A stretch of DNA of 64,000 nucleotides from assembly GCA_029269725.1 (NCBI GenBank), contig JARJHS010000007.1:1-64000 (forward strand). Direction: 5' to 3'. Below, one piece after another: positions 1 through 64,000 of this stretch. The translations under genes and the position numbers were made by a program. A model generated the notes under the pieces. The model was not told where the DNA came from and searched no databases. It was given only the letters and a program-made list of their open reading frames with translations. The stretch comes from Pollutibacter soli (GTDB taxonomy: Bacteria; Bacteroidota; Bacteroidia; Chitinophagales; Chitinophagaceae). Position 1 is the stretch's first letter; each line of letters starts with the position of its first letter.

Positions 1-60
1 TTCCTAACCTCCTTTTTATACAGCTCAATTGTGTATAAACCTATATCCAAAACTGAAAAT

Positions 61-94
61 AAAAAAAGCTGCCTCATTTTACTTTTGAGACAGC
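61..94 (-). terminator. Possible intrinsic terminator reading leftwards
   Basis: Arms at 68-76 and 86-94 pair with one wobble around a 9-nt loop, and on the minus strand the hairpin is followed by seven T. No convincing minus-strand gene ends just to its right, so what it would terminate is unclear. It may be a dispersed hairpin. Confidence 0.35.
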
Positions 95-164
95 CTCATA
101 TCAAAAAACCAACTATCAGAACTAACAACGATACCAGATCAAAAGCCGCATTCGTTCTGACAAC

Positions 165-240
165 CTGCCTCACGCCTGCCTTTCCGTTAGGCAGGGCAGG
201 CGGGTTGAGAACACACCTGCCCTGCCACCAACCATACGCT
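165..240. repeat. CCTGCC/GGCAGG hairpin repeat in the left-edge gap
   Basis: Arms GCCTGCCT (174-181) and AGGCAGGGC (189-197) form a hairpin, followed by a second CCTGCCCTGCC stretch near 215-226. Related CCTGCC/GGCAGG sequences recur at about 24580, 43405 and 51292-51318, and inside a kinase gene at 48076. The gap 1-376 otherwise shows no convincing gene. Confidence 0.5.
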
Positions 241-376
241 TGCTTTTCCCCATCACCTAAATCTCCTGCCTCCCATCTCCTCACTCCTGCCTGCTCATTC
301 TACTAACCACATTAGGGTATTGTCAAAGACTTGACAATTGTCAATCTTTACAACACTGAAATCTTATATCACTAAG

Positions 377-862
377 ATGCCTCTGAAAAAAACATCAAAG
401 AAAGCGTCGACCAGGACAAAGAAGAAGGCTGTGAAAAAATCGGCCAGGAGTGTTTCTGTAAGCACCGGTGCAAGATCGATACAGGTGAGACAGACTGTGG
501 TTGATGATTTTGTGGTTATTCCCAAAACAAACGATGATATTTCTTTGACTGTAATCATCGGAGACATCGATCAGACCGGCTCTTCGCGCATAGAAGTAGC
601 CGACGTTTTTCCTCCGGAACACAGGGATGGTTCTTTTTATAATTTGTCCATCGGGAAATGTAAACAACTCGATGGACAAACTCTTTTATTGATCACCAGT
701 GTTACAGATACCAATAACAATACAAATAATAACAGGACTGAAGCGACAGTGAAACTGCATGTGGCAGAAAATGTGATTTATGTGCGCAAGATGCAATCCG
801 ACGTTGCTTCAGAAGGAGATACAGAGACGTATATTTTCAATATAAAACTGTATGCGTTTTAA
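377..862 (+). CDS. Hypothetical protein with lysine-rich N-terminus
   Basis: I do not recognise this protein of about 161 residues. Its first 25 residues are very rich in Lys, Ser and Thr (for example KKTSKKASTRTKKKAVKKS). The rest looks like a beta-rich fold with a Asn/Thr stretch (TDTNNNTNNN). No signal peptide or membrane segment is visible. I placed the start at the ATG at 377; a TTG at 338 in the same frame would add 13 residues. The next gene begins 11 bp before this one ends, so the two are probably translated from one message. Being basic at one end it could bind nucleic acid or polyanions, but that is only inference. Confidence 0.6.
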   Translation: MPLKKTSKKASTRTKKKAVKKSARSVSVSTGARSIQVRQTVVDDFVVIPKTNDDISLTVIIGDIDQTGSSRIEVADVFPPEHRDGSFYNLSIGKCKQLDGQTLLLITSVTDTNNNTNNNRTEATVKLHVAENVIYVRKMQSDVASEGDTETYIFNIKLYAF

Positions 863-2150
863 TCTTGCATGTACAGGATTGTTGCTCGCATGTACCATTT
901 GTTCGTACATCGCAAAAGCGCAGAATGCAAGTGCAGATACATCGGTTAAAATCGATTTGCTCCGGGGATCCCCATCGCCTTCTTCAGTGTTGTTGAATAT
1001 GTCGCCATCGGATATTGAGAAGCCTACCGATATCACCGCATTTATGTTTTCGGTAAGAACGGCCACGAATACTTTTACTGCAATCCCGAGCAACTATGCA
1101 ATTGAACTCGCTCCATTCCAGTTGCTGAATAAAACAAGGCCACTGGATTCCAGGACGCTGGTAGAGAACAGGGAAAATTTCAGAAGGACGTTTGCGGTTT
1201 CCCTGGGGATTAAGCAGGTGAGCAGTAATGACAGTATTCCTAATTCAGTAGGAAAGACTCAGTTTGGATTCGGGATTGGTTTTGCAATAAAGCGTGGTGA
1301 GATTGACGCGGAATCAAAACAGGCGTTCAATAATATCTGGCAGATGCAACAGGCGCTGAATAATAATTATGCAGATATTAAGAAAGTAATTGTTGATCGT
1401 GATCCCGAATATATGGCGCTGACGCTCGCAATGACTGAGGTGGAGAAACGGAAATCAGGTTTAAGTGTATCTGAATTTGGTGAACTGATGCGACCACTTT
1501 TCCTGAAACGCCAGGAGAGAATGCAACAGATTATAAACGCTGTGAATTCCGGACAGATAGATACAGCCAGCGCGAAATCTGCCTATCTCATCATGGCCGT
1601 GGATTCGATAAAGAAAGGGATTGCTGCCGAGGTAAAAAAGATCCGGATGGAGAGAACGGGATTCAATCTTGATTTTAATGCAGGAGGCGTAGTTGATTTT
1701 TTGGATAGCCGGTTTAACAACTCGTATTTTTTTAAATCTGGTGCATGGTTAACTGGTGGTTATCATATGCCGGAGAAAAACCTTGCTGCATTATTTATCG
1801 TACGTTATTTATATACGCCGAAAACATCGCCATATAACCCCGAACATAGCCTAACGGAAATGCATAACCTGGATTTTGGTGGTCGGTTTGTTGTGACAGC
1901 GATGCAGAGGAAACTGATGGTGAGCGGCGAAGGAATATATCGTGCTGTATTAAATGAATCGGGAGCAGGTTCATGGCGTCTGATGGTCAATGCAGCATAC
2001 GATATTGGAATCAATCAGAAGCTGACATTTTCCTTCGGAAGAAATTTTGATGGGACGACTTATAAGGGAGGGAATGTGATCGGCGCCATCAACCTGATTT
2101 TTGGTTTGGGCAACCAATTGATCGGTGGTGGTCGATCTGCAAAGAGCTAA
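852..2150 (+). CDS. Hypothetical secreted/outer-membrane-associated protein
   Basis: This 432-residue protein starts with a clear signal peptide (hydrophobic core LACTGLLLACTICSYIAKA, predicted cut after AKAQ), so it is exported. The middle (about residues 150-260) is helical and charged. The last 150 residues alternate aromatic and small residues (for example FNLDFNAGGVVDFL, GGRFVVTAMQRK, LTFSFGRNFDGTTYKGG), as in outer-membrane beta-barrel strands. No family is recognised. It overlaps the preceding gene by 11 bp, which argues for translational coupling. A perfect intrinsic terminator lies about 250 bp downstream. Confidence 0.7.
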   Translation: MRFNLACTGLLLACTICSYIAKAQNASADTSVKIDLLRGSPSPSSVLLNMSPSDIEKPTDITAFMFSVRTATNTFTAIPSNYAIELAPFQLLNKTRPLDSRTLVENRENFRRTFAVSLGIKQVSSNDSIPNSVGKTQFGFGIGFAIKRGEIDAESKQAFNNIWQMQQALNNNYADIKKVIVDRDPEYMALTLAMTEVEKRKSGLSVSEFGELMRPLFLKRQERMQQIINAVNSGQIDTASAKSAYLIMAVDSIKKGIAAEVKKIRMERTGFNLDFNAGGVVDFLDSRFNNSYFFKSGAWLTGGYHMPEKNLAALFIVRYLYTPKTSPYNPEHSLTEMHNLDFGGRFVVTAMQRKLMVSGEGIYRAVLNESGAGSWRLMVNAAYDIGINQKLTFSFGRNFDGTTYKGGNVIGAINLIFGLGNQLIGGGRSAKS

Positions 2151-2396
2151 ATGGTTCCGGACCAATCTGTTATCGGAGGATACTCGTCCGGACTTTGAAA
2201 ACAGGAATGTGTTATTTCGCTTATTTCGACAAATGGTCGTTTTCCTTCGACGAGTGAGTTGCAGGATCGTAAAAACCCGGTTAGTTTTACATCATCAAAC
2301 GGAAAAATACGAGGGGCGGTTACGAGAAAGTTTGATACACGAAACACAGAAGTCTAACAGACAAACATATTAACACGGATGGTTTTAGGATAAATT

Positions 2397-2420
2397 CCGG
2401 CAGGCAACTGCCGGTTTTTT
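2397..2420 (+). terminator. Intrinsic terminator in the 2151-2578 gap
   Basis: Perfect 7-bp stem CCGGCAG/CTGCCGG with a GCAA loop, followed by six T. It suits rightward transcription from the two-gene unit 377-2150. The rest of the 428-bp gap holds no gene that I can support; short open frames there lack start context and family resemblance. Confidence 0.75.
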
Positions 2421-2578
2421 CATTTATAGACGATTGATAATCCGGCGGTTTGGCGTAACAAACGAAATCCAACAGATTATCTTCCAGGACGACCAGTTGG
2501 CTGATTTGAGCATGAAGGGTTGTTGGTCGGATACAGCAGTGGTGATCGTAATTTTCCCATAGCGCATTTCATTGTTTT

Positions 2579-3379
2579 CTATAAGGTCAACTTCGATTTT
2601 GAAGAGCCTGTCGCTGAAATCAAAAGTGCAGTTCCGCAGAAAGCCAGGGCATCGAAAGAACTGGCAAATTCATTTCCACGTTGGCCGAGCGGATCGTCAA
2701 TGGCACGGGGAAGATGCAGAATCACAAACCAGATAAAAAGCATCAGGCTTAAAAGGCTTGCAACTTCCCTCACCTTTATTTTTAAAATAATAGCCATCCC
2801 TGAACCTATTAATGCAACAGCGGCGAAATAGGTCCAGAACAAGGGAGCGGGTATCCATTCGGGCACGAGTTTCATAACAAATTCTCCGTAGAGAAGATGT
2901 GTAATACCAAAGGTGATCATGGTGATGCTGAAAAATATCCTGCCAGCAGGAATGATCTTTTCGCCCCAGCTTGCTGTAGCGGAAGAGTATTTCATTTCCG
3001 TGGCCAGGAACGATCCTGCGACAACAAATGCACCTCCTGCAATCGCCAGATCTTTAAATGCACTCGTCCACATCGCCAGGTGTTTACTGTCTGGATCGGC
3101 GATTAGTTCAAATGGAATATGAATAAAGAAGAACAATACCAGCAATAACACGCCAAACATAGCAGAGATTGTTCGTGCATACTTTTCTGTTAGTATCAGG
3201 ATTGCAGTCACGATCATCAGTAGCCCGAATATATAGGCCCAAATAGAAAGACCAGGAAGGTGATTTTGCCAGGCTGGAACAAATACGGGTCTGAAATCTC
3301 CAAAAACAAATTGCTGAACGCCATAAATAATGAGGGCAATAGCATAAAAAGTTCGACCGGTTGATGTTCTGAAATGCAT
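2579..3379 (-). CDS. DoxX-like polytopic membrane protein with duplicated halves
   Basis: This integral membrane protein of 266 residues has about eight hydrophobic segments. The two halves resemble each other: a segment ending in FVFGDF, then FVPAW, a membrane pair and HIPFELIADP in half one corresponds to LLYGEF, LVPEW, a membrane pair and HLPRAIDDP in half two. The pattern fits the DoxX-like superfamily, whose members are usually a single four-helix unit of about 130 residues, so this looks like a tandem duplication and fusion. The ATG at 3379 was chosen over a TTG 33 bp upstream, because the first membrane segment follows it directly. Function is unknown. It lies alone, downstream of the large hairpin-repeat block. 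Confidence 0.7.
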   Translation of the reverse strand: MHFRTSTGRTFYAIALIIYGVQQFVFGDFRPVFVPAWQNHLPGLSIWAYIFGLLMIVTAILILTEKYARTISAMFGVLLLVLFFFIHIPFELIADPDSKHLAMWTSAFKDLAIAGGAFVVAGSFLATEMKYSSATASWGEKIIPAGRIFFSITMITFGITHLLYGEFVMKLVPEWIPAPLFWTYFAAVALIGSGMAIILKIKVREVASLLSLMLFIWFVILHLPRAIDDPLGQRGNEFASSFDALAFCGTALLISATGSSKSKLTL

Positions 3380-3469
3380 GGCGGGCAGTGTGTTTAAATT
3401 TATGGTGACCAATCACGCTGAATTGTAAAGACTTCGTCGATGGCGTTTTTACAATTTATATAATTATTT

Positions 3470-4373
3470 GTTGGTGTTTCCCGGAAAACCGATGACTTTT
3501 TAATTAGTATATACAAAGGGAGAGCACGGACAAGACATTGTGGTCTGCCATAGTTGTTGGTGTTCCCTTAAGTAACTTAAATTTTGATATTCCTGGGAAC
3601 TTCGGAAAACACCAGCAACGGATGATTCACACGCCTTTCCTTTAATGGTGTTTCGCCGGCAATGAAATATTCTCAACATTTGCAGAGATTGGTGAGCACC
3701 AGTAAAGCTTCGTAATCAACAAAAGATGTTGGTGTTCCGTCGAGTCGTTTACATTTTAGTGGCCTTGAGAATTCCGGAAACACCAACAACGGATGAGCAT
3801 ACACAAAGGCGGGCATGTATAAAACATGGTGGTCTGCAACAGTCGTTGGTGTTCCCTTAAGTAGCTTAAATTTTTATATTCCTGGGAACTTCGGAAAACA
3901 CCAACAACGGATGAGTCACACGCCTTTCCTTTAATGGTGTTTCGCCGGCAATGAAATATTCTCAACATTTGCAGAGATTGGTAGTCATCAATAAAGCTTC
4001 GTAATCAACAAAAGATGTTGGTGTTCCGTCGAGTCGTTTACATTTTAGTGGCCTTGAAAATTCCGGGAAACACCAACAACGGATGGGCATACACAAAGGC
4101 GGGCATGTATAAAACATGGTGATCTGCAACAGTCGTTGATGTTCCCTTAAGTAGCTTAAATTTTGGTATTCCTGGGAACTTCGGAAAACACCAACAACGG
4201 ATGAGTCACCCGCCTTTCCTTTAATGGTGTTTCGCCGGCAATGAAATATTCTCAACATTTGCAGAGATTGGTGAGCACCAGTAAAGCTTCGTAACCAACA
4301 AACGATGTTGGTGTTCCGTCGAGTCGTTTACATTTTAGTGGCCTTGAGAATTCCGGGAAACACCAACAACGGA
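3470..4373. repeat. Six-hairpin tandem repeat block with perfect terminal inverted repeats
   Basis: A unit of about 290 bp is repeated three times (equivalent points at 3556, 3845 and 4135). Each unit carries two different hairpins, A (arms GTTGGTGTTCCC and GGGAACTTCGGAAAACACC) and B (arms GTTGGTGTTCCG and CCGGGAAACACCAAC), giving A-B-A-B-A-B. The whole block is bounded by GTTGGTGTTTCCCGG at 3470-3484 and its exact reverse complement at 4353-4367. No protein is supported: open frames on the minus strand simply repeat the unit and differ between copies. It resembles a non-autonomous mobile element or a tandem structured-RNA locus. Confidence 0.8.
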
Positions 4374-4421
4374 CTACAATTTTATTTCTGCGAGTTCCAA
4401 CCCGACTGCCGGAAGGCAAGA

Positions 4422-4688
4422 TCATTCACACGGCTTGATATCTCTGGCGAGAAAAGTATTCTTATCGAGTACACCAGTCGCTGTTACTTCTTTGCCCTTG
4501 AATTCATGCAGCAAATCATCATGAAACGGATTTGCATTGATTCTCCGGAGCACATATTCATGTTCGCGCGTCTGGATATACAATGCTTCATGTTGTGATT
4601 TTGTTCCGCGGGCGTAGGTTTTTTCGATTACTATTCCGCGAATGGTTTGTACGGCTGCAGGTTTATTTTTTTTCTTATCTGCTGACAT
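4422..4688 (-). CDS. Small conserved-looking protein, OB-fold-like, partner of the upstream protease
   Basis: The product is 88 residues with a Lys-rich start (MSADKKKNK). The pattern of short strands (RGIVIEKTYARG, EALYIQTREHEYVLRRI, GKEVTATGVLDKNTFLARDI) looks like a small beta-barrel of the OB type; this is a shape judgement, not a family match. The ATG at 4688 overlaps the end of the preceding gene (stop at 4675) by 14 bp, so the two are almost certainly translationally coupled. No signal peptide or membrane segment is seen, so it should be cytosolic like its partner. Confidence 0.6.
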   Translation of the reverse strand: MSADKKKNKPAAVQTIRGIVIEKTYARGTKSQHEALYIQTREHEYVLRRINANPFHDDLLHEFKGKEVTATGVLDKNTFLARDIKPCE

Positions 4689-6186
4689 AAATTTTCCAAC
4701 CCAAAAGGTCTGCATCTGTTTCTTTAATGATCAGGATGCGGATGCGTTTTATTTTATCACCGGGACCGGAAGCCTCCTTGATAAATGTACGGAATTTCGC
4801 CCCGGTTTGCACGAGTGCTTTGCCTGAGCGGGAAGCTGCTTTAGCCTTGTATTGCTTTTCCTCCACTTTGTACAAACCTTTTCTATCAGGCTTTGTAAAG
4901 TCTGTCGACCGAAGCAGGAGCCTGATCTTATTTGCATTTTTTGAAGGCGTAACTCTTTGCATTTTTACAGATGACGCAATCGTATCCTCCAGCTTGATGC
5001 CTTTGTTGAAAAGATTGATACGATTATTCTGAATGGTGTTTTGTTTGATTGCTGCGCGTTTGATTTCCGGCTTAAAAACAGGAAGAACTGACGGATCTCC
5101 CATTAGATTGAACTGTGCCAGTGTCTTCAATTCATATGGATCAAGCGAAGGGCCGCTTTCAGAAAGAAACTGCTGCCGGGCCTGCAGCATCGCTCTGCCC
5201 GTCGAGGCGCCGTTTAGAATTTCCTTGACAAAATACTGCGTGACCAGGTCTGCTAACCCCTGTGAATCGACCGGACCATAAGCAATGGTACTGCTTCCCA
5301 TAAATGCCAGTGCTCCCTGCAAGAGGTATTGGTTGGCGATGGCAATCTGATCTTTAATGCCCAGCCAGAGATTGTTTACCAGTTCGGCACCGTAACAACA
5401 TTCCGCAGCGACGATGGTTCCAAAGCTGATTTTTCCCGGAAGCTGGTTCGTATGCAGCGCCTGTGGGTAACTGTTACCTTTCTGACCGTAAAAAGAAAAA
5501 TCGTTTGAAGCACCATGACAATTATAAAAATGAGTCATCGTTTTCAGCTGAGCAGGCTTGTATGATTTTCCAGCTGGCGGAGATACTACAAGCTTATCAT
5601 CATTGCCAAAAATATTGGTGACGGTTTGTTTTGTTGACTCTTTCCAGCTATCGCAGGTCACAGCAAAATAATTGCTGTATTTTTTCGCATCAACCGGTTT
5701 TGACCTGATCACATTATCAATCAGTTTGATGATATACTGCGGATCACTATCGCCCGCAATATCAGGCAGTCTTCCCACTACCCTGGATGGCCCTGTAAAG
5801 TCCTTTATGTTGGTGCTATACGGCTTATGACATGCATAGGGCAGATCTGAAGGAACTGTTACATCTTCATCGTCTGCCGGATTTTTTATTTCTATAAACG
5901 GAATAATATCCTGTGCACCGAGGATCACGATATACGCAGGAACCAGTTTACTGTACAACAGATCGATACTTTCCTTGCAGGTTTTTGCAGTAATGGTTTT
6001 TATGGGTTTGATGCCTGCTTTTTTGCAGGATGCAGCATCATCGATATAAACCAGCATCGTGTCGATTTCCAGCTTTTTATCAGCTTTGATCAATGCGGAA
6101 ATTTTCTGTTCGATTTTCGTCAGGGCTTTTGCGTATTTACTGACGAGATTTTGTTTGCTGGAGATGATCAGCTTGCGGGATTTCAT
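4675..6186 (-). CDS. Intracellular clan-CD cysteine protease candidate (C25/gingipain- or CHAT-like)
   Basis: This 503-residue protein has a His-Gly motif (HFYNCHGAS, His224) followed about 39 residues later by a Cys motif (VAAECCYGA, Cys263/Cys264). That is the His-then-Cys order and spacing of clan-CD proteases. GSSTIAYGPVDS (near 290) and NLMGDPSVLP (near 365) resemble the conserved segments that follow in C25 peptidases, and CHAT proteases share the same core. Unlike secreted gingipains it has no signal peptide and no pro- or Por-sorting domain, so it should act in the cytosol. The C-terminal 130 residues are basic and unassigned. It overlaps the small OB-like gene downstream. The catalytic role is inferred from motifs; which of the paired Cys residues is the nucleophile cannot be told. 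Confidence 0.7.
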   Translation of the reverse strand: MKSRKLIISSKQNLVSKYAKALTKIEQKISALIKADKKLEIDTMLVYIDDAASCKKAGIKPIKTITAKTCKESIDLLYSKLVPAYIVILGAQDIIPFIEIKNPADDEDVTVPSDLPYACHKPYSTNIKDFTGPSRVVGRLPDIAGDSDPQYIIKLIDNVIRSKPVDAKKYSNYFAVTCDSWKESTKQTVTNIFGNDDKLVVSPPAGKSYKPAQLKTMTHFYNCHGASNDFSFYGQKGNSYPQALHTNQLPGKISFGTIVAAECCYGAELVNNLWLGIKDQIAIANQYLLQGALAFMGSSTIAYGPVDSQGLADLVTQYFVKEILNGASTGRAMLQARQQFLSESGPSLDPYELKTLAQFNLMGDPSVLPVFKPEIKRAAIKQNTIQNNRINLFNKGIKLEDTIASSVKMQRVTPSKNANKIRLLLRSTDFTKPDRKGLYKVEEKQYKAKAASRSGKALVQTGAKFRTFIKEASGPGDKIKRIRILIIKETDADLLGWKIYVSR

Positions 6187-6271
6187 AATGATGGTTTTAG
6201 CAGTAATTAATATATGCTACTTTCCGCAAAGCCCTGGGTGAATTCAACGCCTCGTTGATTCTCAATTGAAG

Positions 6272-6787
6272 TTACGATTGTTCAAATATTTTCACCCAAA
6301 CATAGTCATCACCAACAATTCCATTTTTCACGATCGCATTTTTTCTGATGGATTCAAGTGTGAAGCCATTTTTTTCCAGCGTACGCATCGACGCCTTATT
6401 TGAAGCAAATACTTCTGCATAAATGCGGATAATTTCCGGATGGCTCTGCCTGCAGATTTCCAGTATCAGTTCAATTGCCTTAGTGGTTATTCCTTTTCCC
6501 CAGAACGGTTCGCCCAGCCAGTATCCGATTTCGGCAGTATACCGGTAAATATCTTCCTTCGGTAAAATACTTATCGCGCCGGCAAACATTCCGTCGACTT
6601 CAATCACATAATGAAGATCGTCGTTATCGCTGAGGCGGGCTTTGACCCAGTTGTTTGCATCTGATTTAGTATATGGATGCGGAAAAAAATCGCGAACGGA
6701 ATTCCAGATATTGATATTGTTCGCCAGCAATACCAAAGGCTTTACGTCTGATTTTGACCATTTACGCAATATTACTTCCGGCATCAT
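6272..6787 (-). CDS. GNAT-family N-acetyltransferase (RimJ/RimL type)
   Basis: The 171-residue protein has the single GNAT domain: an N-terminal strand (VILRKWSKSDVKPL), a central AEIGYWLGEPFWGKGITTKA segment with the acetyl-CoA pyrophosphate-binding Gly-rich turn, then the SNKASMRTLEKNGF motif typical of the RimJ/RimL-type branch. These enzymes move an acetyl group from acetyl-CoA to an amine, in ribosomal proteins, amino acids or antibiotics; the substrate here cannot be told. The length matches the family. Two adjacent ATG codons could start it (6787 or 6784). Confidence 0.85.
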   Translation of the reverse strand: MMPEVILRKWSKSDVKPLVLLANNINIWNSVRDFFPHPYTKSDANNWVKARLSDNDDLHYVIEVDGMFAGAISILPKEDIYRYTAEIGYWLGEPFWGKGITTKAIELILEICRQSHPEIIRIYAEVFASNKASMRTLEKNGFTLESIRKNAIVKNGIVGDDYVWVKIFEQS

Positions 6788-6795
6788 CTATTTGG

Positions 6796-7034
6796 GTTTA
6801 ACGTAAAACGTATAACGTGTAACGCAGGCTTTCGCGGATGTGATAACCTACGTAGGTGCCAGATTAAAGTAGGTTAGCTCTACATTCATAGGACGCGTTT
6901 AACGTTTAACGTAAAACGTATAACGTATAACGCAAGCTTTCGCGGAAGTGATAACCTGAATGTGTGCCAGCTTATCCAGATGTTAGTTGAACTCTCTTAG
7001 GCTTACGTTCAACGTTTAACGTTCAGCGTTAAAC
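6796..7034. repeat. Heptamer arrays and a duplicated composite repeat
   Basis: Three arrays of a 7-nt unit (NNAACGT or its relative ACGTTNA) lie at 6796-6825, 6897-6932 and 7003-7034. The first two arrays are each followed by nearly the same sequence (CGCAGGCTTTCGCGGATG versus CGCAAGCTTTCGCGGAAG, then TGATAACCT), so a composite unit of about 100 bp has been duplicated. The gap between the two flanking genes holds nothing else. Confidence 0.8.
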
Positions 7035-7035
7035 C

Positions 7036-8748
7036 TCAATATCGCCAGCTTTTCAAATCCGCTCCTTTCGGTGCCCGTTTCTGAATCTCGCTAGTCCACT
7101 TTTTAATGAACATGGAATGATAACGCAATCTTGAAATATAGTTGGGATTATCATGATCTCCGTTCCAGCAATGTTCTGCACGATCACCATAATCCACCTT
7201 GCCATCAAAAGAAGGATTTTTTAATTTTTTCAGACGCTCCTCTGTAAAATATACTGCGTTGTTGAGATAGAAATTATCCATGTCGCCACAGTAAATATGA
7301 ATTTTTCCGCTGAGCTTTTTGCCAAGTGTTGACCAGTCACGCTCGAGTATGTACGACAGATCATAATGTTCTTTCCAGTATTGAGCGACAGTAGAATCGA
7401 TTGCGCCGGTGAGTTTGTCGAAAATCGGTTTGGGGTAACCGTCAGTACCAACAGGAGAGTACACGGCCTGCCAGATATCCCATTGTTCGCCACTTCTCCC
7501 ATTGGATCCCAGGGCCAGTTCACGATAATTCATATCCTGCACCGTAGCACTGACTTTGCCCAGGTAATCGCGCATTCCGGGACGATAAGTTTTCCGGAAA
7601 TCGCTCTCCAGAAAATAAGCATTTTTATCCTTATAAAGATTGATCTGGCAATAGGCACGGAAGTCAATTGGATCGGGACAAGCGGCATAACTACCGTTGT
7701 ATTCGTCAGGATAGAACACCTGAACGGCGAGGGCCTCCCATCCACCCGTGCTGCCACCATACACAAACCTCGCCCATCCCTTTCCGATGCCGCGAAACCT
7801 CTTTTCGATTTCAGGAATGAGTTCATAAGTAATTGCATCGCCGTACGGGCCATTGTTTGCTGAATTCACAGCATAGCTGTCATCGTAATACGGAGTCGGA
7901 TGCTGAATTTCGATGGCAATCACTCTCGGAAAATCCGGGCCTGTCCATTGCTTGTAAAAAGCATAATTCTCTTGTTGTATAATGCTGTTATAACCGGAGA
8001 TGCCAAATCTTTCACTGTAATCGGGTTTCAGACTTGTATCTGGCGGGGTCGTTCTCCAATCACCAAAATCCGACGGAAAATGTCCATGAAATATCGCGAG
8101 TGGATATTTCACATTGGGGTGTGTATCCCAGCCTTCAGGCAACAAAACGTGCGCGCCAAGGTATATCGGTCTTCCCCAGAATTCTGTCAATTTTTTACTC
8201 AATACCTTGATATGCTTGACATATTTCGAATCCTCAGGTTCTTTGATGGCAGGAATAGAATCATTGAGGTCGATAGAGATAATATTATTTCCCGATTTGC
8301 TGAAACTGATCTTTACCGGTTTTGAAAGCAGGTTACCAGGTGCCATGTTCCAGTGCTGACCTTCGCCTCTGTCCATAGGCAATTTAACGGTATGACCATC
8401 ACTTCGTTTGAATGTTTCATAACGATGAAAAACTGCCTGAACAAAATAGTCACCTTCCGGCACCCCGCTCAATGACTGCAGCGGATAACCGAAATCCTTG
8501 TCATCAAAATATATTGCAAGGCCATCCGTCCATGCTGAAACATCTTTACCAAATACCAGCTGTGTTTTCGGGCCATCCTGTATCTGAAACCTGGGTTCTG
8601 GTTGATCGGTTAAGGAAAGAAGTAACAATAGTCGGCCGTCAGGATGATGTAACCCCATTGACTTATTCATACTCACTGAAAATCTTGTTTGCGCGAAAGA
8701 GGCGTAACAAATAAAACAAAACAGGAAAATCAATAAGGTTCTGTTCAT
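7036..8748 (-). CDS. Secreted alpha/beta-hydrolase-type esterase
   Basis: The 570-residue protein begins with a signal peptide (TLLIFLFCFICYASFAQ), so it is exported. The C-terminal 370 residues look like the putative-esterase branch of alpha/beta hydrolases: a strand with the oxyanion region (YPLAIFHGHFPSDFG), the nucleophile elbow GGSTGGWEAL, a possible acid in the CGDMDNFY segment and a late histidine (RAEHCWNGDHDN or RYHSMF). The first 180 residues form a beta-rich N-terminal domain with no recognised family. The substrate is unknown; related exported esterases act on carbohydrate esters or iron-siderophore complexes, but nothing nearby favours either. It is probably monocistronic between repeat-filled gaps. 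Confidence 0.7.
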   Translation of the reverse strand: MNRTLLIFLFCFICYASFAQTRFSVSMNKSMGLHHPDGRLLLLLSLTDQPEPRFQIQDGPKTQLVFGKDVSAWTDGLAIYFDDKDFGYPLQSLSGVPEGDYFVQAVFHRYETFKRSDGHTVKLPMDRGEGQHWNMAPGNLLSKPVKISFSKSGNNIISIDLNDSIPAIKEPEDSKYVKHIKVLSKKLTEFWGRPIYLGAHVLLPEGWDTHPNVKYPLAIFHGHFPSDFGDWRTTPPDTSLKPDYSERFGISGYNSIIQQENYAFYKQWTGPDFPRVIAIEIQHPTPYYDDSYAVNSANNGPYGDAITYELIPEIEKRFRGIGKGWARFVYGGSTGGWEALAVQVFYPDEYNGSYAACPDPIDFRAYCQINLYKDKNAYFLESDFRKTYRPGMRDYLGKVSATVQDMNYRELALGSNGRSGEQWDIWQAVYSPVGTDGYPKPIFDKLTGAIDSTVAQYWKEHYDLSYILERDWSTLGKKLSGKIHIYCGDMDNFYLNNAVYFTEERLKKLKNPSFDGKVDYGDRAEHCWNGDHDNPNYISRLRYHSMFIKKWTSEIQKRAPKGADLKSWRY

Positions 8749-8785
8749 GTCGAAGAATTAAATCTGTGAGTGGAAATGGCTAAGA

Positions 8786-9238
8786 TCAAATGGTCCTTTT
8801 GATATAATTCGAATAGTCAGGGATTGCGCAGGCGTATTCATGGTACATCAATGGGGACGTCAGCAGGAAATCTGCTGTGGCCCGGTCACAAGCGAAGGGT
8901 ATATTCCATGTGACAGCCAAACGCAAAAGAGCTTTTACATCAGGATCGTGCGGTTGTGCTTCCATGGGGTCCCAGAAGAAAATGAGTACGTCGATTTTTC
9001 CTTCGGCAATCAGCGCTCCTATCTGCTGATCACCACCCAATGGGCCACTCAGGAATTTTCGCACCGGCTGGCCCAGTGCATCTTCAACAAGTGTTCCTGT
9101 CGTTCCCGTTGCCAGCAGATCATGCTGGGCAAGTGCGGCTTTGTTGTATTCCGCCCAATCGATCAGGTCGCGTTTTTTATGATCGTGCGCAACAAGTGCA
9201 ATGTTCTTTCGGCTGCTGATGTTTCTTACACTATCCAT
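8786..9238 (-). CDS. mgsA: Methylglyoxal synthase
   Basis: The enzyme converts dihydroxyacetone phosphate to methylglyoxal and phosphate, a bypass of lower glycolysis used when phosphate is scarce or sugar phosphates build up. The family motifs are complete: [12 protein letters not shown] at the start, phosphate-binding [25 protein letters not shown] with the catalytic Asp, and [20 protein letters not shown]. From the ATG at 9238 the product is 150 residues, as in other MgsA proteins. A longer frame to 9313 would run through the recA terminator, so it was not used. It lies 90 bp downstream of recA on the same strand, but the terminator between them suggests its own promoter. Confidence 0.95.
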
Positions 9239-9273
9239 AAACGTGAGTATTTTGTCCGTTTCGGAAAAGGTAA

Positions 9274-9309
9274 TAAAAAAACCGTATCCTACGGAGACAC
9301 GGTTTTTTA
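9274..9309 (-). terminator. recA intrinsic terminator
   Basis: On the minus strand an ACCGT/ACGGT stem extended by flanking A/T pairs, with an imperfect inner stem, ends in seven T. It begins about 20 bp after the recA stop codon at 9329. It also bears on the mgsA start, which must lie downstream of it. Confidence 0.75.
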
Positions 9310-9328
9310 TCAAACAAAACCAACTATT

Positions 9329-10330
9329 TTAGGCAGAAGCCATCTCTTTAATTTTCTCGCGGATCTTTACTTCGATTTCATTTGCCAGCTCAGGATTGTC
9401 GATCAGCAATTGCTTCACCGTATCCCTTCCCTGGCCGAGCTTATCGCTGTTATAACTGAACCATGAACCGCTTTTCTGCACAATACCCAACTCAACCCCG
9501 AGATCAAGAATCTCACCTGTTTTGGAAATGCCTTCGCCGAAGATGATGTCGAATTCGGCAGAGCGGAAAGGAGGAGCTACCTTGTTTTTCACCACTTTCA
9601 CTTTTACACGGTTTCCAATGGCCTCTTCTCCGTCTTTAATCTGTGCCTGGCGACGAATATCCAATCTTACAGATGAATAGAACTTCAGGGCATTACCACC
9701 CGTGGTGGTTTCCGGGTTTCCAAACATCACCCCGATTTTTTCACGAAGCTGGTTGATGAAAATACAAACGGTGTTTGTCTTGCTGATGGTCGCCGTAAGC
9801 TTACGAAGCGCCTGGCTCATCAATCTTGCCTGGAGACCCATCTTGCTGTCTCCCATTTCACCTTCCAGTTCCGCTTTTGGAACAAGAGCGGCCACAGAGT
9901 CGATGACTACTACATCCAACGCGCCCGAAAGGATCAGGCGATCGGCAATTTCCAAAGCCTGCTCACCATAATCCGGCTGAGATATTAAAAGATTATCGAC
10001 ATCAACACCCAGTTTCCTGGCGTAGCTGCTGTCAAAAGCATGTTCTGCATCTATAATGGCGCAGATTCCACCTTTTTTCTGAGCTTCTGCAATCACATGA
10101 GTTGCGATCGTCGTTTTACCGGAGCTTTCAGGCCCGTATATTTCAACCACACGTCCCTTAGGCAAACCGCCTATGCCTAAAGCAATGTCCAGACCAATGG
10201 AACCAGTGGAGACTACCTCTTGCTGGGTCTCACCTTTTTCGTTCATCATCATCACACTTCCCTTGCCATAGTCCTTATCGATTTTATCTAATGTAAGCTT
10301 GAGTGCCTTTAATTTTTCACTGTTGGACAT
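9329..10330 (-). CDS. recA: Recombinase A
   Basis: RecA forms filaments on single-stranded DNA, drives strand exchange in homologous recombination and triggers LexA-type self-cleavage. The 333-residue product has the Walker A motif GPESSGKTT (66-74), the Walker B region [14 protein letters not shown], the L1/L2 DNA-binding regions ([18 protein letters not shown] and [16 protein letters not shown]) and [11 protein letters not shown]. The C-terminal acidic tail is short, as is common in Bacteroidota. The start ATG at 10330 gives [10 protein letters not shown], a normal RecA N-terminus. A TAACTTTG promoter element lies 20-27 bp upstream and a palindrome about 90-100 bp upstream. Confidence 0.98.
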
Positions 10331-10349
10331 GTGTATTTTTTTAGATTTT

Positions 10350-10357
10350 CAAAGTTA
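10350..10357 (-). promoter_or_regulatory. Bacteroidota-type -7 element of recA
   Basis: The minus strand reads TAACTTTG, which matches the TAnnTTTG -7 consensus of the phylum. It would place the transcript start near 10343 and leave a leader of roughly 12 nt before the ATG. No good -33 TTTG is seen at the usual distance. Confidence 0.5.
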
Positions 10358-10391
10358 TTTATTCAATAAAGGTAGGGGAATTTAATTATGC

Positions 10392-10434
10392 ACACTAATA
10401 ATTTTAGCAGTTTTTACACTAAAAATATTAGTGT
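10392..10434. promoter_or_regulatory. ACACTAA inverted/direct repeats upstream of recA
   Basis: ACACTAA at 10416-10422 and TTAGTGT at 10428-10434 form a perfect 7-bp inverted repeat with a 5-nt spacer. A third ACACTAA lies at 10392-10398. This is the layout of a dimeric regulator site. A damage-response (LexA-like) operator is one idea, but the site lies well upstream of the proposed recA -7 element. Confidence 0.4.
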
Positions 10435-10442
10435 TTTTCACC

Positions 10443-10477
10443 AAAAAAAAACCCTGTTATTGGAAAATAACAGGGTT
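10443..10477 (-). terminator. Perfect 12-bp hairpin with leftward T-tract
   Basis: AACCCTGTTATT (10450-10461) and AATAACAGGGTT (10466-10477) pair perfectly around GGAA. On the minus strand the stem runs into eight T, the form of an intrinsic terminator. No minus-strand gene lies between it and the divergent gene at 10634, so it may end an unannotated short transcript from 10480-10620 or shield recA. Confidence 0.55.
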
Positions 10478-10609
10478 GACATGAGAAAAACTTAAAAAAT
10501 ACATTCGGCTGCAACCGAAAAAAACATGCACGTAAAGTAAACACATTCTATCCAATTAAACAATAGTTTATGTATTGTATATTAAAATGGCAATTCCGTT
10601 GAGATTTTT

Positions 10610-10617
10610 TAAATTTG
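10610..10617 (+). promoter_or_regulatory. -7 element of the DUF4920 gene
   Basis: TAAATTTG matches TAnnTTTG. It lies 17-24 bp before the ATG at 10634, so the transcript leader would be very short. The -33 box is not evident. Confidence 0.45.
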
Positions 10618-10633
10618 CACAAACAATATGATC

Positions 10634-11098
10634 ATGAAACACCTGTTTATATTAGCTATATGTTTTTTGACGGGTTTGGCTATTTACGCACAGGAACCCG
10701 TACCTGCCGCAAAAGGAATTACTTATGGTGCAACGATAACGCCGGACAGTGCGATTTCGGTTAATGATATCAGTTCGAAACTGGAGAATAATGCATATAC
10801 CGGGAAAGTGCAGGGAAAGGTTGTTGAAGTATGCCAGGAGAAGGGTTGCTGGATGAAAGTGGAAAAAGCGGATGGTGAAAAAATGATGGTGAAGTTTAAG
10901 GACTATGCCTATTTTATGCCGAAGAATATTGTTGGTCAGGAGGTAGTCCTTGACGGGGAAGCGAAAATCAAAGAGACTTCCGTTAAACAACTAAAACACT
11001 ATGCAAAAGACGCGGGCAAGAGTGATGAAGAAATTGCAAAAATCAAAGAACCAAAGAAGGAATTGATTTTTGTTGCGAAAGGAGTGGTGGTACTTTAA
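10634..11098 (+). CDS. DUF4920 domain-containing secreted protein
   Basis: This is an exported protein of 154 residues with a signal peptide (LFILAICFLTGLAIYAQ). After it comes one DUF4920 domain: GKVQGKVVEVCQEKGCWMKVE, MMVKFKDYAYFMPKNIVGQEV and SVKQLKHYAKDAGKSDEEI are the conserved stretches. The VCQEKGCWM pair of Cys is invariant-looking and could bind a metal or form a disulphide; the biochemical role of the family is not established. The ATG at 10634 was preferred to the one at 10628 because it gives a compact signal peptide. A terminator follows the stop directly, so it is monocistronic. Confidence 0.8.
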   Translation: MKHLFILAICFLTGLAIYAQEPVPAAKGITYGATITPDSAISVNDISSKLENNAYTGKVQGKVVEVCQEKGCWMKVEKADGEKMMVKFKDYAYFMPKNIVGQEVVLDGEAKIKETSVKQLKHYAKDAGKSDEEIAKIKEPKKELIFVAKGVVVL

Positions 11099-11117
11099 GA
11101 TATTTTATCAACTACAA

Positions 11118-11151
11118 CGCCCGTGAAGGAGTGATCTTTCGCGGGTTTTTT
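11118..11151 (+). terminator. Intrinsic terminator after the DUF4920 gene
   Basis: An imperfect GC stem (CCCGTGAAG against CTTTCGCGGG) is followed by six T, starting 20 bp after the stop codon. Confidence 0.7.
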
Positions 11152-11187
11152 ATTTAGGGTCTGCTGATTGTTTATGTCCGTGCATGG

Positions 11188-11214
11188 TTTAACGTAGAAC
11201 GTAGAACGTAAAAC
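11188..11214. repeat. Heptamer array (NNAACGT)
   Basis: Four units of the 7-nt AACGT-type repeat sit alone in the gap between the DUF4920 gene and the sigma-factor operon. The remainder of 11152-11399 shows no supported gene. Confidence 0.65.
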
Positions 11215-11399
11215 AGCCAGCCTCTGCGATATAAAGGGCCCGGGAAAACGAAATTTGTTATGACAATTTTGAAATTTTAATATTCTGGTCCAGGGATTTA
11301 TCCATCATATTCGTGATAAGCATACAGGCGTCAGACCCAACATTCTTTTGTAATTCAATACAGGGATGAATTTTCATAAAAATAAGCAGGTCTTGTTTA

Positions 11400-12050
11400 T
11401 TATCCGGAATGAAGCTCGGTTTCTTCGGATTCGATTTCGTGTACAATTTCGCGGAGCTTAGCGATGTGTCGGCCATACAATTTTCTAACATACCACTTGT
11501 TCAGAATGCCCAATACGAAAGTGCCGATTACAATCAGTATACCCCATATTAAAACTACTTTCCACCAGGGATTTTCAGGTGAGGGAAACAGGATATTTCC
11601 AGGATTGATGTATCGTGCATTCCAATAAAAGATCCATCCAAAGAATACCATGCTTATGGGAACGAGTATGGTCCCTGCAAGAAGATAGAAACCTACAAAT
11701 TTTTCAAGTGTATGAATCTGGTTCCGGAGATTCTGCAAAACTTGTCCTTCGGGTGAAACCATTCTATTGAGCAAACGGTTTTTTCTATAATAATAAATTA
11801 CAAAGACCAGCGCGATGACGAGCATAAACCATCCTACCTCACTCATGCGGCCTTTCCATGCGGTGAAATAAAACAGGATAGAGGCGCCATAAGTAAAGAC
11901 GACCAGCCAAAGCTCGATCAGCAGGTTGCGTTTCATGATTGCTACCGGGCTTTTTGATTTGGCCGACAGCATGTTTTTCAACTGCTGCTCATCCGACAGT
12001 TCCTTTTTATGATCCTGTTGCCAGAGATCTTTCCACTCCTCAAGTTCCAT
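11400..12050 (-). CDS. Membrane protein paired with ECF sigma factor (possible anti-sigma partner)
   Basis: The 216-residue protein has a charged cytosolic N-terminus of about 40 residues (MELEEWKDLWQQDHKKELS), four membrane segments (near 43-62, 70-88, 118-140 and 163-185) and a charged helical tail. Its start overlaps the end of the sigma-factor gene by 11 bp, so the two are co-translated. A membrane protein in this position is often the anti-sigma factor or a sensor for it. The sequence does not show a zinc-binding anti-sigma motif, so that role is inference from context. Confidence 0.6.
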   Translation of the reverse strand: MELEEWKDLWQQDHKKELSDEQQLKNMLSAKSKSPVAIMKRNLLIELWLVVFTYGASILFYFTAWKGRMSEVGWFMLVIALVFVIYYYRKNRLLNRMVSPEGQVLQNLRNQIHTLEKFVGFYLLAGTILVPISMVFFGWIFYWNARYINPGNILFPSPENPWWKVVLIWGILIVIGTFVLGILNKWYVRKLYGRHIAKLREIVHEIESEETELHSG

Positions 12051-12552
12051 ATGTGGACTGTTTTAATAGTTTACGTAGTTTCTCTCTGATGCGGTTCATT
12101 TTTACCCGTAGGTTGTTCTGATTGATGCCGAGGATGTCCTCGATCTCTTCATAGTTTTTATCTTCCAGATAAAGCATAATGATTGCTCTTTCCAATTCTG
12201 ATAACTGCCTGATCGCGGCATACAATTGTTGTAATCTTTCTTCTTTTTCAGAAGCATCTGACTCATCTTTTATCTCTGCAGGAAGTTCATCCGGTCCCAT
12301 GTAAATCATGTGGTTTTTCTTTCTTCTTAAACCGGAGATAGCAGTATTGATGGCGATGCGATACATCCAGGTGCTGAACTTCGATTCACCACGGAAACCG
12401 GGCCAGGCTTTCCATAGCTGAATGACAATCTCCTGAAACAGATCTTCTTTGTCGCGGTTATTCAGGCAGTAGACATTACACACTTTATGGATGAGTCCTT
12501 TATGACTCTCCAGGAGCTGAAGAAATTCGGATTGTGTGTCTGATGAGCTCAA
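12040..12552 (-). CDS. ECF-type RNA polymerase sigma factor
   Basis: This sigma-70 family protein of 170 residues has region 2 (DKEDLFQEIVIQLWKAW, GESKFSTWMYRIAINTA), which binds core polymerase and melts the -10 region, and region 4 (LSELERAIIMLYLEDKNYEEIEDILGI), a helix-turn-helix that reads the -35 region. The length and two-domain layout are those of ECF sigma factors. It is transcribed with the overlapping membrane-protein gene, the likely controller. Target promoters cannot be predicted from this window. Confidence 0.9.
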   Translation of the reverse strand: MSSSDTQSEFLQLLESHKGLIHKVCNVYCLNNRDKEDLFQEIVIQLWKAWPGFRGESKFSTWMYRIAINTAISGLRRKKNHMIYMGPDELPAEIKDESDASEKEERLQQLYAAIRQLSELERAIIMLYLEDKNYEEIEDILGINQNNLRVKMNRIREKLRKLLKQSTYGT

Positions 12553-12618
12553 GTGTGCGAATGACCCTTTAGTCGCAGGATGAACTAAATTATTACAGAG
12601 TTACTAATTTTTAAGGTG

Positions 12619-12650
12619 GAACGTAAAACGTATAACGTTTAACGTAAAAC
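12619..12650. repeat. Heptamer array (NNAACGT)
   Basis: Four or five 7-nt AACGT-type units lie between the divergent sigma-factor operon and the ArsC-like gene, followed by looser heptamer-like AACCTTTAACTTT sequence. Confidence 0.6.
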
Positions 12651-12691
12651 TTTCAACCTTTAACTTTACACCTTAAACTGGAAATTACCTG

Positions 12692-13033
12692 ATGAAGAAA
12701 ATTTACTGGTTGCCCTATTGTACCACAAGTATTGCGATTGTAAAAGAATATGCCCTCGATCAAAAGGATTTCGTTTTCCAGGATATCAAAACCGAAAAGA
12801 TAACAGAAGAGCAGATCGATGAAATGAAAGAACTCGCGGGCAGCTATGAAAAATTATTCAGCAGGCGCGCACTGAAGTTCAGGGGCTGGGGTTTACATGA
12901 AAAAGAACTTTCAGAAGAACACTACCGGCGTTATATACTCGAAGAATATACCTTTCTGAGAAGGCCGGTAATTATCTATAACGACCAGGTATATATTGGA
13001 ATGGATAAGAGACTGAAAAAAGTAAAATGGTGA
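12692..13033 (+). CDS. ArsC/Spx/YffB-family thioredoxin-fold protein
   Basis: The product is 113 residues, the length of single-domain ArsC-like proteins. The N-terminal strand leads into LPYCTTSIAIVKEYAL, with Cys10 in a CTTS (CxxS) active-site position. RGWGLHEKELSEEHYRRYILEEYTFLRRPVIIYNDQVYIG has the cis-Pro region and the C-terminal alpha-helix of the family. Members include arsenate reductases, Spx regulators and the glutathione-linked YffB group. No arsenic genes are nearby, so arsenate reduction is not supported by context. Confidence 0.8.
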   Translation: MKKIYWLPYCTTSIAIVKEYALDQKDFVFQDIKTEKITEEQIDEMKELAGSYEKLFSRRALKFRGWGLHEKELSEEHYRRYILEEYTFLRRPVIIYNDQVYIGMDKRLKKVKW

Positions 13034-13059
13034 ACTGCCAGGCAATAGACTCTAGTGAT

Positions 13060-13145
13060 TTGAACCACATAGATAACATAGATTGCATAGGCACATAGAA
13101 ATTAAACTATGTGCCTATGTTCCTAATGTGGTCTATGTGGTTCAA
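13060..13145. repeat. Palindromic repeat element, copy 1
   Basis: An 86-bp imperfect palindrome begins TTGAACCACATAG and ends CTATGTGGTTCAA. An inner pair, GCATAGGCACATAG and CTATGTGCCTATG, flanks an AAATTAAA loop. A near-identical copy lies 128 bp further right. Confidence 0.85.
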
Positions 13146-13187
13146 AAAATATTGAAAGTAACGGGAAGGAAGAACAGCATCTGATGA

Positions 13188-13272
13188 TTGAACCACATAG
13201 GTAACATAGATTGCATAGGCATATAGAAATTAAACTATGTGCCTATGTTCCTAATGTGGTCTATGTGGTTCA
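13188..13272. repeat. Palindromic repeat element, copy 2
   Basis: The second copy of the CACATAG palindrome differs from copy 1 at only a few bases. Between the copies and after them the sequence is unrelated, so the element seems to have inserted or duplicated as a unit. The gap 13034-13326 holds no gene. Confidence 0.85.
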
Positions 13273-13294
13273 AAAAATAGCGAACGTACAACAT

Positions 13295-13322
13295 CTACTG
13301 TCTGCTGTCTACTGTCTATTGC
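13295..13322. repeat. Heptamer array (CTACTGT)
   Basis: Four 7-nt units (CTACTGT, CTGCTGT, CTACTGT, CTATTGC) end just 4 bp from the pcrA stop codon. The unit differs from the AACGT type but has the same period. Confidence 0.65.
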
Positions 13323-13326
13323 TTGG

Positions 13327-15789
13327 CTACACTATCCTCAGCTTCGCATAATTCAACATGATCTTCTTCTCTCCATTCAGATCAAACCTGATGGTAGCGA
13401 TCGGATTATGTGCAGCGCCTTCGAGTTTTAGTATTTCTCCAAACCCGAATTTCTGATGTTCGATGCGCTGACCTTCCTGCAGATCGCCAGTTGCACTTGC
13501 AGTAAAATTGGCTGATGGAGTATGCTCGACAGGTTTAGGATTGGGTTTCAATCCAAGTCCGGATACGCTTTTTCCTGAACTGCCGGCATTTCCCTTTTTC
13601 CAATTGTTTTCACTATAGGAATTGCCAAAACCATCAGAGCCATTGCCCCATCCTCTCATTCTTTCTGCAGCTGAACTGGCGCCGAAACCCTGGTTTTTTA
13701 CACCACCTCCGGCAAAGCTCCGGTCAAGGTATTCTGAAGGCAACTCTTCAATAAAACGACTGGGTTCATTCTGCACCACCTGCCCGAATTTATAGCGTGT
13801 ATTAGCATAGGTTATCCATAAACGCTTACGTGCCCTTGTAATAACGACATAGAATAACCGACGTTCTTCTTCCAGTTCTTCCCTGGTATTTATGCTTAGT
13901 GCACTGGGGAAAAGCATTTCTTCCAGACCAGCAGCAAATACGCAGGAGAATTCCAGGCCTTTGGCTGCGTGAATGGTCATCAGTTTTACCGTGTCTGCAT
14001 TCGCATCTTTTTCATCTGCATCGGTCAGCAACGTGATCTGTTGCAGATAAGCAGCGAGCGTTGTAGTGGATGATACTGCGGGATTTGCCGGCACATCAGG
14101 GGTACCTTGCTGAAACTGGATTTCACCAGCATTGGTTACAGGAACAAGGTTGATCTCAGGTGTATCCAGCAACACACCATCTTCATCGATCTGTGCACGG
14201 TTCTGCTGATCATCCACCCACATTTTGATTGAGTTCAACAGCTCCTGGATATTCTCATATCGCTGAACACCTTCGGTACTCTTATCATTAAATAATTCCT
14301 TAACAAGACCAGTTTGCTTTCCCACATGAAATGCAACATCATATGCATTTTTTGTTTTCAGCATACTTGCGAAACTTTTGATCATCGTTACAAAAGCCTC
14401 GAGTGCTTCAGCAGTGGACGATTTAAATCCGTTATTTCTCGCGTTCACCATCACTTCCCACATGCTGATATCCTGCTCATTGGCATGCAGAATGATTTTA
14501 TCAATCGTGGTTTTTCCAATACCTCTTACAGGATAATTGATGATGCGTTTTAAAGCTTCTTCATCTTTTGGATTGACAAGTATGCGCAGGTATGCAACAA
14601 GGTCTTTTATTTCTTTTCGCTGGTAGAAGCTGATGCCGCCATACATCGTGTATGGGATATTCATTCTTCTTAACGCTTCCTCAAAAGCACGGCTCTGTGC
14701 ATTGGTGCGATATAAAATTGCGAAGTCTCTGTTGAAATAATGATTCCTGAGCTTTTGTTCCTGGATGGTATCCGCAACAAATTTTCCCTCATCATTATCC
14801 GTCATCGTACGTACCAGCCGGATGTTTTCACCGGAACCATTTTCCGTCCAGAGTGATTTTGGTATCTGGTTTTTATTATTGCTGATTACCTTATTCGCGA
14901 CCTGCAGGATCTGTTCGGTACTGCGGTAATTCTGTTCCAGCTTTACCACTTTCACTTCTTCATAATCCTTTTGAAACTGGAGAATATTTTCAATGGTGGC
15001 ACCTCTGAAGGAATAGATTGACTGTGCATCATCTCCCACCACACAAACATTTTCGTGAGCGGCGCCGAGTAATTTGATGATCTCATACTGGGCGGGATTC
15101 GTATCCTGGTACTCATCAATCAGAATGTATCTGAATTTGTGCTGGTACTTATGAAGACTGTCGGGAAAGTTTTTCAGCAATTCATAGAATTTCAGGAGCA
15201 GGTCATCAAAATCCATTGCGCCATTTTTAAAACAGCGCTTCACATAGGCCTCATAAATTTTTGCAATGGCTGGTCTGTTTGATCGTTGATCTTCCTGCTG
15301 CAGGTAGGTATCTGCTGCATATTCCTGCGGTCCGATCAATGCATTTTTTGCAGAAGAAATTCTATTGTATACTGTCGCCGGTTTGTAATGTTTATCATCC
15401 AAACCCAACTCATTGATCACTGTCTTCACAACGCTTTTTGCGTCTTCAGTATCATAAATCGTAAAATGATTCGGAAATCCGAGACGATGAGCTTCAGCTC
15501 TGAGTATCCTCGCGAATACCGAGTGAAAAGTGCCTATATACAGGTTGCGTGCTTCCTGGTTGCCAAGAATTTTTTCGACCCTTTCTTTCATTTCTCTCGC
15601 CGCCTTATTGGTAAAGGTCAAAGCGAGTATCCGGAATGAATCTACTCCATTCGCCATCAGGTGTGCGATGCGCGTGGTAAGTACTTTGGTTTTACCACTG
15701 CCGGCGCCGGCAATAATCATCAATGGCCCCTCTAAGTGCAATACTGCTTCACGCTGCCTCTCATTCAACTCTGCCAGGTAATTATTCAT
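13327..15789 (-). CDS. pcrA: ATP-dependent DNA helicase PcrA/UvrD
   Basis: This superfamily 1A 3'-5' helicase acts in nucleotide excision repair, in clearing RecA filaments and in replication restart. The 820-residue protein has Q-motif LNERQREAV, Walker A AGAGSGKT (27-34), TFTNKAAREMKERV (motif Ia), LIDEYQDTNPAQ (motif II), VVGDDAQSIYSFRGA (motif III), VVKLEQNYRST (motif IV), MTIHAAKGLEF (motif V) and VVITRARKRLWI (motif VI). The C-terminal GQRIEHQKFGFGEILKLEG is the tudor-like tail of PcrA proteins that contacts RNA polymerase. A Gly/Ser-rich linker (about 690-760) precedes it. UvrD and PcrA cannot be separated by name in this phylum. Confidence 0.95.
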   Translation of the reverse strand: MNNYLAELNERQREAVLHLEGPLMIIAGAGSGKTKVLTTRIAHLMANGVDSFRILALTFTNKAAREMKERVEKILGNQEARNLYIGTFHSVFARILRAEAHRLGFPNHFTIYDTEDAKSVVKTVINELGLDDKHYKPATVYNRISSAKNALIGPQEYAADTYLQQEDQRSNRPAIAKIYEAYVKRCFKNGAMDFDDLLLKFYELLKNFPDSLHKYQHKFRYILIDEYQDTNPAQYEIIKLLGAAHENVCVVGDDAQSIYSFRGATIENILQFQKDYEEVKVVKLEQNYRSTEQILQVANKVISNNKNQIPKSLWTENGSGENIRLVRTMTDNDEGKFVADTIQEQKLRNHYFNRDFAILYRTNAQSRAFEEALRRMNIPYTMYGGISFYQRKEIKDLVAYLRILVNPKDEEALKRIINYPVRGIGKTTIDKIILHANEQDISMWEVMVNARNNGFKSSTAEALEAFVTMIKSFASMLKTKNAYDVAFHVGKQTGLVKELFNDKSTEGVQRYENIQELLNSIKMWVDDQQNRAQIDEDGVLLDTPEINLVPVTNAGEIQFQQGTPDVPANPAVSSTTTLAAYLQQITLLTDADEKDANADTVKLMTIHAAKGLEFSCVFAAGLEEMLFPSALSINTREELEEERRLFYVVITRARKRLWITYANTRYKFGQVVQNEPSRFIEELPSEYLDRSFAGGGVKNQGFGASSAAERMRGWGNGSDGFGNSYSENNWKKGNAGSSGKSVSGLGLKPNPKPVEHTPSANFTASATGDLQEGQRIEHQKFGFGEILKLEGAAHNPIATIRFDLNGEKKIMLNYAKLRIV

Positions 15790-15957
15790 CCGTGCAAGTT
15801 AAGCCCTATTCCTGAGCGGGAAAAAATCTGCCATAGCTAAGGGTAATTATCAGAGAAATAAAATTTCGTTTTTCCCCATTTTTTATGTGGGAGTTAACCG
15901 TGTATTTAGGAATTATGATGTATTAAAACAGTTAGTTTAGCATTTCAATCCAGATAA

Positions 15958-16371
15958 ATGAAAAAAATTACATTGATATTCACACTGCTTGTTGCAGGCC
16001 TTGGTGTTGCTGCACAACAAAAAGCGGACGGGCCATATATAAGTTCGCAGATTGAGAAGGGAGCGCCTTATACATTGGTTTTGCTTACGGCGTCAGGTGG
16101 TCAGCCGCCAAAAGATTCTGCTATGACCTGGCATACCCAACACCTGCAAAATCTTTTTCAGCTGCATCTCGATAAAAAAATATCGGTTTTTGGGCCGGTA
16201 ACTGCCGAGAACCCGGATGGTTTAAGTGGTATTATCATTTTCAACAGCTCAGACGAAAACGAAATCAAGAAATGGCTGGGCAACGATCCGATGATTTCTA
16301 AAGGAATTATGCTGATGAAATTTTACAAATGGTTCAGTATCCCCGGGCAGACGCTTCTGAATACAAAGTAA
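15958..16371 (+). CDS. Exported YCII-like domain protein
   Basis: This 137-residue protein has a signal peptide (ITLIFTLLVAGLGVAAQ). The mature part shows a ferredoxin-like YCII pattern: YTLVLLTASGGQ, WHTQHLQNLFQLHLDKKISVFGPV and the closing NDPMISKGIMLMKFYKWF, where the Asp-Pro pair is typical. YCII domains are small alpha/beta units without an agreed function, and most are cytosolic, so export here is a little unusual. No operon partner is close. Confidence 0.6.
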   Translation: MKKITLIFTLLVAGLGVAAQQKADGPYISSQIEKGAPYTLVLLTASGGQPPKDSAMTWHTQHLQNLFQLHLDKKISVFGPVTAENPDGLSGIIIFNSSDENEIKKWLGNDPMISKGIMLMKFYKWFSIPGQTLLNTK

Positions 16372-16388
16372 GAAGTGGGTAAGGAAGT

Positions 16389-16411
16389 AAAACGTTCAAC
16401 GTAAAACGTAA
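16389..16411. repeat. Heptamer array (NNAACGT)
   Basis: Three 7-nt units start the 395-bp gap 16372-16766. That gap contains only repeats: this array, a 40-bp palindrome, a short hairpin and a final AACCT-type heptamer stretch near 16725-16752. Confidence 0.6.
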
Positions 16412-16551
16412 GTACCCGCGGTTACGGAGCCAATCCGGGGTGATAATTATTTTATTTTAGATCAGAAGTACATGGCTGGCAATTTTCGTTAAAGACAAAA
16501 TTCAACACAATTAAAATCGGTATTGAAATCAAATGACTTTCGTTTGTTAGT

Positions 16552-16591
16552 AAAAATGTAGGGACGCCATACATGGCGTCCCTACATTTTT
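16552..16591. repeat. 40-bp perfect palindrome (GGGACGCCAT family)
   Basis: Two exactly complementary 19-nt arms surround a 2-nt centre. The core GTAGGGACGCCAT/ATGGCGTCCCTAC is clearly related to the ATGCAT-centred palindromes at 40093, 43227 and, inside a gene, 62490. The T-tract at each end would also let it act as a two-way terminator. Confidence 0.85.
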
Positions 16592-16657
16592 GCAGGATGA
16601 TTTATTTCATCTAAAAAATATAAACTAACAACCCGGCCTGCAGGCGGCCACAAACAG

Positions 16658-16677
16658 GATGCTCCTACCGGAGCATC
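16658..16677. repeat. Short perfect hairpin GATGCTCC/GGAGCATC
   Basis: An 8-bp perfect stem with a TACC loop lies between the palindrome and the end of the CsgG-like gene. It has no T-tract, so it looks like a repeat rather than a terminator. Confidence 0.5.
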
Positions 16678-16766
16678 AATGAACCTGCTATCGCAATCAG
16701 AGATGGATTTGGCGTTCGCGGAGATTAACCTATAACCTAACACGTAAAACCTCTCACCTGTTATAT

Positions 16767-17630
16767 TTATTTCGTATACAAAGGCGTTCTCTTCAGCAAA
16801 TACTCCATCGCATTTCTATATGCATTCTGGCCATCCCAGAAAGATTTTCTTTGCTGATTGAAAACACTATTGCCTTTATCATCGTAAATACTCAGGTTAA
16901 ACCGCGTAGAATAATTCTGTTCGGTGGTTGAGGTGGAAGTTTTAGTGGTATTATAATCAGTATTGTTTTTCTTCGGATCGTTTTTGGTAGTGGTATTGTA
17001 TTGTGTGTTGGAAGTGCTGGTCTGGTTTTCCTGATCCAACGTAACCAATCCTTCTACAAGGTATTCTGCACCTACAATATCACCGAGCTCATCCATAGTA
17101 TAATTTCTGACTGTTTCCCGATTGATGCCCGCTTTGGCCAATATGGCATTTGTTGTCCGCGGATCCAGTATCGTTTTACCAGCCGTATGAGATGACATAT
17201 AATTATATACCTCGTTCTGAATTTTAAACGTGATCTCTTCAGAAGTGTTTTGTCCATCGCGGATCATAATAATGGGAAGTATAGCGACCTTATTTTTTCT
17301 TTCTGCTGCCGTTGTTGTAGTGAGTGAAGCTGCTGACGCGGGTGCTGCTGCGGTAGCAGGAGCAGGAGAAGAAGAAGCTGAACCTGGTTTAGTGATCACT
17401 TCTATTCTGCCGCTTCCAAATTTTATCTTGAAAATTTCTGATTTTTTCAGCGTGTAGGTAACTGTTTCCCCCGGGTAGGAAAATTTAATCACGTCATCGC
17501 CTACTTCCAATATTTTTACTGTCAGTTCATCGCCGTTCAGTTTTTCTATAATGTCATTCTTCGTTTCCGTCTGAGAAAATACAAACGGCACCGCACACAA
17601 AAACATCAGAGTAAAAAACATCTTTTTCAT
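16767..17630 (-). CDS. Exported CsgG-like protein
   Basis: The 287-residue protein starts with a signal peptide (MFFTLMFLCAVPFVFSQ). Residues 25-75 form a beta-rich unit (GDELTVKILEVGDDVIKFSYPGETVTYTLKKSEI). An Ala/Ser/Pro/Thr linker (near 83-110) follows. The C-terminal part resembles the CsgG/LpoB nucleotide-binding-like fold: KNKVAILPIIMIRD, AKAGINRETVRNYTMDELGDIVGAEYLVEGLV, then a Thr/Asn-rich insertion and YSTRFNLSIYDDKGNSVFN. Such proteins sit in the periplasm or at the outer membrane. The mature protein has no lipobox Cys. It is followed by a DUF4421 gene in the same orientation upstream, possibly in one envelope unit. Confidence 0.6.
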   Translation of the reverse strand: MKKMFFTLMFLCAVPFVFSQTETKNDIIEKLNGDELTVKILEVGDDVIKFSYPGETVTYTLKKSEIFKIKFGSGRIEVITKPGSASSSPAPATAAAPASAASLTTTTAAERKNKVAILPIIMIRDGQNTSEEITFKIQNEVYNYMSSHTAGKTILDPRTTNAILAKAGINRETVRNYTMDELGDIVGAEYLVEGLVTLDQENQTSTSNTQYNTTTKNDPKKNNTDYNTTKTSTSTTEQNYSTRFNLSIYDDKGNSVFNQQRKSFWDGQNAYRNAMEYLLKRTPLYTK

Positions 17631-17740
17631 ATACCTGAATTGAGAACCGAAATTTATATCATTTAAATCACTTATGTGAAATCGTTAAACCCTTTCATTA
17701 CTTTTTATTAAAACAACCAACAGTGATTAACAGGGCATCA

Positions 17741-18769
17741 CTATAATATTTTCATCAGTCGTTCCATTTTATCGACATCGTTTTTCAAAAACTTTGGTGC
17801 ATTCAACCGGTAGCCAATAAAAAACTGAAATGCAAGACGTGATTCATCAGTAACTACAACGGAACGCTGCTGCTTATAGCTTGTGACAAAACCCTGGGAA
17901 TAAAATCCCGCAAAAAAGCGCTCAGCATTGTATCCCATACCGATAAGACCATCGATCCTGAAAATGCCGTTGGTTTGATGACTAACCTGTTTTTCAGTTT
18001 CGGTTTCACTGGTGATTCTCGAGAAAAGAACACCTCCACCGGGCGTAGCGCCGATGCCAATATAAAAGGTCTTTTTAAGAACAAAGGTGTAGTAGTACCC
18101 TGCAGACAATGTCAGCTCCAGGTTGGAAGATTTTTGCCGGATGTCCGATGGACGATTCCGTGGTGTTTTATCTTTTCCCATATAGTACCTGTAATTCAAT
18201 GGAACGACAAAAGTGCCTGCACTTTTTAACTGCCTTTCAGACTGTGTAGCCAGCGCGTTGACGGAATAGTTTTCATTCGCTTTATACGCTGTTACTCCCT
18301 CAAAGTTTAATATCGAAAGATCAGGGAACTGGATAAAAGGCTGACCATCCTTCCAATTCGGAACATACTCATTGGTATTGTTCAGGTAATACCCCTTTGT
18401 TTTTTGCCAGGCAAAATGTTGCGACCAGTTAGAGAAATTGAATCCAAATCCAAATCCATTACTTTTTGACTTTCCACGGATAGTATCATTGTCGTTACCA
18501 GGTAAAAACTTGAGGGTAAAGGACAGACTGATCGTAATAAATTTATAGTTGAAGGCCAGTCGGCTAATGCTTTTCGTGTTGGGTTCCAATTCAATCTTTG
18601 AATTGGGACTATGCACTGTAAAGGCGTCCACATCGGAGCTCTGCGTGAACTTCAGCGTTACATACTTATTCATCGGCTCGATGAATTCCAGACTACGTTT
18701 TTTTTCGAGAGAATCTTTTTCCTGCCCGGTGACACACAGGTGAATGAGCGAGAAACTGAAAATTGTCAA
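17741..18769 (-). CDS. DUF4421-like outer-membrane protein
   Basis: The 342-residue protein shows the repeated amphipathic strands of a beta-barrel (RLAFNYKFITISLSFTLKF, LELTLSAGYYYTFVLKK, FIGYRLNAP) and segments typical of DUF4421 (KSNGFGFGFNFSNW, GTFVVPLNYRYYMGK). The visible start is a TTG at 18769. The frame stays open upstream, where residues KTVFLEKLLL would complete a signal peptide, but there is no ATG there, so the true start is unsure. The family is found in Bacteroidota outer membranes and has no known function. Confidence 0.65.
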   Translation of the reverse strand: MTIFSFSLIHLCVTGQEKDSLEKKRSLEFIEPMNKYVTLKFTQSSDVDAFTVHSPNSKIELEPNTKSISRLAFNYKFITISLSFTLKFLPGNDNDTIRGKSKSNGFGFGFNFSNWSQHFAWQKTKGYYLNNTNEYVPNWKDGQPFIQFPDLSILNFEGVTAYKANENYSVNALATQSERQLKSAGTFVVPLNYRYYMGKDKTPRNRPSDIRQKSSNLELTLSAGYYYTFVLKKTFYIGIGATPGGGVLFSRITSETETEKQVSHQTNGIFRIDGLIGMGYNAERFFAGFYSQGFVTSYKQQRSVVVTDESRLAFQFFIGYRLNAPKFLKNDVDKMERLMKIL

Positions 18770-18811
18770 CAGCAGTTTTTCCAGAAATACAGTTTTTTGT
18801 AAATATATAGG

Positions 18812-18898
18812 CTTTAACGTAAAACGTTTAACGTAGAACGTAAAACGTAAGACGGCGGCACGCTACGAATACAACGAACAACGAAGAACGAACAACGA
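18812..18898. repeat. Two different heptamer arrays in tandem
   Basis: An AACGT-type array (18812-18850) is followed, after a GC-rich spacer, by four units of ANAACGA (18871-18898). Both have a 7-nt period and share the AACG core. The 18770-18960 gap has no gene. Confidence 0.75.
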
Positions 18899-18960
18899 TC
18901 AAAAAAAGAATAGGAAAATACCTGCCGATTGCTTAAATTAAGAAAGCTAAATCCCCTTTT

Positions 18961-19899
18961 ATGCAACACCTTTTTATCACCGGGGCAACCGGTGTGCTTG
19001 GCCGGGCTACAGCCCTCCATTTTCTCCGGAAGGGTTGTAAAGTAACAGGACTGGTACGCAATCCTGATAAAGCAGTCGATCTTATCAGTGAAGGCATGAA
19101 ACCTTTTGTTGGGGATTTATCGACGCTGGTCCCCGACAGATTGATGTTCGACGATATTGAAGTGGTAATGATTGCATCTCATTCCTTAATCGGAAGGGGG
19201 AAAAATGCATCTGTGATTATTGATGATAAAGCCGTGCGAATGCTCGTTGATGTCGCAAAGCAGGCTGGTGTAAAACAATTTATTTATACCTCGATTCATG
19301 GTGTTTCACATGATCATCCGGTGGATTTTTTCAGAACAAAATTTCATATTGAAGAGTATCTCAGGATAAGCGGAATAAATTATACCATTCTTCGCCTTTC
19401 TGCATTTATGGAATGGCATGCCTACAATCTGCTGGGTAAACAGATTCTTGAAAAAGGAAAAGCGATCATCCTGGGTAATGGTGAAAACAAAAATAATTTT
19501 ATTGCTGTCCGCGATGTTGTAACCGCATTGAACCAGATTACCGGCAATGCGTGGTATTTCAATAAAACTATTTCTATTTCAGGTCCGGAAAATCTATCTA
19601 AGAATGAAGTGGCGGAAGAGTTCGGTCGTTCGATAGGGATAGTACCGAGGGTGTCGCATGTTCCTGAAACTGCATTAAAAATTCTTTCTGCTGTTTTTAA
19701 ACCATTTCATCCAGGTATATCGCGTGTGATGAAACTGAGTCTCCAAAACGAACATTCCAATCAAAGTCGTGATGAAAACGAAACCATCACGCAGTTCGGA
19801 ATGCCACCTACCTATCTAAAAACATTTGTTCAATCTCTTCTCGATGAGCGGGACCCGGAGTATAGGAAAAAGCAGATGCCGATGAAGGTTTTTTCGTAG
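18961..19899 (+). CDS. NmrA-like/atypical SDR NAD(P)-binding protein
   Basis: The 312-residue protein opens with a Rossmann nucleotide-binding loop, LFITGATGVLGRATALHFL (GxxGxxG type), followed by GLVRNPDK, where the Arg suggests NADP preference. The downstream pattern (VGDLSTL, FIYTSIHGVSHDHPVDFFRTKFHIEEYLRISGINYTILRLSAFME, NFIAVRDVV) is that of atypical short-chain dehydrogenases of the NmrA/complex-I NDUFA9 type. They often lack the classical YxxxK catalytic pair and may act as redox sensors or quinone reductases. The substrate is unknown. It seems to be a single-gene unit. Confidence 0.8.
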   Translation: MQHLFITGATGVLGRATALHFLRKGCKVTGLVRNPDKAVDLISEGMKPFVGDLSTLVPDRLMFDDIEVVMIASHSLIGRGKNASVIIDDKAVRMLVDVAKQAGVKQFIYTSIHGVSHDHPVDFFRTKFHIEEYLRISGINYTILRLSAFMEWHAYNLLGKQILEKGKAIILGNGENKNNFIAVRDVVTALNQITGNAWYFNKTISISGPENLSKNEVAEEFGRSIGIVPRVSHVPETALKILSAVFKPFHPGISRVMKLSLQNEHSNQSRDENETITQFGMPPTYLKTFVQSLLDERDPEYRKKQMPMKVFS

Positions 19900-19945
19900 T
19901 ACGCTATTGAAATGTTCCATAACGCTAGATGTCACAGAAAAGGTT

Positions 19946-20013
19946 CCCGCAGATTTGCGCTGATTGAATACCCGCAAATTTGCGCAGAAAATTGGAACTG
20001 CGGAAATCTGGCG
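19946..20013. repeat. GCAAATTTGC-type repeats in the 19900-20212 gap
   Basis: CCCGCAGATTTGCGC (19946-19960) is repeated as CCCGCAAATTTGCGC (19971-19985). A diverged inverted copy (CTGCGGAAATCTGGCG) follows at 19998-20013. Each unit is itself nearly palindromic. No gene is supported in this 313-bp gap. Confidence 0.6.
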
Positions 20014-20212
20014 AAAGACCAGTAAAGGAAATCCCCAAATCAAATTACAACAACACGTTTCATCTTCTACGAAAGAATAAAGACAGAATAATCCGGGTTT
20101 TTGCTTTCTATTTGTCCAGCTTTAAAGAACAAAAGACCTCAAGCAACAAGTTTTCAATTAATTTGTCTCTATTACATATATGCCGGTCGTGAACTGGCAT
20201 CAATCGTCATAT

Positions 20213-22627
20213 ATGTTCCGGAACTACATCAAAATCGCCTGGCGAAATATTATCCGCCAGAAAGGCTATGCATCCATCAACATCATCGGATTGGCCATCG
20301 GCGTTGCTGCCTGTTTATTGATCCTTCAATATGTATCATTTGAACTCAGCTATGAAAGTTTCCATGAAAACAAGGATCGTATTTATCGTGTACAACAGGA
20401 CAGATACGACAACGGAAAGATAAGCACACAATGGGCCGCAGGCGCTTATGCTGTCGGAAACTCATTTAAAGAAGCCATTCCGGAGATTGAAGATTACGTA
20501 AAGCTGATTGCCAATGACAAAGTGATTACAGAAGTCGATAATCAGCCTTTAAAAATTGATAAGGTATTTTTTGCGACCAACAGTTTTTTTAAAGTCTTTA
20601 CTTATCCCTTGCTGAAGGGCGACAAATCCGCAGCATTGAAGGAACCCAATACTGCTGCCATTTCTGAAACAACAGCCAGACGCATTTATGGAACAACAGA
20701 TGTGGTGGGGAAAAAACTGGAGCTGAACCGGAACAGCAACTATACAATTACCGCGGTGTACAAGGACGCGCCGGCAAACACACAACTGAAGCCGGATATT
20801 CTGCTTTCCTATCCAACATTTCAAAAGTTTTTCAAAGATAATTTTCCGGAAACTGCCTGGCTGGCGGACGGCTGTTTAACCTACCTGCTTTTGCGAAAGG
20901 GAGCTGATCCTAAAAAGGTAGAAGCAAAATTCAAACCGGTAGTGGATAAGTATACCGCTGCCGACATGAAAAAATACAATGCCGCGGTAATTTATCTTCT
21001 GCAGCCGTTAAAGGATATCCATCTCTATTCTCATCTGATGTTTGAACCCGGGGAGAATGGTGATGGTAATACTGTGTACCTGCTGCTGGGCATTGCATTT
21101 TTTATCGTCATTATTGCCTGGGTGAATTATGTGAATCTCGCAACAGCCAGGGCGATTAACCGTGCCCGTGAGGTGGGCATCAGGAAGGCCATCGGTTCGC
21201 AACGCAGACAATTGGTTATACAATTTCTTTCAGAAGCCGGGGTGCTTAATCTTATTGCACTAGTTGTTGCATTCGGACTTGTATTGCTGGCAATTCCGGG
21301 ATTCAACAAACTCTCCGGCCAGGATATGTCCTTCTCTTTATTGAAAGATCAACAGTTCTGGATCGGATTGATCTCCTTATTTCTGTTTGGTGTTTTCTTT
21401 TCAGGTTTATATCCCGCATTGGTATTGTCCGGGTTCAGACCGATAGAAGTATTGAAAGGAAAACTGGCATCCACCAGCCAGGGCGCGATCTTAAGAAAAT
21501 CGCTCGTTGTATTTCAGTTTGCTGCATCATTGTTTTTGCTGATCGGCACAGTGATCGTTTACCAGCAGATACAGTTTATGCGAAAACAGCATCTTGGTCA
21601 GAATATCGATCAGACGCTGGTGATCCGGCCAGGAACTGTGGGCATTGATTCAACTTTTGTACAACGCACGGATGCTTTCAGAAACGACCTGCTGAAAGCC
21701 CCATTCATTTCCAGCGTTACGAAATCAACAACTGTTCCCGGCCAGCCGGTGAGCTGGAATGCAGGCGCCATCAAGCTCGTCGGCGCTGATGAAACAACGC
21801 AGAAACAGTATCGTGTAATTGGTGTTGACTACGATTATCTCACTTCATATAAAATCAAACTCATCGCCGGAAGAGGATTCGACAGATCATTTGGTTCGGA
21901 TGAGAAATCGGTAGTATACAATATGAAAGGTTTTGAACAACTAGGTCTTGCAAAACCGGAAGATGCAATCGGAAAGAAAATTGATTTCTGGGGTAATCAA
22001 TATACCATCATCGGGATCACGGAGAATTTTCATCAGCAATCGCTGAGAGAAACATACGAGCCTTTGATATTCCGGCTCACCGAGGGATATAATGGTTTCA
22101 TGTCCATAAAGACTTCGGGCCAGCATGCTGCCGAGACAATTGAACTTGCGAGAGAAAACTGGAAAACTCATTTTCCCGGAAATACGTTCGAATATTTTTT
22201 CCTTGATGATCATTTCGGAGAGCAGTACAACGCCGATCGTCGCTTCGGAAATGTATTTACCATATTTACAACGCTGGCTATTCTTGTAGCTTGTCTTGGT
22301 TTGTTTGGCCTCGCATCATTCACCACTTTACAAAGAACAAAAGAGATTGGTATCCGTAAAGTGCTGGGAGCTTCTGTAGCAACAATATTACGTTTACTCT
22401 ATCGCGAATTTGCATTTTTATTGATGATTGCTTTCATCGTCGCAGCACCAATCGCTTGGTTTGCGGGCTCCAGTTGGTTGCAGGGGTATGCGTTCCGCAC
22501 GAACATGCATTGGACTTATTTTTTACTGCCGCTGTTATCAATTATTGCGATCGCATTTCTGACTGTCAGCTTTCAGTCGATAAAAGCGGCATTGGCGAAT
22601 CCGGTGAAAAGTTTGAGGACGGAATGA
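20213..22627 (+). CDS. ABC transporter permease, FtsX/MacB type
   Basis: This 804-residue inner-membrane protein has two copies of the MacB periplasmic core plus FtsX-like permease layout. It starts with MFRNYIKIAWRNIIRQKGY, a membrane segment (INIIGLAIGVAACLLIL) and a periplasmic domain to about 275. Three membrane segments follow with the ARAINRAREVGIRKAIGSQRRQL motif. A second core and three final segments contain the matching TKEIGIRKVLGAS motif. The ATG at 20213 was chosen because related proteins start with MFRNY. Such proteins work with a separate ATPase in mechanotransmission, lipoprotein or peptide export; no ATPase gene is adjacent. Function beyond that is inferred. Confidence 0.85.
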   Translation: MFRNYIKIAWRNIIRQKGYASINIIGLAIGVAACLLILQYVSFELSYESFHENKDRIYRVQQDRYDNGKISTQWAAGAYAVGNSFKEAIPEIEDYVKLIANDKVITEVDNQPLKIDKVFFATNSFFKVFTYPLLKGDKSAALKEPNTAAISETTARRIYGTTDVVGKKLELNRNSNYTITAVYKDAPANTQLKPDILLSYPTFQKFFKDNFPETAWLADGCLTYLLLRKGADPKKVEAKFKPVVDKYTAADMKKYNAAVIYLLQPLKDIHLYSHLMFEPGENGDGNTVYLLLGIAFFIVIIAWVNYVNLATARAINRAREVGIRKAIGSQRRQLVIQFLSEAGVLNLIALVVAFGLVLLAIPGFNKLSGQDMSFSLLKDQQFWIGLISLFLFGVFFSGLYPALVLSGFRPIEVLKGKLASTSQGAILRKSLVVFQFAASLFLLIGTVIVYQQIQFMRKQHLGQNIDQTLVIRPGTVGIDSTFVQRTDAFRNDLLKAPFISSVTKSTTVPGQPVSWNAGAIKLVGADETTQKQYRVIGVDYDYLTSYKIKLIAGRGFDRSFGSDEKSVVYNMKGFEQLGLAKPEDAIGKKIDFWGNQYTIIGITENFHQQSLRETYEPLIFRLTEGYNGFMSIKTSGQHAAETIELARENWKTHFPGNTFEYFFLDDHFGEQYNADRRFGNVFTIFTTLAILVACLGLFGLASFTTLQRTKEIGIRKVLGASVATILRLLYREFAFLLMIAFIVAAPIAWFAGSSWLQGYAFRTNMHWTYFLLPLLSIIAIAFLTVSFQSIKAALANPVKSLRTE

Positions 22628-22679
22628 GAACAGGGAGGTAATGAGTAATACAGAAATTGGTGTTGGTACGTAGCATGAT

Positions 22680-22850
22680 ATGATTGTGTATTCGCCTGAT
22701 GGGAAATATTTTTTCACGGCCAGTGAAGGTGAGCCCGAAACCGATAACTACAATGATCCTGTAGGTAGCGTGAGCATTATCGCTGTACATAAAAACTACG
22801 CTGTGGTAACAACAGATTTCAGCGGTTTCGCCGGAACAGCCGGCGGTTGA
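22680..22850 (+). pseudogene. Remnant of a choice-of-anchor I type protein
   Basis: Only 56 codons are open, but they contain VYSPDGKYFFTASEGEPETD and the DPVGSVSII stretch. These are characteristic of the beta-propeller of choice-of-anchor I/alkaline-phosphatase-like secreted proteins, which normally exceed 450 residues. A TAG stop lies two codons upstream and a TGA ends the match. Nothing before or after it in 22628-23066 continues the family. It therefore looks like a leftover internal fragment after large deletions, not a functional small gene. Confidence 0.6.
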
Positions 22851-22940
22851 GAAGCAAAGAGATAGATTAATGGCTTGGTGAAATTCATTTTTTAGAATGT
22901 CTCCAGGTCGTGGTAAGAATTATAATAAGTAATATGCTAA

Positions 22941-22966
22941 AATAGCCGGAGGAAATTCCGGCTATT
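22941..22966. terminator. Hairpin/terminator AATAGCCGGA/TCCGGCTATT
   Basis: A perfect 10-bp stem with a GGAAAT loop is followed by TTCTATTT. It could end rightward transcription from the permease gene. Confidence 0.55.
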
Positions 22967-23066
22967 TTCTATTTAAAATGATAGACTTTCAAAATTTTAG
23001 AAGTTGGCATGGTGGCTTCTGGGATGTCTCTCCTGCCTGCTCACTCCTGCCTGGCTTCTTACTTCC

Positions 23067-23219
23067 CTAACTTCCTCTGTTCGTTCCGCCAGTCAGCTTC
23101 GTATTGCGGGTAGCAGGTTTGGTATTTGATTTTCCCTTCAGTGGTGGTCCGCCCGGTTTGCCTGCAGCTTTGCCGCCTTTCTTTTTATCGTTCTGTTTGC
23201 TTTTGTCGAATAGTCCCAT
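23067..23219 (-). CDS. Small basic protein, 50 residues
   Basis: This short frame starts MGLFDKSKQNDKKKGGK and ends TKLTGGTNRGS. It is rich in Lys, Gly and Pro, with no hydrophobic segment, so it should be cytosolic and largely disordered. The start MGLF and the C-terminal Arg/Thr-Gly-Gly pattern look like a protein under selection rather than chance, and it fills a gap with no other gene. I recall similarly built short hypothetical proteins in this phylum but cannot confirm a family. A ribosome- or nucleic-acid-associated role would fit its charge, as speculation. Confidence 0.5.
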   Translation of the reverse strand: MGLFDKSKQNDKKKGGKAAGKPGGPPLKGKSNTKPATRNTKLTGGTNRGS

Positions 23220-23322
23220 AAGAAAATGATTTGTAAGGCAATTTAAGAAATTATGGATTGGTGAAAAAACCGGCTACTTGGCCCATAGTTAAAATTAACC
23301 TTTACAGTCAAAAACTAGCAGA

Positions 23323-23377
23323 ATTTCGGATTGAACCGAAAAAATAATATTAAATTTACGGATTGAACCGAAAAAAT
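23323..23377 (+). promoter_or_regulatory. Direct repeats CGGATTGAACCGAAAAAAT overlapping a gene start
   Basis: CGGATTGAACCGAAAAAAT occurs at 23327-23345 and again at 23359-23377, a 32-bp period. Each copy is a small palindrome (CGG-ATTGAA-CCG). The second contains the TTG start of the DUF4143 ATPase, and an A/T-rich TAAATTTA resembling a -7 box lies between the copies. The layout suggests autoregulation at the start site, which is inference. Confidence 0.5.
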
Positions 23378-24499
23378 GGTAAAACGGCAGATTTCCGGTT
23401 AATTCAGGCGCGCCTTGGAGATAATAAAATAATCATCCTTTCAGGCCCAAGACAAGCGGGTAAAACTACCATACTTGAAGAGATGACTGAATTGTTTACA
23501 CAGCCTGTCGCCTGGTGGAACGGTGATGAAACAGACATCCGTGCTATGCTGGAAAAACCAACATCTACACGGCTTAAATCCTTGATCGGAAAGAACCGGA
23601 CGATCATTATTGACGAGGCACAAAGAATTGAAAACATCGGAATCTGCCTCAAATTAATTTATGATAAGGTAAAAGATGTAAAGCTGATCGCCACGGGCTC
23701 CTCATCATTTGAATTGGCAAATAAAATTAATGAGCCATTGACCGGCCGTAAATGGGAGTTTCATCTTTATCCGTTTTCTTTCGGTGAAATGGTAAATAAC
23801 AGTTCCCTGCTGGAAGAAAAACGTTTGCTGAAACATCGTCTCATCTATGGCTATTATCCGGATATTGTAAATGCTGCTGGTGATGAAGAAGCCCGGATTA
23901 AACAACTGGCGAATAGTTATCTGTATAAAGACATTTTAACCTGGGAGCGCATTCAAAAACCGGACAAACTAGAAAAGCTCGTGCAGGCACTTTCTTTTCA
24001 GGTAGCTCAGCTGATCAGTTATCATGAGTTGGGACAGGTTTGTGGTTTGAATTCGGAAACAGTGGAGAAGTACATCAACCTCCTGGAGAAGGCTTTTATT
24101 GTTTATCGTTTGTACTCGTTTAGTCGCAATCCGCGTAATGAACTCAAAAAAAGCATGAAAATTTTCTTCTATGATAACGGTTTGCGAAATGCGGTAATTA
24201 ATCAGTTCGCTCATGCAGAATTACGTTCAGATATCGGACAATTATGGGAGAATTGGTTTGTGACCGAAAGGTTGAAGAAAATCAGTAACGATGGAAAAAC
24301 GATGAGCAGGTATTTCTGGCGTACAGTAAATCAACAGGAGGTTGATTATATTGAAACTTCCGGTAAAAAAATTTCTGCCTTTGAATGCAAGTGGAATCCG
24401 AATGCGAAAGGACAAGTCAGCAGAGCTTTCGTGAATGCATATCCGGATGCCCAAGCGCATGTGGTTACACCGGAGAACGTGGAAGAGTATTTGCTTTAA
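23363..24499 (+). CDS. AAA+ ATPase with C-terminal DUF4143
   Basis: The 378-residue protein has Walker A GPRQAGKTT (near 30-38), Walker B TIIIDEAQRI (near 85) and a sensor-like ATGSSSF. These are followed by the DUF4143 domain with its winged-helix part (LISYHELGQVCGLNSETVEKYINLLEKAFIVYRLYSF) and a PD-(D/E)XK-like end (QQEVDYIETSGKKISAFECKW). The family is widespread and patchy, often multi-copy in Bacteroidota; a DNA-related or antitoxin/defence role has been suggested but not settled. Translation appears to start at TTG (23363); an ATG at 23374 is out of frame. The neighbouring gene-remnant and restriction locus mark this as an accessory region. Confidence 0.85.
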   Translation: MNRKNGKTADFRLIQARLGDNKIIILSGPRQAGKTTILEEMTELFTQPVAWWNGDETDIRAMLEKPTSTRLKSLIGKNRTIIIDEAQRIENIGICLKLIYDKVKDVKLIATGSSSFELANKINEPLTGRKWEFHLYPFSFGEMVNNSSLLEEKRLLKHRLIYGYYPDIVNAAGDEEARIKQLANSYLYKDILTWERIQKPDKLEKLVQALSFQVAQLISYHELGQVCGLNSETVEKYINLLEKAFIVYRLYSFSRNPRNELKKSMKIFFYDNGLRNAVINQFAHAELRSDIGQLWENWFVTERLKKISNDGKTMSRYFWRTVNQQEVDYIETSGKKISAFECKWNPNAKGQVSRAFVNAYPDAQAHVVTPENVEEYLL

Positions 24500-24621
24500 A
24501 ACTTTATCCGTAATTTTTGCTTATCTACAACGGGATATAGGAAAGCTAACTTATAACCTACCACCTAAAACCTGTCTTTGCCGGTAGGCAGGCCTTTCAC
24601 TTTCAACGATCATTTACTCGT

Positions 24622-25359
24622 TCAATCCCCTCCGCAACCCGAACTGCATGAACTGCAACTACCGCTGTCACCTCCTCCATCTGTAGCATCTGCGTCGCTT
24701 CCACCCCAGGAAGAACCGGCTCCACCGCCGCCAAAGTCGCCTCCATTAAATTCCGGATATTCAACCGCAGGCACGGAAATCAGTTCTGAATTAAATAGAC
24801 CGATCAGAGGAGTACTGTCATGCAGTGCAGGATTAACATCCACCTCTTTTTTGAGATTCACGGAACGTACCAGCTGACGATCCACCAGGCGTATATCAAA
24901 CTTGGGTTTCCCCCAGATGATTTCGGGTGGATCAATTCCAAACTCCGCTTTATACAAATGCAGTGTTTCCTGGTACTGTGCATGAAATGTATCGGTCTGG
25001 TCAGCAAGCGGTACCAATTCCGGGTGGTGATCAAACGGGTGTTGAATGATATCGGTGCAGAATTCACGGTAAGACTTCGTAAAGAGCAGGTGCTCATGCC
25101 ATACGATATCAATGATTTCCGAAGGTGTCACCTGGAAGTCGCTCACTATTCCCAGGAAAATGAATTTTTTGTACTCCCTGATAGCAAGTACCGAAAACTT
25201 TTGTTTCCAGCCGTGTTTTCGTGAGAGCTTTGTGGCGAAGGCTAAGTTCGGACCATTAACGCCACTGAATTGAATTTGTAATTGCTGCCAGAGATTCGGA
25301 GAAACGAGGTGAGAGAAATTGTAAGACTTTAAGTTGAGCCAGAGTTGTTTTTTGGTCAT
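24622..25359 (-). CDS. Glycine-rich domain protein with Gly/Ser/Cys tail
   Basis: This 245-residue protein contains the pattern SEIIDIVWHEHLLFTKSYREFCTDIIQHPFDHHPE, which matches the glycine-rich-domain (GRDP-like) family, where His and Trp residues around WHxHLL are conserved. The end is a low-complexity tail (GGDFGGGGAGSSWGG, then SCSSCSSGCGG) holding four Cys. The ATG at 25359 was chosen over a further upstream start, because MTKKQLWLNLKSYNF is the natural N-terminus. No signal peptide is visible. Function is unknown; the Cys-rich tail could bind metal or lipid-like groups. Confidence 0.65.
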   Translation of the reverse strand: MTKKQLWLNLKSYNFSHLVSPNLWQQLQIQFSGVNGPNLAFATKLSRKHGWKQKFSVLAIREYKKFIFLGIVSDFQVTPSEIIDIVWHEHLLFTKSYREFCTDIIQHPFDHHPELVPLADQTDTFHAQYQETLHLYKAEFGIDPPEIIWGKPKFDIRLVDRQLVRSVNLKKEVDVNPALHDSTPLIGLFNSELISVPAVEYPEFNGGDFGGGGAGSSWGGSDADATDGGGDSGSCSSCSSGCGGD

Positions 25360-25442
25360 AGAGACACTTTTGCAAAAATAAATAGGACTTACCTGTGTGT
25401 CAAGATTGCAAGATTTCCTTTTTATTAAATTCTTAAATGCGA

Positions 25443-25484
25443 TAGCCAATTATTTTAGTAACTATTTGCTAATTAATTTGGCTA
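25443..25484. promoter_or_regulatory. TAGCCAA/TTGGCTA inverted repeat before the methyltransferase
   Basis: A perfect 7-bp inverted repeat (25443-25449 and 25478-25484) surrounds an A/T-rich core 48 bp upstream of the methyltransferase start. It could be an operator for the restriction-modification locus; no controller gene is visible, so this is weak. Confidence 0.25.
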
Positions 25485-25531
25485 ATTGTTTTTCCCTGGT
25501 ATATTTGGCTTCCACCTAAAGGAATTGAATC

Positions 25532-26418
25532 ATGTATAAACCGACAGCCAAGGGCTATTTTTCAGGATGTGGAGGAATGGAAATTGGAATGATGAAGGCC
25601 GGAGTAAATGTTATTCAGTCTCTCGACTTAGATCCTGAAGCCACTACTTGCATGGGAGCCAATAAACATTATTTTGCACACAGTGTATTGAATGCTGACA
25701 TAAAAGATAAAACGGTACTCGATCAGCCAAAATCGGATATAATAATTGGTACATATCCATGCACAAAATATTCTCCTATCGCTGACATTCACGGGACTCG
25801 AACAGGCGACGATCTCTTCTTACATTTTTTTAGACATATCGCCATAGAACAACCAGAGATGTATGTTGTCGAAAATGTCCGGGTATGAGAAAATTTAAAG
25901 TAGTCATGGAGGCCATGACTAAACTTCCGAATTATTATGTGAATGTATTTTGCCCGATCGACGCTTCGAATTGGTTACCGCAAATGAGAAAGAGATTGAT
26001 ACTGATTGGGACCAAAAAAAATTATGCAATACAAGAGCCCAAAGCTGTCAGAAACAAACCGCATTTAAAAGACATCTTAGAAAAAAATCCTGAAGTCGAG
26101 ATGCCGGAATATGTTGTGAATCGCATTTTAGGGAAGTACAGAGATTTGCCAATAATTGTCGACCCTGACTTACCGAATTCACATGCGCCAACATGTGTTG
26201 CACATTATGCAAAAGATTTAGGAACTCGTCTTGTCAAAGATCCCAGATCAAAATATGGACTCCGGCCATTTTCGATACGTGAGTATGCGCGTTTGCAGGG
26301 TTTCCCGGATGATTTCAAATTTGAAAATAAACGGAGCTCGTATAAGTTGATTGGAAATGCTGTTCCCGTGCACATGGGGCAATGGGTGGGAGAAGTGGCG
26401 ATGAGGTATTTTAATTGA
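25532..26418 (+). pseudogene. DNA (cytosine-5) methyltransferase, frameshifted
   Basis: The enzyme would methylate C5 of cytosine in a specific DNA site, using SAM. Frame one (118 codons) carries motif I (YFSGCGGMEIGMMKAG) and catalytic motif IV (GTYPCTKYS, Cys77), and ends in VVENVRV and a stop. A second frame starting at 25885 carries motif VIII (QMRKRLILIG), motif IX (RPFSIREYARLQGFP) and motif X (LIGNAVPVHMGQWVG). All catalytic motifs are therefore present but split by a one-base shift. The sequence at the break is GTCCGGGTATG; one extra C would read GTC-CCG-GGT-ATG, giving the family-typical ENVPGM. So it is a one-base deletion in a CCCGGG site or a sequencing error. Confidence 0.85.
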
Positions 26419-26449
26419 TAAACCGCAATGAATATAAAAATGTACCTTT

Positions 26450-27370
26450 TTGCTCCAAAAGCGAAAATTGGAAAGATTATTCGAAGTCGGACAATACTAC
26501 ATGCGGTCAGATATTCATGCCAAATATGGAGGAAACTCGCAAACCGGCATTTCATATCCGGCAAGTAAATTTCCTTACATTTTTCTTTTTGATGTTCAAT
26601 ACAAAGGAAGGCATGTTTATGAGGACGGTTGGGTAAATAGTAATGTTTTTTCCTACACCGGCGAAGGTAGAATTGGTGATATGAGATTTGAACGTGGCAA
26701 TTTAGTGTTACGAGATCAACTGAAAACTGGAAAAAGAATATTCTTATTTAGCCAGAAAGCAAAGGGAGCTCCTGTGAGATTCGAAAGTGAATTGGAGTTT
26801 TTGGAATTTGGTTTTGTTTCCTTACCAGATGAAAAGGGAAACCTGAGGCAAGCCATTAAATTTTTTCTGAAACGTAAAAGTGCGGTTATCGAATACAATT
26901 TTGATTTCGATAGAACGACTCAAGAATCTATTCCCGAGTATAAAAATTCTGAAGTTCCGAACGAAACAGAAAGAAAAGGATTGGTTATATCTCGTGTTGG
27001 TCAAGGCGCTTACCGTAAAAGTATTTTATATCGTTGGGAATTTAAATGCGCTGTAACAAAATACACAAAACCAGAAATACTGATTGCTTCTCACATAATG
27101 CCTTGGAAAATTGCAAATAACGAAGAGCGCTTAGATGTTGAAAACGGTATTTTACTCAGTCCAACCTATGATGCACTATTTGACCAACATCTAATTAGTT
27201 TCGATAATAAAGGTAAAATAGTTCTTTCAAAGTTGTTAAATAGCCACAAGAATGATGTTATCGGATTAACAGGAAAAGAACGAATTGACAATTTATCTGG
27301 CGGAAATATAAAATACTTGGAACGGCATCAAAACATGCTATCGCAACTCGAATCTAGGAATAGTATTTAA
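26450..27370 (+). CDS. HNH endonuclease, likely restriction partner of the methyltransferase
   Basis: The 306-residue protein has two parts. Residues 15-110 contain YMRSDIHAKYGGNSQTGIS, SYTGEGRIGDMRFERGN and GKRIFLF, a conserved module found at the N-terminus of many HNH nucleases and probably a DNA-reading PUA/SRA-like fold. Residues 185-265 hold an HNH_2-type nuclease: YRWEFKCAVTKYTKPEILIASHIMPW, then VENGILLSPTYDALFDQHLISFD, with the catalytic His in ASHI and the Asn in ENG. It follows the methyltransferase by 31 bp on the same strand, the usual restriction-modification order. The start is a TTG at 26450. This gene is fully open, unlike its methyltransferase. Confidence 0.8.
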   Translation: MLQKRKLERLFEVGQYYMRSDIHAKYGGNSQTGISYPASKFPYIFLFDVQYKGRHVYEDGWVNSNVFSYTGEGRIGDMRFERGNLVLRDQLKTGKRIFLFSQKAKGAPVRFESELEFLEFGFVSLPDEKGNLRQAIKFFLKRKSAVIEYNFDFDRTTQESIPEYKNSEVPNETERKGLVISRVGQGAYRKSILYRWEFKCAVTKYTKPEILIASHIMPWKIANNEERLDVENGILLSPTYDALFDQHLISFDNKGKIVLSKLLNSHKNDVIGLTGKERIDNLSGGNIKYLERHQNMLSQLESRNSI

Positions 27371-27402
27371 ACTCAGGAATAACTGCCCGCTGCCCACTCC
27401 CC

Positions 27403-27966
27403 CTACATCGGCTGCTTCCGAAAATGCAACACCCCCATCACAGTCTTATAATGCTTCCCGTCAAACTCAGGCATTTTTTTATTCGTTATTACCAGGTGTT
27501 GAAATTGCGTATTGTCAATCACCTTCTCAAGATTTTGTGAAGCGTCTTTATTTTCCTGAGGAATCCCGGTGGTATAATGCAGACTTTTCAATGCAAAAGA
27601 ATCCAGATCATCAAACCGTGCATTTAAAAGATCCGGCGGCGGATTAAAGCTGAATGCCGGTGTATGTATTTTGGAGCTATCTGTTTCTGATTTATTGTAA
27701 CTGATCATCGGCGATAACACCACAACGGTGTCGGTACTGTTTTCAGGCACGACCAGAAACTGCGAGTAGTAGATCTTATTACCCTTATTTTCCTGTCCAC
27801 CGGAATAGGCCAGCAATTTCACACGCGTACCTGACGCAAGTTTGCCTTCGGTGTAAGTATATTTTTCCAGTGGCACAAAGTCAAAATAATCTTCCTGGCT
27901 TCCGCAGGAAAAACAAATCAGCCCTATCACTAACGCTAATATTTTCATCCTTCTCATCATCATCAT
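27403..27966 (-). CDS. Putative lipoprotein
   Basis: This protein of about 181-187 residues starts with several Met codons, then a hydrophobic stretch ending in the lipobox-like LICFSCGS. It should therefore be lipid-anchored at Cys and facing the periplasm or the surface. The mature part begins with acidic residues (QEDYFDFVPLEKY) and has no recognised family. MKILALVIG (seventh residue) is the most compact start. No partner gene is near. Confidence 0.6.
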   Translation of the reverse strand: MMMMRRMKILALVIGLICFSCGSQEDYFDFVPLEKYTYTEGKLASGTRVKLLAYSGGQENKGNKIYYSQFLVVPENSTDTVVVLSPMISYNKSETDSSKIHTPAFSFNPPPDLLNARFDDLDSFALKSLHYTTGIPQENKDASQNLEKVIDNTQFQHLVITNKKMPEFDGKHYKTVMGVLHFRKQPM

Positions 27967-28224
27967 TGCCTTCTTTTTGGCATAAACTTTTTAATAAAAT
28001 TGGTGAAGTACAATTTTCGCAACTTTAATTCAAAAAACTTCAAACTTCCATTCTTATGAGCTTTCGAAAAGCGACCCCGAATTTCTTTTTTCCGCTACCA
28101 TAATTAATTCAAAATCACGGCTTGTCCAATTTATTGCCTTTCCTCTATTAGTTGCATTTGATCATTCTCAAACATTAATCCCTGCCAAACCGTATAATTA
28201 CTACTTTATCACGTAGTTTTTATA

Positions 28225-28254
28225 TTGACAAAAAATGATACACATTGTATTTTG
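28225..28254 (+). promoter_or_regulatory. Candidate promoter of the small gene at 28272
   Basis: TTGAC near 28225 and TATTTTG at 28248-28254 are about 20 bp apart, close to the -33/-7 spacing of Bacteroidota promoters. The -7 box is one base short of TAnnTTTG. The rest of the 27967-28271 gap shows no gene. Confidence 0.3.
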
Positions 28255-28271
28255 TTTTCAAATCCAATACT

Positions 28272-28469
28272 ATGAAATTAATGATGTACCTCGGCAACGA
28301 CCTCATTGAGTCCGTGGATGTAGAAAAAAGCAGTCTTTCCAAACCAGGCTTCCTGGGCCGCTATAAAAGAGCTTTAAAAGAAAAGTATAAGGAAATGATT
28401 ACGGCCAATGCAGAACCACCTGAATTTTTTGTCATTCAGCCTGAGCAGACACAGGCGCTGAATGCCTGA
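28272..28469 (+). CDS. Small hypothetical protein, 65 residues
   Basis: From the ATG at 28272 the product begins MKLMMYLGNDLIESV and contains KPGFLGRYKRALKEKYKEMI, a basic amphipathic helix. The end (EPPEFFVIQPEQTQALNA) looks like a short strand and tail. It has no signal peptide or membrane segment. Its good start context, promoter-like sequence and protein-like composition support a real gene. No family is recognised. It converges on the next gene with only 13 bp between stop codons. Confidence 0.55.
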   Translation: MKLMMYLGNDLIESVDVEKSSLSKPGFLGRYKRALKEKYKEMITANAEPPEFFVIQPEQTQALNA

Positions 28470-28482
28470 TACGCACCAGGCA

Positions 28483-29877
28483 TCACATGCCGTCAGTATA
28501 TAGCCTTACTAATTTATCTTCTAAAAGTTCAATGAATAACGGGTACTGGAATCTTTTTGTGAATTCAGTTTCTTCCCTGTTAAATATTTCATCAGGATCG
28601 ATACGATTCAAATCTACTCTGTCCTCTTCTAATGCCAGCCGGTATATACCTGAAAACCGGTTGGCATCCAGAAGACTGCTCTGATCAATAAATTCAGTTA
28701 AGAGCTTTCGATGACGATCAGTAAAACTATTGAACGGAACTTCAAGCAGCTCCTTCATCCTGCGCTCAAAAATATCCAGTACCTCCGGTCTCTTTTGCGG
28801 TATATGCCATGCGATACCCGCCAGAGAAATCAATATCGAAAAGTTGGCCTGGAAAGTCTTATTGCTGAAATCGAAAATAGCATCAATCAACGATGGATCT
28901 TCTGCACCCGCAACATATCCGACATAAAACATTTCATCAGCCAGATCGTCGCCCAGCCAGAAATCAAGAAATACTTCGTCCTTTTCTAAAACCATTGACC
29001 ATACTTCCAGCAGGTGTTCGTCATTAATGCCCGCCATCATGATCAGGGAAAGCATCAGCTGAAAACCTGCTGTCTGATTTTCATAATCATGGTATTTAAA
29101 AGGATCAAAGCAGTCATGAACGATAACGAAAAGGTCAGCACCCAGGGTAAGCGGTTCAAGCCTTAATAGGTTACGCACTTTCGGAAGATCCTTTTCCGAT
29201 AAAACAGGAGTAAAAAGAACGGATAATTCGGGGTACAGCAAATTAGGCAATGCAAATCCGTTAACGGCTTGCAAAAGCTCATCTATAAAGTCATTCAGTT
29301 CGGGAGTGTATTCGTCTTCAGGAATATAGTCTTCAAACAACTCTGCCATCTGCATCATATAATCATTGTACTCATCAACGCTTTCCAGCTTTTTTGATAA
29401 TGATGTTGCTCTCGCAATTGCTGCATTTGTATCCATGTTAACGAGGAGCCAGCGGATTCCATGATATTCGTACCGGAAATACTCTTCTACCGATACAATT
29501 TTTCTTTGCGGGAATTGCTCCGGATAAGTTTTCTCGAGATCGATCAGTTTTTCTATCGCATCAAAATCATCTTTGCCGAATAAAAGTTCCAGCCTGAAAT
29601 TATAAACAGAAGCACTTTCCGGATAACGGGCGACGAGTTTTTTGATCCACTCCTGAGATTTTTTTTCTTCTTTTTTTATATGGTATAGTGCAGCAAGAGT
29701 GGCACCAGCTTCGATCAGACTTTCCGGGTACTCATCAATAAAAGTCTTCAGCATATGAACTAAAGGTCTGCCCTGATTTTCTTCTATCCGCCTTTTTAAT
29801 TCTTCTTCTGCTTGTTGTGAAACACGGTCAGGACAGTCGGAGTCGTAATAATGCGCTACCAGTTGTACATCATACAT
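28483..29877 (-). CDS. Hypothetical helical-repeat protein
   Basis: This cytosolic protein of 464 residues is acidic and almost wholly helical. The first 130 residues show TPR-like helix pairs (PLVHMLKTFIDEYPESLIEAGATLAALYHIKKEEKKSQEW and similar), where Tyr/Pro/Glu spacing suggests repeats scoring low. The rest is also helical, with no known domain or catalytic motif. It could be a scaffold or part of a stress or toxin-immunity system, but nothing in the sequence supports a choice. Confidence 0.6.
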   Translation of the reverse strand: MYDVQLVAHYYDSDCPDRVSQQAEEELKRRIEENQGRPLVHMLKTFIDEYPESLIEAGATLAALYHIKKEEKKSQEWIKKLVARYPESASVYNFRLELLFGKDDFDAIEKLIDLEKTYPEQFPQRKIVSVEEYFRYEYHGIRWLLVNMDTNAAIARATSLSKKLESVDEYNDYMMQMAELFEDYIPEDEYTPELNDFIDELLQAVNGFALPNLLYPELSVLFTPVLSEKDLPKVRNLLRLEPLTLGADLFVIVHDCFDPFKYHDYENQTAGFQLMLSLIMMAGINDEHLLEVWSMVLEKDEVFLDFWLGDDLADEMFYVGYVAGAEDPSLIDAIFDFSNKTFQANFSILISLAGIAWHIPQKRPEVLDIFERRMKELLEVPFNSFTDRHRKLLTEFIDQSSLLDANRFSGIYRLALEEDRVDLNRIDPDEIFNREETEFTKRFQYPLFIELLEDKLVRLYTDGM

Positions 29878-30020
29878 AACCCAAATTTAAAAGTCCTTAG
29901 CGGGCATAAAGCATTTTATGACGGTATTTTCCTCCGATATTTGGGTGAAATAACCCTCTTATACCTGCGAGGTCTTACACCTGGCAGGTGTTTGCATGCA
30001 AGGTTAATTAAAAGCATTTT

Positions 30021-30374
30021 ATGCGTATTTTATTAATACTCGAACAGCTGGCACAGTTTGCCCTTGGGATATTCCTTATCTATTTATCGGAAGTTCATTT
30101 GCCATGGTGGCTCTGGCTGATCCTGTTTTTTTCTCCGGACATAGGAATGATCGGCTATCTCATCAATACCAGGGTCGGGGCGTTCACTTATAACCTGCTT
30201 CACCATAAAGCCGTTGCCATTGCCGTTCTGGCCTTTGGTTATTTTACCGGTGATGATCGGGTAATGTTGGCTGGCCTTTTACTTTTTGCACACAGCAGTT
30301 TCGACCGGGTGTTCGGTTACGGGTTAAAGTATCCCGATGCTTTCAAACATACACACCTGGGATGGATGAAGTAG
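30021..30374 (+). CDS. DUF4260 small membrane protein
   Basis: The 117-residue protein has three or four membrane segments and the DUF4260 signature: LEQLAQFALGIFLIYL, then WWLWLILFFSPDIGMIGYLINTRVGAFTYNLLHHKAVAI, then AHSSFDRVFGYGLKYPDAFKHTHLGWMK at the end. The family is restricted in size (about 115-125 residues) and has no assigned function. The His/Asp pairs in FSPD, LLHHK and HSSFDR could bind a metal in the membrane, as inference. Confidence 0.85.
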   Translation: MRILLILEQLAQFALGIFLIYLSEVHLPWWLWLILFFSPDIGMIGYLINTRVGAFTYNLLHHKAVAIAVLAFGYFTGDDRVMLAGLLLFAHSSFDRVFGYGLKYPDAFKHTHLGWMK

Positions 30375-30528
30375 TCAACGATTTTCATGTTCTTACGCGA
30401 TTTGTTATTTTGACACGCGGGCATTTTTATTTCTATTTCCTGGTTTCTTACCTTTTTAAATACACAAACGAAAACCCTATGCAAATAGCTTCCCTTGTTG
30501 TAAATTAAAGGGAGTTTCCATTGTTTAA

Positions 30529-33500
30529 ATGAAGCCATTGACGATGTTTACTAGGCTTTTGAAAAAAGTCGTTGGTCTTTTTTTTATTTTTCCCTGCTCG
30601 CAATTACCAGCGCAGAGAGCCCCTGTTTTTGATCTCATATCCCTTCAGCAAGGCCTTCCTTCAGTTTTTGTGTTTGCTGTGATGCAGGATCGTCATGGCT
30701 TTATCTGGCTAGGTACGGGAAACGGTCTCGTAAAATACGACGGTTACCAATTCAAAACATTTAAGTCTGTACCCGATGACACCACTTCTATTTCCAAAAA
30801 CCAGGTGATTGCTCTTTACGAAGATAGCAGGGGTTATATATGGGTTGGTACCAGTGAATGGGCGTGTCGGTTCGATCCAGGAACGGAGAAATTTTTGCGG
30901 TTGCACAATAGTCCGCACAATCCCTATGCATTCAAGTATGTACAGAACATAGCTGAAGACAAAGACGGCTTTATATGGGTAGGCGGAGCATTCAAAGGAG
31001 AGTTAAGAAAAGTCGATCCTGAAACAGGACAGTTTTTAGCTAAAAATTATTCGGCTGAGTTGGGGTTGAAAACCGACAAAAGCACGTCCTTCTATACTGG
31101 TATCAGAGCGCTTTATTCAGACAAGGAGAAAAATGTGTGGGTCGCAACAGACAACGGACTTTTTCTATCCGAGCCGACTGTCAAAAAAAATTCGCGAGAT
31201 ACGGAAAGAAACTTTAAACAATTCGTACATATTGACGGGGATTCTAACAGCATTGCGAGTGGCCGGGTTCACACAATCTATACCTCAAACGATGAAGACT
31301 TCTGGATACTGACGGGCGACCAGGGACTTGATCATCTGAATAAAAAAACAGGCAAATTCACACACTATGGCCATCCGCCTTCAAAAAGAATTGTTACGAA
31401 TACGGTAATGTCGAAACAATGTTTTGCTGAAGATGAATCAGGAAATTTATGGATAGTAACGCTGGATGGTATTCATATTTTCAATAAGAATCAAAAAGCT
31501 TTTCTAAATGAAGCCTCGCTCCAAAAAATGTTTACCGGGTTTCCGGAGGCGATCGCTTTTTCTGTTATCAATGATCGCGCCGGATCAATCTGGGTGGGAA
31601 GTTCAGCGGGACTGATACAAGCTGATCTGCAAAAAAATAATTTTGGTAAAAAACGTTTCAGTTCAGGGTTTACTGAAAAAGACATTGGCCTGGGAGTCAT
31701 CGGGCTGGAGGAAGATAACCAGGGCAGGATATGGATTGGAACAATGAAAGGTGGTTTGCATATCTGGGACAAGAAAGCTGATAAAATCATTCACTTCGCC
31801 GCTGATCCAACAAATCCGAAGTCACTGCGCAGTGATATTGTCAGCGCTATCCATAAAGATCGAAAAGGAAGGATGTGGGTGGCGAACGGTGAAACGATCT
31901 CCCGGTATGATGAAGCCGGTAAAAAATTTATCCATACAGAACTTGATCATGATTTCCTGGACAATTCCGCGATCAGTTCCATTTTTACGATTGCAGAAGA
32001 TCATAATGGTTTGCTATGGCTTGGCACATCGAATGGGCATATCGTTTTCAACCCTGAAAACAGTACATATGTAAGTTATCCTTTTGATCCGATAACCAGG
32101 GAGAAAACGGTCAGCGACTGGTGGGTATTAAATATCCTCGAAGATCACAACGGAACGATCTGGATGGGACTGGGAAGCCAGGCCTGGAGCAGGTTTGATC
32201 CTGTTTCGAAGACCATGTCCCATTTTGAATATGATCAAACCAACAACAACACGATCAGTTCGAATACAGGCACAGCAATTCTTGAAGATTCAAAACAAAA
32301 TCTCTGGTTAGGTACACTGGATGGCGGATTAGTGAAATACGATTTCAAAGCAGACAGTTTTTCAAGGTTCACAACAAAACAGGGGCTTCCGGGAAATAGT
32401 ATTTACTCCATTATCGAAGATGACAAAGGATATCTATGGCTATCAACAGACAATGGCATCTGCAGATTTTCCTATCCTGATTTACACGTCATGAACTTTA
32501 ATGCCAACGATGGTTTACAGAGCAATATGTTTAGTGGTAATTATTCTGAGAGTGTGGGTATGAAAGGGTCTGATGGTATGATCTATTTTGGAGGAGGCTA
32601 TGGATTAAATGCATTTTTCCCGGACCAGATAAAAGCAAATCCGTACCTGCCTCCGGTCGTGTTAACAGAGTTTAGTATTGCAAATCGTCCTGTACCGGGA
32701 ATTACCGGTGAAGAGGAAATCGTTCTGAAACCGAATGAAAACTTTTTCTCCATCCGTTTTGCCGCTTTAAATTATACCAATCCTTCCGGTAACAGGTATG
32801 CCTATCAGTTAGCAGGCTTTGATAATCGCTGGATTGAGAGCGGAACAGGGCGGGAAGCCGTTTATACAAAAGTGCCGCCGGGTACCTATACATTTCGAGT
32901 AAAAGCATCAAACAACTCCGGACTCTGGAATGAGAAAGGGCTTGAGTTTCCCATTACAGTATTACCACCATGGTGGAAAACCAATACCGCGTATATTTTC
33001 TATGGGCTCGCCGCTATTGCATTAATCGCATTCCTTTTCCAAATGCAAAGACAAAGAATCGTTCGAAAACAGGAAGAGAAAAGCAGGAAGCTCGAACTGG
33101 AACATGCACGGGAAATTGAAAAAGCATATGATGAGTTGAAATCAACCCAGGCGCAGTTGATACAGTCGGAAAAAATGGCCTCCCTGGGTGTGCTCACTGC
33201 TGGTATTGCGCATGAAATTCAGAACCCGCTGAACTTTGTAAACAATTTCTCAGAGGTTTCTGTTGAGTTGATCGACGAGATGCAAGATGCTATTAAAAAG
33301 AATGAAATTGACGAAGCCACCGGGATAGCATCAGATATAAAAATTAATCTCGAAAAAATCAGTCAGCATGGCCGAAGAGCAGATACCATTGTAAAATCGA
33401 TGATGGAGCATTCCAGGAGTAGTACCGGCGCGAAAGAACCGACAGATATTAACGCGCTTACCGATGAATATTTTCGTATTGCATACCATGGGTGGAAAGC

Positions 33501-33915
33501 CAGGAAAAACGATATAACTATTAAGATTGCAACTTCATTTGATAGCGCTGCGGGAATGATCAATATGGTAGCAGGAGATATTGGAAGGGTTTTATTGAAT
33601 TTGTTCAATAACGCTTTTTATGCAGTGGAAGAAAGGACTAAGAAAAATGAATCCGGTTATGTCCCTGAAGTGTCGGTAGGAACTGAAAAAATAGGAGGAA
33701 CGTTGCTGGTCAGTGTAAAAGATAACGGAACAGGCATCGCAGAATCACAGCTTGAAAAAATATTTCAACCTTTCTTTACAACAAAACCGACTGGTGAGGG
33801 TACTGGTCTCGGACTCAGTTTAAGTTATGATATTGTAAAGGCACATAATGGTGAACTCAAAGTAAGCAGTGTGCCCGGAAAAGGTGCCGAATTTGTGTTA
33901 AAGCTGTACTATTAA
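30529..33915 (+). CDS. Propeller-type sensor histidine kinase
   Basis: The 1128-residue protein has a signal peptide/anchor (VVGLFFIFPCSQLPAQ) and a periplasmic double beta-propeller of Reg_prop blades (about 35-700) with repeated GLVKYDGYQF, GYIWVGT and GNLWIVT motifs. A Y_Y_Y domain follows (NPSGNRYAYQLAGFDNRWIESG, to about 825), then a membrane segment (YIFYGLAAIALIAFLF), a coiled coil, a DHp domain with EKMASLGVLTAGIAHEIQ (His895) and the ATP-binding domain (NLFNNAFYAV, DNGTGIA, GTGLGLSLSYDIVKAHNG). It ends there: no receiver or AraC domain as in hybrid HTCS regulators. The ligand is likely a carbohydrate or other periplasmic signal; the partner regulator is not nearby. Confidence 0.9.
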   Translation: MKPLTMFTRLLKKVVGLFFIFPCSQLPAQRAPVFDLISLQQGLPSVFVFAVMQDRHGFIWLGTGNGLVKYDGYQFKTFKSVPDDTTSISKNQVIALYEDSRGYIWVGTSEWACRFDPGTEKFLRLHNSPHNPYAFKYVQNIAEDKDGFIWVGGAFKGELRKVDPETGQFLAKNYSAELGLKTDKSTSFYTGIRALYSDKEKNVWVATDNGLFLSEPTVKKNSRDTERNFKQFVHIDGDSNSIASGRVHTIYTSNDEDFWILTGDQGLDHLNKKTGKFTHYGHPPSKRIVTNTVMSKQCFAEDESGNLWIVTLDGIHIFNKNQKAFLNEASLQKMFTGFPEAIAFSVINDRAGSIWVGSSAGLIQADLQKNNFGKKRFSSGFTEKDIGLGVIGLEEDNQGRIWIGTMKGGLHIWDKKADKIIHFAADPTNPKSLRSDIVSAIHKDRKGRMWVANGETISRYDEAGKKFIHTELDHDFLDNSAISSIFTIAEDHNGLLWLGTSNGHIVFNPENSTYVSYPFDPITREKTVSDWWVLNILEDHNGTIWMGLGSQAWSRFDPVSKTMSHFEYDQTNNNTISSNTGTAILEDSKQNLWLGTLDGGLVKYDFKADSFSRFTTKQGLPGNSIYSIIEDDKGYLWLSTDNGICRFSYPDLHVMNFNANDGLQSNMFSGNYSESVGMKGSDGMIYFGGGYGLNAFFPDQIKANPYLPPVVLTEFSIANRPVPGITGEEEIVLKPNENFFSIRFAALNYTNPSGNRYAYQLAGFDNRWIESGTGREAVYTKVPPGTYTFRVKASNNSGLWNEKGLEFPITVLPPWWKTNTAYIFYGLAAIALIAFLFQMQRQRIVRKQEEKSRKLELEHAREIEKAYDELKSTQAQLIQSEKMASLGVLTAGIAHEIQNPLNFVNNFSEVSVELIDEMQDAIKKNEIDEATGIASDIKINLEKISQHGRRADTIVKSMMEHSRSSTGAKEPTDINALTDEYFRIAYHGWKARKNDITIKIATSFDSAAGMINMVAGDIGRVLLNLFNNAFYAVEERTKKNESGYVPEVSVGTEKIGGTLLVSVKDNGTGIAESQLEKIFQPFFTTKPTGEGTGLGLSLSYDIVKAHNGELKVSSVPGKGAEFVLKLYY

Positions 33916-34144
33916 GTATTTGAATACGCAGTCCTGAGCAATTGTATATCTTCTGTGCCTCTGTAATGCAGATTCACAAGTCTCCGGAACTCAAATGAAC
34001 AAAGGAAACAATTGAATGGCAGCAAAAAAATAAATAAATAAGTTCACTCTCCAGTGTGCTTTCCTGAAATACGAAATTTGTCGATAGTATATCAATCAGT
34101 TGTTAATTCTCAGTTTCTGATTACTTTAATTTATAAATAGGGTA

Positions 34145-34594
34145 ATGCGCGCATTTCTAACGTTGGTATTTTTTCTTTGGTTTGCAAACAGCGGTTTTTC
34201 GCAGAAAAATTCCATAAACAACGATGGAAGCATAAAAGAAACCATCGTCGCTTTTTTTGAAACACTTTCTTCGAGAGATTCCATTGCCATAAAGAAGTAT
34301 TGCACGGATGATATTATTCTGTACGAATATGGAATGACCTGGAACCTGGATTCTTTGATCAGAAGAGCGATAAGAACCAATATGGCAAAAGATTTTAAAC
34401 GAATCAATACGATCGGGATGGTGGACACTGGTTTTTCAGGCGAATTGGCCTGGGCAACGTATAATAATACGGCGGATATCACGGCTAATGGACAAAACCG
34501 TTCTGTGCATTGGCTTGAAACTGTTGTATTGAAAAAACAGGATAATGTGTGGAAGATTCATCGCTTGCATTCCACATTGATTAAATCACGGTGA
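34145..34594 (+). CDS. Exported NTF2-like (SnoaL/DUF4440-type) protein
   Basis: This 149-residue protein has a signal peptide (AFLTLVFFLWFANSGFSQ) and one cone-shaped NTF2-like domain: IKETIVAFFETLSSRDSIAIKKYCTDDIILYEYG at the start and VHWLETVVLKKQDNVWKIHRLHST at the end. Such domains bind small hydrophobic ligands or act as enzymes or scaffolds. The role here is unknown. It sits alone between a propeller kinase and a hydrolase; gaps of 229 and 293 bp on either side hold nothing clear. Confidence 0.7.
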   Translation: MRAFLTLVFFLWFANSGFSQKNSINNDGSIKETIVAFFETLSSRDSIAIKKYCTDDIILYEYGMTWNLDSLIRRAIRTNMAKDFKRINTIGMVDTGFSGELAWATYNNTADITANGQNRSVHWLETVVLKKQDNVWKIHRLHSTLIKSR

Positions 34595-34887
34595 TGCATT
34601 TTTTCAATACAAGGATGATGTGTTGTATCGGGACAATTCCAATAATCTCTAAGGAAATAAAAAAGTTCATCAGCAGCGATTGCAGTACGAATACTCGAGA
34701 AGGTGCACTGAATAAAGCAGCGCAAGCTGAAAAAGATGCGGAAAAATGAACAGTAATGGGAATTTCAGTTATTAAGTTTTTACTACCGTCACTTCGCTGT
34801 TAAAGCTGGCGTTCTTCCCGATTTTCGAAGACGTTAATTGACAGACACATTAATGAATGTTTTATGAGCACTAATAATTAACTCAAA

Positions 34888-36186
34888 TTGAACAGGAACA
34901 TCATTTCGATACTTATAGTTTCGCTTCAAATTTTTTCAGCTGAGAAAGCCAATGCACAAATCAATGTAAACGAACAACGCATTCAAACCCGCATCGATGA
35001 ATTGGCTCGTTTTGGAAAAGACAGCCTGGGTCGAAACAACAGGATTGCATTTACAAAAGGGGATGTCGAAGCAAGATCCTGGTACATGGACCTCATGAAG
35101 AAAGCAGGTCTTGAAGTTTCTATCGATTACGCCGGAAATATCATCGGAAAGCGCAAGGGAAAAAACGCGTTACTGAAGCCGATTGCTTTTGGTTCGCATA
35201 TCGACATGGTTCCGCTGGGTGGAAATTATGATGGATGTGTCGGATCGATAGGGGCACTGGAGCTGATCACTGTATTGAATGAAAATAACATCACGACCGT
35301 ACATCCGCTGGAGCTGATCATATTTGCAAATGAAGAAGGCGGTACGGTGGGCAGCCTGGCGCTCGCCGGAGAACTGACGTCAGCAGCCCTGGCACAAAAT
35401 ACAAACAGCGGCAGTACAATTGGTCAAGGTATTAAAAGGATTGGTGGAGATCCTGATCGTGTAAAAGAAGTGAAGTTGAATCGAGGCGACCTCGCGGCAT
35501 TCCTGGAGCTGCATATTGAGCAAGGCGGAATTCTTGAAAAAGAAAAGATTCAGATTGGTATTGTCGAAGGAATTGTCGGCATCAAATGGTGGGAAATAAC
35601 CGTGCAGGGCTTTGCAAATCATGCTGGTACAACGCCCATGGATATGCGAAAAGATGCATTGCTCGCAGCCTCACGCCTGGTGATCGCAGTTAATGAAGCG
35701 GCCAACAGTTTCGAAGGTAAACAGGTAGCTACCGTGGGAAAAATCAGTACAGAACCTGGTGCACCGAATGTGATACCGGGCATTGTGAAGATGATCCTTG
35801 AAGTACGCGATCTTTCCTCAGAGAAAATAGAATCAGTTTTTAAACGGATCCAACAAAAATCAGACAGTATTGCACGCAGCTCCGGTACTACTATTAGTTT
35901 CCAGGAACAGAATGTAAATACAAAACCGGCACTTACAGACAAAACTGTCCAGGATGCAATAATGCGTGTAACAACCAAACTGGGGTATTCCGTCAGATAT
36001 ATGCAGAGTGGCGCGGGACATGATGCGCAGGAAATGGCGCTGATCTGTCCTGTAGGAATGATTTTCATTCCCAGCATCGGAGGTATCAGTCACTCTCCGA
36101 AAGAATTTTCGACATCAGCAGATATGGCAAGAGGGGCAACTGTGCTGTTGAATACAGTGCTGACTTTGGACAGGGAATTAAAGTAG
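34888..36186 (+). CDS. Exported M20-family amidase (N-carbamoyl-amino-acid hydrolase/allantoate amidohydrolase type)
   Basis: The 432-residue enzyme has a signal peptide (IISILIVSLQIFSAEKANAQ), unusual for this mostly cytosolic family. Metal-binding motifs of the M20/AmaB group are all present: FGSHIDMVPLGGNYDG, IFANEEGGTVGSLALAG, FLELHIEQGGILEKE and the final IPSIGGISHSPKEFS. The dimerisation domain has FANHAGTTPMDMRKDAL. These enzymes hydrolyse N-carbamoyl amino acids or ureido compounds using two divalent metals. No purine or hydantoin genes are near, so the substrate is open. The start is a TTG at 34888, after which the signal peptide follows directly. Confidence 0.85.
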   Translation: MNRNIISILIVSLQIFSAEKANAQINVNEQRIQTRIDELARFGKDSLGRNNRIAFTKGDVEARSWYMDLMKKAGLEVSIDYAGNIIGKRKGKNALLKPIAFGSHIDMVPLGGNYDGCVGSIGALELITVLNENNITTVHPLELIIFANEEGGTVGSLALAGELTSAALAQNTNSGSTIGQGIKRIGGDPDRVKEVKLNRGDLAAFLELHIEQGGILEKEKIQIGIVEGIVGIKWWEITVQGFANHAGTTPMDMRKDALLAASRLVIAVNEAANSFEGKQVATVGKISTEPGAPNVIPGIVKMILEVRDLSSEKIESVFKRIQQKSDSIARSSGTTISFQEQNVNTKPALTDKTVQDAIMRVTTKLGYSVRYMQSGAGHDAQEMALICPVGMIFIPSIGGISHSPKEFSTSADMARGATVLLNTVLTLDRELK

Positions 36187-36265
36187 AAAGGACTTCGATG
36201 CAGGATTGATTTTATTCCTGTTTGAAACATTACCTTAATAGCTGAATATTCAAAATCAGCAAATA

Positions 36266-37135
36266 ATGGCTACGCATATCAAAAAGTCATTTTCGTTTTC
36301 AGTACTCCTTTTTTTCTCATTATTGATTTCTACATTCTGTAAAGCACAATCCGGTTCGATTGTGTTGAAAGATCTGGAATGGGATCCTGACTCACCGGCA
36401 GGGGCAACCGAATTGTTTGTTCCCTCAGACAATTCTTTGCTGGCAGGATTTATCTACAGGGCTAATGGCGCCCAAAAACATCCGACATTATTGTTATTGC
36501 ATGGCTATCCTGGTAACGAACGCAACCTGGACCTGGCGCAGGTGGTACGGTCCCACGGCTGGAACGTGATCTATTTTGATTATCGTGGCTCCTGGGGCAG
36601 CCAGGGCCGGTTCAGTTTTGAAAACTGTGTTGAAGACGTTGTCAATACTGTTGCATTCTGCAAAAAATACAGTGACTCGTTGAAGATAGATACAACCAAT
36701 ATTGTTTTATTCGGACATAGCATGGGCGCCTGGGTAGCCTTAAAGGCATTGTCTGCTCTACCCGGTGTGAAAAAAGGTTTTGCGTTGTCGACCTGGGATA
36801 TTTACAGGGAAATGAAAAATATCCCCGAGAAACAATTGAAGGCAATGGTAAGTAACCCCAGGAGCGGGATGAGTTATTTTGTGTTGAATACGCCGGTGGA
36901 AGAAATTTTCACGCCGGTAATAGCAAACCCTTCACGGTACAATCTTATTCATCCGGCACTTGCTGAAAAACAAATCATTATGCTGGACGAACATCAGGAA
37001 AACAAAATTCTCGCCGACCAAATGCGAAGTGCCAACCATATTTATTTCGATTATAAAGTCTGGCCAACTGATCATTCTTTCACCAACAAAAGGGTGTCTC
37101 TCATGAACCTTGTGCTGCAATTCCTGGATCGATAG
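36266..37135 (+). CDS. Exported alpha/beta-hydrolase
   Basis: This protein of 289 residues has a signal peptide (FSVLLFFSLLISTFCKAQ). The hydrolase core shows LLLLHGYPGNERNLDLAQVV (oxyanion loop), a YFDYRGSWGSQG strand, the nucleophile elbow LFGHSMGAWVALKA (Ser in GHSMG), and a late His in VWPTDHSFTNKRV. The S9/DLH-like pattern suggests an esterase or peptidase in the periplasm. It follows the M20 amidase by 80 bp in the same direction, so the two exported hydrolases may be co-transcribed. Confidence 0.8.
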   Translation: MATHIKKSFSFSVLLFFSLLISTFCKAQSGSIVLKDLEWDPDSPAGATELFVPSDNSLLAGFIYRANGAQKHPTLLLLHGYPGNERNLDLAQVVRSHGWNVIYFDYRGSWGSQGRFSFENCVEDVVNTVAFCKKYSDSLKIDTTNIVLFGHSMGAWVALKALSALPGVKKGFALSTWDIYREMKNIPEKQLKAMVSNPRSGMSYFVLNTPVEEIFTPVIANPSRYNLIHPALAEKQIIMLDEHQENKILADQMRSANHIYFDYKVWPTDHSFTNKRVSLMNLVLQFLDR

Positions 37136-37251
37136 CATGGCGGCAGAAATCAAATGGGATCTTTCTCAGCGGATTTTAATATCACCGAAGCTGCTTACTT
37201 ATGATTTTGGATTATTCATTGGCCTGAGAAGCAGATTTACTAAATTCAATC

Positions 37252-37998
37252 ATGGAAAGTCCGGTAAAGATTCTGATTGTAGAAGATGAGATGATCATCG
37301 CTGCAAAAATTTCCATGCAGCTGACGGGTCTTGGCTATGAGGTTACCGGTATTTTACCCAGGGGCGAAGAAGCACTGGTACATATTGCGGAGAACAAACC
37401 CGATATAGTGCTACTGGACATTCAGCTGAAAGGGAAAATGGATGGAATAGAAACAGCCAGCCAGATCCGTCAGAAATATAATATCGCTGTAATCTACCTG
37501 ACGGCCAACGCTGATGATGCTACTTTCAACCGGGCAAAATCAACCAGGCCTGCAGCCTTCATTACCAAACCCTTTAAGCAACTGGACCTGCAGCGGGCTA
37601 TCGAACTGGCGATCAGTCACATGGCTGAAGAGCAAATGAAACAGGAAACCGTATCAACTCCCGGTGACGAACAACCGTATATTCTCAAGGACCGGATTTT
37701 TATCCGGAATAAAGACCGGATGATCAAGATCATGACTTCTGATATTTTGTATCTCGAAGCTGACCGGAATTATTCGCGCATTTTTACGCGGCAGAAGGAA
37801 TATGTATTATCCATAACACTTAAGATCATCGAAGAAAAATTATCACCGCAGTATTTTTTGCGCATACACCGATCCTATCTTGTAAATATTTTACATGTCG
37901 ATGAAATAGCTGAAAACTACCTAACTGTCAACCAGGTGCAATTGCCATTCGGTGCAGGTACCAAAGAGCAACTGATGCAAAGAATGCAAACACTATAA
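37252..37998 (+). CDS. LytTR-family response regulator
   Basis: The 248-residue protein has a receiver domain (residues 6-120) with the acid pocket EDE (11-13), phospho-acceptor Asp56 in IVLLDIQLKG, the Thr in YLTANADD and the Lys in FITKPFKQ. A LytTR DNA-binding domain (about 150-245) follows: RMIKIMTSDILYLEADRNYSRIF, FLRIHRSYLVNILHV. It stands 33 bp before the HisKA_2 kinase and is surely its partner; this is the only complete two-component pair in the window. Its target operators would be direct repeats in promoter regions, not identified here. Confidence 0.93.
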   Translation: MESPVKILIVEDEMIIAAKISMQLTGLGYEVTGILPRGEEALVHIAENKPDIVLLDIQLKGKMDGIETASQIRQKYNIAVIYLTANADDATFNRAKSTRPAAFITKPFKQLDLQRAIELAISHMAEEQMKQETVSTPGDEQPYILKDRIFIRNKDRMIKIMTSDILYLEADRNYSRIFTRQKEYVLSITLKIIEEKLSPQYFLRIHRSYLVNILHVDEIAENYLTVNQVQLPFGAGTKEQLMQRMQTL

Positions 37999-38031
37999 TT
38001 TCTGGCTTTTATTGATCAGCAATATTTTCCC

Positions 38032-40074
38032 ATGAAATTCTTTGTTCTACTTATCGCATTAATGATTCAGCTGGTACATAGTTCACCGGCGCAGGTTAGT
38101 GACAGGCAGCGACTCGATTCAATAAAGATGGCGATAAATGTGGCGGAGAATGATGAGAAAAAACTTGACCTGATGTTAGATGCCATCATGATCCACAGCT
38201 GGTATGATCTTCCGGATGCGTTTGTGTTTGAACAGGAAGCTTTTTCACTCGCCGATAAAACAGGGAATCAGAAAAAAATCGCGGAGCTCCATTATCGCAT
38301 AGGGCGGGTTCACTGGCGGCGTGGAAATTTTAAGGTAGCGCTGGACAATCATTTCAAATCATTGAAAATTTTCAGATCACTGGGAGAATCAAAAATGATT
38401 TCCAACGTGATGATTTCTATTGCACAGGACTACCTGGATTCCGGCAGTTACCAGGAGGCTAAGAAGTATCTTGCCGATGCCCTGCAATATGCCCGGGAAA
38501 TTGGCGAAAAGCGAAATGTCTGTGCAGTATATGACATACAGGCTTACCTGTATGAAATGGAAGGAAATACAACGGAATCTGCAAAGGCACTCTTTGAGTA
38601 TCTGAAGATTACAGAAGAACTGGGCGATAAAGTAGGAATAGCGCACGGGGCCATCGGTCTTGGATTGAACATGTATAAAATGGAGAACGAGATCGATGCT
38701 TTAAAATATTTCCGTATGGCCATCAAGGCTTTTCGTGAAACCGGTGAACACGACGAGATTCCGTATGTCGAAAGTCTGATTGGTGATATCTATAAAAAAA
38801 ACGGCAATCCGGCAGAAGCGCTAAAGCATTACCAGCAAGGGCTTAAGGTTGCGGAAGAGCAGGCAAGTGCGCAGTCCATTGCACATGCATATAACAGTCT
38901 AGGCGGCTTTTATCTGCAACAGCAAAATTTTGCTGAGTCGCGGAAGAATTTTCTGATTGCTCTGGAGCGTTACCGATCAGTTTCGAACAGAGGCGCAATA
39001 GCGAATGTATTTGTTGCGCTTGGCGGTGTTTATACGGGATTGAAAGAGTATCGTCTTGCAAAAATTTCATTTGACAGTGCGAGGAGTTACAGCAAAGATC
39101 TGAAAAGCAGTCTTTTTGATCGCGATTATTATCATGGTGTTCAGTTGCTCGATAGTGCAACGGGCAACTGGAAGAATGCCTATCTCAATTACCGTCAGTT
39201 TACTGTTGCGCGCGACAGTACATTCAATAGCGAAACGCTGAAAAAACTGGTCGCTTCACAAATGCAATATGAGAGTGATAAGAAAACAGCGGAGGCGAAA
39301 GCTGAACAGGAGAAAAAGGATGTACTTGCTGCTGCAAAACTAAGGCGACAAAGGAACATTCGTAATTTCAGCATTGCAGGGCTCGCGCTGGCCATAGCAT
39401 TTACGGTTGTGGTTTACCGTCAGCGAAATAAACTGGCCGTGGAGAAAAAGAGAACGGATGACCTGCTGAAGGATAAAGAATTGCTTTTGCGGGAAATTCA
39501 TCATCGCGTAAAAAACAATCTCGAAGTTGTGAGTAGTCTGCTTGCATTGCAGAGCGCACAGATCGACGATCCTAATACGAAAGACGCTATGCTGGCCGGG
39601 CAGAACAGGGTTCAATCCATCGGCATCGTACATCAGAAATTATACCAGGGAGATGCGCTGGGTACAATTGAAATGAAAGACTATTTCATCAATCTGAGCG
39701 AAAGCATTCTTGATTCTTTTGGAGCAGAAGGCCGCGTACAGGTGGAGTGTGCGATGGAGCGGCTGAATGTCGATATTGATACAGCGGTCCCGCTGGGATT
39801 GATTGTAAATGAACTACTCACCAATACGCTCAAATATGCATTTCCCAATGGGCGTGATGGAAAGGTGCAGATCAGTTTACAGAAAAAGGAAAAAGGCATT
39901 CTTCAGTTGGTGGTTTCTGATAATGGGGTCGGTAAAAATGGCGATACCAAAGGAACCGGCTTCGGAGGTCAGCTCGTTGCGTTGTTAACTACACAGCTCA
40001 ACGGAACGATGAAGGAGGTATCTGCTAACGGAACGCATTTGTATTTTGAGTTTAAAGTCGACCGGGCAGCTTAG
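38032..40074 (+). CDS. TPR-containing HisKA_2 sensor kinase
   Basis: The 680-residue protein has a signal peptide ([19 protein letters not shown]), tetratricopeptide repeats (about 60-390; for example [24 protein letters not shown]) and a membrane segment ([17 protein letters not shown]). Its kinase core is of the HisKA_2 type, with [20 protein letters not shown] (488-507) and ATP-binding motifs [13 protein letters not shown] and DNGVGKNG. The TPR part would lie in the periplasm and read a protein or peptide signal. Signal flow to the adjacent LytTR regulator is expected. Unlike the other kinases here it does not have the EKMASLGELTAG cassette. Confidence 0.9.
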
Positions 40075-40092
40075 GGAAGGCAGGAGGCAGGC

Positions 40093-40134
40093 GTTGATTG
40101 TAGAAACGCGATGCATCGCGTCTCTACAATCAAC
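40093..40134. repeat. 42-bp palindrome centred on ATGCAT
   Basis: Two 21-nt arms are complementary at 20 positions; the core is ACGCGATGCATCGCGT. The same element occurs at 43227-43268 and in diverged form inside a gene at 62490-62531. The rest of the 40075-40468 gap is C/T-rich, with no supported gene. Confidence 0.9.
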
Positions 40135-40468
40135 CAGTTTCTGACTTTGCCAATTTTCTCTTCATTCCAGTTTTCAGTTTCGCCTTTCTTCACTGTTGCT
40201 GTTTTCTGTTTCTGTTTCTCTCCATGTATTCTCCGAAAATTTTTCTTCCCTCTCCGGACAACATTTCCCCGGCTTCGTCCAATCGCCAGTATCGCTGCTT
40301 AAAATAAGGTGTAGGTTTAAAATGCGATTATCTCCGGATTAGCAGCCGTAACATTGAGGATTTCACTTATATCCATTTTCAAACAGCTGCAGAGTCCGGC
40401 TAATCGTTTTGATGCCATTCCCCATCCCCTGAAAATGTCCATTTCTCTTACTGGTTAAATTATTTCAA

Positions 40469-40969
40469 ATGAAAAGAGAATACAGGTCTGTTTTGGTGTG
40501 GATTTTCACTGGCGCTTTACTCATTGCGGGTTGTGAATCCGAAAAGAATGATGGCATGGTGGAAGAGAATATCCGCATATACAGCAATGCCTGGGATGAA
40601 ATTGCCAACAAAGGAAATCTGCTTGTTTTTGATTCCGCATTCGCGCCTGCAGTTGTGTACGACAATGTTACCACTCATCTGCAGGGGGTTGACGCAGTTC
40701 GGAAATATTTCAGCGAATATGTAACCGGATTTTCAAACCGTGATTTCAAAGTGCTGGAAATTTACGGGCAGGGCGACCATGTAATCAAGCGCTGGTCATT
40801 TACAGGTACGCATACCGGTGACTTTGCCGGAATTAAACCCACAGGAAAACGAATTACTGTTGAAGGAGTTACTATCGCCAGAATGGTGAATGGGAAAATT
40901 ACTGAAGAAAGGGATTACGCTGATGACCTGGGACTGATGCAAAAACTTGGGGTAATTCCACCGATGTGA
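40469..40969 (+). CDS. NTF2-like/SnoaL-type lipoprotein
   Basis: The 166-residue protein starts with a hydrophobic stretch and lipobox LLIAGCES, so it should be lipid-anchored. The mature part is a SnoaL/ester-cyclase-type NTF2 fold: VEENIRIYSNAWDEIANKGNLLVFDSAFAPAVVYDN, HVIKRWSFTGTHTGDFAGIKPTGKRITVEGVTIARMVNGKITEERDYAD. This pattern (the GIxPTGKxI run) marks the SnoaL-like polyketide cyclase group. The substrate is unknown. A decayed NTF2-like gene follows at once. Confidence 0.75.
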   Translation: MKREYRSVLVWIFTGALLIAGCESEKNDGMVEENIRIYSNAWDEIANKGNLLVFDSAFAPAVVYDNVTTHLQGVDAVRKYFSEYVTGFSNRDFKVLEIYGQGDHVIKRWSFTGTHTGDFAGIKPTGKRITVEGVTIARMVNGKITEERDYADDLGLMQKLGVIPPM

Positions 40970-41012
40970 TGTTGGCCCCTCACATTTCCAGGTGGTTTTA
41001 TAAAAACGGTGT

Positions 41013-41532
41013 ATGAAGTAAAAAACTGTTTCGTTATGGCTGTTGCTCTGCGCGATCATTCCTTACTTTTCTGCGGAGATGGTCAGTTAAAAACGATGGA
41101 ACTAAAACCTGTTGCTTATCTTCATACAACTGAATCGGACTCTATCGCAGTTAAAAAAATTGTTGAGGTTTTTTTGTTGCATTCGATGAAAAAGATACGG
41201 CGTCACTCCGCAGAATATTGATTCCGGAAACACGCATCACCCATCAGAATGGCGCAATGACAAATACGCAGGAAATGATCGCGGTAATCAACGAAACCCG
41301 AAACTGGTGGCCAGGACAAAGGCAATTGTCGGATTTTGAATTCCTGTCTGCCGGTGATCTTTTTGTGCTTCAACTTTCAAATGAAGTTTTTTTTCGTTTA
41401 CCTGAAAACAGATCAGTAACAGAGCCATACCGGGAAACCTGGATTTTTAAAAGATCGGGCCCCGGCTGGCAACCCATCCGGGTGCACTACTCAAAAGTGA
41501 CGGTAGAAAAACACGCTGAAGAAGTGAATTAA
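41013..41532 (+). pseudogene. Decayed exported NTF2-like gene
   Basis: Three frames together rebuild one protein. Frame one (from ATG 41013) encodes a signal peptide (KTVSLWLLLCAIIPYFSA) but has TAA as third codon and runs into a stop. Frame two gives KTMELKPVAYLHTTESDSIAVKKIVEVF. Frame three, after a T7 run (41169-41175), gives VAFDEKDTASLRRILIPETRITHQNG and the rest of an NTF2-like domain to NETRNWWPGQRQLSD and HYSKVTVEKHAEEVN. Each frame change is equal to loss of one base. With a nonsense codon and two shifts a sequencing slip alone is unlikely. It neighbours an intact lipoprotein of similar fold. Confidence 0.8.
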
Positions 41533-41726
41533 TTAAGACCTCAATTTGCTGAAATCAGAATAAATCAAAACAAGGCGGCCGGTTAACTATTAAAAAAATT
41601 CTTTTGGAAGTTCATGCAAATACGTAAGATATTTTTTTATGATGATGATACCACTCGTTTCATTGCATTCTATCCAACTTGTATTGTAAAGTTTTTTTGA
41701 AGTGAACTACGATTCATTCAATAATC

Positions 41727-42899
41727 ATGACAATATCGACAAATAAACGAATCGGTTCCATCGATCTGCTGAAAGGATTGGTGATGGTCATCATGGCGCT
41801 TGATCATGTCCGTGATTATTTCCATAAGGATGCATTTTATTTCGATCCTTCCGATCCTGCATTTACTACACTTCCGCTGTTCTTCACCCGCTGGATCACT
41901 AATTTCTGCGCACCAGCATTTTCATTTCTTGCTGGACTTTCAGCATTTTTTGTAGGTCGTCGGAAAAACAAAAAAGAGCTTTCTGTCTTTTTAGCAAAGC
42001 GCGGACTCTGGCTCGTGATTATTGAATGGACGATTGTGAACTTTGCCTGGTATTTTGATTTGAAATTCAGAACGCCGGGTTTGCTGGTGATCTGGGCCCT
42101 GGGTATAAGCATGCTCGTTCTTGCACTGCTGGTGCATCTTCCCTACAGAGCCATCCTGATCTTCAGCCTGGTTTTGATTTTTGGTCATAACCTGCTGGAT
42201 CCGGTTCAGTTCGAAAACAATATGCTCTGGTCGGCTTTACACCAGGCGCACATTTTTGAATTTGGAAACGGCATTAAATTTTACATCGATTATCCGGTGA
42301 TTCCCTGGATGGCGGTGATGTCATTAGGATACTGTTTCGGCAGATTTTATGCACCGAATGTGGACCCTATGCGAAGGAGAAAAACACTCAACCTGCTGGG
42401 GCTTTTTTCAATATTGACTTTTATCATCATTCGTGGAATAAATCAGTATGGCGACCCGGTTCACTGGAAAGAATATGATACATTTATACAGACAGGTATG
42501 TCGTTCCTGGCAGCTACCAAGTACCCGCCTTCACTTTGTTATTTATTGATGACGCTCGGTCCTGCTTTTATATTTCTTGCAAACAGTGAAAGCTGGAAAG
42601 GACGCATGGTAAGTTTCTTCAGTGTTTTCGGGCGCGTGCCTTTCTTTTACTATATACTTCATCTTTACCTCATCCATGTATTGGCAGTAATTACGGGGCT
42701 GCTGACCGGTTATGGATGGAAACTACTGGTGCTCACCGACTGGGTCATAATGATACCTGACCTTAAAGGATATGGCGTTAACCTCTGGATGGTTTATCTG
42801 GTGTGGATCTTCGTAATCGCAATCCTCTATCCTTTTTGCAAAAAATTCGACAACTATAAATTGAATCATAAGGAAAAATGGTGGATGAGTTATTTATAG
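41727..42899 (+). CDS. DUF1624/heparan-acetyltransferase-like membrane protein
   Basis: This polytopic protein of 390 residues has about ten membrane segments. The N-terminus (KRIGSIDLLKGLVMVIMALDHVRDYFH) is the DUF1624 signature with the conserved Asp/His pair, followed by FTRWITNFCAPAFSFLAGLSAFF. The HGSNAT-like group transfers acetyl groups from cytosolic acetyl-CoA to amino sugars across the membrane; the bacterial branch is mostly uncharacterised. The C-terminal part keeps GRVPFFYYILHLYLIHVLAV, also typical of acyltransferase-3-like folds. It is monocistronic; its 3' gap is full of repeats. Confidence 0.8.
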   Translation: MTISTNKRIGSIDLLKGLVMVIMALDHVRDYFHKDAFYFDPSDPAFTTLPLFFTRWITNFCAPAFSFLAGLSAFFVGRRKNKKELSVFLAKRGLWLVIIEWTIVNFAWYFDLKFRTPGLLVIWALGISMLVLALLVHLPYRAILIFSLVLIFGHNLLDPVQFENNMLWSALHQAHIFEFGNGIKFYIDYPVIPWMAVMSLGYCFGRFYAPNVDPMRRRKTLNLLGLFSILTFIIIRGINQYGDPVHWKEYDTFIQTGMSFLAATKYPPSLCYLLMTLGPAFIFLANSESWKGRMVSFFSVFGRVPFFYYILHLYLIHVLAVITGLLTGYGWKLLVLTDWVIMIPDLKGYGVNLWMVYLVWIFVIAILYPFCKKFDNYKLNHKEKWWMSYL

Positions 42900-43447
42900 G
42901 GTGGAGAATACAGAATACGGGAAACAGGGAGAACAGGCAATAGTGAGAACAGGCAATAGTGAAATGGCAATAGGCAGGAGGGAAAGAAGAAAACGAGGAA
43001 TACAGAATACGGAATACAGTGAGCAGAAATATTGGCGTACAGGCAGAAGAAGATAGCCTTTGGAGGTTTATGGTAGAGACAACGCAGGGTTGTTTCGGTG
43101 GAAAAACAAAATCATCACTAGAAAATGAGAACGGGAACAGTGAAGAAGGCAATAGTGAGCAGGCAAGAGGTGGAACCTGGCAACAGAAAACCGGAAAGAA
43201 ATGAAGATTGACAATATATGAAGTTGGTTAATCGTAGAGACACGATGCATCGCGTCTCTACGATTAACGATTGAAAACATTTGCAGAAGGAGAAAAATAT
43301 TATTGACAACGGAAAACCGGAAAACTGGAAGATGTGAAACAGAAACAACAAAGGAAAAGGACTGGTATATGAAACTGGTTACTACCAACTATCTACTAAG
43401 TCTCCTGCCCTGCCGGCAGGCTTCGGCCTTCTGCCTAATGAATAATA
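42900..43447. repeat. Repeat-filled 548-bp gap (heptamers, palindromes, CCTGCC)
   Basis: No gene is supported here. It contains heptamers of the GAATACA type (42903-42917 and 42997-43019), GGCAATAG repeats (42936-42979), a degenerate GAGACAAC/GTTGTTTC palindrome (43076-43096) and a CCTGCCGGCAGG palindrome near 43407-43419. Sequences almost identical to these pieces appear inside the kinase genes at 48461, 48076 and 62102. Confidence 0.75.
43227..43268. repeat. 42-bp palindrome centred on ATGCAT, second copy
   Basis: Two 21-nt arms with one mismatch; the inner part CGATGCATCGCGTCTCTA is shared with 40093-40134. It is flanked by unrelated repeat sequence, so it behaves as a mobile unit. Confidence 0.9.
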
Positions 43448-46400
43448 ATGAACAACCTTACTAAAGAAATTGAAACTGAAATACTGCAGGTCTATAAGGC
43501 CGGCTGGGATCACTATTATCGTGGTGATCTGGATGCCTATGCGGATATACTGAGCGATGACTACCACGTTGTTGGGTCATCAGAAGGGGAAAATTTCGAT
43601 AGTAAAAAAGAATGGTTGGATTATTGCCGGGCTACTATTGACCAGTTTGCTGGTATTATCAAACAGGAAAACCGGCAGTTCCAGATTTTACCGGCAGGAG
43701 ATTTTGTAATGGTCGTTGAAAGAAGCGATGCTTATGTAAAGATTGAAGACGAATGGCGATTTTATTCCAAAGCAAGAATTACCACTTTACTTTCTAATGA
43801 AAAAGGGTGTTGGAAATTTTATCATCAGCATGGATCGTTCCCAGACTCACGTGCAGGCGAAGGCGAAGTAATTGCCACACAACAAATCCGAGAAGAAAAT
43901 AAGCTGTTAAAAGATGCGGTGAAACGCCGTACGATAGAACTTGAGTTTAAAAACCGCGAGCTGGCTATCGAAGCATCTTTAGAAAAGTTGCGGGCTGTGG
44001 CATTGGCCATGAGGATTCCGGATGATCTGCTGAATGTATGCAAAGTGTTGTTTAAAGAGTTAATTGAACTCGGCATCAGCCAGTTGCGTAATGCAATAAT
44101 TCAATCTTATGTTGACGAAAAAAGGTTTTTCACCGATTACGATTATTCCGATTTCTCGGGAGGTGTAGTAAGTCAGATCCCTTATAAAGGAAACAAAACA
44201 ATTGAAAGTTTCATTCAGAGGATGCGGGAATCAAAAGAAGAATTACTGGAAATTGTAATTGAAGGCAAAGAACTGGAAGAGTGGAAACATTTCAGGATTG
44301 CAAATAATGAAGATCCCGATTCGCGGCTGGACAATATCTCTGCCCTGTACTATTACAACTATTCCGTTGGAGCTGCTTCTATGGGGATTTCTACTTTTTC
44401 AATGATTACCCGGGAACAGCTTGAACTATTGAAGCGGTTCCGCAATGTTTTCGATCTTGCCTATAGCCGTTACGTTGATATCTCCAATGCAGAAGCACAG
44501 GCACGCGAAGTGGAAATTGAACTTGCGCTTGAACGTATTCGTGCACGCACGATGGCCATGCAGCAAAGTATTGAACTTCCGGAGTCTGCCTTGTTGCTTT
44601 TTCAACAGATCCAATCCCTGGGTATGCCAGCCTGGAGTGCAGGGTATTGCATTTGGGATGAAGATAAACAGGCGATCACTCTTTCCATGAGCAGTGAAGG
44701 GGTTTTACAAAAGCCATTCCGCTTGCCATTGAACGTTGACCCTTCGCTGATACATATCCGCGAAGCACATGAACGCGGTGAAATGTTTCATGTGGAAGCA
44801 GTTGGTGGCGATGAGCTTGCGGCACACTATCAATACATGCGCACGTTACCGGTTGTTGGTGAAGTATTGGATTCTATAGTCAATGCAGGACATCAGCTTC
44901 CGACATTCCAGATTTTTCATTGCGTATTCTTCTCAAAAGGGTTTCTTCTTTTTATCACCTATGAACCTGTGCCTGAAGCGCACGGTATTTTCAAGAGGTT
45001 TGGAAATGTATTTGAGCAGACGTACACGCGTTTTATCGATTTGCAAAAAGCAGAAGCGCAGGCGAGGGAAGCCCAGATTGAACTGGCGCTGGAACGTGTC
45101 CGGGCCAGGACGATGGCTATGCAACGAAGCGATGAACTTGGCGATGCATCCACCTTGCTGGATCAGCAGGTCCGTTCCCTGGGTATTGAAACCTGGGGAT
45201 GCGCATTCAATATTTACAATGAAAATGATTCCAGCGAATGGTTTAGCTCCGGGGATTCAAAAGAATTCAAACCTTATAAAGTCCCACGGGAAAATATTTT
45301 CCTTACCTACTACGAAATAGGCCGGCAAGGAGCTGAGTTTCACATAGAAGAATTTTCCGGTAAGAAATGTGAGAGGCATTATGAATATCTGTGTACCATT
45401 CCTATAATGGGGGAAGGCCTGAGGAAAGCCCGGGAAGCGGGCATTCCGTTCCCAGTCAGGCAGATCGATCATGTGGTTTACTTCAGGTATGGGTACCTGT
45501 TATTCATCACACTGGATCATGTTCCGGAAGCGCATGATATTTTCAAACGTTTTGTAAAAGTATTTGAACAGACATATACCAGATTTCTTGATCTGCAGAA
45601 AGCAGAGGCGCAGGTTCGTGAAGCAACGGTTGAAGCGGCGCTGGAACGTATACGCACACGCGCAATGGTCATGCGCACGTCGAAAGACCTTCAGCAGGTA
45701 GCCGACACGATGCATTTGCAGTTATCTGGTCTGGGTAATTCTGAACTGGAATCAACATTGATCCATTTATATCCCGATGACAGTGATAAGTTTGATGCCT
45801 GGTACACATATAAGTCTAACCACACAGGCAAAACAGTTAAAGGAAATGCTTCTGTCAGCAAAGATGGGAGTGAGTTTTCGAGAAAGGTTCTTCAACTGTA
45901 TAATAGTGGTGCTTCAACTTATGTGATCGAATCACGCGGAAGTATGTTGGAAGAATGGTACCGGCAACTGGAGGTTCTCGCACCCGCGACAATCGATTAT
46001 ACGGAAGAAGGAGAATTGATTATTCCCCCGGTACTTTATTATAATTTTTCAAGATTTTCCGGTGGAGCACTTTTGATAATAACAGAGTGCCCCGCCAGCA
46101 GGGAAGCACGTGATCTTCAGAGGCGGGCAGCAAAAGTTTTCGACCTTGCCTTTAAGCGATTCGAAGATCTGCAAAAGGCCGAACAGCAGGCAAGGGAAGC
46201 ACAGATCGAAGCCGCCCTGGAACGTGTTCGTTCTATCGCTATGAGTATGATGAAGTCTGAAGATCTGCCACAGATCTGTCAATCGGTATTTACACAACTT
46301 TTGCAACTGGGTTTTAATGATCTTCGTTCCTCACAGATATATCTGCGAAACGATGCAGAAGAGAAGTTTATCAATTACGATTATTCAAACGAACTCGGCG

Positions 46401-48778
46401 CAACAAGAAATGAAATAAAATACAACAGCCATCCGAACTCACGGCGCGCATTTGATACAGCAAATACAGCAGGCGAATTAATAGTAACAGAAATTAAAAA
46501 AGAAGAGCTGGAATCCTGGCAGGCTTATCTCGTTAACTCTATCGGACAACAACCGGAGAAGGCACTTGCTGAAGCAGATGAGTTGAATTACTATCTCTAC
46601 TCTTTTGGAACCGGCGTTTTCGGTATTTCCATGTTCAGGAAAATCAATGAAGATGAATTGCAGATTCTGAAACGATTCCGGAATGTATTCAGTCTTTCTT
46701 ATCAACGGTATGCGGATATAGCTCAGGCTGAAATGCAGGCCAGAGAAGCAAAAATTGAACTTTCACTGGAACGGGTACGTGCAAAAGCAATGGCCATGCA
46801 TAACTCCCGGGATCTTGCTGATACTATTGGTGTTTTTTACACGGAATTAAAACTATTCAGTATCACTCCGATTCGTTGTGGTGTTGGTTTGCTTGATGGA
46901 GAAGAAAAAATCGGCGAACTGTATACCTGGAACACGACAGAAAAAGGCGAAAGTCTTGAACTCCTGGGAAAACTTCGTTTAGAAGGGCACCCTGTACTGG
47001 AAGGAGTATACAATGGATGGTTAGCCCAGAAAGAGTTTTTCCCAGTACTTAGAGGAAACGAAATTAAATCCTATTACAGTGTCATAAGGCCGCAGATATC
47101 ATTTCCCGACTATGCTGATGATGTTGTTCAGTATGGAAATTTCTTTTTTTTCAAAGAGGGTGGCGTGTATGCATGGACACGTTACGAAATGAAGGAAGAT
47201 GAATTGCAGATTTACCGGAGGTTTACAACAGTACTAAGTCTTACTTATAAAAGATACAAAGATCTTCAGCAGGCAGAAGCCAATGCCCGCGAAGCACAGA
47301 TCGAAGCTGCATTGGAAAAAGTACGTAGCCGCACATTAGCCATGCAGAAATCCGAAGAGCTTGCAGAAACGGCCGCTGTTTTGTTTCAGCAACTGATCGG
47401 TCTCGGGATAGAGCCCAACCGGCTTTACATTTCCACGATTAAAGATGACATTGGCACTTCTGAATTCTGGATTACCGACGAAGACGGGAGTAAAGTAAGC
47501 ACCGCTTACACCACTAACCTTAACGACAATCCCACTTTCAGAAAAATGTATGAAGGCTGGAAGAAGCAATTGAAATCGTTGGTGATTGACATGCATGGGG
47601 AAGAATTGGAAGATTATTTTAATCACCTCACTGGTCTTGGTGTTCCCTTTAAAGGAGGTCTGTTTCAGAAAAGGCGCGTTCAGGATATTGCTTATTTCAG
47701 CAATGGGTTTATAGGTATTGCCTCTAAGGAGGAGCAACCCCTTGAGTCCCTGCAACTGCTCGAGCGTTTTGCTTATGTATTCAATCTTACCTATACGCGT
47801 TTCAATGACCTGAAAATTGCTGAAGCTCACGCGCAGCAGGCCGAACTGGATCTGATCGAAATCAAGGAGGCGAGGAAAAAAGCCGAAGAGGCATTGACTG
47901 AATTGCAACTTACCCAGGGGCAATTGATACAGAAAGAAAAAATGGCTTCGCTTGGTGAACTTACTGCAGGTATTGCGCATGAAATCCAAAACCCATTGAA
48001 TTTTGTAAACAATTTCAGTGAAGTGAGTTCGGAGTTGATTGGAGAAATTGAAGATGCCGTGCTACAGGCATCAGCCTGCCTACCGGACACGCAGGGCGGC
48101 AGTAATCGGGCAGAAGAGAACAACCCACTGATAGTAGAGTTGCTTTCTGAAATCAAACAGAATTTAAGCAAGATTAATCATCACGGGAAACGTGCCGACG
48201 CTATCGTCAAAGGAATGCTGCAGCATTCGCGGCAGTCGGGTGGAGAAAAAGTGGAAACCAGTCTGAATGCATTTTGCGATGAATGGGTTCGGCTTGCTTA
48301 TCATGGATTCCGCGCAAAGGATCATTTATTCAATGTCGATATACAAACTGATTTTGATGATAACATCCATCGAGTCAAAATAATACCGCAGGATATGGGA
48401 CGTGTGATTTTGAATCTGCTGAATAATGCCTTTTACGCCGTGAGAGAAAAGGAAAAACAAAATACAGAATACGGAATGCAGGATAAAGGGACTGGACGAA
48501 TTTCTGCTGACAGAAATTATCAACCCGGGGTATTCGTATCAACAAAACAAGCCGGTAGAAATGTTTTAATAACGGTAAAGGATAACGGCAAGGGAATTCC
48601 AAAGACGATAGTCGATAAAATATTTCAACCTTTTTTTACAACAAAACCACCGGGCCAGGGAACAGGGCTGGGCTTAAGCCTTAGTTATGACATCATCACA
48701 AAAGGCCATGGAGGAGAATTGAAAGTAGAAACAAAAGAAAATGAGTCGACTTCATTCATCATTCGATTGCCTGCTTAG
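43448..48778 (+). CDS. Giant soluble histidine kinase: NTF2 domain plus seven tandem sensor modules
   Basis: The 1776-residue protein starts with an NTF2/SnoaL-like domain (1-135: VYKAGWDHYYRGDLDAYADI, GCWKFYHQHGS). Seven modules of 181-194 residues follow, starting near 171, 352, 538, 720, 914, 1096 and 1280. Each is headed by an amphipathic linker helix (AREAQIELALERVRARTMAM and variants), then a GAF-like alpha/beta domain. Two subtypes recur (modules 2-3, and 1, 5). The kinase core has EKMASLGELTAGIAHEIQ (His1511), N-box NLLNNAFYAV and G-boxes DNGKGIP and GTGLGLSLSYDI. There is no membrane segment, so it senses cytosolic signals. Two loops of the core carry repeat-derived insertions (48076, 48461). 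Confidence 0.9.
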   Translation: MNNLTKEIETEILQVYKAGWDHYYRGDLDAYADILSDDYHVVGSSEGENFDSKKEWLDYCRATIDQFAGIIKQENRQFQILPAGDFVMVVERSDAYVKIEDEWRFYSKARITTLLSNEKGCWKFYHQHGSFPDSRAGEGEVIATQQIREENKLLKDAVKRRTIELEFKNRELAIEASLEKLRAVALAMRIPDDLLNVCKVLFKELIELGISQLRNAIIQSYVDEKRFFTDYDYSDFSGGVVSQIPYKGNKTIESFIQRMRESKEELLEIVIEGKELEEWKHFRIANNEDPDSRLDNISALYYYNYSVGAASMGISTFSMITREQLELLKRFRNVFDLAYSRYVDISNAEAQAREVEIELALERIRARTMAMQQSIELPESALLLFQQIQSLGMPAWSAGYCIWDEDKQAITLSMSSEGVLQKPFRLPLNVDPSLIHIREAHERGEMFHVEAVGGDELAAHYQYMRTLPVVGEVLDSIVNAGHQLPTFQIFHCVFFSKGFLLFITYEPVPEAHGIFKRFGNVFEQTYTRFIDLQKAEAQAREAQIELALERVRARTMAMQRSDELGDASTLLDQQVRSLGIETWGCAFNIYNENDSSEWFSSGDSKEFKPYKVPRENIFLTYYEIGRQGAEFHIEEFSGKKCERHYEYLCTIPIMGEGLRKAREAGIPFPVRQIDHVVYFRYGYLLFITLDHVPEAHDIFKRFVKVFEQTYTRFLDLQKAEAQVREATVEAALERIRTRAMVMRTSKDLQQVADTMHLQLSGLGNSELESTLIHLYPDDSDKFDAWYTYKSNHTGKTVKGNASVSKDGSEFSRKVLQLYNSGASTYVIESRGSMLEEWYRQLEVLAPATIDYTEEGELIIPPVLYYNFSRFSGGALLIITECPASREARDLQRRAAKVFDLAFKRFEDLQKAEQQAREAQIEAALERVRSIAMSMMKSEDLPQICQSVFTQLLQLGFNDLRSSQIYLRNDAEEKFINYDYSNELGATRNEIKYNSHPNSRRAFDTANTAGELIVTEIKKEELESWQAYLVNSIGQQPEKALAEADELNYYLYSFGTGVFGISMFRKINEDELQILKRFRNVFSLSYQRYADIAQAEMQAREAKIELSLERVRAKAMAMHNSRDLADTIGVFYTELKLFSITPIRCGVGLLDGEEKIGELYTWNTTEKGESLELLGKLRLEGHPVLEGVYNGWLAQKEFFPVLRGNEIKSYYSVIRPQISFPDYADDVVQYGNFFFFKEGGVYAWTRYEMKEDELQIYRRFTTVLSLTYKRYKDLQQAEANAREAQIEAALEKVRSRTLAMQKSEELAETAAVLFQQLIGLGIEPNRLYISTIKDDIGTSEFWITDEDGSKVSTAYTTNLNDNPTFRKMYEGWKKQLKSLVIDMHGEELEDYFNHLTGLGVPFKGGLFQKRRVQDIAYFSNGFIGIASKEEQPLESLQLLERFAYVFNLTYTRFNDLKIAEAHAQQAELDLIEIKEARKKAEEALTELQLTQGQLIQKEKMASLGELTAGIAHEIQNPLNFVNNFSEVSSELIGEIEDAVLQASACLPDTQGGSNRAEENNPLIVELLSEIKQNLSKINHHGKRADAIVKGMLQHSRQSGGEKVETSLNAFCDEWVRLAYHGFRAKDHLFNVDIQTDFDDNIHRVKIIPQDMGRVILNLLNNAFYAVREKEKQNTEYGMQDKGTGRISADRNYQPGVFVSTKQAGRNVLITVKDNGKGIPKTIVDKIFQPFFTTKPPGQGTGLGLSLSYDIITKGHGGELKVETKENESTSFIIRLPA
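48076..48094 (+). repeat. CTGCC hairpin repeat embedded in the giant kinase gene
   Basis: The 19 bases here differ at one position from the reverse complement of the intergenic hairpin at 51300-51318. They encode part of ACLPDTQGGS, between the two DHp helices, where the paralogue at 51424 has no such stretch. Confidence 0.75.
48461..48481 (+). repeat. GAATACA heptamer triple embedded in the giant kinase gene
   Basis: These 21 bases match the intergenic array at 42999-43019 in 20 positions. Three heptamers equal seven codons, so the frame is kept. They encode NTEYGMQ in the loop after the N-box of the ATPase domain. Confidence 0.8.
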
Positions 48779-48814
48779 CAGGTAGTCGGGTACAGAAAAT
48801 TTAAAACTGTTATA

Positions 48815-49972
48815 ATGATCTCAAAATCGATAAGTGGAAGAAACCCGGAAGAAATTAAATCAGCGCTGGATAAAATCCGGAGTGATGAAGGTTTTGTGCC
48901 CACGCTTGCAGTGGTGTTTATTTCTGTCAAACAGGATCGGGAGGCGATCATCCGAATATTAAAAGCTGAAAATATCGATGTCATCGGGGCTACTTCCTCC
49001 GGTGAATTTATAAATGATCACCAGAGCGAAGGTGAAATTGCAATGTTACTGATGGATATTAAACCCGAATACTATTCCATACTGTTTTGTGATACGAAGA
49101 ATAAGGACCTTGTTCAGGCAGCTAAGGAGGCCACTGATTTTGCATTTTCGAAATTTAAAAATCCGGCTTTTATTTTATGTAGTTCATGCATCTCAATTAG
49201 CGGGGTTGTCTTGGATGGGCAGGCACTGATTCATACTATACATAAACGGGCAGGTAAGAGAGTTCCGATTTTTGGAGGTATGGCTGGCGACGACGGAACG
49301 ATGGCGGGAACATTCGTTTTCAGTAACAATGAATCCTCTGACATGGGATTTGTAATGCTGATTATCGATAATCATAAAATTGAACTACATGGAACAGCCA
49401 TTTCGGGATGGAAGCCGGCAGGAAAAGTAAGGACAGTAACGAAAGCGAAAGATGCCTGGATATATTCGATCGATGATCAGCCCGCACTGGATATGTATCT
49501 CCGTTATCTGGGCCAGTCACTTAATACCGGCGAGGATAGAAGCATTTTCAGGGAAGACATATCATTCTTCTACCCGTTCTTATCATTTGGTGCAGGAGAA
49601 CCCCAACTACGCACACCGCTTGAAGTGAACCACGAAAATAATTCCATTAAACTGGACTTTGCAATTCCTGAGGGGAAGCAACTCCAGTTTACTTTGCCAC
49701 CGGACTTTGATATTGTTGAAACTGTTCTGGAATCTGCAGATAATCTAAAGAAAAATCAACAGGCAGGCGCAGATGCGTTATTGATTTTTTCGTGCCTTGG
49801 CCGCCGCTGGGCACTCGGACCAATGGTGGAAGAAGAAAACAATGGACTTCATAAAATATGGAAAGCGCCAATGGCGGGTTTTTTTTCCTACGGTGAGTTT
49901 GGGAAGGGCGTGAACAGTGATGATACTTTTCATTCTACTACGTGTAGCTGGGTAGCGTTGAAAGAAAAGTGA
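48815..49972 (+). CDS. FIST-domain sensor protein 1
   Basis: The 385-residue cytosolic protein has the FIST N and C domains: ALDKIRSDEGFVPTLAVVFISVKQDRE, DVIGATSSGEFINDH, VPIFGGMAGDDGTMAGTFVFSNN and AISGWKPAGKVRTVTKA. The closing FIST_C part includes ALLIFSCLGRRWALGP, MAGFFSYGEFGKG and HSTTCSWVAL. FIST domains are predicted small-molecule (amino-acid-like) sensors found with kinases and chemoreceptors. It follows the giant kinase by 36 bp and precedes a paralogue and a soluble kinase, so it probably feeds one of them. Confidence 0.9.
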   Translation: MISKSISGRNPEEIKSALDKIRSDEGFVPTLAVVFISVKQDREAIIRILKAENIDVIGATSSGEFINDHQSEGEIAMLLMDIKPEYYSILFCDTKNKDLVQAAKEATDFAFSKFKNPAFILCSSCISISGVVLDGQALIHTIHKRAGKRVPIFGGMAGDDGTMAGTFVFSNNESSDMGFVMLIIDNHKIELHGTAISGWKPAGKVRTVTKAKDAWIYSIDDQPALDMYLRYLGQSLNTGEDRSIFREDISFFYPFLSFGAGEPQLRTPLEVNHENNSIKLDFAIPEGKQLQFTLPPDFDIVETVLESADNLKKNQQAGADALLIFSCLGRRWALGPMVEEENNGLHKIWKAPMAGFFSYGEFGKGVNSDDTFHSTTCSWVALKEK

Positions 49973-50086
49973 ACAGACAGGAGTGAACAGGCAGGAGAAT
50001 ACCGCCGGCTTTTGAAATTTTTAAATTATCCCCTATGGACGACGGGCTTATAACAGGGGATTGAAATCTCCGGGAAAAAACAAAAG

Positions 50087-51226
50087 ATGATAGCCAAATC
50101 AATAAAAGGAAAATCAGCGCAGGAAATCAGCAACGCATTACGCGAAAGTATAGACGATGGATTTGCACCAACGCTTGCAATCGTCTTTCTATCCATTAGC
50201 CAAAACAGGACTGCAATTGCTGAATTGCTGGAGCAGGAAAACATAACGTTGTTCGGCGTTACTACGAACGGTGAGTTTATTGATGAAGCTACCGAAAAAG
50301 GCTCTGTTGTTATTTTACTGCTGGACATCGACAGAAATTATTTCCGGATATATTTTGAAAATTATCCCGAACGAAATTATCGTGAGACAGCAACATTGGC
50401 GGCTACCAAAGCCAAAGAAGCGTTTGCACATCCTGCATTTCTGATTGCAGCCACACACCTGGAGACGGATGCCGAGGCTTTGTTACTGGGATTTGAAGAT
50501 GTAGCGGGTAAAGATGTGAATGTATTTGGCTGTATGGCCGGCGATGATTACACATTTTCAGAGCAGTTTGTTTTTACGAATGGAGTTGAAAGTAATAAGG
50601 GGCTGCTTTGTCTCGCTTTGGATGAAGAGAGGGTGATGATAAACGGAGTAGCTACCTGTGGATGGAAGGCTGTAGGTACGCCGAAGACAGTAACAAAAAG
50701 TACAGGCAATCATGTATTTACTGTCGATGATGTACCCGTGCTCGATCTTACGTCAAAGTACGGCGGATTGGAAAATGTAAATCCGGAAAATGAAGGTCTG
50801 TTACTGGAAATAGCGGCAAATTTTCCATTGCAGCTGCAGAGACAAAAGGGAGATCCGGTGATGCGTCCGGGACTGGTAGTCGACTGGACAGACCGGTCTT
50901 TTTATTGCAGCGGCACAGTCCCTCAGGGTTCGAAAGTACGGTTCTCCCTGCCGCCTGATTTTGATGTTATGGAAAAGGTAATCCGGGGCGTGGAAAATCT
51001 AAGAGATACAAAAATGCCCGAGGCTGATGCCCTTGTTGTTTTCAGTTGCGCAGGAAGGATTCTTTCTTTGGGGCCTTTGATGACGAATGAAATAGAAGGA
51101 GTAAAAAATGTTTGGGGAATTCCGATGGCCGGTATGTTCAGCAATGCGGAACTGGCAAGAGCGACAGGAGGAAATCTGGAAATGCATAACCTGACAACGT
51201 GCGTGGTAGCCCTGAAGGGAAAATAG
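50087..51226 (+). CDS. FIST-domain sensor protein 2
   Basis: This 379-residue paralogue of the preceding gene has the same layout: FAPTLAIVFLSISQNRTAIAELL, LFGVTTNGEFIDEAT, VNVFGCMAGDDYTFSEQFVFTNG, ATCGWKAVGTPKTVTKS, ALVVFSCAGRILSLGP, MAGMFSNAELARATGG and HNLTTCVVALKGK. The two copies are clearly related but differ throughout, so the duplication is old and they may bind different ligands. The gap before it is 114 bp; the 197-bp gap after it is full of repeats. Confidence 0.9.
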   Translation: MIAKSIKGKSAQEISNALRESIDDGFAPTLAIVFLSISQNRTAIAELLEQENITLFGVTTNGEFIDEATEKGSVVILLLDIDRNYFRIYFENYPERNYRETATLAATKAKEAFAHPAFLIAATHLETDAEALLLGFEDVAGKDVNVFGCMAGDDYTFSEQFVFTNGVESNKGLLCLALDEERVMINGVATCGWKAVGTPKTVTKSTGNHVFTVDDVPVLDLTSKYGGLENVNPENEGLLLEIAANFPLQLQRQKGDPVMRPGLVVDWTDRSFYCSGTVPQGSKVRFSLPPDFDVMEKVIRGVENLRDTKMPEADALVVFSCAGRILSLGPLMTNEIEGVKNVWGIPMAGMFSNAELARATGGNLEMHNLTTCVVALKGK

Positions 51227-51228
51227 AA

Positions 51229-51400
51229 TACAGGATACAGAATACAGAATAGGGAACACAGGACAAAAGATGAATGAAAACCGAAAACCTGCCTGCCGGC
51301 TGCCTGTCCGGTAGGCAGTGCTGCCCGGCTGTTCAACGAACAACGAACAACGAACAACGAATAACGAACAACGAATAACCACCTGCTCCTGACCACCGAC
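51229..51400. repeat. Heptamer arrays and CTGCC hairpin between FIST and kinase genes
   Basis: GAATACA-type heptamers (51229-51262), the hairpin CTGCCTGTCCGGTAGGCAG (51300-51318), an ACAACGA heptamer array of about seven units (51333-51382) and GACAACY heptamers (about 51397-51417) follow one another. Three of the units in this window thus meet in one short gap. Confidence 0.8.
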
Positions 51401-51423
51401 AACTGACAACCGACAACTGCCAA

Positions 51424-52461
51424 ATGAATCAATACCTGGAAGCGATAAAAAAACTAGTGGAAGAAAACAGTTTGCTGACAGCAGCAGAAAGGGAGGCTTT
51501 TGTCAAAGCCATTTTATCTGCAGACAAACAGTGGAGCATAACCGATTTTAAACTTGACAGAACAGAAAAAGTAAAACGAACCACTGCAATTCTCCTTGAA
51601 GAAACAATAGAAGAGTTGGAACAAAAGAGAAAAGCAGTGGAAGAGACAAATGCTGCCTTGAAAAAAACGCTTGATGACCTGAAAGCGGCACAACAGCAAT
51701 TGATCCAATCTGAGAAGATGGCTTCGCTGGGAGAACTCACAGCGGGAATTGCGCATGAGATCCAGAACCCATTGAATTTTGTAAACAATTTCAGTGAGGT
51801 GAGTGCTGAAATGATTGATGAGGTTGCAGAGGCAGCAGGCAACAGCCCTGTTGCTCTGGAGTTACTGCGGGATATCAAAGAGAATCTTGCAAAAATAAAT
51901 CACCACGGCAAACGCGCTGATGCAATTGTGAAAGCGATGTTGCAGCATTCAAGACCAACGTTTGGAGAAAGGCGTGATACAGATCTGAATGCATTGTGTG
52001 AAGAGTACGTACGACTTTCCTATCACAATTACCGCAGCCGCGACCAGATGTTCCAGGCAGAAATTGACATCATCCTTGATCCTGCTGTTGAAACCGTCAA
52101 CCTGATTCCGCAGGATATCGGGCGTGTAATTATTAACCTGATGAACAATGCGTTCTATTTTGCTGGAAATATGGGTAGAGACAAGGCAGGACCTGTTTCC
52201 GGGGATGTAAATAAAATTATTGTAACGACACGTCGTAATGCCGGCACTATTGAGATAACGGTAACGGATAACGGAACCGGAATAGCGGCGAAAAACATCA
52301 GCAAAATATTTCAACCATTTTTTACAACAAAGCCTACGGGCCAGGGAACCGGTTTAGGACTAAGCCTGGCTTACGATATAATTAAAGCTCATAGCGGTGA
52401 GCTTGCTGTCAGATCAACCGAAGGTGCCGGTTCGACATTTACCATCACTTTACCTGCGTAA
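51424..52461 (+). CDS. Soluble histidine kinase without its own sensor domain
   Basis: The 345-residue protein has only an N-terminal helical segment (1-90, coiled coil LEETIEELEQKRKAVEETNAALK) before the kinase core EKMASLGELTAGIAHEIQ (His111), INHHGKRADAIV, N-box NLMNNAFYF and GTGLGLSLAYDI. It has no membrane segment and no recognised input domain, so it must take its signal from another protein; the two FIST genes just upstream are the obvious candidates. The next gene starts 2 bp after its stop codon. It is also the shortest, insertion-free version of the cassette, useful for comparing loops. Confidence 0.88.
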   Translation: MNQYLEAIKKLVEENSLLTAAEREAFVKAILSADKQWSITDFKLDRTEKVKRTTAILLEETIEELEQKRKAVEETNAALKKTLDDLKAAQQQLIQSEKMASLGELTAGIAHEIQNPLNFVNNFSEVSAEMIDEVAEAAGNSPVALELLRDIKENLAKINHHGKRADAIVKAMLQHSRPTFGERRDTDLNALCEEYVRLSYHNYRSRDQMFQAEIDIILDPAVETVNLIPQDIGRVIINLMNNAFYFAGNMGRDKAGPVSGDVNKIIVTTRRNAGTIEITVTDNGTGIAAKNISKIFQPFFTTKPTGQGTGLGLSLAYDIIKAHSGELAVRSTEGAGSTFTITLPA

Positions 52462-52463
52462 CA

Positions 52464-55400
52464 ATGAGAAAGCTTCAATTGGTTAATTGCTTTTTACTCC
52501 GATTCACATCAGTCCACTTGCTGATCGCTTCTTTTTTGTTATCCTGCAATCAGAATACATCAGTGCCGTTTCCTGATACTGCTTTACCACAACCTAAAAC
52601 AGTACCACTGAGATTCAGTGAAGAAAAACAAATTCAGTGGACTGAAATTCCGGGCGACAGTATTGAGAATCCGGTAAAACAGACCCTGGATTTATCCAGA
52701 CTTCCTGAAAACAAATTCGTGATCAATGATTTCAAGCCTTTTACATCTGCTCCGCAACAGAAAAAATTAAACTGGAATCAGATTCCGGAGAGCATCATCA
52801 ATCTCGATACCATTACAACAGAATCTATTCCGGATATCAAAAAGAATGTATTGCCAAAGCCGGTAATCACGAGGGCAGCTATGCCTAAACTGATGGCGAA
52901 CTCTTCTTCCGGTATCATGCAGTTTTCAGAAGAAGAAGGACTGCCTGGAACAAGTGTAAATGCTTCATTGATCGATAAGCAGGGAGTCATCTGGCTGGCG
53001 GTGGGGAGAAAACTGGTACGCTACACCGGCGATCAATTATATACCTGGAGCTTTATGCCGAGGAATACAATTGCAGATGCGGCAGTGATTACCCACCTGG
53101 CGCTGGATTCCATGGGCAGAATGTGGGTGGGCACGCTCTCGGACGGAGCTTATATTCTTGATATTGATCACGACTCATTCTGGTTTTTCCCTTCCAGCGA
53201 TAGGGTGGCCGATATGCTTTGCGATCACCAGGGCATGATGTGGGTTGCATCGGTAAACCGTTCTCTGCTTCTTATCGATCCGGTAACTATGAAATTCAGA
53301 TCTGTTTTCGCGACTGATTCCCTCTTAAATGATCACCGGCCGTTAACGCTGATAGAAGATGCTGCTCATAATATCTGGCTGGGTCAGAACAATAAGATTT
53401 CCGTTATCGATTCCACACGAAAGAGGATAAAAATAATTGGGAATGATAAACTTGCCGGTCTGAATGCGGTGCTTGAATTGTACCAGGATTTAAAAGGGAA
53501 TGTATGGGTGGGATCATTCAACAGGGAGTTTTATTCGGTTTCTTTAAATGAAGATCTGATCACAACCTATAGTAAAAAGAACGGAACAAATACCAACCTT
53601 TTTGATATCACCGAAGACCGGATTGGCCGGATGTGGATCAGTGCGCGCGATACCATTTATATCATCAACAAGGACAAATCTGCTTTTAAAATCATTCCGC
53701 TCAATGCCAGAATATTCCAGAGATATAAGTCCACATTATTCACGGATCCGTCAGGAAACATCTGGGCGGGTACGCTGAACAACGGTTTGCTGGTATTCGA
53801 TGCTGACAATGTATTGCCACAGCATTTTGATAAACGAAATGGCCTTGTTGATGGAAATGTTTGGGGCACATTTGAAGAAAATGATGGCACGATCTGGATC
53901 GGCACCAACAGCGGTTTGAATATTTACAATCCGGTGACTTCTTCGATCCGGACATTGAGTAAAACCCAGGGATTGCATGGCAATGATGTTAAAGTCATCG
54001 GCAGCCTTGGTAATGATGAATTGTATGCAGGTAATATTCCGGGCTTTACCATCTTCAACAAAAAGAAAAAAACCTTTGAGAATTATGGAAAGGACCAGGG
54101 CTTTCCCCGGGCGGTATTCAGCATTACTGCAGATAGTTCCGGTAATTGGTGGGTGGCCAGTGTACCTGAGTTGATGGTCTACAACAGGGAAAAGAAAAAT
54201 CTGAAAAAACTGGATTACCATGGTGGATTGATCGGTACCGCCTGCTATGGTCTCATCACGGATAAAAAAGGTCTGTTATGGGTCGCTACGGATAGCGGAT
54301 TAATGATCATCGATCAGCATAAAAATTCAATCAGGTATCTGAGGGAGAAAGAAGGTATGCCCAGTGATTTCATATTAAAAGTAATGGAAAGTGGATCCGG
54401 GGATATATGGGTGGCTGGTATGGGTGGTATTTCCATCATCAGCACAGATAAAAACACCATCACGAATATCACCGCGAAAGAAGGTCTCCTGCCTGCTGAC
54501 ATTTATGACCTGCTGGAAAAAGATGGTATTATGTATGCGGGATCAAGCAGTGGATTATTTCAGATTTTTTTGCCGGATTCTTCGAAGGGTCCAAACAGCC
54601 ATGATAAAAAATTCCGGCTCAGGAATTTCAACAAAAAGGAAGGCTTTCCTTTTAATGATCATAACCAGATGGCGGGAATGGTCCGTCGCAATGGCGAAAT
54701 CTGGTTAGGCGTTACTCCCGTTTTGACCATACTCACGGAAACCACTAACCGAATTGACTCTGCTCCGGCGCAGGTAATGGTTACCGGTATCAGCGCATTG
54801 GATCATCCGCTGTCATTCGACACCAAAACCCAGCCACTACCAGAACTGCCGCTTACAGATTCATTAAAAAATGCGGCAGAAAAAATCCCGGCCGTTCCAA
54901 TATCTGAACAGGCTGCATTTCTAACACAAAATCGTATCCGGTACGATAGTGCAACTGCTGTTTTCCATATACCTTCGGGACTGTCATTACCGCATAACCA
55001 GAACTCTTTAAATTTCAGTTATTCAAATCCATCTATCACCGGTCGGGATAAAATAGTATATCGCTATATACTGGAAGGCGAAGATGAGGAGTGGTCTGCT
55101 GAAACACCCCGACCTTTTACACGCAATTATTATAACCTGAAGCCTGGACATTACACATTCAAAGTCGCGTCGAAAGGTTTTAACGGTGTCTGGAGCGAAC
55201 CAGCATCACTGCAATTCCCCATCAGGCCACCATGGTGGCTGACCTGGTGGGCATATATCCTGTACGCCGGTGTTTTCGCTGGTACAGCCTGGCTGGTTGC
55301 AGGCTATCGTTCACGGCGTTTGAAAAGAGAGAATCAGATTCTCGAGGAAAAAGTTACGCATCGAACAGCACAGTTGAATAAATCACTTGAAGATCTGAAG

Positions 55401-56180
55401 CTGACCCAATCACAATTGGTTCAATCGGAAAAAATGGCTTCGCTCGGAGAACTGACCGCTGGGATTGCGCATGAAATTCAGAACCCACTAAACTTCATCA
55501 ATAATTTTTCTGATGTCAGTATGGAATTGTTGGGTGAAATGGAAAACGAACTGGACAATGGCAATAGCAATGAAGCCAAATTGATTGCAAATGATGTCAA
55601 ATCTAATCTTGAAAAAGTTATTCATCATGGCAAGCGTGCAGACTCGATAGTAAAGGGAATGCTGCAGCACAGTCGTGGAAACAGTGGTGTTAAGGAACCT
55701 GTCGATCTCAACGCAATGGCCGATGAATATCTGCGACTATCTTACCAGGGGTTGCGTGCAAAGGACAAATCTTTCAACACCCATTTTGAAACTCATTTCG
55801 ATCCGGCAGTAGGCACAGTGCAGGTGGTTCCCCAGGATATCGGTCGTGTTTTGCTGAATATTTATAACAATGCATTCTATGCGGTGTATGAAAAAAAGCG
55901 AACATCGTTGAATGGGTACTCGCCTCTGGTAAAGGTCAGCACGCGCAAAAAAAATAATGTTATAGAGATATCGGTGAAGGATAATGGAAATGGGATACCG
56001 GATAAGGTAGCCGATAAAATATTTCAGCCCTTCTTTACCACAAAGCCAACAGGACAGGGTACGGGTTTGGGTCTTTCTCTTTCCTATGATATAGTAAAAG
56101 CACATGGTGGAGAAATCATTGTGAAAAGTGATGAGAAAGAGGGAACGGAATTCATCATCACTTTATCAAACCATATTTGA
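52464..56180 (+). CDS. Propeller-type sensor histidine kinase, predicted lipoprotein
   Basis: The 1238-residue protein begins with a hydrophobic segment and lipobox LLIASFLLSCNQ, so the N-terminus may be lipidated. Residues 30-150 are Pro-rich linker. Two-propeller Reg_prop domains (about 155-760) and a Y_Y_Y domain (SNPSITGRDKIVYRYILEG, to about 915) precede a membrane segment (LTWWAYILYAGVFAGTAWLVAGY). The kinase core has EKMASLGELTAGIAHEIQ (His1003), IHHGKRADSIVKGMLQHSR, NIYNNAFYAV and GTGLGLSLSYDIVKAHGG. It is joined to the soluble kinase gene (2-bp gap) and followed by a close relative at 56272. Confidence 0.88.
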   Translation: MRKLQLVNCFLLRFTSVHLLIASFLLSCNQNTSVPFPDTALPQPKTVPLRFSEEKQIQWTEIPGDSIENPVKQTLDLSRLPENKFVINDFKPFTSAPQQKKLNWNQIPESIINLDTITTESIPDIKKNVLPKPVITRAAMPKLMANSSSGIMQFSEEEGLPGTSVNASLIDKQGVIWLAVGRKLVRYTGDQLYTWSFMPRNTIADAAVITHLALDSMGRMWVGTLSDGAYILDIDHDSFWFFPSSDRVADMLCDHQGMMWVASVNRSLLLIDPVTMKFRSVFATDSLLNDHRPLTLIEDAAHNIWLGQNNKISVIDSTRKRIKIIGNDKLAGLNAVLELYQDLKGNVWVGSFNREFYSVSLNEDLITTYSKKNGTNTNLFDITEDRIGRMWISARDTIYIINKDKSAFKIIPLNARIFQRYKSTLFTDPSGNIWAGTLNNGLLVFDADNVLPQHFDKRNGLVDGNVWGTFEENDGTIWIGTNSGLNIYNPVTSSIRTLSKTQGLHGNDVKVIGSLGNDELYAGNIPGFTIFNKKKKTFENYGKDQGFPRAVFSITADSSGNWWVASVPELMVYNREKKNLKKLDYHGGLIGTACYGLITDKKGLLWVATDSGLMIIDQHKNSIRYLREKEGMPSDFILKVMESGSGDIWVAGMGGISIISTDKNTITNITAKEGLLPADIYDLLEKDGIMYAGSSSGLFQIFLPDSSKGPNSHDKKFRLRNFNKKEGFPFNDHNQMAGMVRRNGEIWLGVTPVLTILTETTNRIDSAPAQVMVTGISALDHPLSFDTKTQPLPELPLTDSLKNAAEKIPAVPISEQAAFLTQNRIRYDSATAVFHIPSGLSLPHNQNSLNFSYSNPSITGRDKIVYRYILEGEDEEWSAETPRPFTRNYYNLKPGHYTFKVASKGFNGVWSEPASLQFPIRPPWWLTWWAYILYAGVFAGTAWLVAGYRSRRLKRENQILEEKVTHRTAQLNKSLEDLKLTQSQLVQSEKMASLGELTAGIAHEIQNPLNFINNFSDVSMELLGEMENELDNGNSNEAKLIANDVKSNLEKVIHHGKRADSIVKGMLQHSRGNSGVKEPVDLNAMADEYLRLSYQGLRAKDKSFNTHFETHFDPAVGTVQVVPQDIGRVLLNIYNNAFYAVYEKKRTSLNGYSPLVKVSTRKKNNVIEISVKDNGNGIPDKVADKIFQPFFTTKPTGQGTGLGLSLSYDIVKAHGGEIIVKSDEKEGTEFIITLSNHI

Positions 56181-56271
56181 AAAATGCAAGAGATAGAATT
56201 GTTGCCAAAATGCTTTTGATGATTTTAAAATGCATCAGCTGATATGAAATAAACCATCTGTTAACGCTCGT

Positions 56272-59200
56272 ATGAATCAAGCTTTAAAAAATACCAACAT
56301 CGGAAAACGGTTGACAGGAAGCAATCCCGGGGGGATAACATCATTGAATGATAAAACAGTTCGGAATGACTTTTTTCGCGGGTCATGTTCGCTCTTTCAT
56401 CTTTTAACTTTCTACTTTATTGTTCTTTCGTTTCAATCTGCCAATGCCCAGTTGAATCCTGTTTTTCTCAAACAATACACTGAACAGAACGGTGTACCAG
56501 GGGCACAGGTAAACAGCATACTTCCCGACCATTTCGGCTTTATTTGGTTAGGAACAATCAACGGATTGGCTGTTTATGATGGTTATGAATTCAAAAGATT
56601 TTTCAATGACCCGAACGATACGGCATCAATGGAAGGATTGGTGATCTGGTCGGTTTATGAGGATAGCAAAAAAAGAATCTGGGTAAGTACCGGACAAAGT
56701 CACCTCAATAGATACAATCCTGTAACGAAAAAGTTTAAGCGATACAATATTGATAATCTCATTGACCAGCCGTCAACAATTGAGGTTGATGTCGCTGTAA
56801 TGAGTGAACATAGTAGTGGAAGGATTTATCTGGGCGTCTCTACCCAGTATGGTCAGGAGATTGATGGCGCCCTTCTGTATTATGATGAATCCGATGATAC
56901 GATAAAAAGGTTCGGGACAAAAAGCGACCCTCAGATACAGAATATAATCAGACTGGAAAATGATGCTGAGGGGAATACCTGGATCCTCAGCTACAGTGGA
57001 TTTTTTAAAATTGATCGTTCAAATACGCTTACCCGTGTCAACACCTTTGATAAATACTTCACCGCAGGTGAGTATCCCACCGATTTTGCGTTCGGAGAAT
57101 CTTCGAATTTATGGATAATTTCAAGCAGAGGCAAACTGCTCGAGATTAATCTCGCCGATAGCACCGCAACAGCCCGGCTGTCGCTGAAATTGTTGAAAAA
57201 TAACGGCAGGAATTGTATAAAGATCGATAGTCAGCAAAGAATATGGATAGGCACGAATTCCGGGATTGTCAGATTTCATATACCCAGCTCCACAACTGAA
57301 AGCTTTGCCCATGGATTGGGGAATCCGCTTGAAAATACTGTCATCAACAAAATCGTTGTTGACTCTTTTGGCACAGCCTGGATTGGTACAGACGATAAGG
57401 GACTATTTAAGTATGAGGAAAGAACGCTATTCAAATCCATAAAACATGCGAACAAAGAAAAAGATTCGCTTGCTCCGGGATGGGTAAGCCTTATCAGCGG
57501 CTTTACCGGTAATAAAGCCAGCATTGCTTCGGGCGATGGCCGGACTTCCGGCGTGAAAATCCTCGATCCTGAAACGGGAAAGCTTGTATCCATTTCTTCA
57601 ACTCCTTTTTTTCGCGGAACTGCTTTTGTAACCAGTTTATACTTTGATCCATCAGGTGAATTATTGATCGCTACAAGCCAGGGAGTATGGCGGTTGTCAG
57701 TTGCAGCAGGAAAGATGCGTGCATTCCATGACACTTCCTATCCAAAAGATGTCGTGATCAATCGCTTTTATAGTGATGTCGATGGTAATTTATGGTTAGC
57801 GACAATGAATGGATTATACAAAAGGTCCAAATCATCATCACAATATAAAAGGTATGACCTGGGCAGGCTCAACGGAAGCAATGCAAGCAGTAATGAAATC
57901 ACCATGGCTGTTGAAAGCAGTATAGGCGGTTTATGGTTGACAACGAATAACGGATTGTTTTTTTATGATAAAGCAACAGATAGCGTCGCCAGGCATGGAT
58001 TTGATAAAACGCAGGGAGATGTTTTTGTATCGCAGGATATAAATTCACTTTACGAATCAAATGACACCACAGTATGGGTTGGTGGATGGCAAGGCGGGCT
58101 TTCCAGGTATAATCCACGCACAAAAAAAATAAAAACCTACACACGTAATGACGGGCTTCCTTCCATGAGTGTACAGGCAATACTACCCGATGATAAAACC
58201 AACTCGCTATGGCTAAGCACCTTTGATGGAATATCACTTTTTAAAACAGACAAGGAACAATTTGTCAACTTCGATATTTCTGATGGAATACAGGGGCAAT
58301 TATTCGCTGATGGTTCAGTGTATAGAACGGCTGACAATTATTTTCTTTTTGGAGGTTCGAACGGGGTAACTTTTTTCAATCCGGATAACATCCTCCGTAG
58401 TTCTACAATTCCCAAAGTATTTCTCACCGATCTGAAGGTGTTTAATAAATCGGTACTACCTGGTGAAAAATCTATTTTAAAGAAACCTATATATGAAACA
58501 AGTGAAATAGTTCTTGCTCATAACCAGGCTAATATTTCACTGGATTTTATTGCACTTCATTATTCTGATCCTTCAAAAAATAAATACCTCTACAAACTGG
58601 AAAATTATGACCAGGATTGGCGTGAAGCCGGCAGTCAGCATACTGCATATTATTCAGGATTGGAAGCCGGCACATACAATTTTATCGTAAAAGCTTCGAA
58701 TAATAATGGCGTATGGAATGAAGCCGGTGCCAGGTTGAAAATAGTGGTTTTAAAACCCTGGTGGAAAACGGGCTGGGCTTATGCAGGATACAGTTTGTTG
58801 CTGCTGGTATTTCTTCTTTTGTTCAATAAGTATATGCGAAACCGGTTGATCAACCAGGAAAGAGAACGTAACCGGGCAAAAGAACTCGAGCAGGCGAAGG
58901 AAATACAGAAGGCATATCACAACCTTGGCGAGGCACACGAAGCATTAAAGGCCACACAGGCGCAATTGATCCAGTCCGAAAAGATGGCATCGCTGGGTGA
59001 GTTAACTGCAGGTATTGCACACGAGATACAAAACCCTTTAAACTTCATCAATAATTTTTCGGATGTGAGTAAGGAGTTGTTGATTGAAATGGAAACGGCG
59101 TTGAACAATGGAAATGACGAAGAAGCAAAGCAAATAGCAAATGATGTAAAAGAGAACCTGGAAAAAGTAATTCATCATGGAAAACGTGCCGATTCCATTG

Positions 59201-59724
59201 TAAAAGGAATGCTGCAACATAGTCGCGGCAACAGCGGTATAAAAGAACCTGTTGATCTTAATGGGATGGCAGATGAATACCTTCGCCTTGCCTATCAGGG
59301 CCTGCGTGCAAAAGAAAAATCATTCAATTCAAATTTTGAAACCGACTTTGATCCTGCTGTCATAAACGTGCAGGTCGTACCCCAGGATATCGGAAGAGTA
59401 TTGCTGAATGTGTACAACAATGCATTCTATGCAGTTTATGATAAGCAAAAGACCGCTTCGAAAGATTATACACCACTTGTGCAGGTGAGTACACGGAAAA
59501 AAGACAATACAGTGGAGGTAACGGTGAGGGACAATGGGAAGGGCATTCCTGAGAAAGTCGCGGAAAAAATATTTCAACCATTTTTTACAACAAAACCAAC
59601 TGGCCAGGGAACCGGGTTGGGATTGAGTCTTGCTTATGATATTGTGAAAAGTCATGGCGGAACAATCACTGTTCATTCATCACCAGGTGAAGGTGCGACT
59701 TTCGTCATCACCTTGCCTGTGTAA
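56272..59724 (+). CDS. Propeller-type sensor histidine kinase
   Basis: The 1150-residue protein has a 38-residue polar extension before its membrane/signal segment (LFHLLTFYFIVLSFQSANAQ), so translation may start further in, although no ATG is there. Reg_prop propellers (about 65-690; GFIWLGTINGLAVYDGYEFK) and a Y_Y_Y domain (NKYLYKLENYDQDWREAGS) come next, then a membrane segment and a DHp/ATPase cassette with EKMASLGELTAGIAHEIQ (His917), IHHGKRADSIVKGMLQHSR and GTGLGLSLAYDIVKSHGG. In the core it is closer to the preceding kinase than to the others, so this pair arose by duplication. No regulator gene is adjacent. Confidence 0.88.
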   Translation: MNQALKNTNIGKRLTGSNPGGITSLNDKTVRNDFFRGSCSLFHLLTFYFIVLSFQSANAQLNPVFLKQYTEQNGVPGAQVNSILPDHFGFIWLGTINGLAVYDGYEFKRFFNDPNDTASMEGLVIWSVYEDSKKRIWVSTGQSHLNRYNPVTKKFKRYNIDNLIDQPSTIEVDVAVMSEHSSGRIYLGVSTQYGQEIDGALLYYDESDDTIKRFGTKSDPQIQNIIRLENDAEGNTWILSYSGFFKIDRSNTLTRVNTFDKYFTAGEYPTDFAFGESSNLWIISSRGKLLEINLADSTATARLSLKLLKNNGRNCIKIDSQQRIWIGTNSGIVRFHIPSSTTESFAHGLGNPLENTVINKIVVDSFGTAWIGTDDKGLFKYEERTLFKSIKHANKEKDSLAPGWVSLISGFTGNKASIASGDGRTSGVKILDPETGKLVSISSTPFFRGTAFVTSLYFDPSGELLIATSQGVWRLSVAAGKMRAFHDTSYPKDVVINRFYSDVDGNLWLATMNGLYKRSKSSSQYKRYDLGRLNGSNASSNEITMAVESSIGGLWLTTNNGLFFYDKATDSVARHGFDKTQGDVFVSQDINSLYESNDTTVWVGGWQGGLSRYNPRTKKIKTYTRNDGLPSMSVQAILPDDKTNSLWLSTFDGISLFKTDKEQFVNFDISDGIQGQLFADGSVYRTADNYFLFGGSNGVTFFNPDNILRSSTIPKVFLTDLKVFNKSVLPGEKSILKKPIYETSEIVLAHNQANISLDFIALHYSDPSKNKYLYKLENYDQDWREAGSQHTAYYSGLEAGTYNFIVKASNNNGVWNEAGARLKIVVLKPWWKTGWAYAGYSLLLLVFLLLFNKYMRNRLINQERERNRAKELEQAKEIQKAYHNLGEAHEALKATQAQLIQSEKMASLGELTAGIAHEIQNPLNFINNFSDVSKELLIEMETALNNGNDEEAKQIANDVKENLEKVIHHGKRADSIVKGMLQHSRGNSGIKEPVDLNGMADEYLRLAYQGLRAKEKSFNSNFETDFDPAVINVQVVPQDIGRVLLNVYNNAFYAVYDKQKTASKDYTPLVQVSTRKKDNTVEVTVRDNGKGIPEKVAEKIFQPFFTTKPTGQGTGLGLSLAYDIVKSHGGTITVHSSPGEGATFVITLPV

Positions 59725-59739
59725 ATAATTTATTTAAAA

Positions 59740-60192
59740 ATGAAATCGGTGTTCATATTAATTTTTTTGGCCGGCACGATATCTATATACGCGCAGACAG
59801 GTACTGCAGATCCGGTGATTAAAACAGCGGCGGATAAAATCGAGCAAAAGATGATCGGCTGGCGAAGGGATATACATGAAAACCCGGAACTCGTTACTTA
59901 CAATGATCCGATGCTGACTGAAGCTGTGGTAACGTCGCTGAAAAAATCCTTTGGCGGAGAACATGTGATGCTTATACCGCCCTATAAAGACTCCGAGGAT
60001 TTCTCTTTTTTCTCGCAAAAGGTTCCGGGATTTTATTTCTATTTCGGAGGTCTGCCAAGAGGAAAAGATCCGAAAACATCAGCTCCTCATCACACACCTG
60101 ATTTTTACCTGGATGAAAGCGGATTTAAAACGGGATTGATTGCCATGCTGACTTTGGTGTTGGAGTATCCCCATCTGAAAATTAAAAAGTAA
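59740..60192 (+). pseudogene. Internally deleted M20 amidohydrolase
   Basis: The frame has a signal peptide (VFILIFLAGTISIYAQ) and the N-terminal family motif IGWRRDIHENPEL, then jumps straight to the C-terminal part VTYNDPMLTEAVVTSLKKSF, DSEDFSFFSQKVPGFYFYFGG and APHHTPDFYLDESGFKTGL. Complete relatives are about 430-450 residues; about 290 residues, including most metal ligands, are missing at the PEL-VTY junction. The reading frame is kept. It is very unlikely to be catalytic. It lies 15 bp after the propeller kinase and before another internally deleted gene. Confidence 0.8.
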
Positions 60193-60228
60193 CTGTATGG
60201 ATGATCCGGAGTAACTAAATGCTGCCGG

Positions 60229-60771
60229 ATGAAAGTCGAAATGAAAAGAAGCTTATTAATTGTATCCATGGCAGGTTTATGGTTGCCTGCACTGTGTCAG
60301 AATAAAGTGACGGACAGCCTGGGAGTGTTATTGTCATCCGTTAAGGCGGATACAACCCGGTTGGAATTATTAGCAGAGTTAGGATTGCAATACAGGAATT
60401 CAAATCCGGACTCAGCCATCTTTTATGGAAACGAAGCACTGGCATTGGCACGGGAAATTCAGTTCAAACGAGGCGAAGTCCTGTCTCTTGCTAATATCGC
60501 AATTGCATCTCGCGAAAGAGGAGATCTGCCAGAAGCTCTCAGCATGGTGATGCAGGCATCGCAGATGGCTGAAGCAGGAAATTGCAACATTGAAAAAAGT
60601 CTTTGCCTTCGTCGGACCGGCCTCTTATATATGGATCTGAAGGATTATACGGGTTTGGGCTTGTCATTGGCTTATGATATCGTGAAAGCGCATGGCGGTG
60701 AGATAAAAGTGGAGTCAATGAAATCCAAAGGCAGTTCCTTTATTATACTAATTCCAAACCTGATGGCATGA
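60229..60771 (+). pseudogene. Internally deleted TPR histidine kinase
   Basis: Residues 1-140 are a signal peptide (LLIVSMAGLWLPALCQ) and two or three TPR units (YRNSNPDSAIFYGNEALALAREI). The sequence then goes directly from LLYMDLKDY to TGLGLSLAYDIVKAHGGEI, the last ATP-binding motif of the kinase cassette. The membrane segment, phospho-accepting His, N-box and most of the ATPase domain are missing, so it cannot be a kinase. The frame is intact to the stop, which overlaps the start of the next kinase by 4 bp. Start could be ATG 60229 or 60241. Confidence 0.8.
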
Positions 60772-62819
60772 TGAAGATTTTGCGGGTATCACATATTGTT
60801 AGTGGCATTGTTACCTGTTTGGTTTTGTCAACAACAAATACCGCATTTGCGCAGCGAGTCAATATTGATTCTGTTGTACAATTGGTTGCCAATGCAAAAG
60901 ATGACGATCAGAAACTGGCTTATACTGTTAACCTGTATAGTACTTCAATTAATAATGATCCTGAATATACCATTGAGATCGGTTTGAAATTGCTTAAGCA
61001 GGCTCAGCAGGATGGAAATGTATTGGAAAAGTCAACTGCTTATAGTTTCCTGGGTCATGGCTACCGCCTTGCCGGAAACCATGTGAAGGGACTGCAGTAT
61101 CACCATGAAGCGATCAGACTAGCTGAAGAAAATGGAAATCCATCACTGTTATGCATTGCCAACAACCAACTGGCGCATATTTACAAAGACCGGAGTGAGT
61201 TTGAAAAAGCTATCCGCATATATAAACTCTCGGCAGAAGATGGTGCGAAGGGCAGGATTGAGAAAGTGAAATATTGGCCACTCGTGAACCTGGGGGCAGT
61301 GTATCTTCTGAAAAATCAACCTGACTCAGCGGTAATCTTTACAAAGCCGGTATATGAAAAATTTAAAGACTCCGGAGATCAGAATATAAAATCATTATCC
61401 TTTATCACACTCGGTGGCGCCTATAGCAAATTAAATCAACCGGATCTTTCAACATATTATTTTCAGAAGGCTTTGTCTGAACATTCAACACAAAATAGTA
61501 AAAGGTACCTTAACATGGTATATGTTGGTTTAGCAGAACATTATCAACTCTTAAACAAACCAGACTCTGTTGAATTCTATGCCCGCAATGCAATTGACGC
61601 GGTAACGAATACGCCTTTCTTTTACCTGAGCAGCGCACCCGCAAATATGCTCTCCTCACTATACGATCCTGCAAACTGTGACAGCACACTGAAATATGCC
61701 AGGATGTATAAATCAGCTAATGATTCCCTCTACAATACCAGAGCGAACCAGCAGATTCAGATGATGACTTTTGATGAAGACATCCGGCAATACCAGTTGA
61801 ATGAAGAGAAAGAGAAATTTGTAAGCCGGGTAAAACAGTATGTTACATTGGCTGGTTTGATCACAGCGATAATTGTTGCGATGATCCTTTTCAGGAATAA
61901 CAAATTACGAAAGAAAGCAAACAATCATTTGTCGGCCACGCTGCGTGATTTAAAATCAACCCAGGCGCAACTGATTCAATCGGAAAAGATGGCGAGCCTC
62001 GGGGAACTGACTGCGGGTATTGCGCATGAGATTCAGAATCCATTAAATTTTGTAAATAATTTCAGTGAGATCAGTTCGGAATTGATAGAGGAAGCGGAGG
62101 AGGCAATAGGCAGAGGATTTTCTGCCGGACAGCCAGGGCAGGAAGCAGGAAAAAAAAGCCCATTAGTCGCAGAGTTGCTTCAGGATATCAAACAGAACCT
62201 GGTTAAAATAAACCATCACGGAAAACGCGCGGATGCTATTGTAAAAGGCATGCTGCAACACTCGCAATCGCGGTCGGGTACAAAGGAGCCAACGGATATT
62301 AACGCATTGGTTGATGAATATTTGAGATTAGCATACATCAGTTATCAGTCAAAATATCCGGATTTTGAAGCAAAGATGGAAACCAGTTTCGATGCATCAG
62401 CCGGGGAGATAAATATTATACCCCAGGATATCGGAAAGGCATTGCTGAACCTGTACAGCAACGCGTTTTATGCATGCAATCATCGTGATGTTAATCCTGG
62501 AGACGCCATGCATGACGCCTCCAGGATTAACACAAGCGTCACTACCATAAACACTACGATGATAGAAAACATTATCTCGGTGTCCACCAAACGCATGGCC
62601 GATAAAATTGAAATAACGGTAACGGATAACGGCGGAGGCATCGATCCGAAAATCATCGATAAAATATTTCAGCCATTCTTTACTACAAAGCCCACCGGGC
62701 AGGGAACGGGTTTGGGATTAAGCCTGGCTTATGACATTATAAAAGCCTACGGCGGAAAAATCGAGGTGGAATCAAAACAGGGAGAAGGAACAGTATTTAC
62801 CCTGGTACTTCCCGTGTAA
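60768..62819 (+). CDS. TPR-containing sensor histidine kinase
   Basis: The 683-residue protein has a signal peptide (IVTCLVLSTTNTAFAQ), TPR repeats (about 50-330; SFLGHGYRLAGNHVKGLQYHHEAIRLAEE), a membrane segment (YVTLAGLITAIIVAMILF) and the EKMASLGELTAGIAHEIQ kinase core (His420), INHHGKRADAIVKGMLQHS, N-box NLYSNAFYAC and GTGLGLSLAYDIIKAYGG. It probably shares ancestry with the deleted gene just upstream. Two loops of the core carry insertions of repeat type: residues near 445-462 (from 62102) and 575-588 (the 42-bp palindrome at 62490). It overlaps the previous frame by 4 bp. Confidence 0.9.
   Translation: MMKILRVSHIVSGIVTCLVLSTTNTAFAQRVNIDSVVQLVANAKDDDQKLAYTVNLYSTSINNDPEYTIEIGLKLLKQAQQDGNVLEKSTAYSFLGHGYRLAGNHVKGLQYHHEAIRLAEENGNPSLLCIANNQLAHIYKDRSEFEKAIRIYKLSAEDGAKGRIEKVKYWPLVNLGAVYLLKNQPDSAVIFTKPVYEKFKDSGDQNIKSLSFITLGGAYSKLNQPDLSTYYFQKALSEHSTQNSKRYLNMVYVGLAEHYQLLNKPDSVEFYARNAIDAVTNTPFFYLSSAPANMLSSLYDPANCDSTLKYARMYKSANDSLYNTRANQQIQMMTFDEDIRQYQLNEEKEKFVSRVKQYVTLAGLITAIIVAMILFRNNKLRKKANNHLSATLRDLKSTQAQLIQSEKMASLGELTAGIAHEIQNPLNFVNNFSEISSELIEEAEEAIGRGFSAGQPGQEAGKKSPLVAELLQDIKQNLVKINHHGKRADAIVKGMLQHSQSRSGTKEPTDINALVDEYLRLAYISYQSKYPDFEAKMETSFDASAGEINIIPQDIGKALLNLYSNAFYACNHRDVNPGDAMHDASRINTSVTTINTTMIENIISVSTKRMADKIEITVTDNGGGIDPKIIDKIFQPFFTTKPTGQGTGLGLSLAYDIIKAYGGKIEVESKQGEGTVFTLVLPV
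62102..62150 (+). repeat. Repeat-like stretch inside the TPR kinase gene (DHp loop)
   Basis: GGCAATAGGCAG at 62102-62113 also occurs in the gap at 42966-42977, and CTGCCGGACAG with a GGGCAGG partner follows, as in the CTGCC hairpins. It encodes IGRGFSAGQPGQEAG, between the two DHp helices. Confidence 0.55.
62490..62531 (+). repeat. 42-bp ATGCAT palindrome inside the TPR kinase gene
   Basis: Two 21-nt arms match in 19 positions, beginning GTTAATCCTGGAG and ending with its complement, centred on ATGCAT as in the intergenic copies at 40093 and 43227. The 42 bp equal 14 codons, so the frame is kept (DVNPGDAMHDASRIN) in the loop after the N-box. Confidence 0.88.
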
Positions 62820-62862
62820 AAAACGGCTGAATTGTATTTGAAATGAATCAGAAAAATTACCA

Positions 62863-64000
62863 ATGAGAAAAGTAATAAAGGCTTTATTCATTTTATTGCT
62901 TGTCGCCGCAGATGTTTATTTTGCAGATGCTCAGCAACCACAATTCAGTGTACAGATTGATGAAAAAGTACATCATTTCGGTCCGGCCTATGGATTAACA
63001 CAGGATCAGCAGGGATATATGTGGTTTGGGAGTTTTACAAAAGGACTGATCAGGTACAACGGAAAAGATTTTAAATATTTCCGTCACGCTCCGGAAAACG
63101 CAAACTCGCCAGGAAGCAATATCATCGTTTCAATGGCTGTTGATTCTTCTGGTATGATCTGGCTGGCGTTGTTTGGTGCAGGTGTTGACAGGTATAATCC
63201 GGCGACCAATACATTTACACATTTCAATTTTAGTCAGACTGATACCAACACCATCAGTTCAGATACAGTACTATCTGTTACGGCTGTACGAAATGGCGGT
63301 TTATTTATTGGTTCTTACGGTGGCGTGGACACATTCAATACGGCGACAGGAAAATTCAACAGATTTAGAAGAGAGATCAACGGAAAGCCTGTTAAAAATG
63401 AGTTCAAAACATTTAAAGTTTACGAAGATAAAAATGGTGAGATATGGTCAACGGCAGGTGATCTTTTCGAAGGTAAGCCTTCCGATAGTGGGGGTTTGTT
63501 CCGATACAATCCATCTACACGAAAGCATACTTTCTACACGGCTGATCCAAAAAATCCGGAGAGCCTGATTAATCCTAATGTATTCGCATTCTTTGAAGAT
63601 AGTCGTGGTAATTTCTGGATCGGATCAAAAGGAAATGGCCTGCATACACTTGATCGCAATACCGGGAAATTCACTCGTTATCTCTATGATTCTTTGCACC
63701 GGGAAAAATTAAGCCGGCCTCCGGTTTCTTTAAAAGATAGCAGCGACTTTATCAGTTTTATAAATGAAGATCATGCCGGAAAGCTTTGGATTGGTTCAGT
63801 TGATAACGGAATCAACTGGTATGATCCGGCAACAAAACAGCTTTATCATTATGGTTCTCTCAGAGAAAAAAAAATACAATCGGATTTCAATAAGGATACG
63901 CTTACCGGCTACAAAGAAACCGGATCATTTCGCTTTTTTCTTTCGAAGGACAGTCTCACCTGGATTACAGGAATGTCTGGAAACATTTACCTGGTCAGTT
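62863..64000 (+). CDS. Propeller-domain two-component sensor (partial, runs off the window)
   Basis: The frame starts at ATG 62863 with a signal peptide (ALFILLLVAADVYFADAQ) and stays open to the window edge (379 codons seen). Reg_prop blades are clear: AYGLTQDQQGYMWFGSFTKG, GMIWLALFGAGVDRYNP, GNFWIGSKGNGLHTLDRNTG and GKLWIGSVDNGINWYDP. By comparison with neighbours the missing part should hold more blades, a Y_Y_Y domain, a membrane segment and the kinase core. It follows the TPR kinase by 43 bp on the same strand. Confidence 0.85.
   Translation, partial: MRKVIKALFILLLVAADVYFADAQQPQFSVQIDEKVHHFGPAYGLTQDQQGYMWFGSFTKGLIRYNGKDFKYFRHAPENANSPGSNIIVSMAVDSSGMIWLALFGAGVDRYNPATNTFTHFNFSQTDTNTISSDTVLSVTAVRNGGLFIGSYGGVDTFNTATGKFNRFRREINGKPVKNEFKTFKVYEDKNGEIWSTAGDLFEGKPSDSGGLFRYNPSTRKHTFYTADPKNPESLINPNVFAFFEDSRGNFWIGSKGNGLHTLDRNTGKFTRYLYDSLHREKLSRPPVSLKDSSDFISFINEDHAGKLWIGSVDNGINWYDPATKQLYHYGSLREKKIQSDFNKDTLTGYKETGSFRFFLSKDSLTWITGMSGNIYLVS

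Follow-up and report, generated by a model that had tools for sequence, protein, structure and literature searches.

A 42-bp palindrome that lies in frame within a histidine kinase gene of Pollutibacter soli belongs to a dispersed family of REP repeats, a known kind of mobile hairpin that is found here in an unusual and recurrent coding site. The kinship of the repeats and their position in one loop of the kinase domain are well supported. In the reading that we favour, with a probability of about 0.68, the element is a mobile but non-autonomous hairpin of the type known as GTAG-tagged double-foot REPs, which would be spread by a single-strand nuclease of the RAYT (TnpA-REP) type, probably one such as the product of C34:304469-305038. 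Insertions into genes would mostly be lost, and would survive where the 42 bp add 14 harmless residues to a flexible loop. The loop after the N-box helix of HisKA/HATPase_c kinases would thus have been hit in this genome late and, most likely, in four or more separate events, and a kinase of the Balneolia would have received the element independently and in another reading frame.

The window, i.e. the whole stretch of 64,000 nucleotides that was analysed, comes from contig C35 of the 6.1-Mb source genome (37 contigs). The initial annotation had reported the same palindrome in two intergenic gaps and inside a TPR kinase, and all three copies are present where it had placed them (Table 1). They form one family and not one sequence, as the kinase copy and the copy at 43227 share 33 of 42 bases. 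The reading frame is kept through the kinase copy, whose GTAG foot is altered to CTGG (CTGG/CCAG pair), an exception among the feet. A 16-base core (up to 3 mismatches) has 3 matches in the window against 0.19 expected; these are the three intergenic copies, as the kinase copy has diverged too far to fit the pattern. The longer loop that had been noted after the N-box is also borne out by alignment: the segment bounded by the N-box and the DNG motif counts 63 residues, compared to 45 in the paralogue at 52464, and the element accounts for 14 of the 18 additional residues. Rfam has no matches in 39900-43500; the 12 microRNA matches in 62400-62620 fall far under their gathering scores and were taken as generic hairpin matches. 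Other repeats in the window include short 7-bp arrays with differing units (6896-6932, 11191-11214, 12620-12650, 18816-18902 and 51334-51427) and a 290-bp unit present 2.9 times at 95% match (3535-4373).

Table 1. Palindrome copies and kinase features in the window.
Feature	Position	Strand	Remarks
In-frame palindromic element, 14 codons, VNPGDAMHDASRIN	62490..62531	+	In kinase loop; 19/21 arm pairs
Intergenic family copy	40093..40134	.	20/21 pairs; covariance-model match
Intergenic family copy	43227..43268	.	20/21 pairs; covariance-model match
Fourth copy, intergenic, GTAGGGAC type	16551..16592	.	19/21 pairs; covariance-model match; absent from the initial annotation
TPR-HisKA-HATPase_c histidine kinase with element	60768..62819	+	683 aa, open
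Paralogous kinase without element, short loop	52464..56180	+	Comparison used in the initial annotation
Loop stretch between N-box helix and next strand	62496..62555	+	Predicted pLDDT <50

Across the genome, the palindromes form a family beyond what chance would give. A 22-base core, allowing up to 3 mismatches, is found at 45 places, compared to none for the reversed control, and it recovers the kinase copy with 2 mismatches. A covariance model built from 35 copies (arms of at least 19, minus one identical copy) identifies 58 distinct places at E≤0.01, a manual count from 111 strand-wise rows. In the alignment of these 35 copies 92.7% of the cells pair, a value that is inflated by their selection for long arms; both-sided changes are seen in 16 of the 23 pairs vs. 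9.7 in shuffles, and slid structures reach 27-46% pairing. The four foot pairs (GTAG/CTAC) are unchanged in 34, 31, 34 and 35 of the 35 copies, and the arms outside the feet vary from copy to copy with their complementarity retained. The copies are locally clustered around the C35 kinases, with six in the 66 kb of C35:16.5-83 kb, compared to approximately 0.65 expected from the genome average.

Overall, the family strongly avoids coding sites, and in the source genome the tolerance is concentrated in one kinase-family loop and in RAYT genes. Since the window is approximately 84% coding by a greedy ORF estimate, random placement would give about 49 of the 58 copies in genes. The accepted in-gene copies are only those in four kinases, namely: C35:62488, C35:71431, C35:82902 and C34:365814; and those in RAYT genes or fragments, namely: one stop-free ORF and two broken pieces. 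It should be noted that ORF length alone was insufficient for in-gene status: long ORFs with a copy near their start (L002, L016, L021 and C23:44484), as well as short ORFs in other frames, were considered non-coding there, by judgement only, and were left uncounted. The chance that four of five intact in-gene copies fall in the loop is 4.7e-13, a rough guide only, as it assumes independent insertions, a rounded 60 copies with at most 8 in genes, and a loop target of 38 x 75 bp. The core of the earlier proposal, a dispersed palindrome that tolerates coding sites in a surface loop, is supported: further in-gene copies were sought and exist (kinases, RAYT genes and the Balneolia kinase), and the kinase loops that were read in relatives are without the residues. 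The proposal needs amending in that coding sites are avoided as a whole.

In other genomes, 22 ORFs of at least 150 residues have a copy in their interior, among the 86 copies listed. Ten of these are RAYT-like by BLASTP (a weak L156 match over 45 residues at the repeat was not counted), and eight others have Pfam domains, including a valyl-tRNA synthetase, a type I restriction subunit, a DNA methylase and one histidine kinase. The remaining four (L145, L146, L165 and the forward-strand L166 ORF) are without support, a domain scan of L145 and L165 having given no hit. The RAYT-like ORFs carry their copies in frame, before the HuH motif in L143 and for one of the two copies in L204. Over 25 ORF-copy rows, four of them from L166, the element is read 12 times in frame 0 (RRDAMHxVST), 13 times in frame 2 (VETxCxASL) and never in frame 1, which has a TAG in the foot. 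A perfect frame-0 copy gives the same peptide on both strands because its centre falls between ATG and CAT.

The source genome has 43 kinase-domain matches, some genes giving two. C35 carries 33 of them, in a very large HisKA/HATPase_c cluster at approximately 33-165 kb that begins in the window at 33 kb. We aligned 31 full kinase domains and read the loops of some others singly, and the genome-wide covariance search, which covers the remaining matches, revealed no copies inside kinase matches beyond four. These four, in L043 (the window kinase), L044, L045 and L053, all lie in one loop, which joins the N-box helix to the strand after it, and all are read in the same frame. No recognisable palindrome is found in the loop of the other 27 aligned domains, although L049 resembles an eroded copy (27/42 bases to the consensus) and L047 a doubtful one (21/42, where three element-free loops score 17-19). 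The AlphaFold2 model of the window domain (286 residues starting at 61959; 29 input rows, all from the source genome) has a mean pLDDT of 80.5 and places the element (residues 178-191) largely in a stretch, residues 180-199, that scores below 50 between a helix (155-174) and a strand (204-213). Thus, the loop after the N-box helix is predicted to be disordered or flexible.

The same loop is occupied in a second bacterial class. The locus L184, from a Balneolia metagenome-assembled genome, encodes a HisKA/HATPase_c kinase with a perfect copy (17-bp arms) directly after NNAFDAM, which is read in frame 2 as VETQCIASL. This kinase is identical to that at the same coordinates in G512:C110, and its nearest full-length relative is 72% identical. 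Because both the frame and the class differ, the insertion is an event independent of those in P. soli. The Balneolia loop is not clearly longer than those of its relatives, and the insert may therefore have replaced earlier loop sequence. G512 has 3 core copies, compared to none in five related genomes tested, and the loops read in two other G512 kinases are without the element. When related kinase loops were compared, the inserted residues were absent throughout. Of the 30 loci from a phylum search, the loop could be located by its motif in 23 and not in 7, and besides that of L184 itself 22 of 22 are without the element, as are all 24 rows read for the kinases of G015, G022 and G026 (15, 8 and 2 kinase matches, some genes being read twice). 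In 13 REP-bearing genomes, 8 kinase matches were found in 4 genomes and 6 of the 8 loops were read; the REP is present only in the L184 kinase (L331), these numbers being too few for a rate.

The initial annotation had regarded the element as a feature of the lineage. The family is instead patchy and not specific to a lineage: the exact 26-letter core matches at least 119 stretches from named genomes, yet only 3 of 39 relatives (G019, G026 and G036; up to 3 mismatches) and 9 of 394 genomes of the class (0 mismatches) have it besides the source genome. The same-genus genomes G015 and G022 have no core copies and G026 has one. Among the 80 listed loci (86 copies) are titles of Bacteroidota of several orders, Planctomycetaceae, Fibrimonadales, Chitinispirillia, a Desulfamplus, a Kuenenia, a Parabeggiatoa and a Wallbacteria. 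Some of these titles may be misbinned, since most of the records are metagenome bins and many are short contigs.

A candidate mobiliser is encoded on contig C34. The ORF at C34:304469-305038 runs without stops for 190 residues from an MSEKF methionine and has the element in frame after MPDHFHGI (the copy at C34:304815), between HuH and Y, with HRDAM/RRDAM units also upstream of it. The motifs identified by eye, namely: DHFH, WQ and YIRDNP, are near but not identical to those tabulated in PMC6006769 (NH[IFV]H, WQ and YIxNNP). The ORF matches NCBIfam REP_Tyr_transpos (NF047646) at 8.1e-18 and 64.7 bits, which is under the cut-off of 80. Two RAYT relatives lie 3-7 kb away, one with stops and the other a fragment. 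The region (C34:295200-307500, L029) therefore holds three RAYT-like pieces, each accompanied by two REP copies, one within it or at its edge and one a short way downstream, a layout that looks like a duplicated module. For the stop-free gene, the downstream copy is at C34:305148, and the nearest upstream model match is at C34:301342, approximately 3 kb away. A search with PF01797 returned four other Y1 transposases and missed the RAYT-like gene; these four were dropped as cognate enzymes, their 3.3-kb loci having no family copies in a palindrome scan. The NCBIfam score under the cut-off and the gene missed with PF01797 count against the favoured reading. The C34 protein may be the one that moves the kinase copies.

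In-gene REPs and the insertion of REPs into RAYT genes are already published. Double-foot REPs of TnpA-REP subclass 2.4 (RAYT group 4), with GT[AG]G as their 5' and C[TC]AC as their 3' foot, are described in the main text of Quentin et al. 2018 (PMC6006769) as abundant in Cyanobacteria and Bacteroidetes, with RAYT genes carrying a REP in frame, generally between HuH and Y. The family described here shares with these the GTAG and CTAC on the two sides of one hairpin, the dispersal, and a RAYT-like gene with an in-frame REP. Unlike in the published description, covarying complementary arms extend past the feet in the copies aligned, so that GTAG stands inside the palindrome and not at its ends, which counts against the favoured reading; in addition, copies are found in a kinase loop. 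Frame-keeping palindromes within genes are likewise shared with the intragenic GTAG and CGTC REPs that, according to the main text of Di Nocera et al. 2013 (PMC3733652), keep the frame in unrelated genes, including recB of Xanthomonas, where REPs are found at about the same site. The term ‘histidine kinase’ is absent from the main text of PMC6006769, and both this term and ‘sensor kinase’ are absent from that of PMC3733652, though the supplementary tables of either could name one; in the main texts of the open-licence literature, we found no recurrent insertion site in a kinase loop. The initial annotation had compared the element with the Rickettsia palindromic elements (RPE). The comparison stands for the manner of insertion, in frame within genes, but a GTAG-tagged double-foot REP accompanied by a RAYT gene is the closer description. 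A work cited in PMC3733652 reportedly excised such an insert from a guanylate kinase of Rickettsia as a test. PMC3733652 groups RPE-4 and RPE-6 of R. conorii with the CGTC repeats, unlike the GTAG-tagged element here; CGTC is seen inside the stem of the latter.

The kinase copies could descend from separate insertions or from one. L043, L044, L045, the insert-free L046 and L047 form one clade (support 99/93), and L053 and L049 fall in other parts of the tree, which is poorly resolved. With six labelled rows (L047 and L049 taken as inserts) at least 4 changes are needed, of which well-supported branches force 2, and the insert label shows some clustering on the tree, a value as low being reached in 23 of 500 shuffles. 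A single old insertion in the ancestor of this clade, spread by gene duplication with its arms kept alike by hairpin-templated correction or short gene conversion, would agree with the clade and the clustering, with the element standing at the same codon in L044 and L045, and with the eroded and doubtful copies in L049 and L047. Furthermore, the copy nearest to both the window and the L044 elements is that of L045 (36 and 37 of 42 bases, vs. 35 for the best intergenic copy among the 56 compared); this match and the common clade are what one ancestral insertion predicts, and they count against separate ones. On the other hand, the L043, L044 and L045 elements have 31-37 of 42 bases and 11-13 of 14 third positions in common, while the fourfold sites of the genes outside the loop are identical at only 0.39, 0.46 and 0.47 for pairs within the clade and at 0.21-0.41 for pairs that include L053, i.e. 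near saturation. As the elements are far more alike than these sites, separate recent insertions are favoured over one old one. The bases directly beside the element differ at synonymous places, the L045 copy is a perfect palindrome (22/22), and the outer arms of L053 are complementary at 15/15. In addition, two both-arm changes between L043 and L045 alter residues on both sides, so that selection on the peptide does not explain the match of the arms; and neither L053 nor the Balneolia copy falls within the clade. Two further points count against the favoured reading: all four kinase copies are read in one frame, and a search of 39 relatives for an orthologue of the window kinase with an empty site gave none, the best full-length match being 45% identical. 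We regard a single old insertion with arm correction as less probable but a serious rival, and separate insertions within the source genome, late and at least four in number, as likely.

The insert might also have been recruited, the 14 residues or the hairpin in the mRNA altering the activity or expression of the kinase and being selected for it. The repeated use of one loop would fit such a role, as would the hairpin of the coding strand, which folds stably in each of four kinase copies (-25 to -39.3 kcal/mol, z -5.6 to -9.6). However, the peptide is not conserved (VNRRDAMHGVSTIN and VNPGDAMHDASRIN in P. soli, VETQCIASL in the Balneolia), one kinase of the clade is without an insert, and 27 of the 31 aligned domains show no recognisable palindrome in the loop; we consider recruitment improbable, and the insert may be near-neutral for the kinase. 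That the palindrome is a product of chance, or a native part of the loop, has in its favour that loop length is variable among these kinases. It conflicts with the genome-wide family, with the empty reversed control and with the related loops that were read without a palindrome, and we give it practically no credence.

Intergenic repeats of several kinds may find their way into the kinase loops. An exploratory test, whose period and threshold were chosen after examples had been seen, covered 56 domains selected with a motif expression, of which only 5 came from the phylum set. Tandem arrays (7-, 8- or 12-bp units; 20-of-24 match) were found in 9 of the domains, compared to none in 40 codon shuffles: 2 of 31 domains in the source genome, 7 of 20 in G015, G022 and G026, and 0 of 5 in the phylum set. 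The arrays occupy three places: the vicinity of the loop that follows the first phospho-acceptor helix, the N-box loop, and the turn ahead of the G1 box. Near domain codon 22, L044 and L045 both have RRQEAGE, which in L044 is encoded by a GCAGGAG-like 7-bp array. The heptamer (TAACTGA) arrays that the main text of PMC4679880 reports in Beggiatoaceae, Cyanobacteria and Bacteroidetes are intergenic 7-bp arrays of the general type that here also encodes some kinase loops; they are non-palindromic and a different kind of repeat from the REP, and their likeness to the arrays described here is general only. A wider and rather unlikely proposal would have the loops of the kinase superfamily act as standing acceptor sites that turn mobile or tandem intergenic repeats (REPs, 7-8-bp arrays) into protein, such that large kinase arrays like that on C35 diversify the loops of their catalytic domains from junk DNA and the REP prefers the N-box loop beyond merely surviving there.

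Taken together, the results suggest that the kinase loop readily accepts stray DNA. If the favoured reading of a RAYT-spread REP surviving in the N-box loop by separate insertions is true, these kinases would constitute a natural, repeated experiment on mobile DNA becoming protein: one hairpin repeat would have found its way into one and the same kinase loop in bacteria of two classes, with two different reading frames, and within a single genome it probably did so several times. With insert-bearing and insert-free paralogues side by side, the cost or benefit of such an insertion in a signalling enzyme would be directly measurable.
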